Part shown: one piece after another, positions 1-42,583 of the stretch
Position numbering within the stretch: the stretch's first letter is position 1
Layout: every line of letters begins with the position of its first letter
Assembly (NCBI GenBank): GCA_027038555.1
Contig: JALVVX010000013.1
Coordinates: 1-42,583 of the forward strand
Direction: 5' to 3'
DNA from: Nautiliaceae bacterium
GTDB lineage: Bacteria; Campylobacterota; Campylobacteria; Campylobacterales; Nautiliaceae
DNA length: 42,583 nt
Made by a program: the position numbers and the translations under genes
Notes under the pieces: generated by a model
What the model was told of the DNA's origin: nothing
The model's input: only the letters and a program-made list of their open reading frames with translations
Database searches by the model: none

Positions 1-1673
1 TTCACAAAGCTACTCAGCATTTCACCTATTCCGCCTTTTTTAGCATTATCGCTTATTACATACCATTTTCTTGCTTCAATGTTTTTTAACAATTCTTCAT
101 CAAAAGGTTTAGCAAATCTGAGGTCAACAAGACCCGTTTCAATGCCTTTTTCTTTTAAAAGTCTGTGCACTTTATACGCTTTGCCAACGCCGTTTCCGTA
201 TGCTATTAACATAATGTTTTTACTCTCAATTAAAATTTCTGCTTTTCCAAGTTCAAAATCCGTAGCTTCAAAAATCCCATCTTCAAGCTCAAACGCTCCT
301 CTTGGATATCTGAATGCAACGGGACCTTTGTCATAGTTATAAGCAAACTCGACCGCCTTTTTTAAGCTCACAAAATCTCTTGGGGCAAAAAGAGTCATAT
401 TAGGCACAATTCTCAAATACCCGACATCAAAAACCCCCTGATGAGTCTCCCCATCAGCCCCGACTATTCCGGCTCTGTCGATAGCAAATTTTACGGGATA
501 ATTATCAATACACACATCGTGTATTACCTGGTCGTATCCTCTTTGAAGAAAAGTTGAATATATTGCCACAAAAGGTTTAAAACCTTCTTTTGCCAAAGGA
601 GCCATTGATGTTACGGCGTGCTGTTCGGCAATACCGACATCCCAAAATCTCTCTGGAAACTCTCTCATAAGCTCTTTCATTCCAGTCCCGCTTGGCATTG
701 CAGCCGTAACTCCTACAACCTTTTTATCAGCTCTTGCAAGTTCAAGAAGTTTTTGTGCAAATACTTTTGTCGCACTAAGTCCCGGTTTTTTAATAGGCTC
801 TCCCGTTTTTATATCAAAAGGCCCCACACCGTGCCAGTGCTCATAATACCCCTCAGCCTGTTTATAACCTTTGCCTTTTATAGTTTTGGCATGGACAATT
901 ACCGGTTTTTTAAGCTCTTTTGCAATTTTTAAGGTATCAATTATCTCTTCAATATTATGTCCGTCAATGGGTCCAATGTATTCAAGCCCCATCTCTTCAA
1001 AAAACACCCCGTTTACACTAAACATCTCTTCGAATTTTTTTGCGGCAAATTTCAAATCATCAGGCGCCTTTTCAAGTACTTTTTTAAACTTATCTTTAAA
1101 TGATTGATAAACTTTCCCGGCTTTTAGTTTAGTCAGATATTTGCTTATTGCGCCTATTGGTTTGCCTATACTCATTTCATTGTCATTAAGTATTATCACA
1201 ACGGGAAGTTTTAGATAACCAAGTTCATTTAGAGCTTCATATACCATCCCTGCACTCATTGCACCGTCACCTATAAGTACAACGGGAATTCTCTTTTCAT
1301 TTTTAAGTTTTATAGCCTTAGCCGCTCCGACAGCAACTGATATGGAAGTGGAAGAATGCCCTGCACTGAAATAATCATACCTGCTTTCACTCGGTTTTGT
1401 ATATCCGCTGATACCGCCAAACTGCCTTAAACTCTCAAATTCATCCCATCTGCCGGTAATAAGTTTATGCGCATATGCCTGATGGGATACATCAAAAATA
1501 AAAGGGTCTTTTTGAACATCAAATACATAATGCATTCCGATAATCAAATCCACAGCTCCTAGTGTGGAGCTTAAATGGCCTCCTTTTTTAGATACGACTT
1601 CTAAAATTCTTTTTCTGATTTTATCGGCAAGCTCTTCGAGCTCGTTTATATTCATATGTTTAACATCTATCAT
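1..1673 (-). CDS. dxs: 1-deoxy-D-xylulose-5-phosphate synthase (partial, 3' end outside window)
   Basis: Thiamine-diphosphate enzyme condensing pyruvate and glyceraldehyde 3-phosphate, the first step of the cytosolic MEP isoprenoid pathway. About 557 codons are visible of a family of roughly 600-630, so only the C-terminal tip is missing. The N-terminus reads MIDVKHMNINELEELADKIR. Visible motifs include DVSHQAYAHK near residue 70 (catalytic histidine region) and the TPP-binding GDGAMSAG motif, followed by the pyrimidine and transketolase C-terminal domains. The start was chosen because its ATG overlaps the fliH stop as ATGA, implying translational coupling at the end of the flagellar gene run. 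Confidence 0.96.
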   Translation of the reverse strand, partial: MIDVKHMNINELEELADKIRKRILEVVSKKGGHLSSTLGAVDLIIGMHYVFDVQKDPFIFDVSHQAYAHKLITGRWDEFESLRQFGGISGYTKPSESRYDYFSAGHSSTSISVAVGAAKAIKLKNEKRIPVVLIGDGAMSAGMVYEALNELGYLKLPVVIILNDNEMSIGKPIGAISKYLTKLKAGKVYQSFKDKFKKVLEKAPDDLKFAAKKFEEMFSVNGVFFEEMGLEYIGPIDGHNIEEIIDTLKIAKELKKPVIVHAKTIKGKGYKQAEGYYEHWHGVGPFDIKTGEPIKKPGLSATKVFAQKLLELARADKKVVGVTAAMPSGTGMKELMREFPERFWDVGIAEQHAVTSMAPLAKEGFKPFVAIYSTFLQRGYDQVIHDVCIDNYPVKFAIDRAGIVGADGETHQGVFDVGYLRIVPNMTLFAPRDFVSLKKAVEFAYNYDKGPVAFRYPRGAFELEDGIFEATDFELGKAEILIESKNIMLIAYGNGVGKAYKVHRLLKEKGIETGLVDLRFAKPFDEELLKNIEARKWYVISDNAKKGGIGEMLSSFV

Positions 1674-2416
1674 TCTTTACCTTCCATAATAGCTTCTTTA
1701 ATCGTTTTAAATCTCTCCATCACTTCTGCGTCTATATTTCCAAGATCGCTTAAAATTACAACTCCTCCCTCTTTTATAGCAGAATCAGGAATAATTTCAA
1801 CATTTTCAAACTTGTCTTTTAAAAATTCCGCATCTTTTGGATTAACTTTCATTTTTATTTTTGAGGCTTCTTTTATATCCTCCATCAAAGCTTTTGCCAG
1901 ATTATATGCAACTTGTTCCGATTCTTTCGATATTTCTTTTTGAATAACTTCTTTTGCGATATCAAGTGCCACTGAAATAAGTTCTTTTTCGACCGATAGG
2001 ATTTTTTCTTCAAAAACCTCATTTATTTTATCTATTTTTTTAATCGATTCTTCAAGAAGGAATATTTTTTCTTTAAATTCAGCCTTACATTGTTTTTCGC
2101 CTTCTTGTAATCCTTGTTTATAACCTTCTTCATAAGCATTTTTTTTCTCTGTTTCAATTCTTGAATTACATTCTTTAATCTGCTGTTCAAATTTTTGCTG
2201 AGCCGAAGCAATGTTTTGTGAGAGTTCTTCAATTTTCAAAAGAAGTTTTTCTATTATTTCATTATCTTTTTTCTCTTTTTCATCATCCATTGAAACAGGT
2301 TTCGTATCGTTTTTTATATTTTTATCAGATTCGTTTTGTATTAAGTCAATTTCTTTAAATTCGTATTTTTTTACATAATGTTTTTCACTTCTTCCGCCGT
2401 TAATTATTTTACTCAA
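1670..2416 (-). CDS. fliH: Flagellar assembly protein FliH
   Basis: Regulator of the flagellar export ATPase FliI; binds FliI and the C-ring. The 248-residue protein has a charged, low-complexity N-terminal half, a Glu/Lys/Gln-rich coiled coil (about residues 50-145) with a short YEEGYKQGLQEGE segment typical of FliH/YscL, and a C-terminal domain ending in DLGNIDAEVMERFKTIKEAI. The start is TTG, overlapping the end of fliG by 8 bases, with a GGAGGAAG Shine-Dalgarno inside fliG. Position between fliG and dxs supports the call, since sequence conservation in FliH is low. Confidence 0.9.
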   Translation of the reverse strand: MSKIINGGRSEKHYVKKYEFKEIDLIQNESDKNIKNDTKPVSMDDEKEKKDNEIIEKLLLKIEELSQNIASAQQKFEQQIKECNSRIETEKKNAYEEGYKQGLQEGEKQCKAEFKEKIFLLEESIKKIDKINEVFEEKILSVEKELISVALDIAKEVIQKEISKESEQVAYNLAKALMEDIKEASKIKMKVNPKDAEFLKDKFENVEIIPDSAIKEGGVVILSDLGNIDAEVMERFKTIKEAIMEGKE

Positions 2417-3434
2417 TTACTTCTTCCTCCGAACCGACTGATACTTTGCCCTCTTCTGCAAGTTTTTGAACCACTTCAATTACTTTTCTCTGAGCGGCTT
2501 CTACCTCTTTGACTTTTACAGGGCCTAAAAACTGCATTTCTTCTTCAAATGCCGCCGCCGCTCTTTGCGACATATTGGAAAGAAATTTTTGTTTAAGTTC
2601 TTCCGGTGCACCCTTTAAAGCTATCATTAAAGTATTTTTATCAACTTCTTTTAATATTTCTCTAACAGCAGTATTATCAAGTTTAAGTATATCTTCAAAT
2701 GTAAACATTTTCTCTTTAATCTGCTCTGCAAGTTCATTATTAATCTGTTCTATATGTTTAAGCGTTGATTTTGCGGCTTTTTGTCCAAGACGGTTAAATA
2801 TTTCCGCAACAAACCTCACTCCTCCGATTTCCACTTTATAACCGGTCAATGATTCGAGTTTTGTTTCAAGTATCGCGCTTACCTTTTTAATGACCTGAGG
2901 CGAAATATCTCCTAAATTACTCATCCTCATCAATACCTCAGCCCTTATTTCATCTGGAAAATAACTAAGCGTCTCAGCCGCGCTTGTAGGGTCCATATGT
3001 GCTAAAATAAGTGCAATTGTCTGTGGATGTTCGTTTACTATGAAATCGGCAAGCTGTTGAGGTTTGACTTTTTGTAAAAATCCAAAATTCTGTTCACTTT
3101 GAAGCGATTTAGCAAGTTTATCAAGAACTTTTTTCGCCTCATCAGGGCCTAATGCCTTATAAAGTATCTCTTTTGCATATTCAAGCCCACCGCTTGCAAT
3201 GTATTGATTTGATTGGAATATTACATAAAACTCTTCCAAAACCGCTGCCGCCACGGCTTTATCAATTGTTTTTGCCGTAGCAATATATTTAGAGATTTCC
3301 GTAATAGCTTCAACATCCATATATGAAAATATCTGTGCCGTTAAATCTTCACCTAACTGAATTAACAATATTGCAATTTTTTCAGGCATCGAAAGTTCAT
3401 CTAAAACCGCCTGCTGCTGTGGTGATAAAGCCAT
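2409..3434 (-). CDS. fliG: Flagellar motor switch protein FliG
   Basis: Rotor protein that links the FliF MS-ring to FliM/FliN and interacts with the stator. The 341-residue length is normal. The N-terminal FliF-binding domain (MPEKIAILLIQLGED), the middle domain with the EHPQTIALILAHM signature near residue 135-150, and the charged C-terminal torque helix (FEDILKLDNTAVREILKEVD) are all present. ATG start with AAAAGGA spaced 7 bases upstream, lying 10 bases after fliF. Fits an intact motor gene. Confidence 0.97.
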   Translation of the reverse strand: MALSPQQQAVLDELSMPEKIAILLIQLGEDLTAQIFSYMDVEAITEISKYIATAKTIDKAVAAAVLEEFYVIFQSNQYIASGGLEYAKEILYKALGPDEAKKVLDKLAKSLQSEQNFGFLQKVKPQQLADFIVNEHPQTIALILAHMDPTSAAETLSYFPDEIRAEVLMRMSNLGDISPQVIKKVSAILETKLESLTGYKVEIGGVRFVAEIFNRLGQKAAKSTLKHIEQINNELAEQIKEKMFTFEDILKLDNTAVREILKEVDKNTLMIALKGAPEELKQKFLSNMSQRAAAAFEEEMQFLGPVKVKEVEAAQRKVIEVVQKLAEEGKVSVGSEEEVIE

Positions 3435-3444
3435 TTTATTCCTT

Positions 3445-5124
3445 TTAAGATTCCGGATGTTCTTCTTTTATTAGATTTTCAAGTACTTTTGCAACCTGTT
3501 CGGTGTTTTCTTCTACTATTTTAGTAACCCTTTCAAGTAATACTTCATATTTAAGTTCTTCTTCATTTACTTCACTTGATATTCCCAATTGCTGTTCCAC
3601 TTTTTCTTTTAATTCTTTAATTTTATCATAAGTTGTTTCCAATTCTTCTTCATTAATTTCAACTTCGTGTTTTACAGGTTTTTCTTCTTCAATTTTAACT
3701 TCAAGCATTTTTTGTGAAAAAGGAACTATTACTTTTTTATAAAAAACAAACAATATTATTGCCAGTAAAAGATATTTCAATAAAGGTAAAAACGGACCTA
3801 AATACATTGATACTTTTTCCATAATCATTCCTGTTTTCGATTTACGAGCATTCATACCGGCATTAGCAAACTCAAAAGACGAAACAGTAACACTGTCGCC
3901 TCTTTTCGGATCAAATCCTATTGTGTTTTTTACAATATTTTCAATATTTGCAAGTTCTATTTTACTTAGAGGAACAAATTTAACATTTCCTTTTTTGTCT
4001 TTTTGATAATGTCCGTCAACCACTACTGCGGCAGTGATTCTTTTAATTTTTGCAAGAGGTTCTTTTACATCTTTTACGGTAGTGGATATTTCATAATTTG
4101 TAGTAGCTTCGCTTTTATTGTATTTTTCAACTACATTGTTATTTTTTATACCTTGAACCGGTCCTATATTGCTTACGGCTCCGGGGACTCCTCCCACTTG
4201 TTTTGGTTTTGTACCTATTTTACTCTCTTCGATAGTCTGTTCGCTTCTTACGACGTTATTAGGGTCATAAATAGTGGACTTGGATTTCACCTGTGAAAAA
4301 TCCAAATCTACATTCACTTTTGCAACAACTTTATCTTTACCTCCCACAATCGGAGCCAATATACTTACAATCTTTTCTTCAAGGCCTTTTTCAAGTCTTT
4401 TTTTATAAATCATTTCGGTTTTTAAAAGCTCATTATTTTGTGTAAGTTCGTCATTTTCCCCAAGAGGATTTCCGTATTGGTCTACAATTTTTACATTTTC
4501 AGGTTTAAGCCTCGGTACGGCAGAAGCCACCAAATATTTTATACCCTGTATCTGTTTTGGTGTGAGAATCATATTCGGCTTTAATTTAATAAGCACGGAA
4601 GCACTTGGCGGAACCTGTTTTGATACAAAAACAGATTCTTTTGGAATAGCTATATTTACTTTTGCACTCTCAACTGCATCAACAGCTTCAATTGTTTTTT
4701 GTAGTTCTCCTTCAAGTGCTCTTAAATATCTTATCCTCTCTTCAAAATCTGTTGCACCAAATGAATTTTTATCAAAAAGCTCAAATCCCACGGTACTTGA
4801 TTTTGGAAGACCCTCGGCGGCTATATCGAGTCTTAGTTTTGAAACTTTATCTCTTGGTACTTCTATAACCCCATCTTCTGGAATAACATATGGAATATTT
4901 TTTTTATCAAGATACTGAACTATCAAAGCGGCATCTTGGGGTTTTAGATTTTCAAAAAGAATTGCATAATTATTTTTCGGTTTCGAAGTTGTAGAATTAA
5001 ATACAATCAAAAAAGCAATTATTGCCACTACTGCTACAATACTTCCGATTATTACAATACGCTGCTGATTATTCAGTTTATTAAAAAAAGCGATTATCTG
5101 TTTAAAAAGCGCTTCAAAATTCAA
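3445..5124 (-). CDS. fliF: Flagellar MS-ring protein FliF
   Basis: Inner-membrane protein forming the MS-ring, base of the flagellum and scaffold for the export gate. 559 residues, typical length. Two membrane segments frame the periplasmic ring-building domains: about residues 23-43 and 442-462. The periplasmic part contains the YscJ/FliF-like domain and the LEGELQKTIEAVDAVESAKV stretch; the acidic C-terminus (about 520-559) is the expected FliG-binding helix. TTG start overlaps the hisC stop as TTGA, with AAGGG upstream. Confidence 0.97.
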   Translation of the reverse strand: MNFEALFKQIIAFFNKLNNQQRIVIIGSIVAVVAIIAFLIVFNSTTSKPKNNYAILFENLKPQDAALIVQYLDKKNIPYVIPEDGVIEVPRDKVSKLRLDIAAEGLPKSSTVGFELFDKNSFGATDFEERIRYLRALEGELQKTIEAVDAVESAKVNIAIPKESVFVSKQVPPSASVLIKLKPNMILTPKQIQGIKYLVASAVPRLKPENVKIVDQYGNPLGENDELTQNNELLKTEMIYKKRLEKGLEEKIVSILAPIVGGKDKVVAKVNVDLDFSQVKSKSTIYDPNNVVRSEQTIEESKIGTKPKQVGGVPGAVSNIGPVQGIKNNNVVEKYNKSEATTNYEISTTVKDVKEPLAKIKRITAAVVVDGHYQKDKKGNVKFVPLSKIELANIENIVKNTIGFDPKRGDSVTVSSFEFANAGMNARKSKTGMIMEKVSMYLGPFLPLLKYLLLAIILFVFYKKVIVPFSQKMLEVKIEEEKPVKHEVEINEEELETTYDKIKELKEKVEQQLGISSEVNEEELKYEVLLERVTKIVEENTEQVAKVLENLIKEEHPES

Positions 5125-6191
5125 CTAATTTCCCTTAATGTTTTTAATACTTTATCGTTCTCTTCGGGTTTGCCAATTGTAATTCTTAATGCGTCAAATC
5201 CGTAACTTGCCATATCTCTTACAATTATACCTTTTTTTAGAAGTTTATTGGCAATTTTTGTCGATTCAGGAATATAAATAACTATAAAATTGGTATAACT
5301 TTCAATATACTCAAACCCTTTTTTCTTTGCAAAATCGATATATTTTTGCATCTCTTTAAAGTTGTTTTCAATACCCATATCCACCCATTCGCTATCTTCA
5401 AGGGCTTCTGACGCCGCTATTTGTGAGAGAATCGTTATATTAAAAGGAGGTCTTAATTTATGAAGGTTTGAAATTATATATTCATTTGAAATTCCGTAAC
5501 CCACTCTCATTCCCCCAAGCCCGTATGCCTTGGAAAATGTGCCCGTATAAATAACATTTTTATATTTTAAGATATCTTTTGTTTTTATTTCTTTGCTTTT
5601 GTCTTTATATGAGGCAAACTCCTGATACGCACCGTCAATTAAAATAAGCGTCTCTTCATCAATTTTTTCAATAAAATCAAATACATCCTTAGCGTCAATA
5701 CACTCCCCAAGAGGATTATTCGGCACACATAAAAAGATTATTTCAGGTTTTTCTTTTTTATAAATTTCATAAAATTCATTAAGACTATGCTTAGCCGAAG
5801 GTGTTTTTAATATTTCAGCCCCAACTTGTTTGGAGTATATTTCATACATCGCAAATGTAATTCCTGCTGTTAAAACTTTTTTTGGTGATATCGCATGGAC
5901 TGCAAATTCTATTACTTGGTCGCTTCCGGCACCAATAATAATATTTTTTTTATCAACCCCGTGTATTTTGGCAAGTTTTTCTTTTAATTCATAAAAACTG
6001 TCATCAGGATATCTGTGCATTAAATGAGCGTTTTTTTTAACTTTTTCTATTACTTTTGGAGAAGGTCCGTAAGGATTTTCATTGCTTGCAAGTTTAATAA
6101 TTTCACCTGGTTTTATACCGTATTCTCTTACTACAAGCTCTATCGGTTTTCCCGCTTCATAGGTTTTTAGATTTTTTAATTTTTCAAACAT
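5121..6191 (-). CDS. hisC: Histidinol-phosphate/aromatic aminotransferase (HisC family)
   Basis: Class I/II PLP-dependent aminotransferase, 356 residues. Motifs: KLASNENPYGPSP near residues 33-45, VPNNPLG near 156-162, LIDGAYQEF near 185-192, and the PLP lysine in TFSKAYGLGG (K221), followed by RVGYG. The HisC family transaminates imidazole-acetol phosphate in histidine synthesis, but many members also act on phenylpyruvate and hydroxyphenylpyruvate. Its place immediately after pheA, away from other his genes, suggests it may supply the last step of phenylalanine/tyrosine synthesis here (inference). Confidence 0.92.
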   Translation of the reverse strand: MFEKLKNLKTYEAGKPIELVVREYGIKPGEIIKLASNENPYGPSPKVIEKVKKNAHLMHRYPDDSFYELKEKLAKIHGVDKKNIIIGAGSDQVIEFAVHAISPKKVLTAGITFAMYEIYSKQVGAEILKTPSAKHSLNEFYEIYKKEKPEIIFLCVPNNPLGECIDAKDVFDFIEKIDEETLILIDGAYQEFASYKDKSKEIKTKDILKYKNVIYTGTFSKAYGLGGMRVGYGISNEYIISNLHKLRPPFNITILSQIAASEALEDSEWVDMGIENNFKEMQKYIDFAKKKGFEYIESYTNFIVIYIPESTKIANKLLKKGIIVRDMASYGFDALRITIGKPEENDKVLKTLREIS

Positions 6192-6200
6192 CTTTATCCT

Positions 6201-7268
6201 TTAACAGTCTTTAAGATAGCTTCCAAGCCATATCATATCTTTTTTTTGTATAATCTCTTTAACGTTTTCATCATCAATATGGCCTTCAAAGTCGATGTAA
6301 AACCATGTATTAAACGTATCGTCTTTATTCGGTCTGCTTTCAATTTTTAAAAGATTTATATTTTTGTCTTTAAAATCTTTTAAAAGCTCAAACAAAGCAC
6401 CGCTTTTATGAGAAGTTTTTGCAATTACACTTGTTTTGTCATCACCGGATTTTTGGGTTTTAAAATCACTTATTATAATAAATCTTGTTCTGTTTGCATT
6501 ATTGTCTTCTATTTTTTCAAACAAAAGAGGCACATTATAAAGTTTTGCGGCAATCTTAGAGCATATCGCCCCGCTTAATTCATCTTTTGCCGCAAGTTTT
6601 GCCGCTTTTGCCGTAGATTCTGTCGGAATAAATTCGACATCCAAAAGATTATGCGTTTCAAGAAAATTCAGGCACTGATTATACCCTTGTGGATGAGAAT
6701 AAATTCTTTTTATTTTAGTTACGTCATCTTGAAGCGAGGCAAAAGAGTGATGTATATCCATACATATTTCGGCCACTATTTTTACATTATATTTCTTTAA
6801 AGAATCAAGGGTTATACCAACAACCCCTTCTGTGTTGTTTTCAATTGGTACCACTCCGTATTTTGCTTCTTTGTTTGCCACAGTTTTAAAAACAGCCTCA
6901 ATATTCAATAAAGGCAAATATTTAGCATTTGCACCAAATCTACTCTCGGCCGCCTGATGTGTATATGTGCCTACCGGCCCTAAAAAAGCAATTCTCTCTT
7001 TTCTCTCAAGCGCACGGGATATTGCAAATATTTCAAGAAAAATAGCTTCAATTTCATCTTTTCCCAAAATTCCGTTTTGTTTTTTAGAAAGATTTGTGAG
7101 TCTTTGTATAATTTCTTTCTCTCTCTCAGGCCTGTAAACCGGAGCATTTGTATTATTTTTCAAATCACCAACTTTTTTAACAATTTCCATTCTTTTGTTT
7201 AAAAGTTCCAAAATTTTATTATCTATTTCATCAATCTGTTCTCTTAAAACTCTTAATTCATTCTCCAT
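6201..7268 (-). CDS. pheA: Bifunctional chorismate mutase/prephenate dehydratase (P-protein)
   Basis: Converts chorismate to prephenate and then phenylpyruvate, the committed route to phenylalanine. Three domains in order: AroQ-type chorismate mutase (residues 1 to about 85, LREQIDEIDNKILELLNKR), prephenate dehydratase (about 93-270, beginning GPVGTYTHQAAESRFG), and a C-terminal ACT domain (about 275-350) with the ESRP motif expected for phenylalanine feedback binding. 355 residues, normal for the fusion. Overlaps the upstream HAD gene by 11 bases; hisC follows after 9. Confidence 0.96.
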   Translation of the reverse strand: MENELRVLREQIDEIDNKILELLNKRMEIVKKVGDLKNNTNAPVYRPEREKEIIQRLTNLSKKQNGILGKDEIEAIFLEIFAISRALERKERIAFLGPVGTYTHQAAESRFGANAKYLPLLNIEAVFKTVANKEAKYGVVPIENNTEGVVGITLDSLKKYNVKIVAEICMDIHHSFASLQDDVTKIKRIYSHPQGYNQCLNFLETHNLLDVEFIPTESTAKAAKLAAKDELSGAICSKIAAKLYNVPLLFEKIEDNNANRTRFIIISDFKTQKSGDDKTSVIAKTSHKSGALFELLKDFKDKNINLLKIESRPNKDDTFNTWFYIDFEGHIDDENVKEIIQKKDMIWLGSYLKDC

Positions 7269-8019
7269 ATCGGCTCTCCGTTTTAAGTTCTTTTAAATAA
7301 TCTTTTAAATTTTTATAAATAAAATCAGGTTTTTGGCTTATTTCATTTATATTTTTTATTTTACCGCTTAATACAAGCACCGTTTTCATACCTATTTTTT
7401 TAGCCGGAATCAAATCTCCATACAAATCGTCGCTTATTATGGTAATTTTATCAAAATTAAGACCCATTTTTTCAGCTGCTTTTTCAAAAAATTTACGACT
7501 TGGCTTTCCAAAAATTTCATAATCTTTTCCACTTGCATATTTTAACATCTCCAAAATTGCTCCAAGCCCCGGATATCTCCTCTCATTCTTCATATAAAGA
7601 GAAGTTTTATGCATTCCGTAAAGCTTAACTCCTTTTAAAAGCAATTCTATAATTTCCGATATTTCATCCAATGTATAAACTTTAATGCCTAAAATAACAG
7701 CTTCCGGATTTTGTGAAGTTTTAAAGCTGTTTTCGATGATTTTTACAAATTTTTCATTACCGTAAGGTTTTAATACGATGTTTTTCAACTCTTTTTTTAT
7801 AATCATAAGCGGGTCGATATATTGATTTTCATTAAATTTAAACCCAAAGTTTTGAAGATATTTTATAAATTCGCCGGATTCTCTTTTTGTATTGTTTGTA
7901 ACAAGCACAAAAGGGATATTTTTTTGATTTAAAAAATCAATAAATTCAATAGCCCCTGGTAGCGGCCTGAAATTTTTATCATCAATCAAAGTTCCCTGAA
8001 TATCAATAAAATATCCCAT
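7258..8019 (-). CDS. HAD-superfamily (NagD-like) hydrolase with altered motif I
   Basis: 253-residue haloacid-dehalogenase fold protein. Motif I reads FIDIQGTL: the nucleophile D6 is present but the usual second aspartate (DxD) is Gln8. Motif II is LVTNNTK, motif III is around GKPSRKF, and motif IV is ISDDLYGDLIPAKKIG. The long cap between motifs II and III and the TNN motif resemble the NagD/phosphoglycolate phosphatase subgroup (C2 cap). It sits between lysA and pheA with 2-base and overlapping junctions, as I recall for Campylobacter. Substrate unknown; loss of the general acid could mean a weak or changed activity. Confidence 0.85.
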   Translation of the reverse strand: MGYFIDIQGTLIDDKNFRPLPGAIEFIDFLNQKNIPFVLVTNNTKRESGEFIKYLQNFGFKFNENQYIDPLMIIKKELKNIVLKPYGNEKFVKIIENSFKTSQNPEAVILGIKVYTLDEISEIIELLLKGVKLYGMHKTSLYMKNERRYPGLGAILEMLKYASGKDYEIFGKPSRKFFEKAAEKMGLNFDKITIISDDLYGDLIPAKKIGMKTVLVLSGKIKNINEISQKPDFIYKNLKDYLKELKTESRYGE

Positions 8020-8021
8020 TT

Positions 8022-9230
8022 TTATACCATATAATCAATTTCACACGCTATTAAATCCTCAAAAGTCTCTCTTCTTCTAATAAGCCTCTCTTTTGCGTCT
8101 TCAACTGCTACTTCGGCAGCTCTTGGTCTTGTATTATAATTACTGCTCATAGTAAACCCGTATGCACCGGCTGAATGGATTATCACTAAATCCCCCGGAT
8201 TTGTTTTAGGCACTTCTATGTTTTTAGCAAAAAAATCACCGCTTTCACACACAGGTCCTACGATATTCGCTTTTGATATTTCAGGATTTTCAACACTGCT
8301 TAATACTTCAATTTTATGATATGCATTATATAAACTTGGTCTGATTAAATCATTCATAGCACCATCAACTATTACAAATCTCTTATCACCGTTTATTTTC
8401 TCATACAAAACTTTTGTAATAAAATATCCACCGTTTCCTACAAGAAATCTTCCCGGCTCACACACAATTGTCACATCAAGACCGCTTAAAGTGCTTAAAA
8501 TCGCCTGTGCATAATCATAAGGCTCAATAAGTTTTTCATCTTTATATTTTATACCAAGACCTCCACCAACATCAAAAAATTTAATATCAACATTTATGGC
8601 TTTAAGACTTCTTACAAGATCGGCTACTATCGCACTTGCTTCTTTTATAGGTTCAAGCTCTGTTAGCTGACTTCCGATATGAAAATGTATTCCCACAGGA
8701 TTTAGGTATTCGCTTTTTTTGGCAAAAATATACATTTTTTTGGCTGTTTCTATATCTACTCCAAATTTATTTTCATGAAGTCCCGTTGAGATATAAGGAT
8801 GAGTTTTGGGGTCTATATTCGGATTTACCCTGATACTGATTCTTGCAACTTTTCCCATCTCTTTTGCTATATCGTGTATTCTTGCAAGCTCCGCTTCACT
8901 TTCAACATTTATCATCAAAATGTCTTTTTCAAGCGCTTCTTTTATCTCATCATCCCTTTTGCCTACACCACTGAAAATTATTTTATATTTATCAACACCT
9001 GCTAAAAGCGCTCTTTTAACTTCTCCTATACTCACACAGTCAGCTCCGCTTCCAAGAGACGCAAAATGTTTTATCACCGAAAGATTCGAATTTGCTTTAA
9101 CTGCATATGAAATAATACTTTTTCTGGCTTTAAAAGCCTGTTTTAATTTATTAAACTGCTCTGTAAAATGATTAAAATCATATACATATAAAGGCGTATC
9201 GTATTTTTGAGCCAAATTATGAAAATCCAT
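8022..9230 (-). CDS. lysA: Diaminopimelate decarboxylase
   Basis: PLP enzyme of fold type III that decarboxylates meso-diaminopimelate to lysine. 402 residues with this start. The PLP lysine is in SYAVKANSN (K45); other motifs are HFHIGSQ, GGGLGIKY, CEPGR and CESGDFFAK (cysteine and carboxylate of the second active-site half). ATG at 9230 was chosen over an upstream in-frame codon because AAGGAG lies 5-6 bases before it. The start lies 14 bases inside the lptF 3' end, so the two are probably coupled. Confidence 0.97.
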   Translation of the reverse strand: MDFHNLAQKYDTPLYVYDFNHFTEQFNKLKQAFKARKSIISYAVKANSNLSVIKHFASLGSGADCVSIGEVKRALLAGVDKYKIIFSGVGKRDDEIKEALEKDILMINVESEAELARIHDIAKEMGKVARISIRVNPNIDPKTHPYISTGLHENKFGVDIETAKKMYIFAKKSEYLNPVGIHFHIGSQLTELEPIKEASAIVADLVRSLKAINVDIKFFDVGGGLGIKYKDEKLIEPYDYAQAILSTLSGLDVTIVCEPGRFLVGNGGYFITKVLYEKINGDKRFVIVDGAMNDLIRPSLYNAYHKIEVLSSVENPEISKANIVGPVCESGDFFAKNIEVPKTNPGDLVIIHSAGAYGFTMSSNYNTRPRAAEVAVEDAKERLIRRRETFEDLIACEIDYMV

Positions 9231-10242
9231 TGTTTCTCCTTGATATATAAAAATCAAAAATTATTAAAATAATAAAAATGAAACTCAAACTCCAAAAAGG
9301 CAAAACACCCTGTTTTGCAAATTTAAAAAGTATAAGCATACCTCCCCATACTAAAACACTTAAACTTACGGATTTTACCATAAAAAGCACTGTATTAGAA
9401 ATCCTCACGTGAATCGGAGAAGTCATAAAAATATAATACATTAATGCAATAATGCTAAGAGGTGTGAAAATTTTGAAAAAAACAATTGAAAGAATAGTAT
9501 TCAAATCGATGTTTTTAAAATATTTAAGAGTAATATAAGCATCATAAAAAGATATATCTCTTAATTTTTGAAGATTTGAAATAATTTTAGGCTTAAAATT
9601 TTTTAAAAAAATAAGTTTGCTTTTTTCTTGTATCCATCTTTTCTTACCCAAAATCAAAATATTTGCGTTATTTGTTATCCACACGTTATCTTTAAATTCA
9701 GCTGATTTAGCAAAAAATATTTTTGCAGCATTATGATTTTTCATATGTATAACAGTAACGTTTTCGGCGGTTTTTAATACAGGGTTTAATTTTTTTATAA
9801 AAATTATTTTATTGTCATATTTTAAAAAAATATTTTCCGTAGTTAATTTTTTTGCATCTTTTATTGCCTGAGCGTATTCATTTGTGTATGCCAGTTTGGT
9901 GCTTTGAAGACCTATCATCAAAAAGGTTATAAAAAATGCACTTAACAAAAACGGTTTAAATATTTTTTTTGGAGAAAATCCAAGCGAATAAAAACTTACA
10001 AGTTCGTTAAATTTTATCATTTGATTTATTGTCAATAAAAATGCAAAAACAAGAGAGAGTGGATAAAGAAGAAGTGACGCATATATAAAAACATAAAAAA
10101 GATAAAGAACAATAAGGTTAGAAGATGAGGGCATTTTTGAAATACTAAAAAGCATTGATACAACCGCATACAAAAAAGAAACCGCAACAAAAATAATTAA
10201 AAAATTTTTAAAATATTTTTTTAAAATGTAAAAAAAATACAT
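9217..10242 (-). CDS. lptF: LPS export permease, LptF/LptG (YjgP/YjgQ) family
   Basis: 341-residue inner-membrane protein: three hydrophobic segments in the first ~110 residues, a periplasmic beta-rich stretch (about 115-245), and three more membrane segments at the C-terminus, the standard layout of LptF/LptG, which with LptB drives lipopolysaccharide transport to the outer membrane. The ATG at 10242 shares a base with the pth stop (TGATG) and is preferred to the upstream GTG. Only one copy is in this window; LptF versus LptG cannot be settled from sequence alone, and LptF is chosen from conserved gene order. Confidence 0.85.
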   Translation of the reverse strand: MYFFYILKKYFKNFLIIFVAVSFLYAVVSMLFSISKMPSSSNLIVLYLFYVFIYASLLLYPLSLVFAFLLTINQMIKFNELVSFYSLGFSPKKIFKPFLLSAFFITFLMIGLQSTKLAYTNEYAQAIKDAKKLTTENIFLKYDNKIIFIKKLNPVLKTAENVTVIHMKNHNAAKIFFAKSAEFKDNVWITNNANILILGKKRWIQEKSKLIFLKNFKPKIISNLQKLRDISFYDAYITLKYFKNIDLNTILSIVFFKIFTPLSIIALMYYIFMTSPIHVRISNTVLFMVKSVSLSVLVWGGMLILFKFAKQGVLPFWSLSFIFIILIIFDFYISRRNNGFS

Positions 10243-10781
10243 CAACACGACTTTTTGGAATATTTTGAAGCGGCATTATGTATATCCTCTATGGCATTTG
10301 TTATATTTTCAAAATTTTTTTTGATACACTCAATCTCTTCTTTTGAAAAATCACTTAAAACATATTTTACTACATCTTCTTTTCTCTCAGGTCTTCCAAC
10401 ACCTATTCTTACACGCCAGTAATCATCTCCAATATGTTTATCTATTGATTTAAGTCCGTTGTGTCCACCGCTGCTTCCGCCTTTTTTAAATCTGAGAGCT
10501 CCGGGTTTTAAATCTATATCATCATGAATTACAATAATATCGTCATTATCAATTTTATAATAATCTCTTACTAAAACCACACTCTCTCCGCTTAAATTCA
10601 TAAAAGTATCCGGTTTTAGGAAAAGATATTTTTCAGCTTTATATAAATCGCCTTTGAACTTAGAAGAAATTTTTGAAGCGTTATATTTTTCAATAAGATA
10701 ATCAAGCGCTAAAAAACCTACATTGTGTCTGTTTAATTCATATTTTTTACCGGGATTACCAAGACCTACTATTAATTTCAT
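10242..10781 (-). CDS. pth: Peptidyl-tRNA hydrolase
   Basis: Releases peptides from prematurely dropped peptidyl-tRNAs in the cytosol. 179 residues, normal length. MKLIVGLGNPGKKYELNRHN gives the conserved GLGNPG with Asn10 and catalytic His19; FLKPDTFMNLSG, VIHDDIDL and GGHNGLKSI are the other family signatures. ATG start, 30 bases downstream of rplY, a pairing common across bacteria (Ctc/L25 next to Pth). Confidence 0.98.
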   Translation of the reverse strand: MKLIVGLGNPGKKYELNRHNVGFLALDYLIEKYNASKISSKFKGDLYKAEKYLFLKPDTFMNLSGESVVLVRDYYKIDNDDIIVIHDDIDLKPGALRFKKGGSSGGHNGLKSIDKHIGDDYWRVRIGVGRPERKEDVVKYVLSDFSKEEIECIKKNFENITNAIEDIHNAASKYSKKSC

Positions 10782-10811
10782 TTAACCTCTTTAACCCCAA
10801 GGGGGAGAAAA

Positions 10812-11348
10812 TTATTTAGCTTTTACTACCCCAACTACCGGAATTGAAGGATTTAGATAACACTCAACACCTTCTGGCATTTGAATATCTCTGATTAAAA
10901 CATTATCACCTACATCAAGATTACTGATATCAATTTCAAAGAAATCAGGTAGATTTTCAGGAGTTGATTTTACTTTGATTCTTCTTCTGTGGAATACCAA
11001 TACACCTTTGTTTTTAAGACCTATTGGAGTTCCTTTTACTTTAATAGGAACATAAAAATATTGTTTAATTCCATCTTGTGCCATAAGTAAATCAACATGC
11101 AACAAATCACCTGTCACAGGATCTTTTTGATATTCCTGAACTACAACTTTACATTCTTTATCACCAACTTTTACAGGGAAAATTAAATGCTCTTTATTTT
11201 TCATATATTTGATAAAGTCACCTTTTTTGAATGCAGCATTTATGTTTTCTTGATTTTTACCATAAATATTTGCAATCAGATAACCATCCCTTCTTAGCTT
11301 TTTAGTAGCTGATTTTGAGGTACTCTCTCTGATAATTCCTTCTAACAT
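10812..11348 (-). CDS. rplY: 50S ribosomal protein L25/general stress protein Ctc
   Basis: Binds 5S rRNA in the large subunit. 178 residues, the two-domain TL5/Ctc form: the N-terminal L25 domain ([20 protein letters not shown]) and a C-terminal beta domain (about 95-178). Start ATG with AAGGAGAG upstream. A clear -10 element (TTGTTATAAT) about 35 bases before the ATG makes this the likely first gene of the long rplY-to-dxs transcription unit. Confidence 0.97.
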
Positions 11349-11407
11349 TGTCTCTCCTTGAATTTTTTGGAACTGAAATTATAACAAAAAAGTTTAATAA
11401 ACAAAAC
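11349..11407 (-). promoter_or_regulatory. Promoter region of rplY (start of the rplY-dxs unit)
   Basis: Between pilT and rplY, on the minus strand, the sequence TTTTTTGTTATAATTTC supplies a TATAAT -10 box (about 11380-11385) in a T-rich context typical of Campylobacterota sigma-70 promoters, with no clear -35. AAGGAGAG sits just before the ATG. The same TTGTTATAAT string recurs upstream of truD, sdhA and tRNA-Arg in this window. Confidence 0.6.
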
Positions 11408-12535
11408 TTAATGAATATCTTTAATCGGAATTTTACTTTCGCTAATAGTGTCATTAATACCCACTGCTCTTTTTTCCTGTCTTAATTTAAGTACAAAATC
11501 ATCTTTACTTGTTGCATATTCCATTGCGGTTTTCTCATCAACCATACCTTTTAATACAAGGTCTACAAGGTGCTGATCGAAACTTTGGGTTCCGTAAATT
11601 TTCTTACCGTCTTCAAGAGCATCTTTTATTTCATTGTCTCTATTTTGTAAAATAAGCTCTTTAATTCTAGGAGTTTTTAGCATAATTTCCATTGCTGCCG
11701 TTCTTTTGCCATCAATTGTTGGAACAAGTCTTTGGGAAATTATTCCTTCAAGAATCGAGCCTAAAACAAGTCTGATTCTCGGTTGTTCTTCGGGAGGAAA
11801 AATACCTATAATCCTATTTAGTGTCTCTTTTGCATCAAGCGTATGAAGTGTTGAAAACACAAGATGCCCTGTCTCGGCTGCATGAAGTGCAATTTCCATT
11901 GTTTCTCTGTCTCTCATCTCACCTACTAATATAATATCTGGGTCTTCTCTCAAAGCCGCTCTAAGTGCACTTGAAAAACTAAGTGTATCCTCACCCAAAC
12001 TTCTTTGATTAATTAAAGATTGTTTATCTTTATGTACGAATTCAACAGGATCTTCTATTGTAATTATATGTTTTGCTTTTGTCTCGTTTATTTCATTAAT
12101 TATTGCTGCAAGTGTAGTCGATTTACCACTTCCCGTTACTCCCGTAACTAAAACAAGGCCTCTTTCCATTTGTGTAAATTTTTTTATTGCAGGAGGATAT
12201 TTCATTTCCTCAATTGTAGGAATTTTATTGGGAATAACTCTCATTACAACAGAAGGTCCGTCTATTTGAAAAAATGCATTTGCTCTGAATCTGTAATTTT
12301 CATCAAGTTTGTATGAAAAATCTATCTCTTTTTTTTGAACCAACTCTTCAAATCTACTTCTTAAAAGTTCCTTTAAAAGGTTAACAACTCCTTCTCTTGT
12401 CTGTTTCGGTGCTTCAACTTTATATAAAATTCCGTTTATTCTTATTCTAATACCGTTACCCGCTTTTATGTGCAAATCACTGCCGCCTTTTTTTATAAGT
12501 GTGTAAAGGTATTGATTTAATTCTTCTCTTACCAA
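11408..12535 (-). CDS. pilT: Type IV pilus retraction-type ATPase, PilT family
   Basis: 375-residue hexameric secretion ATPase of the PilT/GspE superfamily. N-terminal PAS-like domain (about 1-100), Walker A GVTGSGKST at 132-140, Asp box ITIEDPVEFVH at 158-168, Walker B DIILVGEMRD at 200-209, His box ETGHLVFSTLHTLDA at 221-235. Gene length and motifs fit PilT rather than PilB/GspE (which carry an extra N-terminal domain). TTG start with AAAGGA 5 bases upstream and right after tal. It may power the pilin-like proteins at 35.6-37.2 kb, although no other pilus assembly gene is in the window. Confidence 0.93.
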   Translation of the reverse strand: MVREELNQYLYTLIKKGGSDLHIKAGNGIRIRINGILYKVEAPKQTREGVVNLLKELLRSRFEELVQKKEIDFSYKLDENYRFRANAFFQIDGPSVVMRVIPNKIPTIEEMKYPPAIKKFTQMERGLVLVTGVTGSGKSTTLAAIINEINETKAKHIITIEDPVEFVHKDKQSLINQRSLGEDTLSFSSALRAALREDPDIILVGEMRDRETMEIALHAAETGHLVFSTLHTLDAKETLNRIIGIFPPEEQPRIRLVLGSILEGIISQRLVPTIDGKRTAAMEIMLKTPRIKELILQNRDNEIKDALEDGKKIYGTQSFDQHLVDLVLKGMVDEKTAMEYATSKDDFVLKLRQEKRAVGINDTISESKIPIKDIH

Positions 12536-12537
12536 GA

Positions 12538-13488
12538 TTATCCTTTAATTGAATTTAACATATTCTCAAATGCATCTTCAAACGCTTCTACACCCTCATT
12601 GAAAAGTTCTTGATAAACTTTTTGCAACGAAATACCGCTTGGAGATAAAAAACTGAAAAACGCATCGATATGTTTTGTTTGAAAATGAAAAGACTCTTCA
12701 AGTTTTTTATCTTTTATTTCCTCAATTACATCAAGAGGTAGTGTTAATACACTATGAGGAAGATAAAGGTTCTCAACATAATAATCTTTTGGCAAATAAT
12801 CCTGCTTCACACCGGTTGAGGCAAAAAGTGTTCTTATATTTGAGAGCCCCTGCTCTTCAATTTGATTGTAAATTTTAATAGCATTAAAAAAACCAACTCT
12901 GTCTTTTGCAAGATTTTGCATAGCAAGAAGTGGATTTAATTTTCTATCGAATCTGCTAACAAATACAGAAATTACTCCGTCAATTGTTCGCGGACCTTTT
13001 GAAATAGCTTCAAGTGCCCTCATTGCCTGATTAGGCGAAAATACAAGAGTAGCGTTTATATTTATACCCCTTTTTGCAAGCTCTTCCATCGCTTTAAAAC
13101 CCGCTTCATTTGCTGGTATTTTTATCATAACATTATCTCTTTGAATTTTATCGACAAGTCTTAAAGCCTCATCAACTGTGCCTTTTGCATCGTTGATAAG
13201 TCTCGGGTCCACTTCGATACTTGCATATCCGTCATCCCCTTCATCATATAAAGGCTCTAAAATATCACAAGCTTTTTGAATATCCTTAACAGCTATTTCT
13301 TCATAAATTTCTTTTGGATTTTTGCCTTTAAGTCTTTGAAAATCTTCTTTATATATATCTTTTTTAAGAGCATTTGCAAAAATAGCAGGATTACTTGTAA
13401 GACCGTTTACAAGCCCTTGATTTACCCAATCTTTAAAAGTGGTATCAAGAAATTCTCTATCAAGATAATCAACCCATATACTCGTCAT
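12538..13488 (-). CDS. tal: Transaldolase
   Basis: Pentose-phosphate enzyme that transfers a dihydroxyacetone unit from sedoheptulose 7-phosphate to glyceraldehyde 3-phosphate. 316 residues, TalB-type length. The Schiff-base lysine lies in NVMIKIPANEAG (K123); TSNPAIFANAL near residue 31 and INATLVFSPNQAMRALEA are family signatures. Starts with ATG; its TAA is 2 bases from the pilT TTG. Confidence 0.94.
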   Translation of the reverse strand: MTSIWVDYLDREFLDTTFKDWVNQGLVNGLTSNPAIFANALKKDIYKEDFQRLKGKNPKEIYEEIAVKDIQKACDILEPLYDEGDDGYASIEVDPRLINDAKGTVDEALRLVDKIQRDNVMIKIPANEAGFKAMEELAKRGININATLVFSPNQAMRALEAISKGPRTIDGVISVFVSRFDRKLNPLLAMQNLAKDRVGFFNAIKIYNQIEEQGLSNIRTLFASTGVKQDYLPKDYYVENLYLPHSVLTLPLDVIEEIKDKKLEESFHFQTKHIDAFFSFLSPSGISLQKVYQELFNEGVEAFEDAFENMLNSIKG

Positions 13489-13523
13489 ATTAAACCTTTT
13501 TTTAGTTTATTATATCAAAATTT

Positions 13524-15224
13524 TTACCAACTGCCCCCTCCTCCACCTCCACTACCGCCTCCGGCACCATCTCCACTCCCAAACCCATCGGTATCCGATG
13601 ATTCGAAATAATAAAAATCACTCTCCATACTTCCCATACTCTCCAAATCACCGTCGTACCAATCAGGATAGTAGTAAAATTCCTTATAATATTCATACCA
13701 TTTAGTAAACCCGAAAACAATCGCATAAGGAAGTACTTTATCAAGATATTTAGGGTCTTTTTTCAAGAAAAATTCAAGCTTTTCTTTTTTAACTTTATCT
13801 ATAAATTCCCTAAATCCCAAAATTTCTCTTAATTTTTTCAAACCTTTTTGTGTATAGATATTGATTTTATTTTTTAAAAACAGAGGCAATGCAAGTAAAA
13901 AAACAGATATTTCAAGCGGTGTAATTGAATTTACAAATAAAATCACCAACCCAGAACCAATAAAAATCAATCCGAATATTATCGATAAAAATTTTTTTTG
14001 CATAACAGTTTTATATCCAAAATATAAAAACATAACAGCAGCAATAACCTGAAATATAACTGAAACCACATCAAGCGAAGGATACATTTTTTTTGTAATA
14101 TTTAATGCATAAATAAAAAAAGGAATTAAAATTACATAAGAAATTATTAAAAATTTTTTTCTTTTTATTTTGTAATCTTTTTCAAAAAACCTAAGATTTA
14201 AAGCCCAGTTTCTGAGTTTGGAATTTATCAGACCGAGCCTCTCATAAAGATTTTTTTTAACGGATTTATCAATTAATACTGATTTTGTATCATCTTCAAA
14301 AAGAGTATTATATATGAGTTTAAGCTCATCATCCAAATCACTCCCCTCTTTTAATTTAATAACCCTCAGTTCTCCCTCTTTATTTGAAATTTTTATATAT
14401 CCTTTTACGGCAAGTTCCGTTAATGCGGCCAAAAGGTCTTTAAAATTAATTTTTTCATTTAAAAGATAGGCCGCTCTTAGCGAATTCAAATCCGGAAGTC
14501 TGTATTGTACGGGAATTGAAAGTTTTGGAGTTGAAAGTTTAAAGTAGCTAAATCCGAAAGCCCCGAGTATAAATATTAAAAGTCCGTAAAACTTTTGAAT
14601 AAAAAACAGTGAAGAGTTTTGCATAAGGTTTTTATCAAAAATAACATAAAAAGTAACAAAATAGTGCGGTGGAATATTTTTAATATAAGCCTGATACTTA
14701 GTTTGTGATTTTTTTATTATTTTTGCTCTGTTTTTAGAACCGTAAAATCCATAATAGACTTCAACTTTTGAGTTTACAAGTTTTTTTGGTAACTTTATTG
14801 TAAGAGTGATATTGTTTATAGGCACCTGCCACATATCCCCAACTGCGTTTATTGCTATGCGGTTATGTTTTTTATCGTATTTTTTTATCACATTTTCAAA
14901 AATATATTTAATTGTATATGTATGAACACCTTCTATAAGCTTATTGGCAGAGCCTATTTTTATAAAAAAATTGGAACCTTTGTAATAATGCTCGTTTTTT
15001 TCCGGAATACCATCTTTATAAACATTAAGAAGTTTTATGCTTTCGTTTCCTTTTAAAGGTATAAATCTATAAATCCCGTGTTTGTAACCGTCAAATTTAT
15101 AAGTAATATTTTCTGTTATTTGAACGTCACCGTTATTTAAGATTTGTGCGGTTATTTTATATTCATTGATTGATTCTGCATAAAGCAAAAGAGAAAAGAA
15201 AATTATTAAAAAACTTAATCTCAT
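13524..15224 (-). CDS. DUF2207-type membrane protein with glycine-rich tail
   Basis: 566 residues. Signal peptide (about 1-18), a large periplasmic beta-rich domain of the DUF2207 type (about 20-195; contains YKFDGYKHGIYRFIPL and IPPHYFVTFYVIF), a membrane segment near 205-228, a cytoplasmic domain that looks winged-helix-like (LLAALTELAVKGYIKI), a further membrane cluster near 355-445, and a tail rich in Tyr/Asp ending in a Gly/Ser run and Trp. Such Gly-rich ends recur in DUF2207 proteins. The ATG overlaps the lemA stop (ATGA), a frequent genomic partnership. Function unknown; a role at the envelope is inferred. Confidence 0.75.
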   Translation of the reverse strand: MRLSFLIIFFSLLLYAESINEYKITAQILNNGDVQITENITYKFDGYKHGIYRFIPLKGNESIKLLNVYKDGIPEKNEHYYKGSNFFIKIGSANKLIEGVHTYTIKYIFENVIKKYDKKHNRIAINAVGDMWQVPINNITLTIKLPKKLVNSKVEVYYGFYGSKNRAKIIKKSQTKYQAYIKNIPPHYFVTFYVIFDKNLMQNSSLFFIQKFYGLLIFILGAFGFSYFKLSTPKLSIPVQYRLPDLNSLRAAYLLNEKINFKDLLAALTELAVKGYIKISNKEGELRVIKLKEGSDLDDELKLIYNTLFEDDTKSVLIDKSVKKNLYERLGLINSKLRNWALNLRFFEKDYKIKRKKFLIISYVILIPFFIYALNITKKMYPSLDVVSVIFQVIAAVMFLYFGYKTVMQKKFLSIIFGLIFIGSGLVILFVNSITPLEISVFLLALPLFLKNKINIYTQKGLKKLREILGFREFIDKVKKEKLEFFLKKDPKYLDKVLPYAIVFGFTKWYEYYKEFYYYPDWYDGDLESMGSMESDFYYFESSDTDGFGSGDGAGGGSGGGGGGSW

Positions 15225-15781
15225 AATTCCACTTTGGGAGTTTTATACGCTTCATCCTTTTCGCTTTCGCTTATTTCAAAATAAGGCAATTGGGTAAATC
15301 TGAATTTAGCTGCGATAATATTGTTTGGAAAAATCTCAATTGCGGTATTATAGTCTTTTATGACTGCATTATAATACATTCTGGCATTTGAAATATCTTC
15401 TTCTAAATTCACAAGTGCGTTTTTTAAACTTGTATACTCTTCATTAGCTTTAAGCTCCGGATAAGCTTCTGCAACAGCAAAAAAAGACCCAAGCCCGCTT
15501 AAAAAAGTTTTGGCAGCTTCAACTTTTTCACCCAAATCAGAGCTATTTAACATTTGATTCCTTGCCTTAATAACTTTTTCAAGCGTATCCTTTTCATAAT
15601 CTTTATAGCTTCTTACTATCTCTACAAGATTAGGTATAAGATTCATTCTTTTTTTAAGCTGAACCTCTATATCATGCCAAGCACTTTCAGCTTTATTTCT
15701 TAAAGTAACTATACTATTATATATATAAACAATATAACCAAGTACCAATACAATTATTCCGATTATAATCCATCCTATCAT
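15221..15781 (-). CDS. lemA: LemA family protein
   Basis: 186-residue membrane-anchored helical protein: one N-terminal membrane segment (IGWIIIGIIVLVLGYIVYI) followed by the LemA core, with NSIVTLRNKAESAWHDIEVQLKKR, LIPNLVEIVRSY, and the C-terminal MYYNAVIKDYNTAIEIFPNN signature. Biochemical role is not established in general. Translationally coupled to the DUF2207 gene, so the two products probably act together at the inner membrane. Confidence 0.93.
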   Translation of the reverse strand: MIGWIIIGIIVLVLGYIVYIYNSIVTLRNKAESAWHDIEVQLKKRMNLIPNLVEIVRSYKDYEKDTLEKVIKARNQMLNSSDLGEKVEAAKTFLSGLGSFFAVAEAYPELKANEEYTSLKNALVNLEEDISNARMYYNAVIKDYNTAIEIFPNNIIAAKFRFTQLPYFEISESEKDEAYKTPKVEL

Positions 15782-15792
15782 ATTAAATCCTT

Positions 15793-16413
15793 TTATACAT
15801 ACATTAATACTTTTGTCAAATCCTTTTCATCGATTACATAATCAGCTTCTTTTCTCAAAACATCTTTCGCACAAAAAGCAATTTTTTTACCGGCATGCTC
15901 AAACATACTCAAATCATTCGCACCGTCACCCACAACAAGAGTGTCTTTTTTATCAATTCCTAAAACATTCTGTATTCTTTTTAGCATATCGCCTTTTGAG
16001 TGAGAAAACATCATATCTCCACCCACAAGCCCTGTTAAAACTCCGTTTTTAGAATGCAAAACATTAGCAAAATCCGCATCAAATCCTAAAATTTCTTTTG
16101 CATAAGAAGTGGCATTTCTAAATCCTCCACTGAAAACCAAAACTTTGTATCCTTCTTTTTTAAGAGCTTTAACGGTTTCTTCGGCTCCGGGCATAAACGG
16201 AAGATTATGACATATTTCATTTACTTTTTTCTCTTCCAAGCCTTCTAAGAGTTTCACTCTCATTATTAAACTTTCAAAAAAATCAAGTTCTCCTCTCATT
16301 GCCATTTCGGTAATTGAAGCGACTTTATCTTTAAGTCCCAGGGGCTCTGCCAAAAAATCAATGGTCTCACCGTCCATTAAAGTAGAATCAAAATCAAATA
16401 CGGCAAGTTTCAT
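15793..16413 (-). CDS. serB: Phosphoserine phosphatase
   Basis: HAD hydrolase for the last step of serine synthesis. 206 residues, the short form lacking the N-terminal ACT-like extension of the E. coli enzyme. Motif I FDFDSTLMDGETIDFL gives D7 (nucleophile) and D9; motif II VFSGGF; motif IV VVGDGANDLSMFEHAG. The helical cap with EMAMRGELDFFESLIMRV is diagnostic of SerB. ATG start with AAGGAAA upstream. Confidence 0.95.
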   Translation of the reverse strand: MKLAVFDFDSTLMDGETIDFLAEPLGLKDKVASITEMAMRGELDFFESLIMRVKLLEGLEEKKVNEICHNLPFMPGAEETVKALKKEGYKVLVFSGGFRNATSYAKEILGFDADFANVLHSKNGVLTGLVGGDMMFSHSKGDMLKRIQNVLGIDKKDTLVVGDGANDLSMFEHAGKKIAFCAKDVLRKEADYVIDEKDLTKVLMYV

Positions 16414-16493
16414 TATTTTCCTTTATTACTTTTTGACAAAATTTTATCAAACTTTTAAAATTTATGCTAAAATTCTCAAAAAAAGGATTTATT
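16414..16493 (+). promoter_or_regulatory. tatAC promoter in the serB/tatA divergent gap
   Basis: TTGACA at 16433-16438, then exactly 17 bases, then TAAAAT at 16456-16461: a near-consensus sigma-70 promoter. Transcription would begin near 16468, downstream of an in-frame ATG at 16464, which argues that translation begins at 16494, where AAAGGA lies 6-7 bases upstream. Confidence 0.75.
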
Positions 16494-16721
16494 ATGGGTG
16501 TTAGCACTTGGCAAATTATCGTTATTTTATTGGTAGTATTGCTTTTATTCGGTGGTAAAAAAATACCGGAACTTGCACAAGGACTCGGAAAAGGAATTAA
16601 AAACTTTAAAGATGCCGTAAAAGAAGGTGAAGAAGCGGATGTAAAACCTACTGAAAAAATAGAAAATCAAAATACTACTTCTCAAACTCAAACTACTGAG
16701 AAAAAAGATATAAATGCTTGA
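16494..16721 (+). CDS. tatA: Twin-arginine translocase subunit TatA/E
   Basis: 75-residue pore component of the Tat export system. N-terminal membrane helix (about 4-20, [16 protein letters not shown]), the hinge [19 protein letters not shown] amphipathic helix, then a charged, Thr/Gln-rich tail. The hinge and helix identify TatA/E rather than TatB, but single TatA genes can serve both. Start chosen from the promoter and the Shine-Dalgarno. Overlaps tatC by 8 bases. Confidence 0.93.
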
Positions 16722-17469
16722 AGAAATTAGACCTCATATAGCCGAGCTTCGTTCTCGGCTTATCAAAATAGTAATAATTTATTTTATATTTTTTTTATTA
16801 GCTTTTGTATTTTGGAAAGATATATTTGCATGGATGAGCGAGCCTTTGCTTGAAGCATTGAAACTTGAAAAAAGTTCAAAAATAATTTTTACAGGCTTGG
16901 CAGAACCGTTTTTCACAGCTGTTAAAATTTCACTTTTTGCCGGTTTTTTCTTTTCATTGCCGTTTATTTTGTATCAGATATGGGCTTTTATCGCACCAGG
17001 ACTTTACGAACATGAAAAAAAACTTATAATCCCTTTTGTATTTTGGGGCACTGTTATGTTTATAATAGGTGCGGCATTTGCTTATTATATAGTATTTCCA
17101 GTAGGATTTAAAGTTCTTGTAACATTCGGTGGACAACAATTTACGGCAATGCCGAGAATCAGTGAATACGTAAGCTTTTTCGGTAAACTAATGCTTGGAT
17201 TTGGTATAGCTTTTGAAATGCCTGTTGTTACATATTTCCTTGCAAAACTAGGACTTGTAACCGATAAAACTCTTAAAGATTTTGCAAGATATGCGATTGT
17301 TGTTATTTTCATACTTGCAGCAATACTTACTCCGCCTGATTTATTTTCTCAGCTTGCTATGGCAGCTCCTCTTTTGATACTTTACGGGGTGTCAATTTTA
17401 ATAGCTAAAATAGTAAATCCAGAAAAACAAGAAAACGAAGAAAAAAATACTCAAAAAAAAGAAAATTAA
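16714..17469 (+). CDS. tatC: Sec-independent protein translocase TatC
   Basis: Twin-arginine signal receptor in the inner membrane; 251 residues, six hydrophobic segments. Conserved N-terminal [14 protein letters not shown] (family: HLxELRxR), [25 protein letters not shown], the [10 protein letters not shown] segment and [10 protein letters not shown] near the fifth/sixth helices are all present. Charged Lys/Glu/Asn-rich C-terminus in the cytoplasm. Starts inside tatA; no tatB in the window. Confidence 0.97.
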
Positions 17470-17585
17470 TTCTCTTTTTTTACTTTTGTCATTCTATCTA
17501 TATTTATACCATAAAATATTCTTAGTGCTGTTGACTAAAAGTTTTTTATATGTTAAAATTCCATAAAAATATAGAGGAGGGACTA
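17470..17585 (+). promoter_or_regulatory. Promoter and leader of the DUF505-like gene
   Basis: TTGACT at 17531-17536, 17-base spacer, TAAAAT at 17554-17559; expected transcription start near 17566. GAGGAGGG (17574-17581) precedes the ATG at 17586. The 12-mer TGTTGACTAAAA (17529-17540) recurs at 42502-42513 in front of the last gene of the window, with a similar AAAAATAT and GGAGGG arrangement. The left part of the gap (17470-17520) is AT-rich and shows no clear terminator for tatC. Confidence 0.75.
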
Positions 17586-19442
17586 ATGATAATAAAAAAA
17601 GAAGCTGCAAAAATAATCTTGGAATTATTAAACAGCGACACAAAAACAATTAAAATTGAAGCTCTGAACAATGAAGCGATAGAAGAACTTAACCTTGCAG
17701 GGATAATCAGATTCCCAATGCCAGCTGTTGCAGAATTCACATATGGCGGAAGTATTGTGGCAGACGTTTTAAACAGAGTAAAAGACAAAATCGAAAACAT
17801 TGACGAATGGAAAGACAATTTCAAATGGATAAGCAGTGAAGTAATCGCTATGATAGATTCAGCTGTTAAAAACAAAAACAAAACTACAAAAATTTCAAAC
17901 TCTGAACTTGAAAAAAGAGGATTTGCCGAGAATGGTGAACTAACTCAAGAAGCACTCGATTTATATGAAGCTTACAAAATAATCGAGCCTGAACTTTCTA
18001 TTGATGCAGAACTTGCAAACTACATCAGAAAATCTCCAATGGGACCAACTGATGCTCATTATCTTCCTATCGAAGGAAACAATAAAGATTTACTTGAAGC
18101 GATGAGACTTATTTCATATTCTGTACCAAACGGTGAATTTTTTACATTTACAGAACTCGGACAGGCTGTAAAAGAAACTTTAACATACGGGGGATGGGCT
18201 GTTGAAGGAAGTGCACTTGATTTATCAATTCTTGAAGATATAGCAAAAGTGGCTGATGGAGAAGAAATTGACCTTGATGCACTTGTAAATCTTGAAACAT
18301 TAGGTTATGTACAAGATATCGACCAGCTTACAAAAGCAGGTGAAAAAGCACTTGAAGTTTATAGAATTTATAAAGACAGAACAGATAAACCTCTTAAAAC
18401 TTTTGCAATCGAACAAGAAGAAGTCGAAACACTTAAAACTATCAAAAAAATCTGGGATGAAAAAGTTCCTGAAAATCCGGAAGAAACTCCGACTTTTGAT
18501 GAAATTAAAGCGGAACTTCTTGAAAGAAAAATCAGAGAATATAAAAAATTTATTGAAAAATACGGAAGAAGACTTAATGAAATGCCTAAGAAAAAACAAG
18601 AAATTGCTAAAAAATTTCAAGATTTACAAGATAAGAAAAAATGGTTTGACGAAAATTTCGATTTAAGAGAATATCTATACTCTCTTGAAGCATTCGGATT
18701 AATCAGCGAAGGTATTGATGAAAAAGGAAAAGCTGTATATTTTGTAACACCTGACGGAGAAAAAGTAATTGAGGACCAAAACTATGACGAAAGACCTATC
18801 CACAGCTGGTCAGTTAAGACACTTGCAATATCAAACAAAATATTCAGCGCGCCAAACAAAGAGTGGGTTGAAGAAGCAAGAAAAGAGAGAATTCTTGGAA
18901 CCTATGAACCAAGCAAATCAGGATTATTATATGAAGAACTTGCAACACATGAAAAACTACCTTTCATAACAAGATATGAAATGGATATTTTTAAAATGAT
19001 ACCGGATAGCGGAATAGCATGTGAAGACATTCTTGAAGGAAAAGATGAAGATGAAAAAAGAAAAATTCTTGAAGCGGTTGATAAACTTGAAGCAAAAGGA
19101 TTTGTAGAGGTAATGCCAGAAGGTCATATTGTCGAAACAGAATATGGTAAAATGATGGATGAAGCGATGAGTGGAGTCCCAGAAGGATTTGGTGCACCTA
19201 TAAATCCTACAATTTACAGAGTTGTAAAAGCAATTGCGGAAACTGGAAGTATGTATGTAAAAGAAAACAAAATCAGAATTCTTCCTGAAAATATTAAAAA
19301 AGCCGTTAAAAAATCAGGACTTACAAAAGAAGAGTTTGATAAAGCATATATTGCAGCAAGAGAAGCAAAATATCTGGGAAGAAACAGCGTAAACGAAGCA
19401 GGTCTTATGATGCTTAAAGCTGTTGAGGCGTTAAATAAATAA
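17586..19442 (+). CDS. DUF505-like protein of unknown function, array of winged-helix-like modules
   Basis: 618 residues with this start (the upstream in-frame ATG at 17550 lies inside the promoter). Acidic/Lys-rich, no cysteine, no signal peptide or membrane segment: probably a soluble cytoplasmic protein. I recall DUF505 as a family of methanogens, Aquificae and some vent Campylobacterota; assignment is from memory. By eye it contains about six repeats of a helix-helix-wing pattern with a recurring G-x-x-L/A-x-x-A or T-x-x-G-E-K motif: [76 protein letters not shown], resembling tandem winged-helix domains. A Lys/Glu coiled coil lies near residues 320-365. Single gene, strong promoter and terminator, so likely well expressed. 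Confidence 0.65.
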
Positions 19443-19460
19443 TACGCCTTTTTCTTTTTT
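19426..19460 (+). terminator. Rho-independent terminator of the DUF505-like gene
   Basis: AGGCGT (19426-19431) pairs with ACGCCT (19444-19449) around a 12-base AT-only loop that contains the stop codon, followed by an interrupted T tract (19450-19460). The stem thus begins inside the last codons of the gene. Confidence 0.75.
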
Positions 19461-19489
19461 ATTTATGATTAATATTAAAAAGTTTGAAA

Positions 19490-20386
19490 TTATTCGCATT
19501 CTTCGAGCAATTTGTTAATATGTGAATCATCATATGGATCTGCATGTATATTAATCATCCATTTCTTATCCGGATCCAACTGTCTAATTTTTTCTTCAAC
19601 ATTTTCAATAATCGTATGTGCGAGTTTGAGTTTCATATCCGGTGTAAGTACTAAATGAACATCAACAAAGTTTCTATTTCCAGCTTTCCTTGTTCTTAGA
19701 CAATGATAATCAAGCACAAGAGGCTCTTTTTTTATTATCTCTTTTATTTTCTCAATAGTTTCAAAATCAAGTGCCACATCAAGTAAAATTTCAAAACCTT
19801 CTTTGACTATTTCACTTGCTTCTTTTATAATATAAATACCTATCAAAATAGAAAGAATAAAATCTACAAAATACCATCCTGTAAATTTAACTATTAACAA
19901 AGAAATCAATACAACACTATTAGTAACTAAATCTGTTTTATAATGGAGTGCATCTGATTTTATTACTAAATTATTTGTTTTTTTGGCAATATAATTTAAA
20001 AAAGCAACTAATCCCCCAACTACAATTATAGAAAAAATCATTACATAAATAGAAGCATTTAAATGAGTTACCACTTCTTTTTCTATAAGTTTTCTTATAG
20101 CTTCTACAATAATAAATAAACCACTTGCAATAATTATTAATCCCTCAAAAAGTGCGGCTAAACCTTCAATTTTACTTTTTCCGTAATTAAATTTTTTATC
20201 CGGTTTGCTTTCACTAATCTTTAAAGCAATATTATTAAAAATACTAACAAACATATCTAATACACTATCAAGAGCACTTGCAAGAACAGCGACGCTTCCA
20301 CTTAATATTCCTACAATTATTTTAGCAATTGATAAAATAATTGCCACGGTTATTGCAACAAAAGTAGCTTTTCTTTCTATACTCAT
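19490..20386 (-). CDS. Cation diffusion facilitator (FieF/YiiP-like metal efflux)
   Basis: 298-residue CDF transporter exporting divalent metal by proton antiport across the inner membrane. Six membrane segments in the first ~200 residues, then a cytoplasmic ferredoxin-like domain (about 205-290). The transport site is D40-x3-D44 on helix 2 and H148-x3-D152 on helix 5, the same D/D/H/D set as FieF, which suggests Zn/Fe/Cd rather than Mn specificity. GYGKSKIE-like loop FNYGKSKIEGLAALFEG is characteristic. Its ATG directly follows the truD TAA, with GGAGAA as ribosome site. Confidence 0.93.
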   Translation of the reverse strand: MSIERKATFVAITVAIILSIAKIIVGILSGSVAVLASALDSVLDMFVSIFNNIALKISESKPDKKFNYGKSKIEGLAALFEGLIIIASGLFIIVEAIRKLIEKEVVTHLNASIYVMIFSIIVVGGLVAFLNYIAKKTNNLVIKSDALHYKTDLVTNSVVLISLLIVKFTGWYFVDFILSILIGIYIIKEASEIVKEGFEILLDVALDFETIEKIKEIIKKEPLVLDYHCLRTRKAGNRNFVDVHLVLTPDMKLKLAHTIIENVEEKIRQLDPDKKWMINIHADPYDDSHINKLLEECE

Positions 20387-21448
20387 TTATTCTCCTATAA
20401 ATTTTTTCGGATTTTGTAAAAGGTCTATAAGCACAGTCGCATAAGCGCCTTTTGGCAAAATAAAACTCATCTCAAACCATGCTCTGTCTTTGTTGTAATT
20501 AAGCTCCAAAAATTCAGGGAAAATCCATGCCGTCCTTCTATCACCATTTGCAGGGATAAGTTCGTCATATTTTTCTTCTATTTTTCTTGCAAAATCTTTT
20601 GCCCTAAGAGCCTTTTTCCCTGGAAGCAGACCCGTAACCGATATATCTTTATTATAAAACCTCTTGGTATCATCAATATTTTCAAGATAAAAAAGTCTTC
20701 CAAGGGGATAATGAGTCATAACATCTCCCGGCAGAAGTTTAAAGGGATGTATTTGGGATTTGACAAATTTGATTAATTCTTTTTCATATCCGAGGGCTTT
20801 TAATTCGTTTTCTCTAAGCTCAAAAATATTGCTTAGTTTTATTCTCTCTTTAAGCCAGTCATTAAAAAGTTTTGATTGGTATGCACTGATTAAAAGTTTA
20901 TTCAGCCTTTTATTTTTAACAAATTTTTCTCCTTCTATAATTTTTTTGCCTTCTTCAAAATTGTTTCCAAATTTCCCAAATCTTTGGTCTCCAAAGAAAT
21001 TAGGCATTCCATATGTTTTTATATCTTTTATTACTGAAAAAAGGATTTTTGCCATTGTTGGAGTTACTTTTTTAAGCCTTACAAAAAATTTATTTCCTTT
21101 TAAATGTCCGATTTTAAGTTTGTTTCTGTGAATATCCTGCTCTAAAATTTTGATTTTTTTATCACTGAATTTATTAATTTCATCTCTAAATTTTCTCGGA
21201 ATACTTATCCATTGAACGGTTAGACCGTCTTTATCTTTAAGTCCGGCATATCCTATATTATTGGGAGAAATATTCAGATGTTTTGCAAAAGTTTTTATCA
21301 TTTCAGGCGTAGTGGTCTCTTTTTTTCTAACTTTTAGCATAAGCCACTCGCCTGTGTGGTCAAAATTATAAAGAGGTATCTCTTCAACAAAAAAATTATC
21401 AGAGTTTTTATTGAAATGGAAATTAAGCGGAGTATGGGCAAAAAGCAT
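20387..21448 (-). CDS. truD: tRNA pseudouridine(13) synthase TruD
   Basis: Isomerises U13 of tRNA-Glu. 353 residues. The catalytic aspartate is in GYAGLKDKDGLTVQWIS near residue 70-85; FFVEEIPLYNFDHTGEWL (N-terminal), LKGNKFFVRL, and PNFFGDQRFGKFGNNF are TruD family motifs. ATG start. Upstream carries a duplicated -10 element on the minus strand. Immediately followed by the CDF transporter gene. Confidence 0.96.
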   Translation of the reverse strand: MLFAHTPLNFHFNKNSDNFFVEEIPLYNFDHTGEWLMLKVRKKETTTPEMIKTFAKHLNISPNNIGYAGLKDKDGLTVQWISIPRKFRDEINKFSDKKIKILEQDIHRNKLKIGHLKGNKFFVRLKKVTPTMAKILFSVIKDIKTYGMPNFFGDQRFGKFGNNFEEGKKIIEGEKFVKNKRLNKLLISAYQSKLFNDWLKERIKLSNIFELRENELKALGYEKELIKFVKSQIHPFKLLPGDVMTHYPLGRLFYLENIDDTKRFYNKDISVTGLLPGKKALRAKDFARKIEEKYDELIPANGDRRTAWIFPEFLELNYNKDRAWFEMSFILPKGAYATVLIDLLQNPKKFIGE

Positions 21449-21458
21449 ATAATTCCTT

Positions 21459-21494
21459 TTTTGGAATTATAACAAGTTTTGGAATTATAACAAG
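21459..21494 (-). repeat. 18-bp tandem duplication carrying two -10 boxes upstream of truD
   Basis: Two adjacent 18-base copies (21459-21476 and 21477-21494), essentially identical; on the minus strand each reads CTTGTTATAATTCCAAAA, so each copy brings a TTGTTATAAT promoter box facing truD. The duplication is a promoter doubling rather than part of any coding frame. Confidence 0.8.
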
Positions 21495-21506
21495 AAAAAG
21501 AAGAAA

Positions 21507-21989
21507 TTAAACTTTCTTTTTTAGAAGTTCCGTATACTCTTTTTCTTTTAATTTTATATATTTTTCAAGTGCCTTTTGCTTGTTATATTCGCTCAATTTT
21601 TTTCTAATAGCAATATATCCTTCAATTTTATCAGGTTCCCCTTCTATAATATTGCCATTTTTGTCAATAGGAGATATTTCAACATCAACCCAGTAATATT
21701 TTCCGTCTTTTCTTTTATTAATTACTGGACCTCTCCATGTTTTACCCTGTTTTAACATTTCCCACATTTCTTTAAATACAATTTTCGGCATAAGAGGATG
21801 TCTAATAATATTATGTGGTTTTGAGATTAATTCATCTTTTGAAAATTCGGTCATTTTTCTAAAAGCTTTTGAAGCGAAAGTAATAATTCCAAATTTATCT
21901 GTTCTCGTAATCATACCTCTTGGGTCGATTCCTGCTTCTTCAAATGTAACTTCTTTACTCGTAGGTAAAAACACTCTTTTAGTTGACAA
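21507..21989 (-). CDS. Stand-alone PAS sensor protein (Aer/CetB-like)
   Basis: 160 residues, a single PAS domain (about 22-120) with a C-terminal helical tail rich in Lys/Glu. Signature DPRGMITRTDKFGIITFASK, IIRHPLMPKIVFKEMW and RKDGKYYWVDVEISP match the Aer type, in which PAS binds FAD and senses redox state; in Campylobacter the stand-alone CetB/CetC proteins of this type signal through the membrane protein CetA. No CetA or transducer is in the window. TTG start with AAAGG upstream. The gap before it (21990-22068) is nearly pure A/T with several TATAAT-like strings. Confidence 0.8.
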   Translation of the reverse strand: MSTKRVFLPTSKEVTFEEAGIDPRGMITRTDKFGIITFASKAFRKMTEFSKDELISKPHNIIRHPLMPKIVFKEMWEMLKQGKTWRGPVINKRKDGKYYWVDVEISPIDKNGNIIEGEPDKIEGYIAIRKKLSEYNKQKALEKYIKLKEKEYTELLKKKV

Positions 21990-22068
21990 TTTAAACCTTT
22001 ATAATAATTTTTTATAATAATTTAACGTGCGAATTATAAAATTATAAAATGACAAAAAAATGATATTA

Positions 22069-22728
22069 CTATTTTTTACATCTTTTTAATATAAAATTTG
22101 TAATTATTATAAGCTGAAAGGTATATCCAAAAAGCGAAACAAAAGGAATTAAATAAATAAACGAAGACAAAAACACCCTCCACCATATTTCAAATCCGTA
22201 TTTTTTTTCTATCTCTTTTGGATTAAAAAATAGATAACTACTATCAAACACCAAAGGCTTTTTATTTAGTATACTCATCATAAACATTTGATAAACGATA
22301 TTTACCACCGGAATAAAAAGAAGATAAAAAGTAAATATAAAAATCACTAAATAAATTAAAAACGATTTTAATGAAACAAAAAGTCCATAAAGGGTATCTT
22401 TAAAAGAAGTTTTTCTGACAGGATAGCCGTAATGAAGTTCGTTTATCCTCAAAACAATTTTATCGATATAAAATGATGAAAAAATCCCAAGTGTAGAAAT
22501 TACCGCTACATAATAAAGCACAATTATTAATAATACACCTCCGATATTAGCCACAAGATTTTCGATTTTTGCTCCAAAAGGAAGATTTGAAACAACAGAT
22601 TGCAAAAAACCGATTATATCATTTGAAAAAAATAAAAATATTATCAGCCAAAAAATAAGATCAATTACAAAAGGAAGTACGGTATATTTTAAAATTTTTT
22701 TATCGAAAATTTCTTTTATCAAATTCAT
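22069..22728 (-). CDS. EI24/CysZ-like membrane protein
   Basis: 219 residues with about four to five hydrophobic segments (near 13-35, 60-82, 108-135, 185-215). The pattern, with LPFVIDLIFWLIIF, a soluble loop reading IDKIVLRINELHYG and the late VFDSSYLFFNPKEIEKKYG segment, resembles the EI24 family that includes the sulfate transporter CysZ. Assignment rests on topology and motif memory; substrate is unknown. Lies 8 bases after thiL, so co-transcribed with it. Confidence 0.6.
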   Translation of the reverse strand: MNLIKEIFDKKILKYTVLPFVIDLIFWLIIFLFFSNDIIGFLQSVVSNLPFGAKIENLVANIGGVLLIIVLYYVAVISTLGIFSSFYIDKIVLRINELHYGYPVRKTSFKDTLYGLFVSLKSFLIYLVIFIFTFYLLFIPVVNIVYQMFMMSILNKKPLVFDSSYLFFNPKEIEKKYGFEIWWRVFLSSFIYLIPFVSLFGYTFQLIIITNFILKRCKK

Positions 22729-22736
22729 TTTATTCC

Positions 22737-23651
22737 TTAAAAATGATTTTCGGGACAGATTGAATAAAATCTGCCCCTTTTTGTAACGGCAAATATTGTA
22801 AGAGGCGTTCTTGTAATTTTAGCAATGTTTTGAATTGCTTTTAAATTTTTTTTTGGAAAAGTAAAAAGTATTTCAAATTCTTCCCCGCTGCATCCTCCGT
22901 TTTTATCTATATTTTTCAAAAACTGATAATTTACATTTGAAATTTTTGAAATTCTTTCAAGTTCTTTAAAAAGCCCGTCACTTATATCACAAGCCGCGGT
23001 TATAAATTTTGAGGCTTTATAAAAGAATTTATCTCTCAAAACTGGTTTGATTAATTTTGAGTTTTTATTTATTTTATTAAACCTTAGCGCTCTTATCAAA
23101 TCTCTTTTTACATTACCGATATCACCTGTAAAAGCCACATATTCGTTGATTTTTGCTTTTCTAAATACAGGTTTTTTTGTATATCCTATATGTGTTACGG
23201 AAATTGCTATTTTATCACTTCTAATTGTGTCGCCGCCTATTATTTCATAACCATACTCTTTTGAGGCTTTTTTAAAGCCTTCGGCAAGTTTTTTAATTTC
23301 TTTTAAACTGAGCGTTTTAGGAAAAGCTACATTCAAAACGGCATATTTCGGCTTTGCATTCATTACTATCATATCGCTTATGTTTACAAGTGAAGCCTTA
23401 TAACTTATTTCATCCAAATCAAACCATTCTTTTTTAAAATGTATATTTTCAAAAAAAGAGTCGCTTGCAATTACCTCTTTTTCGCCTCTTTTCCACCTCT
23501 TCCCTTTTTCCTCCTCCCTTTTTCCCGCTTCCTGCTTCCCGTTCCCTGCTCTCTGCTTCCTACTCCCTACTTTCTCTTCCCACTCAATTACCGCCCCGTC
23601 ATCTCCAATATATTTTGATTGGAACTGATTTATAAAAAATTCTTCTTTCAT
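22737..23651 (-). CDS. thiL: Thiamine-monophosphate kinase with repeat-derived insertion
   Basis: Phosphorylates thiamine monophosphate to the cofactor diphosphate (PurM-like fold). 304 residues. Motifs: IGDDGAVI near 15-22, SDSFFENIHF near 63-72 (family STDTLVEGVHF), VNISDMIVMNAKPKY, IIGGDTIRSD, and CDISDGLFKEL. Residues about 25-58 are a Gly/Arg/Lys/Glu-rich low-complexity stretch without counterpart in ordinary ThiL, encoded by a degenerate heptamer repeat (see separate feature). The ATG at 23651 overlaps the stop of the upstream PAS gene as ATGA and is preferred over an upstream in-frame codon. Whether the enzyme tolerates the insertion is unproven, but the frame and all motifs are intact. 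Confidence 0.88.
   Translation of the reverse strand: MKEEFFINQFQSKYIGDDGAVIEWEEKVGSRKQRAGNGKQEAGKREEEKGKRWKRGEKEVIASDSFFENIHFKKEWFDLDEISYKASLVNISDMIVMNAKPKYAVLNVAFPKTLSLKEIKKLAEGFKKASKEYGYEIIGGDTIRSDKIAISVTHIGYTKKPVFRKAKINEYVAFTGDIGNVKRDLIRALRFNKINKNSKLIKPVLRDKFFYKASKFITAACDISDGLFKELERISKISNVNYQFLKNIDKNGGCSGEEFEILFTFPKKNLKAIQNIAKITRTPLTIFAVTKRGRFYSICPENHF
23475..23585. repeat. Degenerate 7-bp tandem repeat inserted in thiL
   Basis: On the plus strand this is a C/T-only tract that falls into register at period 7, consensus close to GCTTCCT, for about a dozen units with one or two mismatches each. On the coding strand it is purine-rich and yields residues such as GSRKQRAGNGKQEAGKREEE. Three heptamers make 21 bases, so the array can grow without shifting frame. 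Surrounding thiL shows ordinary composition. Confidence 0.85.
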
Positions 23652-24157
23652 AACTGCTCTAAAACTTCTTTTTCCCAATCTTTGAGATTAGGCTTAGCAT
23701 AAAGTTCCGCTTTTCTTATTTGTCTGTAAAGCTTATCGGCTTCTTTTATTTCATCTCTTGAAGGTTCACGTCTTACAGCCACATAACCGGCAATCTTTTC
23801 TGGTTGATTATAAATTGTATTACCGTATTCATCAATTGGGTCAACTTGTACGATAACCCAATAATATTTACCGTCTTTTCTAAGATTTCTTACCATTCCT
23901 TCCCAATGCTCTCCTCTTTGAATTGTATCCCACATATCCCTAAAAGCGGCTTCTGGCATTAAAGGATGTCTTACGATACTGTGCGGTTTTCCTATAAGTT
24001 CGTTTTTTGAATATTTTGTCATATCTCGGTAAGCTTTGGATGCAAATGTAATTATACCTTTGGTGTCTGTCCTCGTTATTAAAGCCCTCGCATCCAAACC
24101 TTCTTCTTTAAAAGTGGCTTCAATATCGAGGGGTTTTACATTCGGTTTTACTGCCAT
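23648..24157 (-). CDS. Stand-alone PAS sensor protein (Aer/CetB-like), second copy
   Basis: 169 residues, paralogous to the PAS protein at 21.5 kb: same GLDARALITRTDTKGIITFASK opening split, IVRHPLMPEAAFRDMW and RKDGKYYWVIVQVDPIDEYG. Likely an FAD-binding redox sensor of the Aer/CetB class. The start at 24157 was chosen because AAAGGA lies 6-7 bases upstream; an upstream in-frame codon has no such site. It sits 10 bases after the second FeS subunit of the fumarate reductase cluster, suggesting co-expression with an electron-transfer enzyme. Confidence 0.82.
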   Translation of the reverse strand: MAVKPNVKPLDIEATFKEEGLDARALITRTDTKGIITFASKAYRDMTKYSKNELIGKPHSIVRHPLMPEAAFRDMWDTIQRGEHWEGMVRNLRKDGKYYWVIVQVDPIDEYGNTIYNQPEKIAGYVAVRREPSRDEIKEADKLYRQIRKAELYAKPNLKDWEKEVLEQL

Positions 24158-24167
24158 TTTGAATCCT

Positions 24168-24878
24168 TTAAAAGAAATTATATATATTATTGCATAAAGG
24201 AGAGTTTTTGTCAAAATTTTGTAACATTTTTATATCCATAACGCTTGAAATATTTTTAGGACATACAATTGCACATTTTTGACAGTTAACACAACTATAT
24301 AACATACTCTCCTTAGCAATCTCAATTCTTTCTTGATTATCCATTTTATCCCTGCCATCAAATACGAATCTAAAAACCTTCGTAAATGCAAAAGGAGCTG
24401 CAAAATTACTTTCATAATCAAGGGCTTCACATTCAAAATAACAAGCACCGCATAAAATACAATCAGTCTGTTTGTCATATTTTTTAAGTTCTTGGGGAGT
24501 CTGTAAATTTTCTTTTGTTTCATCGATTTCATCAACAAACCATCCGTGAACCTTTTTTATCTCATCTGCTATAAAAGAGTGTTCAACTGCCAAATCTTTT
24601 ATTACTTTTACCCTTTTTACAGGTTCAATCAAAAGTGTTTCGTTTTGAACTAAATCTTTTACCTTCGTTTTACATGCAAGTACCGTTTTTGAATTAGCAA
24701 CAACTGCACATGTCCCGCAAATACTGCTTCTACAAAAACTTCTGTATGTAAGAGTTCTGTCTTTATAATCGCGTATTCTATCAAGCAACTCTAAAAGTGT
24801 TTCATCATCTTTAACTTCAATATCATATTCTTCAATAAAGTTTTTACCTTCAATAAAACGCATTATTTTTAGCTTCAT
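24168..24878 (-). CDS. Second fumarate reductase/succinate dehydrogenase iron-sulfur subunit
   Basis: 236-residue FrdB/SdhB-type protein. N-terminal [2Fe-2S] domain with C49, C54, C57 and C69 (CRSSICGTC); C-terminal ferredoxin domain with C140/C143/C146/C150 and C196/C199/C202/C206, so ligands for a 2Fe-2S and two further clusters are all visible. Shorter than its neighbour SdhB by about 80 residues, mainly at the C-terminus. ATG at 24878 with AAAGGTGG just upstream, overlapping the kinase gene. Possibly an alternative electron-input subunit for the same flavoprotein or a partner of another enzyme. Confidence 0.85.
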   Translation of the reverse strand: MKLKIMRFIEGKNFIEEYDIEVKDDETLLELLDRIRDYKDRTLTYRSFCRSSICGTCAVVANSKTVLACKTKVKDLVQNETLLIEPVKRVKVIKDLAVEHSFIADEIKKVHGWFVDEIDETKENLQTPQELKKYDKQTDCILCGACYFECEALDYESNFAAPFAFTKVFRFVFDGRDKMDNQERIEIAKESMLYSCVNCQKCAIVCPKNISSVMDIKMLQNFDKNSPLCNNIYNFF

Positions 24879-25413
24879 CAACCACCTTTATCGATTCTTC
24901 AAGAGCTTTAAATTTATCTTGTTTGTATAAATTTAAGATAAATTTTATCTTATTTTTATCAAAATTTTCATCTCTTTGCAAATAATATCCGATAATCTGT
25001 AAAAAATTCCTGGGATTTTCAGTAATAACCGCTCTTTCAAAATCGATAAACTTCACATTTTTCCCATCATACAATATATGATAAAATCTTCCAAGCTGTT
25101 TGTGAAACACATTTCTTTCATCTAATTTAAAAGCGCCTTGGAGGGAGAATTTCAATGAATCATAATACTTTGGAGTATTTTGAAGCTCTTTTAAAGGTTT
25201 GCCTTCAACAAGTTCCATTATAATATATCTTTTGCCTCTAAAAACAGGCTTTGGAGCATAAAAACCGTTAAGATAATTTAAAATTTCCCACTCTTTTTCA
25301 ATTTCATAATTTTTTGCCCATTTAAGCGCGGCAATTCTTCCATCTTCAAGTCTAACTTTATATACTTCTCCTCTGTTACCTTCACCGATTTTGCCAATTA
25401 CATCATAACGCAA
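24850..25413 (-). CDS. Small atypical Ser/Thr protein kinase-like protein
   Basis: 187 residues with a protein-kinase-like core: glycine loop GEGNRGEVYKV (10-20), putative ATP lysine in AALKWA (K31), hinge IIMELVEGKPL (64-74), catalytic-loop counterpart HKQLGRFYHIL (104-114) and metal-binding IDFERA (123-128), where DFG is replaced by DFE. The HxxLxR...IDFERA...NFLQ pattern resembles the archaeal-type predicted kinases I remember as COG2112. The canonical HRD aspartate is not evident. TTG start with AAGGA; overlaps the second FeS subunit gene by 29 bases. Substrate unknown. Confidence 0.72.
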   Translation of the reverse strand: MRYDVIGKIGEGNRGEVYKVRLEDGRIAALKWAKNYEIEKEWEILNYLNGFYAPKPVFRGKRYIIMELVEGKPLKELQNTPKYYDSLKFSLQGAFKLDERNVFHKQLGRFYHILYDGKNVKFIDFERAVITENPRNFLQIIGYYLQRDENFDKNKIKFILNLYKQDKFKALEESIKVVDEAKNNAFY

Positions 25414-25444
25414 AAAAATTCCTTAAAAAGAAAAAAAGAAGAGA

Positions 25445-26272
25445 TTATAAAGAGAGTTTGACTTCTGTTTTGTTTAGATTAATTCCTGCTTCCTCAGGAG
25501 TTGAGCCGCAAGCAACATTTATAAGCTGTGTTACTTGTAAAATCGGCTCGTCATATCCGTCCATTGCTTTATGGCATAGCGGACAAGGAGTTGCCACAAT
25601 ATCAGCACCTGCTTCTTTTGCCCCGTCAAGAGGTTTTATTGCAAGTCTCTCTTTTTGAGAAGGCTCGGTAAATCTTGCATGATATCCACAGCAAGTATCT
25701 TCGTTTTCATACCCTTCAATAATTTCAACACCGAGAGGTTCAAGCACTTCTCTTAAAACTGTTGGATTTTCCGGGTCATCAAGTGCCACTTCATTTGGAG
25801 CCAATACATGACATCCGTAATAAGGTGCAATTTTAATACCGCTTATTTGTCTTTTAATTCTTTTTTTATATTCATCAAGACCTATAAAATCTCTTATAAG
25901 GTTTAGTGTATGATAAATTTTCGCTTCACCCTTATATTCAAGTCCTTCTTCTGCCAAGATTTCATTTACTTTATCTTTAAGTTCAGGATTAGAATCAAGT
26001 GCAAGTTTCGTTTTTGCAATAATCATATAGCACGTATTACATGGAGTGTATAAATCTACTCCTTTCTCTTCTGCCAAAGCAATATTTCTTGCATTCAACC
26101 CGTAAACTATTTTTTTATTTGTTTCATCAATAACACCTCCACCGCAACATGCGGCTCTTTCAAGTAAAACCCCCTCAACTCCCATATGTTTCAAAAAATC
26201 AACCGTTATATCATAATTATGAATATCAGCACCCTGAAAACAGCATCCGGGATAAATTCCTATTTTTTTCAT
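25445..26272 (-). CDS. sdhE: CCG-domain subunit of type-E succinate dehydrogenase/fumarate reductase
   Basis: 275 residues with two complete cysteine-rich CCG domains as in HdrB: C10/C11, C42-C43, C78-x2-C81 and C154, C194-C195, C230-x2-C233. In type-E complexes (SdhABE, Mfr, thiol:fumarate reductase) this subunit replaces the haem membrane anchor and hands electrons from or to a quinone or thiol via an unusual [4Fe-4S] cluster. Its ATG shares one base with the sdhB stop (TAATG). No membrane helix is present, so attachment must be peripheral. Not the small flavinylation factor that is also called SdhE. Confidence 0.88.
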   Translation of the reverse strand: MKKIGIYPGCCFQGADIHNYDITVDFLKHMGVEGVLLERAACCGGGVIDETNKKIVYGLNARNIALAEEKGVDLYTPCNTCYMIIAKTKLALDSNPELKDKVNEILAEEGLEYKGEAKIYHTLNLIRDFIGLDEYKKRIKRQISGIKIAPYYGCHVLAPNEVALDDPENPTVLREVLEPLGVEIIEGYENEDTCCGYHARFTEPSQKERLAIKPLDGAKEAGADIVATPCPLCHKAMDGYDEPILQVTQLINVACGSTPEEAGINLNKTEVKLSL

Positions 26273-27231
26273 TACAATTCCTTTTCAATTTTTTTAATAA
26301 AGTTTTTGAATTTATCAATTCCTTCAAACGGCTTAGGTCCGAACTCATCTTCCGGAAGACCTCTTTTTCTAAATTCTTTTTCCATATTTTCTCTGGCTTT
26401 TTCACCTTTTTCATCCGCAAATGCCACTGCCGGAAGGTTAAATTTGTCAATTTGACCAGTTTCAAAAACAGTCGCAAACCAGAATTTAGCTCTTCTTGTT
26501 GCAATATTTTCTTCACCTGTATCTTTTGCGATTCTTCTAAGTTCCAAAATATCATCACATGAAGATATTCCCTTAGGACAAGCCGCAAAACACATTTGAC
26601 ACTGTACACATTCCCATATTCCGTGATCTTCGGCAAGTTTTATTCTCTCTTCAACATCAACACCGTCTCTTGTATCCATAATAAATCTAAATACCTTAGT
26701 TAGCTGAAACGGTCCTAAATATTCATCATCACCTTTTAAAGCGTTGCACTGACCATAGCACGCCATACACAAAATACAATCGGTTTGTTTATCATATCTT
26801 GCAAACTCTTCTGGGAACACAAGAGATTCGCTTTTTAAATTATCAGGCACAACTTTTGGATCAGGTTCGAGGTAAGGTTTGATTTTTTTAAGTTTATTAA
26901 ATGCGGGTTCTTGATCAACTACCAAATCCCTTACCGGTTTTAGTGTTTTTAAAGGTTCTATTTTAATAACACCGTTTTTAATTTTATCTTTTGCCTGAAT
27001 TTTACAGCTAAGCCCCGCTCTGCCGTTGATTATCATAGCACAGCTACCACAAATTGCACTTCTACAAAAAGCTCTGAATGTAAGTGTCGGGTCAATCTTA
27101 TCTTTTATATACATTAAAAGTTCAAGTACAGTTAAAGAATCTTCAACCTCAACTTCGAAATCTTGCCAGTAACTTTTATCTTCATCAGGATTATATCTTT
27201 TGATTTTTGCTGTATATTTTATTTTTTTCAT
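26272..27231 (-). CDS. sdhB: Succinate dehydrogenase/fumarate reductase iron-sulfur subunit
   Basis: 319 residues. [2Fe-2S] domain with C56, C61, C64, C76; C-terminal ferredoxin domain with C152/C155/C158/C162 and C208/C211/C214/C218; then a C-terminal extension of about 100 residues (ETGQIDKFNLPAVAF onward) as in type-E enzymes. Passes electrons between the SdhA flavin and SdhE. ATG start preceded by AAAGGA. A TAAAAT-like -10 about 30 bases upstream may give it a promoter separate from sdhA, from which it is parted by the tRNA gene. Confidence 0.93.
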   Translation of the reverse strand: MKKIKYTAKIKRYNPDEDKSYWQDFEVEVEDSLTVLELLMYIKDKIDPTLTFRAFCRSAICGSCAMIINGRAGLSCKIQAKDKIKNGVIKIEPLKTLKPVRDLVVDQEPAFNKLKKIKPYLEPDPKVVPDNLKSESLVFPEEFARYDKQTDCILCMACYGQCNALKGDDEYLGPFQLTKVFRFIMDTRDGVDVEERIKLAEDHGIWECVQCQMCFAACPKGISSCDDILELRRIAKDTGEENIATRRAKFWFATVFETGQIDKFNLPAVAFADEKGEKARENMEKEFRKRGLPEDEFGPKPFEGIDKFKNFIKKIEKEL

Positions 27232-27325
27232 AGCAAATCCTTTGGTTTATTTTATCAAAAATTTTTCTTTTTAAGACTTTTTTTATCTTATTTGATTTTT
27301 TCTTATAAACAAATTAATTTTTTGT

Positions 27326-27331
27326 TATAAT
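27326..27331 (+). promoter_or_regulatory. -10 box of tRNA-Arg
   Basis: TATAAT within TTTTTTGTTATAATTAC, ending 9 bases before the tRNA, so transcription would start almost at the mature 5' end. The -35 position (27303-27308, TTATAA) is poor. Confidence 0.65.
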
Positions 27332-27340
27332 TACATCTCT

Positions 27341-27417
27341 CTCCCGGTAGCTCAGCCGGATAGAGCGTCGGATTCCTAATCCGAAGGTCGTGGGTTCAAA
27401 TCCCGCCCGGGAGACCA
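27341..27417 (+). tRNA. tRNA-Arg (anticodon CCU, reads AGG)
   Basis: Cloverleaf folds by hand: acceptor CTCCCGG (27341-27347) with CCGGGAG (27107 offset 27407-27413), D arm GCTC/GAGC, anticodon stem TCGGA/TCCGA around loop TTCCTAA with anticodon CCT at 27375-27377, variable loop AGGTC, T stem GTGGG/CCCGC with TTCAAAT loop, discriminator A, and encoded CCA at 27415-27417. It is plus-strand inside the minus-strand sdhA-sdhB interval. Confidence 0.96.
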
Positions 27418-27479
27418 ATTTAAGTGAAAAGTGTAAAGTATAAAATGAAAAATTTCACTTTTCACTTTTCATTTTTAAC
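27418..27479. repeat. Palindromic heptamer repeat between tRNA-Arg and sdhA
   Basis: From 27422 the sequence is in period 7: AAGTGAA-like units, turning at about 27450 into ACTTTTC-like units (the complement). The two arms are imperfect reverse complements of about 28 bases each, so the transcript from either side can form a long hairpin; it may end both the tRNA and sdhA transcripts. The array abuts the sdhA stop codon. Confidence 0.75.
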
Positions 27480-29186
27480 TTAGTATTTTCTTTCAGCTGG
27501 TTCATAAATGCTGATATCCACTTCACCTTTTTGATAATCAAAGCTTCCGTCAGAATTTTTACTAATCATTGAGTGATACAAAAATTCTTCGTCATTTCTT
27601 TTTGGATAATCGTCTCTGTAAAAACTACCGCGAGACTCTTTTCTTTGAAGCGATGCATACGCTAAAACATCCGCAATTTCAAGCAGATTGAAAAATTCAA
27701 GCGTTGATTGCAAATCTAAATTGAATACTTTTGATTTATCCTCAACTCCGAGATTTTTATGAGCTCTCTCAATCAAATCTTTTAGCTTATTATATCCTTC
27801 TTGCATTTCAGATTCGTTTTTAAATACACCGAAATGTTTAAACATAATTTCACCAAGTTCGTTTCTCATATCACCAAGTGTTTCTTTGCTTTCTTTATTC
27901 ATAAGTTCAGTAATAAATTTAACATCATCTTCAAGTTTTCCTTCTCCACCCTCGGCAAAATCAGTCCCTTCTGCATATCTTACGGCTTCTTTACCTGCTA
28001 CGTTTCCAAATACTACAATGTCAAGAAGACTGTTTCCTCCAAGTCTGTTCGCACCGTGAACACTCACACATTGTGCTTCACCTGCGGCATATACACCTTC
28101 AATAGGAGTTTCACATTTAACATTTGTATGGATTCCACCCATTGCGTAGTGAGCTGTCGGCTTAATAGGAATAGGTTCTTTTATAGGGTCTATTCCTTCA
28201 AAATCAATTGCAAGTTCCCTAATTTGCGGAAGTCTCTCTTTAATTTTTTCAGCTCCAAGATGAGTCAAATCAAGATGAACGTATTCTCTGCCTTCATCAT
28301 CTTTAAATCCTCTGCCTTCTCTGATTTCTTGCATAATGCTTCTACTTACCAAATCCCTTGGACCAAGTTCCATCTTCTCAGGTGCATATTTGCTCATAAA
28401 TCTCTCACCCTTGTTGTTTATAAGGTGTCCTCCTTCACCTCTTGCGGCTTCACTAACCAAAATAGCCGATTTTCTAAGACCAGTCGGGTGAAATTGTAAA
28501 AATTCCATATCTTTAAGAGGAAGTCCTGCCCTAAGTGCAGCCGCAGTCCCATCTCCCGTACAACCAAGAGCATTTGAAGTATAACCCCAATAAATTCTGC
28601 TGTGACCGCCTGTTGCTAAAATAATGGCTTTTGTTTTAATAAGTTTAACTTCTCCTGTTGCAATATTTATAGCCGTTACACCTATTGCCCTTTTCCCGTC
28701 ATGAACGATATTTAACATAAACCATTCATTTAAGAAATTAACACCTTCTTTAATACATTGCTCATATAAAGTATGAAGCATTACATGCCCCATTTTATCC
28801 GCACTGTAACATGTCCTGTCTTTACTTGCCCCGCCAAAAGGTCTTTGTGCGATTTTACCGTTTCCAAGTCTACTAAAAGGCACACCCATATGCTCCATAG
28901 CCCTGATAATCTTAGGAGCTTCATAACACATATATTTTACAGCTTCCTGGTCTGCTAAATAATCGCTTCCTTTGATTGTATCGAATGTATGAAGCTCTTC
29001 GTTATCTGTCGGGTCAACATTCGCAAGTGCCGCATTGATACCTCCCTGTGCGGCTCCCGTATGAGACCTTGTAGGATAAACTTTTGTAAGTACTGCAATA
29101 TTTAAATCTTTATTCTCTTTAACCGCGCTTAAAGCCGCATAAAGTCCGGCTCCGCCTGCACCGACAATTAAAACGTCAACTTTCAT
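27480..29186 (-). CDS. sdhA: Succinate dehydrogenase/fumarate reductase flavoprotein subunit
   Basis: 568 residues. FAD-binding [13 protein letters not shown] at 9-21, SHTGAAQGG with H42 for covalent flavin, LQFHPTGL and HY-MGGI ([13 protein letters not shown]) active-site segments, [17 protein letters not shown] near residue 378, and the ARxxxxLxxxAD-like capping and C-terminal domains with [13 protein letters not shown]. There is no twin-arginine signal, unlike the periplasmic MfrA of Campylobacter/Wolinella, so the catalytic head is cytoplasmic. In an rTCA autotroph it would reduce fumarate to succinate. ATG start close to its promoter. Confidence 0.95.
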
Positions 29187-29286
29187 TTTACCCCTTTGAA
29201 TGTATTTGTAAAAATTATAACAAAATAAAAAAAGAGAAAACGGCTATAATTAATACTTATAACTAAGGAGAAAAAAACTGTTACTT
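29187..29286 (-). promoter_or_regulatory. sdhA promoter region
   Basis: On the minus strand TTTTGTTATAATTTTTAC gives a TATAAT box about 25-30 bases before the sdhA ATG, so the leader is very short. AAAGGGG precedes the ATG. On the plus strand the same gap holds TATAAT (29245-29250) and AAGGAG (29265-29270) with no gene after them. Confidence 0.6.
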
Positions 29287-30465
29287 TTAGTTACTAAAAT
29301 TTTGAAGTTTGTAATATAAATTTAACAGAAGTTTTTGTATTTGAAGTTTAAGAATTTTAATCTGTAAAATATTTTGCTCTTTTGTATTTTCCAAAATAGT
29401 CAAATCATCATATGTTGCCGTTCCTGCTTTGATATTGTTTTTTGTAGAAATAATAAGTTCATCGTAAAGTTTTATATTCTCTTTATAAATAGAAATCTTT
29501 TTTCTAACAGATTTTATGTTCGAAAAAATATTTTTATATTCATTTTCAAGTTCTTTTCTTTTTTGAAGATAATCAAGTTTGGAAATGAGATAATTGACTT
29601 TTGCTTTTTGAATTTTGTTGCCGGCAGTAAAATCGATAGGAATACTAATACCGGCACCTACGGAATAAAAATTTTTTTCATCGTCGTTATATCTGCTGTT
29701 TGAGTAACTTACATCCTGATAATTCCAGCTCGCATTTATAAAAACAGTAACAAGCTCATCACCAATTTGCATTTTATATAAATCTTTATTGACTTTTTTA
29801 GAAAGTTTTTTATTCAAAAGTTCAATATTGTCGTTTAAATATTTTTTTAAAGGAATAATACTGAAAAGATTTAAATTAATTTTCTCAATATCGGCATCGG
29901 AAATATTTTTAAAATTAAATCTGATATTATCGAGATTTTGAATGATATCTTCAAGCGAGAGCTTTAAAGAATTAAGAGAAATTATTGAATTATTTAAAAA
30001 AGTCAAATCAAGCGTTCCGTTTTTGTATTCCTCTTTTTTTCTTTTAACATCAATCAAAGCGTTTTTTATCTGCAACTTTATAATATTTTCATTTAATTTT
30101 GTAATTTTATAATCATACGCCAAATCAAGAGCCGTTTTTATCAGTTTTCTTTTTGTAAGAATTAAATTATTAATATTTAATTTTTTTGAATCTTTTGCAT
30201 ATTTTATCGAATAAAATATCGCCCCGCTTTTAAAAACAGGCTGATTAAGTGTAACGGAAAAGGTTTTTGTAGTTGTTTTTGTGTTTTCAAGTCTGTTGTC
30301 TTTTGTAATCGTATATTGAAGGATAATCGGATTTATCCATGATTTTTCAGTGGCTTTTGAGCTTTCAATTACTCTGTTTTTTTGTAAATCAAGTGTTTTA
30401 TTTTGCAAATCGCTCAAAATATTAGCACTTAAAAAAACAGGAAAAAGAAAAAAAAATCTTCTCAT
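29287..30465 (-). CDS. TolC-family outer-membrane efflux-like protein
   Basis: 392 residues with a signal peptide (FFFLFPVFLSA, about 3-14), long alpha-helical coiled-coil stretches (about 85-200 and 285-390), and two beta-rich blocks (about 45-75, ILQYTITKDNR; and 235-265, YSVGAGISIPIDF) in the internally duplicated layout of TolC-like trimers. The sequence is divergent and a little shorter than E. coli TolC (about 470 mature). No inner-membrane pump or adaptor is adjacent; it is translationally coupled to argD (ATGA). Confidence 0.75.
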   Translation of the reverse strand: MRRFFFLFPVFLSANILSDLQNKTLDLQKNRVIESSKATEKSWINPIILQYTITKDNRLENTKTTTKTFSVTLNQPVFKSGAIFYSIKYAKDSKKLNINNLILTKRKLIKTALDLAYDYKITKLNENIIKLQIKNALIDVKRKKEEYKNGTLDLTFLNNSIISLNSLKLSLEDIIQNLDNIRFNFKNISDADIEKINLNLFSIIPLKKYLNDNIELLNKKLSKKVNKDLYKMQIGDELVTVFINASWNYQDVSYSNSRYNDDEKNFYSVGAGISIPIDFTAGNKIQKAKVNYLISKLDYLQKRKELENEYKNIFSNIKSVRKKISIYKENIKLYDELIISTKNNIKAGTATYDDLTILENTKEQNILQIKILKLQIQKLLLNLYYKLQNFSN

Positions 30466-31625
30466 TCATTAACCTTCATAAGTGCGGTTTTTAATCTGTC
30501 AAACCCTTCATCTGTCTCTTCTTTTGTAATAGTTAAAGGCGGTAAAAATCTGACCGAATTGCTTCCGGCTTTTAGCACAAGCAGTTTTTCTTCAAACGCT
30601 TTTTTTACTATTTCATCTCTCGTTTCGCTTTTATGTGTTTTAAGGGCCTTCATAAGACCGTATCCGGAAACAGTGTCAAAAAGATTCGGAAATTCTTTTG
30701 CAATTTCTAAGAGTCTGTCTTCAAAATATTTTATTCTCTCATCAAGCCTTCCTGAGATTTTTTCTTCTTTTAATATTTCACAAACTTCAATCCCGGCTCT
30801 TGTTGAGAGATAGTTTCCTCCAAACGTACTTCCGTGGTCTCCGGGTTTTAAAACATCAGTAAGTCTTGTGACAACCGCACCTATTGGAACCCCTCCCCCA
30901 AGACCTTTTGCAAGGGTTATGATATCCGGCGTAATTTCATATAAGTTGCTTGCGTAAAATTCACCTGTTCTGTAAATTCCGGTTTGAACCTCATCGACTA
31001 TCAGCAACACATCTCTTTTTTTAAGTTCATTACTTAATTTTTGAATCTTTTCTTTATCAAAAGGATTAACCCCGCCTTCTCCCTGAATAAGCTCAATCAT
31101 TACAGCAACAGTTTTATCATCTATTTTATTATAAATATCATTTATATCTTTTGCATATTCAAATCCGTCCGGGAAAGGTCCGAAATATTGATGAAATTTT
31201 GACTGTCCCGTTGCTTTAAGAGTTGAAATTGTTCTTCCGTGAAATGAGTTTTCAAGAGTTATAACTTTGTATCTTTTAGGTTTTCCGTCAACTTCACCGT
31301 ATTTTCTTGCAATTTTAAGAGCCGTTTCATTTGCTTCTGCTCCGCTGTTGCAAAAAAACACCCCGCCCTTTCCATACTCTCTTACCAAAATTTCCGCAAT
31401 TTTTTCCTGAGGAGGGATTCTGTAAAGATTTGAAATATGAATTATGTTTTTTGCCTGATCGCAAATGGCATTTGCAAGTCTTTCATTGCCGTGCCCCACA
31501 CTAACAACCCCGATACCGCTGGTAAAATCGATATATTCATCTCCATTTTCATCTGTTAAAACAGCATTTTTTCCTTTTACAAATTTAACGTCAAAACGGC
31601 TGTATGTATTAAGTAAATTCTGCAT
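30462..31625 (-). CDS. argD: Acetylornithine aminotransferase
   Basis: Class III PLP aminotransferase of arginine synthesis (often also N-succinyldiaminopimelate transamination in lysine synthesis). 387 residues. FCNSGAEANETALKIARKY, SFHGRTISTLKATGQ, LLIVDEVQTGIYRTGEFYA, PLP lysine in TLAKGLGGG (K240) and HGSTFGGNYLSTRAG are diagnostic. ATG start; GGAGAG upstream. Followed by the TolC-like gene with a 4-base overlap. Confidence 0.95.
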   Translation of the reverse strand: MQNLLNTYSRFDVKFVKGKNAVLTDENGDEYIDFTSGIGVVSVGHGNERLANAICDQAKNIIHISNLYRIPPQEKIAEILVREYGKGGVFFCNSGAEANETALKIARKYGEVDGKPKRYKVITLENSFHGRTISTLKATGQSKFHQYFGPFPDGFEYAKDINDIYNKIDDKTVAVMIELIQGEGGVNPFDKEKIQKLSNELKKRDVLLIVDEVQTGIYRTGEFYASNLYEITPDIITLAKGLGGGVPIGAVVTRLTDVLKPGDHGSTFGGNYLSTRAGIEVCEILKEEKISGRLDERIKYFEDRLLEIAKEFPNLFDTVSGYGLMKALKTHKSETRDEIVKKAFEEKLLVLKAGSNSVRFLPPLTITKEETDEGFDRLKTALMKVNE

Positions 31626-31634
31626 TATCTCTCC

Positions 31635-32132
31635 TTATACATCATAAAAATTAATCTCATATTCGCTTATATCGTTTTTACTGAAAACTCCCACTTTACT
31701 CTCAAACATTTTCAAAAAACTCATTAAATTCATCATCTCTTCATCTTCCACATCACCTATTATTACACTTATTTTCTCTGCCTCATCTATAAGATACAAA
31801 ATTCCCGCCACTTCTTCAAGCGTGGTATTATGTTTTTTTATCTCTTTTTTTACCCTGATTCCTTTAAGTATCTCTACAAAATCTTCAAATTCATCCAAGT
31901 CTTTAAGCCCTTCGTCATATACATCAAAAACATATGCAAGTCTTGCAAGCAAAAGCGGTAGCTTTTCGCTTGAAGTTGGAATATCAACTTTTGAGTATTC
32001 TGATTTATTTCCGATTACCGCCACGTTTTTTAATAGATTTTGAGGTGTTTCGTTATAATAAATAATCAAATCAGATTCTTTTAAAAATTTTTCGTTTTTG
32101 TTTGTAAAATACTCTTTATCTTTTTTAAACAT
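31635..32132 (-). CDS. Conserved hypothetical protein upstream of argD
   Basis: 165 residues, not recognised. Acidic, soluble, without cysteine or membrane segments. A basic N-terminus (FKKDKEYF) is followed by SDLIIYYNETPQNLLKNVAVIGNKSEY, which looks like two beta strands, then an acidic helical region (DEGLKDLDEFEDFVEILKGIRVKK) and a C-terminal part EAEKISVIIGDVEDEEMMNLMSFL. ATG at 32132 is preferred because AAAGG is spaced 6 bases. It lies 9 bases before argD and is divergent from sulP. Confidence 0.7.
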   Translation of the reverse strand: MFKKDKEYFTNKNEKFLKESDLIIYYNETPQNLLKNVAVIGNKSEYSKVDIPTSSEKLPLLLARLAYVFDVYDEGLKDLDEFEDFVEILKGIRVKKEIKKHNTTLEEVAGILYLIDEAEKISVIIGDVEDEEMMNLMSFLKMFESKVGVFSKNDISEYEINFYDV

Positions 32133-32182
32133 TTTCAACCTTTGATATAATTCCGCCTTAATTTCAGTAAAAGGATATATAA
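32133..32182 (+). promoter_or_regulatory. sulP promoter and ribosome site
   Basis: TTGATATAATTCC gives TATAAT at 32146-32151; AAAGGA at about 32170 precedes the TTG start of sulP by 7-8 bases. The -10 lies immediately upstream of the divergent gene start, so the two promoters face away within 50 bases. Confidence 0.6.
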
Positions 32183-33679
32183 TTGTTTAGCAAAATTTTA
32201 CAAAATTATAACGCAAAAAGTGCAAAAAACGATATTTTAGCCGGAATCGTAACCTCTGTTGCATTGGTACCAGAAGTTGTAGGATTTGCTCTTATTGCAG
32301 GACTCTCACCTGTTGTGGGATTATATACAGCATTTATCTTAGGACTTATTGCGGCAATACTTGGAGGCAAACCAGGACTCATCTCGGCGGCCGCCGGAAG
32401 TATAGCCGTTGTAGTTGTAAGTCTTGTTAAAAATTACGGAGTCGAATATCTTTTCTGGGCGGTGGTATTAGCTGGTATTATTCAAATACTCATAGGGGTT
32501 TTTAGACTAGCTAAATTTATCCGTCTTGTGCCAATGCCAGTGGTTTACGGATTTGTAAACGGACTTGCCATTGTTATTGCCACAAGTCAGTTTGAATTTT
32601 TCAAGGGTGAGACATTCTGGGTATATCCTCTTGTAGCCCTCACGATGGCTATAATGTATTTTGTACCTAAATTTACAAAAGCTATTCCATCAGGACTTAT
32701 TGCTATTATTTTTGTTACTTTACTTGTTGTTATCTTTCATATTCCAGTAAAAACGGTCGGGGATTTGGCGGACATTAAAGGAAGTTTCCCGTCTTTTCAT
32801 ATTCCCTTAGCCCCGCTTAATCTTGAAACACTTAAAATTATTTTGCCGTACTCTGTGATTATCGCCCTTGTAGGGCTTATTGAAACACTTCTTACCATGG
32901 AAGTCTTAGAAGAAATGGATAACGAAAGAGGAAACGGAAATAAAGAAGCGATAGCCCAGGGGCTTGGAAACACCGCATGCGGATTTTTCGGAGCAACTGC
33001 GGGATGTGCGATGATAGGACAGACGATAGTTAATCACACATCAGGCGGAAGGGGGAGACTCAGCGGTGTGACAGCCGCTTTGATGGTAATACTTTATGTC
33101 GTATTTCTCTCAAAGCTAATTTCAACTGTCCCGCTTGCCGTTTTAATCGGTATTATGTTTATGGTGAGTATCGCCACATTTGAGTGGGCAAGTATTGACA
33201 AAATAAAAAGAATGCCAAAAGAGGACACTTTTGTTTTGATTTTTACTACAATAGTGACAATTTTTACAGACCTTGCTATTGCTGTAATAAGCGGTGTTAT
33301 AATCTCAGCCCTTGTGTTTGCTTGGAAACATGCAAAAGTCACATACCAGACAAAAATGGAAAACGGCAAAAAAATATATATTTTTGAAGGGCCTCTCTTT
33401 TTTGGAAGTGCCAGAAGTTTTCTAGAGAGTTTTGATATCAAAAACGACCCAAACGAAGTAGTAATGGATTTTAAAAATGTAAGAGTAATAGATTCAAGTG
33501 GTGTGGAAGCAATAGATAAAATTACAAAAAAATACCTTGAAGCGGGCAAAAAACTTACAATCAGACATTTAAGCAACGAATGTAAAAAACTGCTTGAAAT
33601 AGCAGGTCCTTACTGCACTTACGAAGAAGACGACCCTGATTACAAAGTGGCTGTTGATCCTGAAAAAATCGGGAAGTAA
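32183..33679 (+). CDS. SulP-family anion transporter with STAS domain
   Basis: 498 residues. Transmembrane core of 10-12 helices (about 18-385), opening with KNDILAGIVTSVALVPEVVGFALIAG and containing GLIAAILGGKPGLISAAAGS and the GNTACGFFGATAGCAMIGQT signature, then a cytoplasmic STAS domain (about 395-490; VVMDFKNVRVIDSSGVEAIDKI). SulP proteins move sulfate, bicarbonate or other anions; BicA-like bicarbonate uptake would fit a carbon-fixing organism but the substrate is not shown by sequence. TTG start. Confidence 0.92.
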   Translation: MFSKILQNYNAKSAKNDILAGIVTSVALVPEVVGFALIAGLSPVVGLYTAFILGLIAAILGGKPGLISAAAGSIAVVVVSLVKNYGVEYLFWAVVLAGIIQILIGVFRLAKFIRLVPMPVVYGFVNGLAIVIATSQFEFFKGETFWVYPLVALTMAIMYFVPKFTKAIPSGLIAIIFVTLLVVIFHIPVKTVGDLADIKGSFPSFHIPLAPLNLETLKIILPYSVIIALVGLIETLLTMEVLEEMDNERGNGNKEAIAQGLGNTACGFFGATAGCAMIGQTIVNHTSGGRGRLSGVTAALMVILYVVFLSKLISTVPLAVLIGIMFMVSIATFEWASIDKIKRMPKEDTFVLIFTTIVTIFTDLAIAVISGVIISALVFAWKHAKVTYQTKMENGKKIYIFEGPLFFGSARSFLESFDIKNDPNEVVMDFKNVRVIDSSGVEAIDKITKKYLEAGKKLTIRHLSNECKKLLEIAGPYCTYEEDDPDYKVAVDPEKIGK

Positions 33680-33680
33680 A

Positions 33681-33810
33681 GGGTGGATGAGTGTATGATT
33701 ATATGGGTGAATGGGTAGTTGGATAGGAAATAGGATAAAGTTTTGAGTTGTGAGTGTTAAGTTGTAAATTTTAGGTAATTTTTAATGTTAAATTTTAAGA
33801 TTAAGTTTCA
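33681..33810. repeat. Bipartite degenerate heptamer repeat after sulP
   Basis: Begins two bases after the sulP stop. First part: G-rich GGATGAGTG / GGGTGAATGGG-type units to about 33740; second part: TTTTGAG / TGTTAAG-type units in rough 7-base register to about 33808. No open frame uses it. A closely related bipartite tract follows mutS2 (42389-42505). It fills the gap between the convergent sulP and priA genes. Confidence 0.75.
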
Positions 33811-33820
33811 ATACTATAAA

Positions 33821-35620
33821 TTAAATAAAACTTACCGGGTCAATATCTATCTTCATATCTTTATCTATACACGGGAAAATCAGTTTTTGAAGATTTTTAC
33901 CTTTAAGTAGGACCTGGTATCTGTATCTGTTTTTTAGTTTAAAAAGCGGGGCTTCGCCAAAACCTACAATCTCTTCCCTCTCACACACACACTCAAGAAA
34001 TTTTTTCATTTTAAGATATGCTTTTTCTTTTATACGGTCGCTAAATTCTATTTTTGCCATCCTTACAAACGGAGGATATAAAAGCTCTTTTCTTAAATTT
34101 ATCTCTTCATCAAAAAACTCTTCATAACTCCTGTCAAAAAATTCAGGATTAAGTGTCTGGATTATAACTTCACCGTCTTCTTTCCTCCCAGCTCTTCCCT
34201 CAACCTGCCTTGCCAAAGCAAATGCTCTCTCTGAGGCTCTGAAATCAGCACTGTTTAGCAAAAAATCAATATCCAAAACAACTGCAAGCTTTACATCCGG
34301 ATAGTCATGACCTTTGCTAAGCATCTGAGTACCTACTAAAATATCAATCTCTTTATTTGCAAAACTTTTAAGTAGTTTATCAATTCTTGTTTTTGAAGTT
34401 ATTACATCCCTGTCAAATTTTTCAATTCTTGCATCAGGGAAAACCTCCTCTAATCTCTCTTTAAGCTCACTTGTGCCGATTCTCTCATTCAAAAAATCTT
34501 CACTGCCGCAGTATTCGCAAGCTTTTGGAATTCTTGATGTGTAATTACAATAATGACAAACAAGAGCTCTTTTGTCTTTATGAACACTCATAGCCACATC
34601 ACAGTAAGGGCATTTTACGGCTTTGCCGCAATTTGCACAAATCATATACTTAAAATGTGCTCTTGTCGGAATAAAAATAATTACCTGTTTTTTGCTTTCG
34701 ATAGTATTTTTTATTTTTTGAAGGATGAATTCATTAAAACTATCTGTAAAATATCTTTTTTTAGAAGTATTGAAAAAAGTTCCTTTGAGTCTGAAATGAG
34801 GAAATTTATATAAATCACTCACAAGCGGAGTCGCACTTCCAAGCACCACCTTTGCATTATATGTTTTTCCAAAGACAATTGCTAAATCTTTTGCATTGTA
34901 TTTTGGAGCCATTTCTGATTTATAAGAATCGTCATGTTCTTCATCTACTATAATAAGTCCGATATTTTCAAAAGGTAAAAATAGAGCACTTCTTGCTCCT
35001 GCTATAATTTTAATCTTACCTTCATTGATACCGTTTAATATTTTTTCTTTTTTCTTTTTTGTTATTTTGCTGTGCCATATCTCTATCAAATCCCCGAAAT
35101 GCTTTTTAAGCCTATGCTCCATTTGTGAAGTAATTGCAATTTCAGGAAGTAAAAAAATCACTTCTTTTCCTGAATTTATAGTCTTCTCAATTAGTTTTAT
35201 ATAAATTTCCGTCTTCCCGCTCCCGGTATCACCAAAAAGTATGCTAACATCTTTATTTTCTAAAAATTTAAGTGCTTCTTGTTGTTTATCTGAAAGATTT
35301 ATATCAGTTTTAATATCTAACTTTTCACTTTTAACTTTGCACTTTTCTCTTATATAAAAAAGCCCCGCCGCTTCACCGATACTGCACAGATAATATTTTG
35401 AAATAAATTCAATAATTTTAAATTTTTTCTCAGAAAAAGAAGTGATTTTTTTTATTACAGGTTTTGTATCAAACGGAGGTTTTTGTACAACTTTTACCAC
35501 CAAACCAAGAGCGCTTTTGCTTTTTATAGGCACTTCAACAACATCGCCTTTTTTTAGTCTTAGTTCTGAATGATAAGTAAAAATATTTGGAGTACTAAGA
35601 AGAGCTATTTCATAGTACAT
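33821..35620 (-). CDS. priA: Primosomal protein N' (replication restart helicase PriA), short form
   Basis: Reloads the replisome at stalled forks. 599 residues, shorter than E. coli (732), as usual in Campylobacterota. N-terminal DNA-binding domain (1-60), helicase with Walker A GDTGSGKT (130-137), DEEHD box, zinc-binding cysteines ([14 protein letters not shown] and VCHYC...CEYCG), motif V/VI ([25 protein letters not shown]). Residues about 90-104 ([15 protein letters not shown]) in the linker before the helicase are encoded by a heptamer repeat. ATG shares a base with the upstream pilin stop (TAATG). Confidence 0.95.
35313..35354. repeat. Heptamer tandem repeat inside priA
   Basis: Six 7-base units in strict register on the plus strand with consensus ACTTTTC (units at 35320, 35327, 35334, 35341 differ by 0-2 bases). 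The 42-base length equals 14 codons, preserving the reading frame. The unit is the same as in the palindromic repeat at 27422-27479. Confidence 0.75.
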
Positions 35621-36063
35621 TACTGTATTTGTTCAATCTTTTTACAAAGCTTATTACTTGTATTACAATCAAAAGGACAGTTCTCAGAAGTGTTTTTTTC
35701 ATAAGTAAATGTAGTATTCATATCACCTACTATTACAGTATAAACAGTCTTATTTGTATCATTTGAATCAAATTTCCATTTTACATCTGTTGCATTAGTA
35801 CTTAAAGGATATGTAAGAATATTTTCAAAAAGTTTATTATCGCTTGTGTTTTTTTCAAGTTCGGGGCACTTATCACTACCACTGATTATGTTTTTTGAAT
35901 AAGCATTCCCGATTGCCGCTCTGATTGCAGAAACCTGAGACTGTGCTTTTTTGATTTTTGCGGTATCGATAACCGGGAAAAGCCTTGGTATGGCAAGCCC
36001 GGCTAAAATACCGATAACAACAATTACGAATATAAGTTCAAGTAACGTAAATGCTTTTTTCAC
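35620..36063 (-). CDS. Type IV pilin/pseudopilin-like protein
   Basis: 147 residues. Type III prepilin signal: [20 protein letters not shown], with the key Glu at +5 of the mature protein and Ala instead of Gly at -1. Downstream helix [20 protein letters not shown] then a small beta domain with four cysteines (CPEL, NCPFDC, KLC). GspG/GspH-like minor pseudopilin in outline. Next to priA, with which it shares a stop/start base; this neighbourhood is also found, from memory, in Campylobacter. Confidence 0.85.
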
Positions 36064-36075
36064 TAATTATTACCT

Positions 36076-36594
36076 TTATTTTAATAATGTACCTGATTCT
36101 CCACCACTGTATGAATCTGTTAGGTTTGTATCTTCTACATCTGTAGTATTGTTATCACCTAAAGTAACTGTACCAGAAGCTAATTTGTAAAGAACAAAAA
36201 CAGGTGATTTATTTGCATTTCCATCTCTACATGCAATAAAATAATCATATCCTGCTACATTTTTATCTGCTGTCATAACAATTTTATAATTTGTTGTATC
36301 GTTACAAGCACTTAAATTAATGTCACTTGAATTTACTTCTTTTGGTAAATCCACAAAATCAGAAAGGTTGCTTTCAATATCCAAATATGCTATATCTCCG
36401 TTTTTACCTGCACTTATAGATTTACTCCATAAAGTAGGTCCAACTGTTCTGTTTAATGTACCAACAAATGCTTTAAGATTTCCTTCATGTGCTTGTTGTG
36501 ATACACTTAAAAATTTTGGAAGTGCAACTGCTGCTAAGATACCTAAGATTACGATTACGAAAATTAATTCGATCATAGTAAACGCTTTTTTCAT
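36076..36594 (-). CDS. Type IV pilin-like protein, possible major subunit
   Basis: 172 residues. Prepilin signal MKKAFTMIELIFVIVILGIL (Ala at -1, Glu +5), amphipathic helix, then a globular domain with two cysteines (LSACND, IACRDG) likely forming the C-terminal disulfide, and an acidic Asn/Thr-rich tail. Paralogous to the protein at 36.7-37.2 kb: both carry NRT-G-LW-SI-GK and PKE-N-SDINLS-C. It has its own 118-base upstream region with a TATAAT box and a strong AAAGGAG site, which suggests higher expression than the flanking copies. Confidence 0.85.
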   Translation of the reverse strand: MKKAFTMIELIFVIVILGILAAVALPKFLSVSQQAHEGNLKAFVGTLNRTVGPTLWSKSISAGKNGDIAYLDIESNLSDFVDLPKEVNSSDINLSACNDTTNYKIVMTADKNVAGYDYFIACRDGNANKSPVFVLYKLASGTVTLGDNNTTDVEDTNLTDSYSGGESGTLLK

Positions 36595-36713
36595 GTTTGA
36601 CTCCTTTTTTAAATTTGTAATCTAATTATATCACATTTTTATGACATAATAGTGACAAAAAACTAACATTTATTAATTTTTTGTATTTTAACGGAAAAAT
36701 TGTAACATAAAAT
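36595..36713 (-). promoter_or_regulatory. Upstream region of the middle pilin gene
   Basis: On the minus strand TGTGATATAATTAG gives a TATAAT box with an upstream TG about 25-30 bases before AAAAAAGGAGTC and the ATG. No convincing -35 at the right distance. The rest is AT-rich; no clear terminator for the preceding pilin gene was found. Confidence 0.5.
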
Positions 36714-37163
36714 TTATCTACTTACAAGAGTTTTTTTATCTTTTATTCTTATTAACTGAAAATAAGGAGCAGTTATCGGTGTGCCATCTTTACAGGTAAC
36801 ATTATATTCTCCACCTGCTATTTTTGGATTAGCGGTCATTATTGTTTTATATTCTCCAGTTCCGCAGTTGCTAAGATTTATATCGCTTTTATTTATCTCT
36901 TTTGGAATTTCAATATATTTAGACAAAAACTCTGCACCTTCATTAGCGCTTAAATTTTTAATACTTCCTTTTTTTCCATGTGCTATACTTCTTCCCCATA
37001 AATCTTCGCCGGTTGTTCGGTTTAAAGTTTTTACAAAAGAAATCAAATTAGATTCATGTGCATATTTTCCTATTAAAAAATATCTTGGTATTGCAATTCC
37101 TGCTAATATCCCAATAATTATAATAACAAAAATCAATTCCACCATTGTAAAAGCTTTTTTCAT
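36714..37163 (-). CDS. Type IV pilin-like protein, paralogue of the middle pilin
   Basis: 149 residues. Signal MKKAFTMVELIFVIIIIGIL with Ala at -1 and Glu +5; then LNRTTGEDLWGRSIAHGKKG, IPKEINKSDINLSNCG and NVTCKDG aligning with the middle pilin, so the two are tandem duplicates; this copy lacks the acidic Asn/Thr tail. ATG overlaps the stop of the ZapA-like gene (ATGA). Membrane-anchored, presumably processed by a prepilin peptidase elsewhere in the genome. Confidence 0.85.
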   Translation of the reverse strand: MKKAFTMVELIFVIIIIGILAGIAIPRYFLIGKYAHESNLISFVKTLNRTTGEDLWGRSIAHGKKGSIKNLSANEGAEFLSKYIEIPKEINKSDINLSNCGTGEYKTIMTANPKIAGGEYNVTCKDGTPITAPYFQLIRIKDKKTLVSR

Positions 37164-37357
37164 TTTTTTCTCATTTTTTCAAACTTTTTTAAAAGTTCAT
37201 AAAGTTTTTTATTTTTTTCAAGTACAAAAAAAAGAAGATCTTTGGGAGTTGGATTTTGTATTTTTACCAAATCATCCTTTACATACTCAAAAAACTCTTC
37301 TTCTAACGATATTTCAAACTTTTCACCCATTACATGAAGGGTTATATTTTTTTTCAT
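37160..37357 (-). CDS. Small protein resembling a short ZapA
   Basis: 65 residues. The N-terminus [17 protein letters not shown] looks like the ZapA beta-hairpin (family: V-T-V-x-I-x-G-x-x-Y-x-I), followed by an acidic helix and a Leu/Lys-rich second helix (LLFFVLEKNKKLYELLKKF). It lacks the long C-terminal coiled coil of full ZapA. Linked by ATGA overlaps to a 73-residue coiled-coil gene before and a pilin gene after. The ZapA relationship is an inference from pattern only. Confidence 0.6.
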   Translation of the reverse strand: MKKNITLHVMGEKFEISLEEEFFEYVKDDLVKIQNPTPKDLLFFVLEKNKKLYELLKKFEKMRKK

Positions 37358-37575
37358 TTTCCAAGTATTGCTTCAATTTTTGAAAGAACCTCTTCAAGTT
37401 CAAGCTCTTTAAGTGCCATTTGCTCTTTACATTCAAGAAGTTCATTCTCTTTTTCTTCAAGTATATTTTTTGTACTGGCAAGTTCTGTTTTAAGCTCTTC
37501 ATTTTCTTTTTGAAGCTCTTCGTATTTTTTTAGAAGCGTTTCAATCTTTTCGTTAAGTTTTGTAAGTAAGTCCAT
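37354..37575 (-). CDS. Small coiled-coil protein (ZapB/TIGR02449-like)
   Basis: 73 residues, almost all a heptad coiled coil: [19 protein letters not shown] then [15 protein letters not shown] and onward, rich in Leu/Glu/Lys, ending in Gly-Lys. Size and composition resemble ZapB or the small coiled-coil proteins encoded beside zapA in other proteobacteria. Followed by the ZapA-like gene with an ATGA overlap. Divergent from uvrB across 46 bases. Confidence 0.65.
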
Positions 37576-37621
37576 TTTTCATCCTTTTGTATTTGGTATA
37601 ATTATAATAAAAAGGAGAGAT
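37576..37621 (+). promoter_or_regulatory. Divergent promoter region, uvrB / small coiled-coil gene
   Basis: Two abutting TATAAT boxes on the plus strand (37597-37602 and 37603-37608) point toward uvrB, and the same AT-rich stretch reads TATAAT on the minus strand, so divergent -10 elements overlap. AAAGGAGAG leads into the uvrB TTG. On the minus side AAAGGA precedes the coiled-coil ATG. Confidence 0.5.
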
Positions 37622-39652
37622 TTGTTCAAATTAAATTCAAATTTCAAACCAACAGGCGACCAGCCAAAAGCAATTGAAAAACTAACTAATTGTATCAAAA
37701 AAGGAAGCAGATATAATACTTTAATAGGAGTTACAGGAAGCGGTAAAACTTTTACAATGGCAAATATTATTAAAAATTTACAAATTCCCACACTAATACT
37801 TACACACAATAAAACACTTGCTGCTCAGCTTTACAGTGAATTTAAAGAGTTTTTCCCGCAAAACCATGTGGAATATTTCATAAGCTATTATGATTATTAT
37901 CAACCAGAAGCCTATCTTCCAAGACAGGATTTGTTTATTGAAAAAGACTCTTCAATCAATGCCGAACTTGAAAGATTAAGAGTATCAGCCACAGCAAGCC
38001 TTCTTGAATATGATGATGTAATAGTAGTGGCATCGGTTTCTGCACTATATGGACTTGGAAACCCTCTTGAATACAAAAAAATGGTAGCCAAAATCGCTGT
38101 GGGGGATGAAATAAACCAGCGTGAATTTATGATGAGGCTTTTATCTATGGGATATACAAGGAATGACAAATATTTTGAAAGAGGAAATTTCAGGGTAAAC
38201 GGAGAGGTAATTGATATTTTCCCGACTTATTTTGAAGATGATGTTATAAGAGTTGAATTTTTTGGAGATGAAATAGACAGAATTTATACAATTGATTATA
38301 TTACAAATGAAAAATTACAAGACATTAAAGAAATAACAATTTACGCTGCAAATCAGTTCGTAGTAGGTGCAAACCGCCTTGCCGAAGCTGTAAATTCCAT
38401 CGAAAAAGAGCTTGGAGAGAGACTTAAAGAATTTGAAAAAGAAGGCAAAATAATAGAATATCAGCGTCTTAAACAAAGAACGGAATTCGACCTTGAAATG
38501 CTTGAAACAACGGGAACATGTAAAGGAATTGAAAATTATTCAAGACATTTAACAGGCAAAAAACCGGGTGAAACACCCTATTCACTGCTTGATTATTTCG
38601 AAATAAAAGGAAAACCTTATCTTGTAATTGTAGATGAATCTCATGTAAGTCTCCCTCAGTTTCGTGGAATGTATAATGGTGATAGGGCAAGAAAAGAGGT
38701 GTTGGTAGAGTATGGTTTCAGACTTCCAAGTGCGCTTGATAACAGACCATATAAATTTGATGAATTTATAAATAAAGCTCCACATTATCTTTTTGTCTCG
38801 GCAACTCCTGGAGAGTATGAGCTTGAAATATCTACATGCGTAGCGGAGCAGATTATCCGTCCTACCGGTCTGCTTGACTCTATAATTGAACTTTATCCAA
38901 GCGACAATCAGGTAGCTACACTTTATGACAAGGCAAAAGAAGTTATAAGTAAAGGCGAAAAAGTTCTTGTCACTACACTTACAAAAAAAATGGCGGAGGA
39001 ACTTCAAAAATATTACCTTGAAATGGGACTTAAAGTCAAATATATGCATAGCGATATTGATGTGGTTGAGAGAAATGAAATTATAAGAGGACTTAGAAGC
39101 GGTGAATTTGATATGCTAATTGGTATCAATCTTTTAAGAGAAGGTCTTGATTTACCAGAAGTATCTCTTGTAGCGATACTTGATGCTGATAAAGAAGGGT
39201 TTTTAAGAAGCGAAACAAGCCTTATTCAGACAATGGGAAGAGCCGCAAGGAATGTTAATGGTAGAGTTTTGATGTTTGCAAATAAAATAGAAAATCCAAT
39301 AGTTTTGGATGATAATTTAGACGCACTTGAAAAGATAAAAGATAAAATCACAGGCTCAATGTATAGAGCCATAAAAACTATTCTAAATAGAAGAATAAAA
39401 CAAAAAGAGTATAATAAAATCCACGGTATCACACCAAAAAGCACAATTAGAAAACTTGATAAATCGCTAAAAGAAGAAGGCTATGAAGCTATTGCAAAAG
39501 AGCTTAAAAACAAAAACAAAATCCCACCAAAAGAAAAAAAAGCAATCATTTCTAAACTAAGAGCTGAGATGCAAGAAGCAGCAAAAGCGCTTGAATTTGA
39601 AAAAGCGGCAATGCTAAGAGATAAAATAGAAGAGCTTAAAAAAATGAGATAA
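37622..39652 (+). CDS. uvrB: UvrABC excision nuclease subunit B
   Basis: Damage-verifying helicase of nucleotide excision repair. 676 residues, full length. Walker A GVTGSGKT (36-43), the beta-hairpin [14 protein letters not shown] (about 90-103), DESHVSLPQ (Walker B region), [25 protein letters not shown] (motif VI), and the C-terminal UVR domain ([22 protein letters not shown]) that binds UvrC. TTG start with a strong Shine-Dalgarno site. Confidence 0.98.
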
Positions 39653-39661
39653 GGAGTTTGA

Positions 39662-40201
39662 ATGATACTAAGATACAAAAACGATTTTCCAAAAATCGCT
39701 ACTTCGGCATGGATAGCACCAAGTGCCGATATTATAGGTGATGTGGAAATTGGGGAAGATAGCTCGGTATGGTTTGGATGTGTTATTAGAGGTGATGTAC
39801 ATTATATAAAAATTGGCAAAAGAACTTCAATTCAAGATTTAACAATGGTACATGTCACACACTATGAAAAAGAAAAAAAATTAGGTGATGGACATCCTAC
39901 AATTATTGGAGATGACGTAACAATAGCACACAAAGTTATGCTTCACGGATGCATTATAGGAAATGCCTGTCTTATAGGTATGAGTGCCACTATACTTGAC
40001 GGTGCGGAAATTGGAGATGAATCTATTGTAGGAGCTGGAGCACTTGTTACAGGCGGCAAAAAATTCCCTCCAAGAAGTTTAATACTTGGAAGTCCTGCAA
40101 AGGTTGTAAGAAGCCTTACTGATAAAGAAGTAGAAAAAATTTATGAAAATGCCAGAAATTATGTAAATTATAAAAACGAATACATCGATTTTATAAAATA
40201 A
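39662..40201 (+). CDS. Gamma-class carbonic anhydrase-like hexapeptide protein
   Basis: 179 residues of left-handed beta-helix repeats (SADIIGDVEIGEDSSVWFGC, GDDVTIAHKVMLHGCIIGN, GDESIVGAGALV) closed by a C-terminal helix. Histidines H64 or H67, H90 and H95 sit where the trimeric gamma carbonic anhydrases bind metal (AHKVMLHGC). Such YrdA/CaiE-like proteins are often annotated as carbonic anhydrases without proof; CO2 hydration would fit carbon fixation. ATG start, AAGGAG upstream, 9 bases after uvrB. Confidence 0.9.
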   Translation: MILRYKNDFPKIATSAWIAPSADIIGDVEIGEDSSVWFGCVIRGDVHYIKIGKRTSIQDLTMVHVTHYEKEKKLGDGHPTIIGDDVTIAHKVMLHGCIIGNACLIGMSATILDGAEIGDESIVGAGALVTGGKKFPPRSLILGSPAKVVRSLTDKEVEKIYENARNYVNYKNEYIDFIK

Positions 40202-40210
40202 GGAAATAGA

Positions 40211-42388
40211 TTGAAAGAAAACATGATACAAAAACTTGATTTGGAAGATTATATAAGAAAACTAAATTCCCTTTTTGCAAGGGAAAAAAATCATATAATT
40301 GAAGGAGATATAAGAAAAAATTTTGAATATATTAAAAAACTTTCAAACAAAGACTTCAAATCCCCGCCTGTGGTAAAAAACCTCGATACGGAAATAATGC
40401 ATCTTAAAAAATTCGGCGATCTCTCACACTCACAGATATTTGAATTTGTAAAAATAATCAATTATTTTATTTATCTTAAAACCCGAAACTGGCAGGATTT
40501 AGCCCAGTGGTTTGATAAAATCAAAATACCTGATGAAATTATAAAAATCACAAAACATTACAATGAAAAAGGCGAAGTTGTCGGATTTGAAGATATTGAT
40601 TTGATAAATGAGAAAATAAAAGAGGTCAAATCCCAAATAAGACAGCAATTATACAAATATATAAATTCAAAAAAACTTGAACCTTTTTTAGTCGATAGAC
40701 AAATACATCTCCAATCCGGCGAAGAGACGCTTTTACTTAGAGGCGGATTCAATAAAGTCCTTGATGCCGAAATCCTTGGAAGAAGCGCGACAGGATTTTT
40801 TTATGTATTTCCAAGAGGGATTGAAAAACTCAAAAAAGAGCTTGATAATTTAGAGAGTAAAAAGGAAGAAATTTTATATGAAATTGCAAAAACTTTCAGT
40901 AATACCCTAAGAAAATGGTTAAAATTTTTAGAATTTATTAATAAGGAATTTGATAAATTTGATGCAATTCAGGCAAGGGTTTTTATGGCAAAAAACGAAA
41001 ACCTTGAATTTATAATCCCATCTAAAACAAAAAAAATGTATCTTAAAAACTTCTGCCACCCTGCTTTGCATGAGTGCAAACCGGTAAATCTTGAATGGGA
41101 CAAACAGGTTTTAATCATAACCGGGGTAAATGCCGGGGGTAAAACAATGCTTTTAAAATCAATTTTAAGCTCAGCCTTTATGGCAAAATACCTCCTTCCT
41201 ATGAAAATAAGAGAAAATTCCATAATTCCGCACTTTAAAGACATAAAAGCGATAATTGATGACCCTCAAAACGTAAAAAATGATATTTCCACATTTGCAG
41301 GAAGAATTAAAGAGTTCAAAGAAGTTTTCGGCAAAGAAAATCTGCTTATAGGTGTAGATGAGATAGAACTTGGGACCGATGCAAATGAAGCGGCGAGTCT
41401 TTTTAAAGTAATTATTGAAGAGATTATGAAAAAAAACAGAATCGTTATCACAACACACCACAAAAGACTTGCAAGCCTGCTGGCACAAAACGAAGAAGTA
41501 GAACTTCTTGCCGCAGTATATGATGAAAAAAACCAAAAACCTACCTATGATTTTATAAAAGGAACTATCGGCAAAAGCTATGCTTTTGAGACAGCTAAAA
41601 GATACGGAATTCCTCTAAATATCATAAACAGGGCAAAAGAAGAATACTCAGAAGACCTTGAAAAACTCGATGCCTTAATAGAAAAATCGGCAGAACTTGA
41701 ATTTATACAAAAACAAAAAATAAATGAGCTTGAAAGTGAGCTTGAAGATGTAAAACTATTAAAAGAATCACTTCAAAGACAAAAAGAAGAATTTAATGAA
41801 AAAATCCAAAAAGAAAAAGATAAACTTTTAAAAGAATATAATGAGGCTATTAAAGCCGCAAAAGAGGCAATAAAAGCAAAATCAATTCAAGAAGCCCACA
41901 GAAAACTAAACGAAGCAAACAAAATCCGCTCTAAAATCAAAACCCCGACCCATGAAGTTAAAAAAGAGTTCAAAAAAGGTGATAAAGTCAAATACAAATC
42001 AAGCGTTGGAGAAATTATTGACATAAAAGGCAAAAATGTGCTTGTGGAGTTTGACGGTAAAAAACTGTATGTACCAAAAAATGAACTTGACCATTACAGA
42101 TTACCTGTAAAAAAATCTGTAAAAATTTACAAACCTAAACCTGTAAAAGTTGATGTAAAATTAGACCTTCACGGACTAAGGCTTGAAGAAGCGCTTGAAA
42201 AAACAGAAAAATTTTTAAACGACGCAGCTCTTGCCGGACTTGAAGAAGTACTGATTTACCATGGTCTTGGAAAAGGAATACTTGCAAAAGGTGTAACTGA
42301 TCTACTGAAACAACATCCGCTTGTAAAAGAATACCGAGATGCCCCTCCTCATATGGGAGGATACGGAGCAAAGCTGGTTAAATTGTAG
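40211..42388 (+). CDS. mutS2: MutS2-family DNA mismatch/recombination or ribosome-associated ATPase
   Basis: 725 residues. MutS-like core/lever helices (1 to about 290), ABC ATPase with Walker A GVNAGGKTMLLK near residue 305 (family GPNTGGKT), DEIELGTDANEAASL (signature/Walker B region), a long Lys/Glu coiled coil (about 490-580), a KOW-like basic segment (FKKGDKVKYKSSVGEIIDIKG) and a C-terminal Smr nuclease domain (about 648-725: LDLHGLRLEEALEK and YHGLGKGILAKG). MutS2 suppresses recombination and, in some bacteria, rescues collided ribosomes. TTG start with AAGGA spaced 6. Confidence 0.95.
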   Translation: MKENMIQKLDLEDYIRKLNSLFAREKNHIIEGDIRKNFEYIKKLSNKDFKSPPVVKNLDTEIMHLKKFGDLSHSQIFEFVKIINYFIYLKTRNWQDLAQWFDKIKIPDEIIKITKHYNEKGEVVGFEDIDLINEKIKEVKSQIRQQLYKYINSKKLEPFLVDRQIHLQSGEETLLLRGGFNKVLDAEILGRSATGFFYVFPRGIEKLKKELDNLESKKEEILYEIAKTFSNTLRKWLKFLEFINKEFDKFDAIQARVFMAKNENLEFIIPSKTKKMYLKNFCHPALHECKPVNLEWDKQVLIITGVNAGGKTMLLKSILSSAFMAKYLLPMKIRENSIIPHFKDIKAIIDDPQNVKNDISTFAGRIKEFKEVFGKENLLIGVDEIELGTDANEAASLFKVIIEEIMKKNRIVITTHHKRLASLLAQNEEVELLAAVYDEKNQKPTYDFIKGTIGKSYAFETAKRYGIPLNIINRAKEEYSEDLEKLDALIEKSAELEFIQKQKINELESELEDVKLLKESLQRQKEEFNEKIQKEKDKLLKEYNEAIKAAKEAIKAKSIQEAHRKLNEANKIRSKIKTPTHEVKKEFKKGDKVKYKSSVGEIIDIKGKNVLVEFDGKKLYVPKNELDHYRLPVKKSVKIYKPKPVKVDVKLDLHGLRLEEALEKTEKFLNDAALAGLEEVLIYHGLGKGILAKGVTDLLKQHPLVKEYRDAPPHMGGYGAKLVKL

Positions 42389-42503
42389 ATAATGGGCGGA
42401 TGGGTATATGAGTAGATGAGTGAATGGGAAGAAGGGAGAATGTAGGAGAAAACAGCAGAAAGGTTTTTAGTTAGAAATTTTGAGTGCTGAACATTAAGTT
42501 ATG
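42389..42503. repeat. Bipartite degenerate heptamer repeat after mutS2
   Basis: Starts right after the mutS2 stop. First part is G-rich (GGCGGATGGG, GATGAGTGAATGGG, AAGAAGGGAG); second part reads TTTTTAGTTAG, TTTTGAGTGCTGA, CATTAAGTTATG. It aligns with the repeat after sulP in both halves, including GAATGGG and TTTTGAG. No coding frame. Nothing else is seen in this gap until the promoter at 42504. Confidence 0.75.
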
Positions 42504-42557
42504 TTGACTAAAATAAATATACTTGATATAATATCACTAAAAATATTGGAGGGGAAT
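42504..42557 (+). promoter_or_regulatory. Promoter and leader of the last gene
   Basis: TTGACT at 42504-42509, 17-base spacer, perfect TATAAT at 42527-42532, expected start near 42539, then GGAGGGG at 42548-42554 before the ATG. Layout and several strings match the leader of the DUF505-like gene. Confidence 0.8.
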
Positions 42558-42583
42558 ATGGAAACTATTATTATTGCATGTCC
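42558..42583 (+). CDS. Start of an unidentified gene (partial, runs off the window)
   Basis: Only eight complete codons, METIIIAC, are visible after an ATG with a strong GGAGGGG site and a consensus promoter. Too short to identify. Expression should be high judged from the promoter. Confidence 0.6.

Follow-up and report, generated by a model that had tools for sequence, protein, structure and literature searches.

Heptamer array in the ThiL loop of a Nautiliaceae bacterium: a probable genic member of a family-wide class of degenerate repeats

The thiL locus and other arrays in the window

The window, that is, the whole stretch of 42,583 nucleotides analyzed here, carries the thiL and priA genes, each with a heptamer array in frame, and a third, intergenic array between them (Table 1). 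The identity of ThiL (thiamine-phosphate kinase) is backed by a match to the NCBIfam equivalog model NF004354 at 338.4 bits against a cut-off of 204. Its translation contains a block rich in Gly, Arg, Lys and Glu between the GDDGAVI and ASDSFF segments, which a preliminary description of this DNA had held to be absent from ordinary ThiL proteins. Comparison with solved structures confirms this: in the phmmer alignment to 1VQV/3C9R, query residue 34 pairs with residue 34 of the 1VQV chain and query residue 67 with chain residue 37, so that 1VQV has a turn of 2 residues where the window protein has about 32. Most ThiL relatives can be aligned only from residues 54-71 onwards, some of them with a short, separate N-terminal piece. 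A single-sequence AF2 model of ThiL reached a mean pLDDT of 35.5 and was left unused.

Table 1. Genes and repeat arrays, with positions in the window unless a locus is named
Feature	Position	Strand	Basis
thiL (thiamine-phosphate kinase)	22740-23678 (ORF 22737-23678 with stop)	minus	NF004354 match and ORF
Inserted loop of ThiL, residues 35-66 of the 313-aa ORF	23481-23576	minus	phmmer and family comparison
Purine-rich proximal half of the tract, period 11/14	23478-23525	minus	TRF rows 23473-23501, 23496-23525
Period-7 array, AGGAAGC/AGTAGGG-like coding-strand unit	23521-23585	minus	lag-7 test and TRF
AGTGAAA-type array followed by its inverted copy	27419-27480	not assigned	intergenic
priA (primosomal protein N')	33821-35620	minus	NF004069, 831 bits, cut-off 767; ORF
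In-frame AGTGAAA-type array, PriA linker	35318-35351	minus	TRF, lag-7 score, orthologue alignment
Octamer arrays	L034 140-226, L037 3827-3886, L047 13301-13352, L302 1441-1491

The DNA encoding this block had been described as a pure C/T tract, which is wrong, since purines make up 87% of the coding strand in the loop, and as falling into a 7-base register with consensus GCTTCCT (AGGAAGC on the coding strand), which stands for the distal half of the tract and fails for the proximal one. As had been predicted, the autocorrelation at lag 7 exceeds that of shuffled sequence. The distal array reaches a lag-7 identity of 0.655, whereas dinucleotide shuffles give 0.388 and none of 5000 comes as high; TRF reports period 7 here (23522-23580) as well as period 21 (23532-23585). 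For the tract as a whole (23478-23585) the two values are 0.564 and 0.411 (6 of 5000), with additional peaks at lags 14, 21 and 28. The proximal half, which lacks the lag-7 signal (0.463 against 0.446 in shuffles), is perhaps a degenerate continuation of the array. Because the DNA has period 7, the peptide has a period of 7 residues (GSRKQRA GNGKQEA GKREEEK GKRWKRG), and the lag-7 excess in this ThiL also holds against synonymous codon shuffles (0.51 vs 0.40, p=0.004).

Aligned ThiL proteins from the family agree with the expectation that an in-frame heptamer array should be absent or different in relatives. The accompanying idea that length would change in steps of 21 bases has to be rejected: among 18 family members the loop measures 7, 10, 11, 12, 15, 16, 21, 35 or 41 residues, and few of the pairwise differences are multiples of 7. 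A 21-base register is seen here just as a 7-residue period in the peptide, which any 7-nt array would yield because 7 and 3 are coprime, and any net length that is a multiple of 3 retains the frame. The longer loops differ in sequence between members, and several of them are periodic at 7 with another unit. AAAATGG-like units make up the loops of G006 (AAAATGGAAAATGTAAAATG, lag-7 identity 0.68) and G013 (GAAAAATGGAAAATGAAAAATGG, 0.79), an AAAATGG-type unit that of G009 (0.55) and a GAAGAGA-type unit that of G004 (0.58); the last of these genomes, the closest relative found, also has a long block, but of other sequence. Other members have short, non-periodic loops.

The priA array lies in the linker ahead of the helicase part of the protein. 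In G005 this linker holds a ThiL-like block of roughly 35 residues (VGNREKEEGNRKQGEGKREQKA...), and in G009 the same place is taken by WKMDNGKCKIDNETLKIKN; neither repeat is present in the PriA linker of genomes from other families in the orthologue alignment. The priA match of G013 (L321) contains 3 stops, apparently near the linker that bears arrays in relatives, and appears to be either a split gene or a match read in the wrong frame. The intergenic pair of arrays begins directly after tRNA-Arg(CCT) and precedes the end of a convergent flavoprotein gene, where the inverted pair could serve as a hairpin terminator.

Abundance and recurrence of heptamer arrays in the family

Heptamer arrays are abundant in the family, their units are related yet differ between species, and they lie in frame in many housekeeping genes, where they recur at the same loops. 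In stretches of three genomes sampled without regard to content, we counted 22 lag-7 arrays per 357 kb in the window genome (G000) and 18 and 25 per 200 kb in the other two; third-order Markov shuffles gave none, and loci totalling 161 kb in genomes outside the family gave 4. Neighbouring lags yielded few arrays, except for 13 octamer arrays in the window genome, and lag 7 kept the top rank at three thresholds. The octamer arrays, of the GGATGGGT/GGATGAGT type, occur in the window genome and in G005, often beside heptamer arrays; the samples of G009 and G013 contained no lag-8 arrays at the main threshold.

The distribution of single units points in the same direction. Exact (AATGGAR)3 was found in 7 of 8 family genomes as opposed to 1 of 290 others in the phylum, and the reversed pattern had no match within the family. 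(The corresponding control for AGTGAAA is invalid, since reversing this unit gives back the same cyclic repeat.) With one mismatch allowed, (AATGGAR)3 is present in 17 of 20 family relatives, and in none of G010, G015 and G019; at this tolerance, too, the family had no match to the reversed pattern. Outside the family, G044, from another family of the order, is the sole genome with many AATGGAR arrays (25 one-mismatch matches), for which an independent burst or transfer is possible. Within the family, only the window genome and G005 have the ThiL-type unit, the latter with 32 matches, while exact (AGGAAGC)3 can be found in many bacterial phyla. That the heptamer would be dispersed and spread through the genome, as first suggested from thiL alone, is borne out both by the six places of the ThiL-type unit (thiL and five more) and by the array count of the window genome. 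Twelve of the 22 arrays in this sample are genic even though 95% of it falls in ORFs of 80 aa or longer, which amounts to a depletion in coding DNA.

Recurrence at fixed positions is also seen in QueA, TrxB, Dxr and MurE, all of them identified by NCBIfam models, in each of which orthologue alignments show one loop with units that differ by species; outside the family, lag-7 identity at the same loops is 0.09-0.39. The QueA loop reads KWKMENGKWKI in the window genome (AATGGAA units), LRMESGEWRN in G004 (GGAGAAT units), VKSEKSKLKN in G005 and VKSKKLKVKS in G001, and its length is nearly constant across the compared genomes. The KWKMENGKWKI peptide derived from AATGGAA arrays resembles, we presume, designed beta-hairpins. 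Because the TrxB loop is hardly longer than in outgroups, it represents sequence replacement, not a clear insertion. NCBIfam models also identify RNase HII, GalE and ThiE of G009 as array hosts, as well as HypF of G005, which contains a ThiL-like block.

Several further, putative hosts were named solely by reading the sequence: arrays lie in MurG, HsdS and one formate-dehydrogenase-like gene of the window genome and in Mfd of G013, and AlaS-like (L358) and RecG-like (L355) genes of the window genome have WRMENGE-type inserts. A compound array of direct and inverted heptamers is found in ThiE both in the window genome (L353) and in G009, a member of another genus (L053 15133-15223), and the two look as though they occupy one and the same site.

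Reading frame and DNA-level sharing of units

Period-7 repeats are expected to be kept out of coding sequence, 7 not being divisible by 3. Genes can host 7-mer arrays because the two numbers are coprime, and one cyclic heptapeptide is thus read in all three frames: NGEWRME for AATGGAG, NGKWKME for AATGGAA and SRKQEAG for AGCAGGA. The latter two units are free of stops on both strands, and AGTGAAA and AGTAGTG contain stops on the purine strand. Among the arrays, 23 of 31 with stop-free units are genic, against 9 of 31 others (Fisher p=0.0008), a bias that arises partly by construction, since a stop in the array would end the ORF. Where units of the stop-containing kind do occur in genes, they are altered at the critical position: TGT or TGC replaces the expected TGA in the AGTGAAA-type arrays of MurE and PriA, and two ThiL units phased for TAG read CAG. 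That every frame yields the one stop-free heptapeptide may be the reason that genes tolerate a period coprime with 3.

Some of the periodicity is maintained in the DNA itself, since in array loops synonymous-codon shuffling lowers lag-7 identity from 0.584 to 0.489, whereas no other lag shifts by more than 0.035 and control segments taken from these genes lack any excess. Given that the shuffled loops still retain an identity of 0.49, amino-acid selection for hairpin-like KxKxENGKWK segments may contribute to the period. Units from different loci are also more similar to each other (0.646) than random genomic heptamers (0.530, sd 0.008), and they are partly genome-specific, with 8 of 2000 label permutations reaching the observed value. 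A universal ARY core was considered and rejected as a common feature of the units: it is present in 96% of them against 72% of random heptamers, a modest difference, and AGAGATG breaks the rule.

More specific than similarity between units is the ordered run AATTGAG-AATGGAG-AGTGGAG, which occurs at six separate loci of the window genome in constant order and with unrelated flanks; the chance of such constancy, computed post hoc, is (1/6)^5. Some loci translate the run as RIENGEWR and another as LRMESGEWR; since more than one frame is used, what the loci share is the DNA. Shared k-mers between arrays exceed the null at k=21 and 24, but not at 28, in a set for which some loci had been preselected for shared runs, and we give this comparison no weight.

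Origin of the arrays and relation to known repeats

Taken as a whole, these data make it probable that the ThiL block is a genic member of the family-wide degenerate heptamer arrays, amplified or copied at the DNA level and tolerated in loops. Slippage or unequal copying inside arrays, combined with the copying of short segments between loci, would make and renew them, and selection would weed out arrays that introduce stops or disrupt the reading frame or the fold. A stop-free unit is open wherever it lands; all that it needs is an array whose net length is a multiple of 3, in a loop or turn that tolerates it, of which the tight turn of ThiL would be an example. The ThiL block itself is then most likely a tolerated, exposed and charged loop without specific function. 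Array turnover, copying and its timing are what we infer from one genome per species, and copying between loci in particular is supported but not proven. Only tentatively do we propose the stronger version, in which a DNA-level process copies array segments between loci, overwrites existing arrays and so keeps inserting and re-typing frame-independent heptapeptide loops in essential enzymes; were it true, a simple repeat would continually provide new protein segments across the genome, hairpin-like ones such as that of QueA included.

The foremost alternative, which we regard as a real possibility short of being the expected outcome, is local replication slippage alone, with arrays growing independently in each gene and units shared through base composition and a polymerase preference for slippage by 7 nt, an idea reported for Mrazek 2007. 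It would fit the over-representation of heptamers in many bacterial genomes and its link to polymerase contact length, as set out in PMC4692102 and PMC4679880. Natural hairpin motifs such as ENGKW could likewise seed AATGGAA units, and the outgroup-like length of the TrxB loops agrees with this; yet the likeness of units from different loci far exceeds that of random genomic heptamers, and slippage confined to each gene sits poorly with variant units running in the same order at six loci that have unrelated flanks. A dedicated mobile or templated element, in which an enzyme adds or copies arrays as selfish cargo in the way proposed for Rickettsia palindromic elements, would account for the burst at family level, the in-frame arrays in many unrelated core genes, the inverted pairs and the dispersed ordered segments. 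We nevertheless consider it unlikely, as neither fixed ends nor target duplications nor a linked enzyme came to light and the units form a cloud of related variants instead of one conserved element.

We give still less credence to the ThiL block as an extension under selection for function, contributing for instance to heat stability or protein contacts, with the DNA repeat incidental to it. The frame is kept and several members of the genus have charge-rich loops, but the block is missing from most ThiL proteins of the family, neither its length nor its sequence is conserved even within the genus, and its lag-7 excess survives synonymous shuffling. An assembly or sequencing artefact is hardly credible for an uninterrupted thiL ORF with an intact family match, in spite of the 51 contigs of the window genome, given that the same class of array is present in the single-contig genomes G008, G011 and G014.

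The preferred reading, of family-wide arrays tolerated in loops, builds on features that are already known one by one: heptamer repeats exist in bacteria and sometimes lie in genes (Nostoc, Beggiatoaceae), and in-frame repeat inserts are known from the Rickettsia palindromic elements. Heptanucleotides are the commonest class of long repeats in many bacterial genomes (Mrazek 2007, as cited in PMC4679880 and PMC4692102). They share with the family arrays a 7-nt unit, tandem arrangement and dispersal, whereas the latter are very degenerate, comprise many related units per genome and are often in frame at recurrent loops of core genes. The heptamers of Xanthomonas and Nostoc (GGGAATC and GGGGA(C/T)T; Rehm 2015, PMC4692102), 68% of them intergenic in Nostoc and the rest genic, are similar in their degeneracy, in some inverted pairs and in sites shared by relatives that vary in length and sequence. 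They are of the G-quadruplex type, however, with four units preferred, as opposed to AT-rich purine units without GGG runs as the main ones in this family. The likeness to heptamer repeats of other bacteria, cyanobacteria among them, that had been pointed out for thiL is supported; the cyanobacterial short tandemly repeated repetitive (STRR) sequences are alike in having a heptamer unit and in their dispersal.

Among in-frame elements, the Rickettsia palindromic elements, of about 150 bp, have entered unrelated metabolic genes time and again as in-frame fusions (reviewed in PMC10969869), much as the arrays are found in frame in ThiL, PriA, QueA, Dxr, MurE and others; instead of such a conserved element, the family has 7-mer arrays whose units are diverse and whose flanks are unrelated. 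PARCEL elements are 25-residue repeats in ORFs of unassigned function (PMC2996958), and here too a dispersed DNA repeat encodes a periodic peptide, in our case from 7-nt arrays in core enzymes. In the open literature searched, no account came up of heptamer inserts in core enzymes that switch their unit and return at the same loops, and the Nautilia profundicola genome paper does not mention such repeats. Heptamers that recur in core enzymes, at the same loops and with units differing between species, provide a natural series for testing how arrays originate and spread. They also advise caution in annotation, insert-rich loops in these proteins being probably repeat-derived and not functional domains.

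The TAACTGA direct repeats of Beggiatoaceae, Cyanobacteria and Bacteroidetes (MacGregor 2015, PMC4679880) lie mainly just upstream of start codons and, when in ORFs, mostly at protein ends. They resemble the family arrays in being dispersed and sometimes placed in ORFs, with stops in one orientation limiting their genic placement, but the family arrays have other units, and neither TAACTGA nor its rotations appear among the consensus units of 69 sampled arrays. As with MacGregor's upstream arrays, some heptamer arrays of the window genome lie at gene starts: two of them (L341 and L343, in C25 and C48) end at a likely start codon (GTGGAGAATG), where the repeat would supply a GGAG ribosome-binding site before the ATG.
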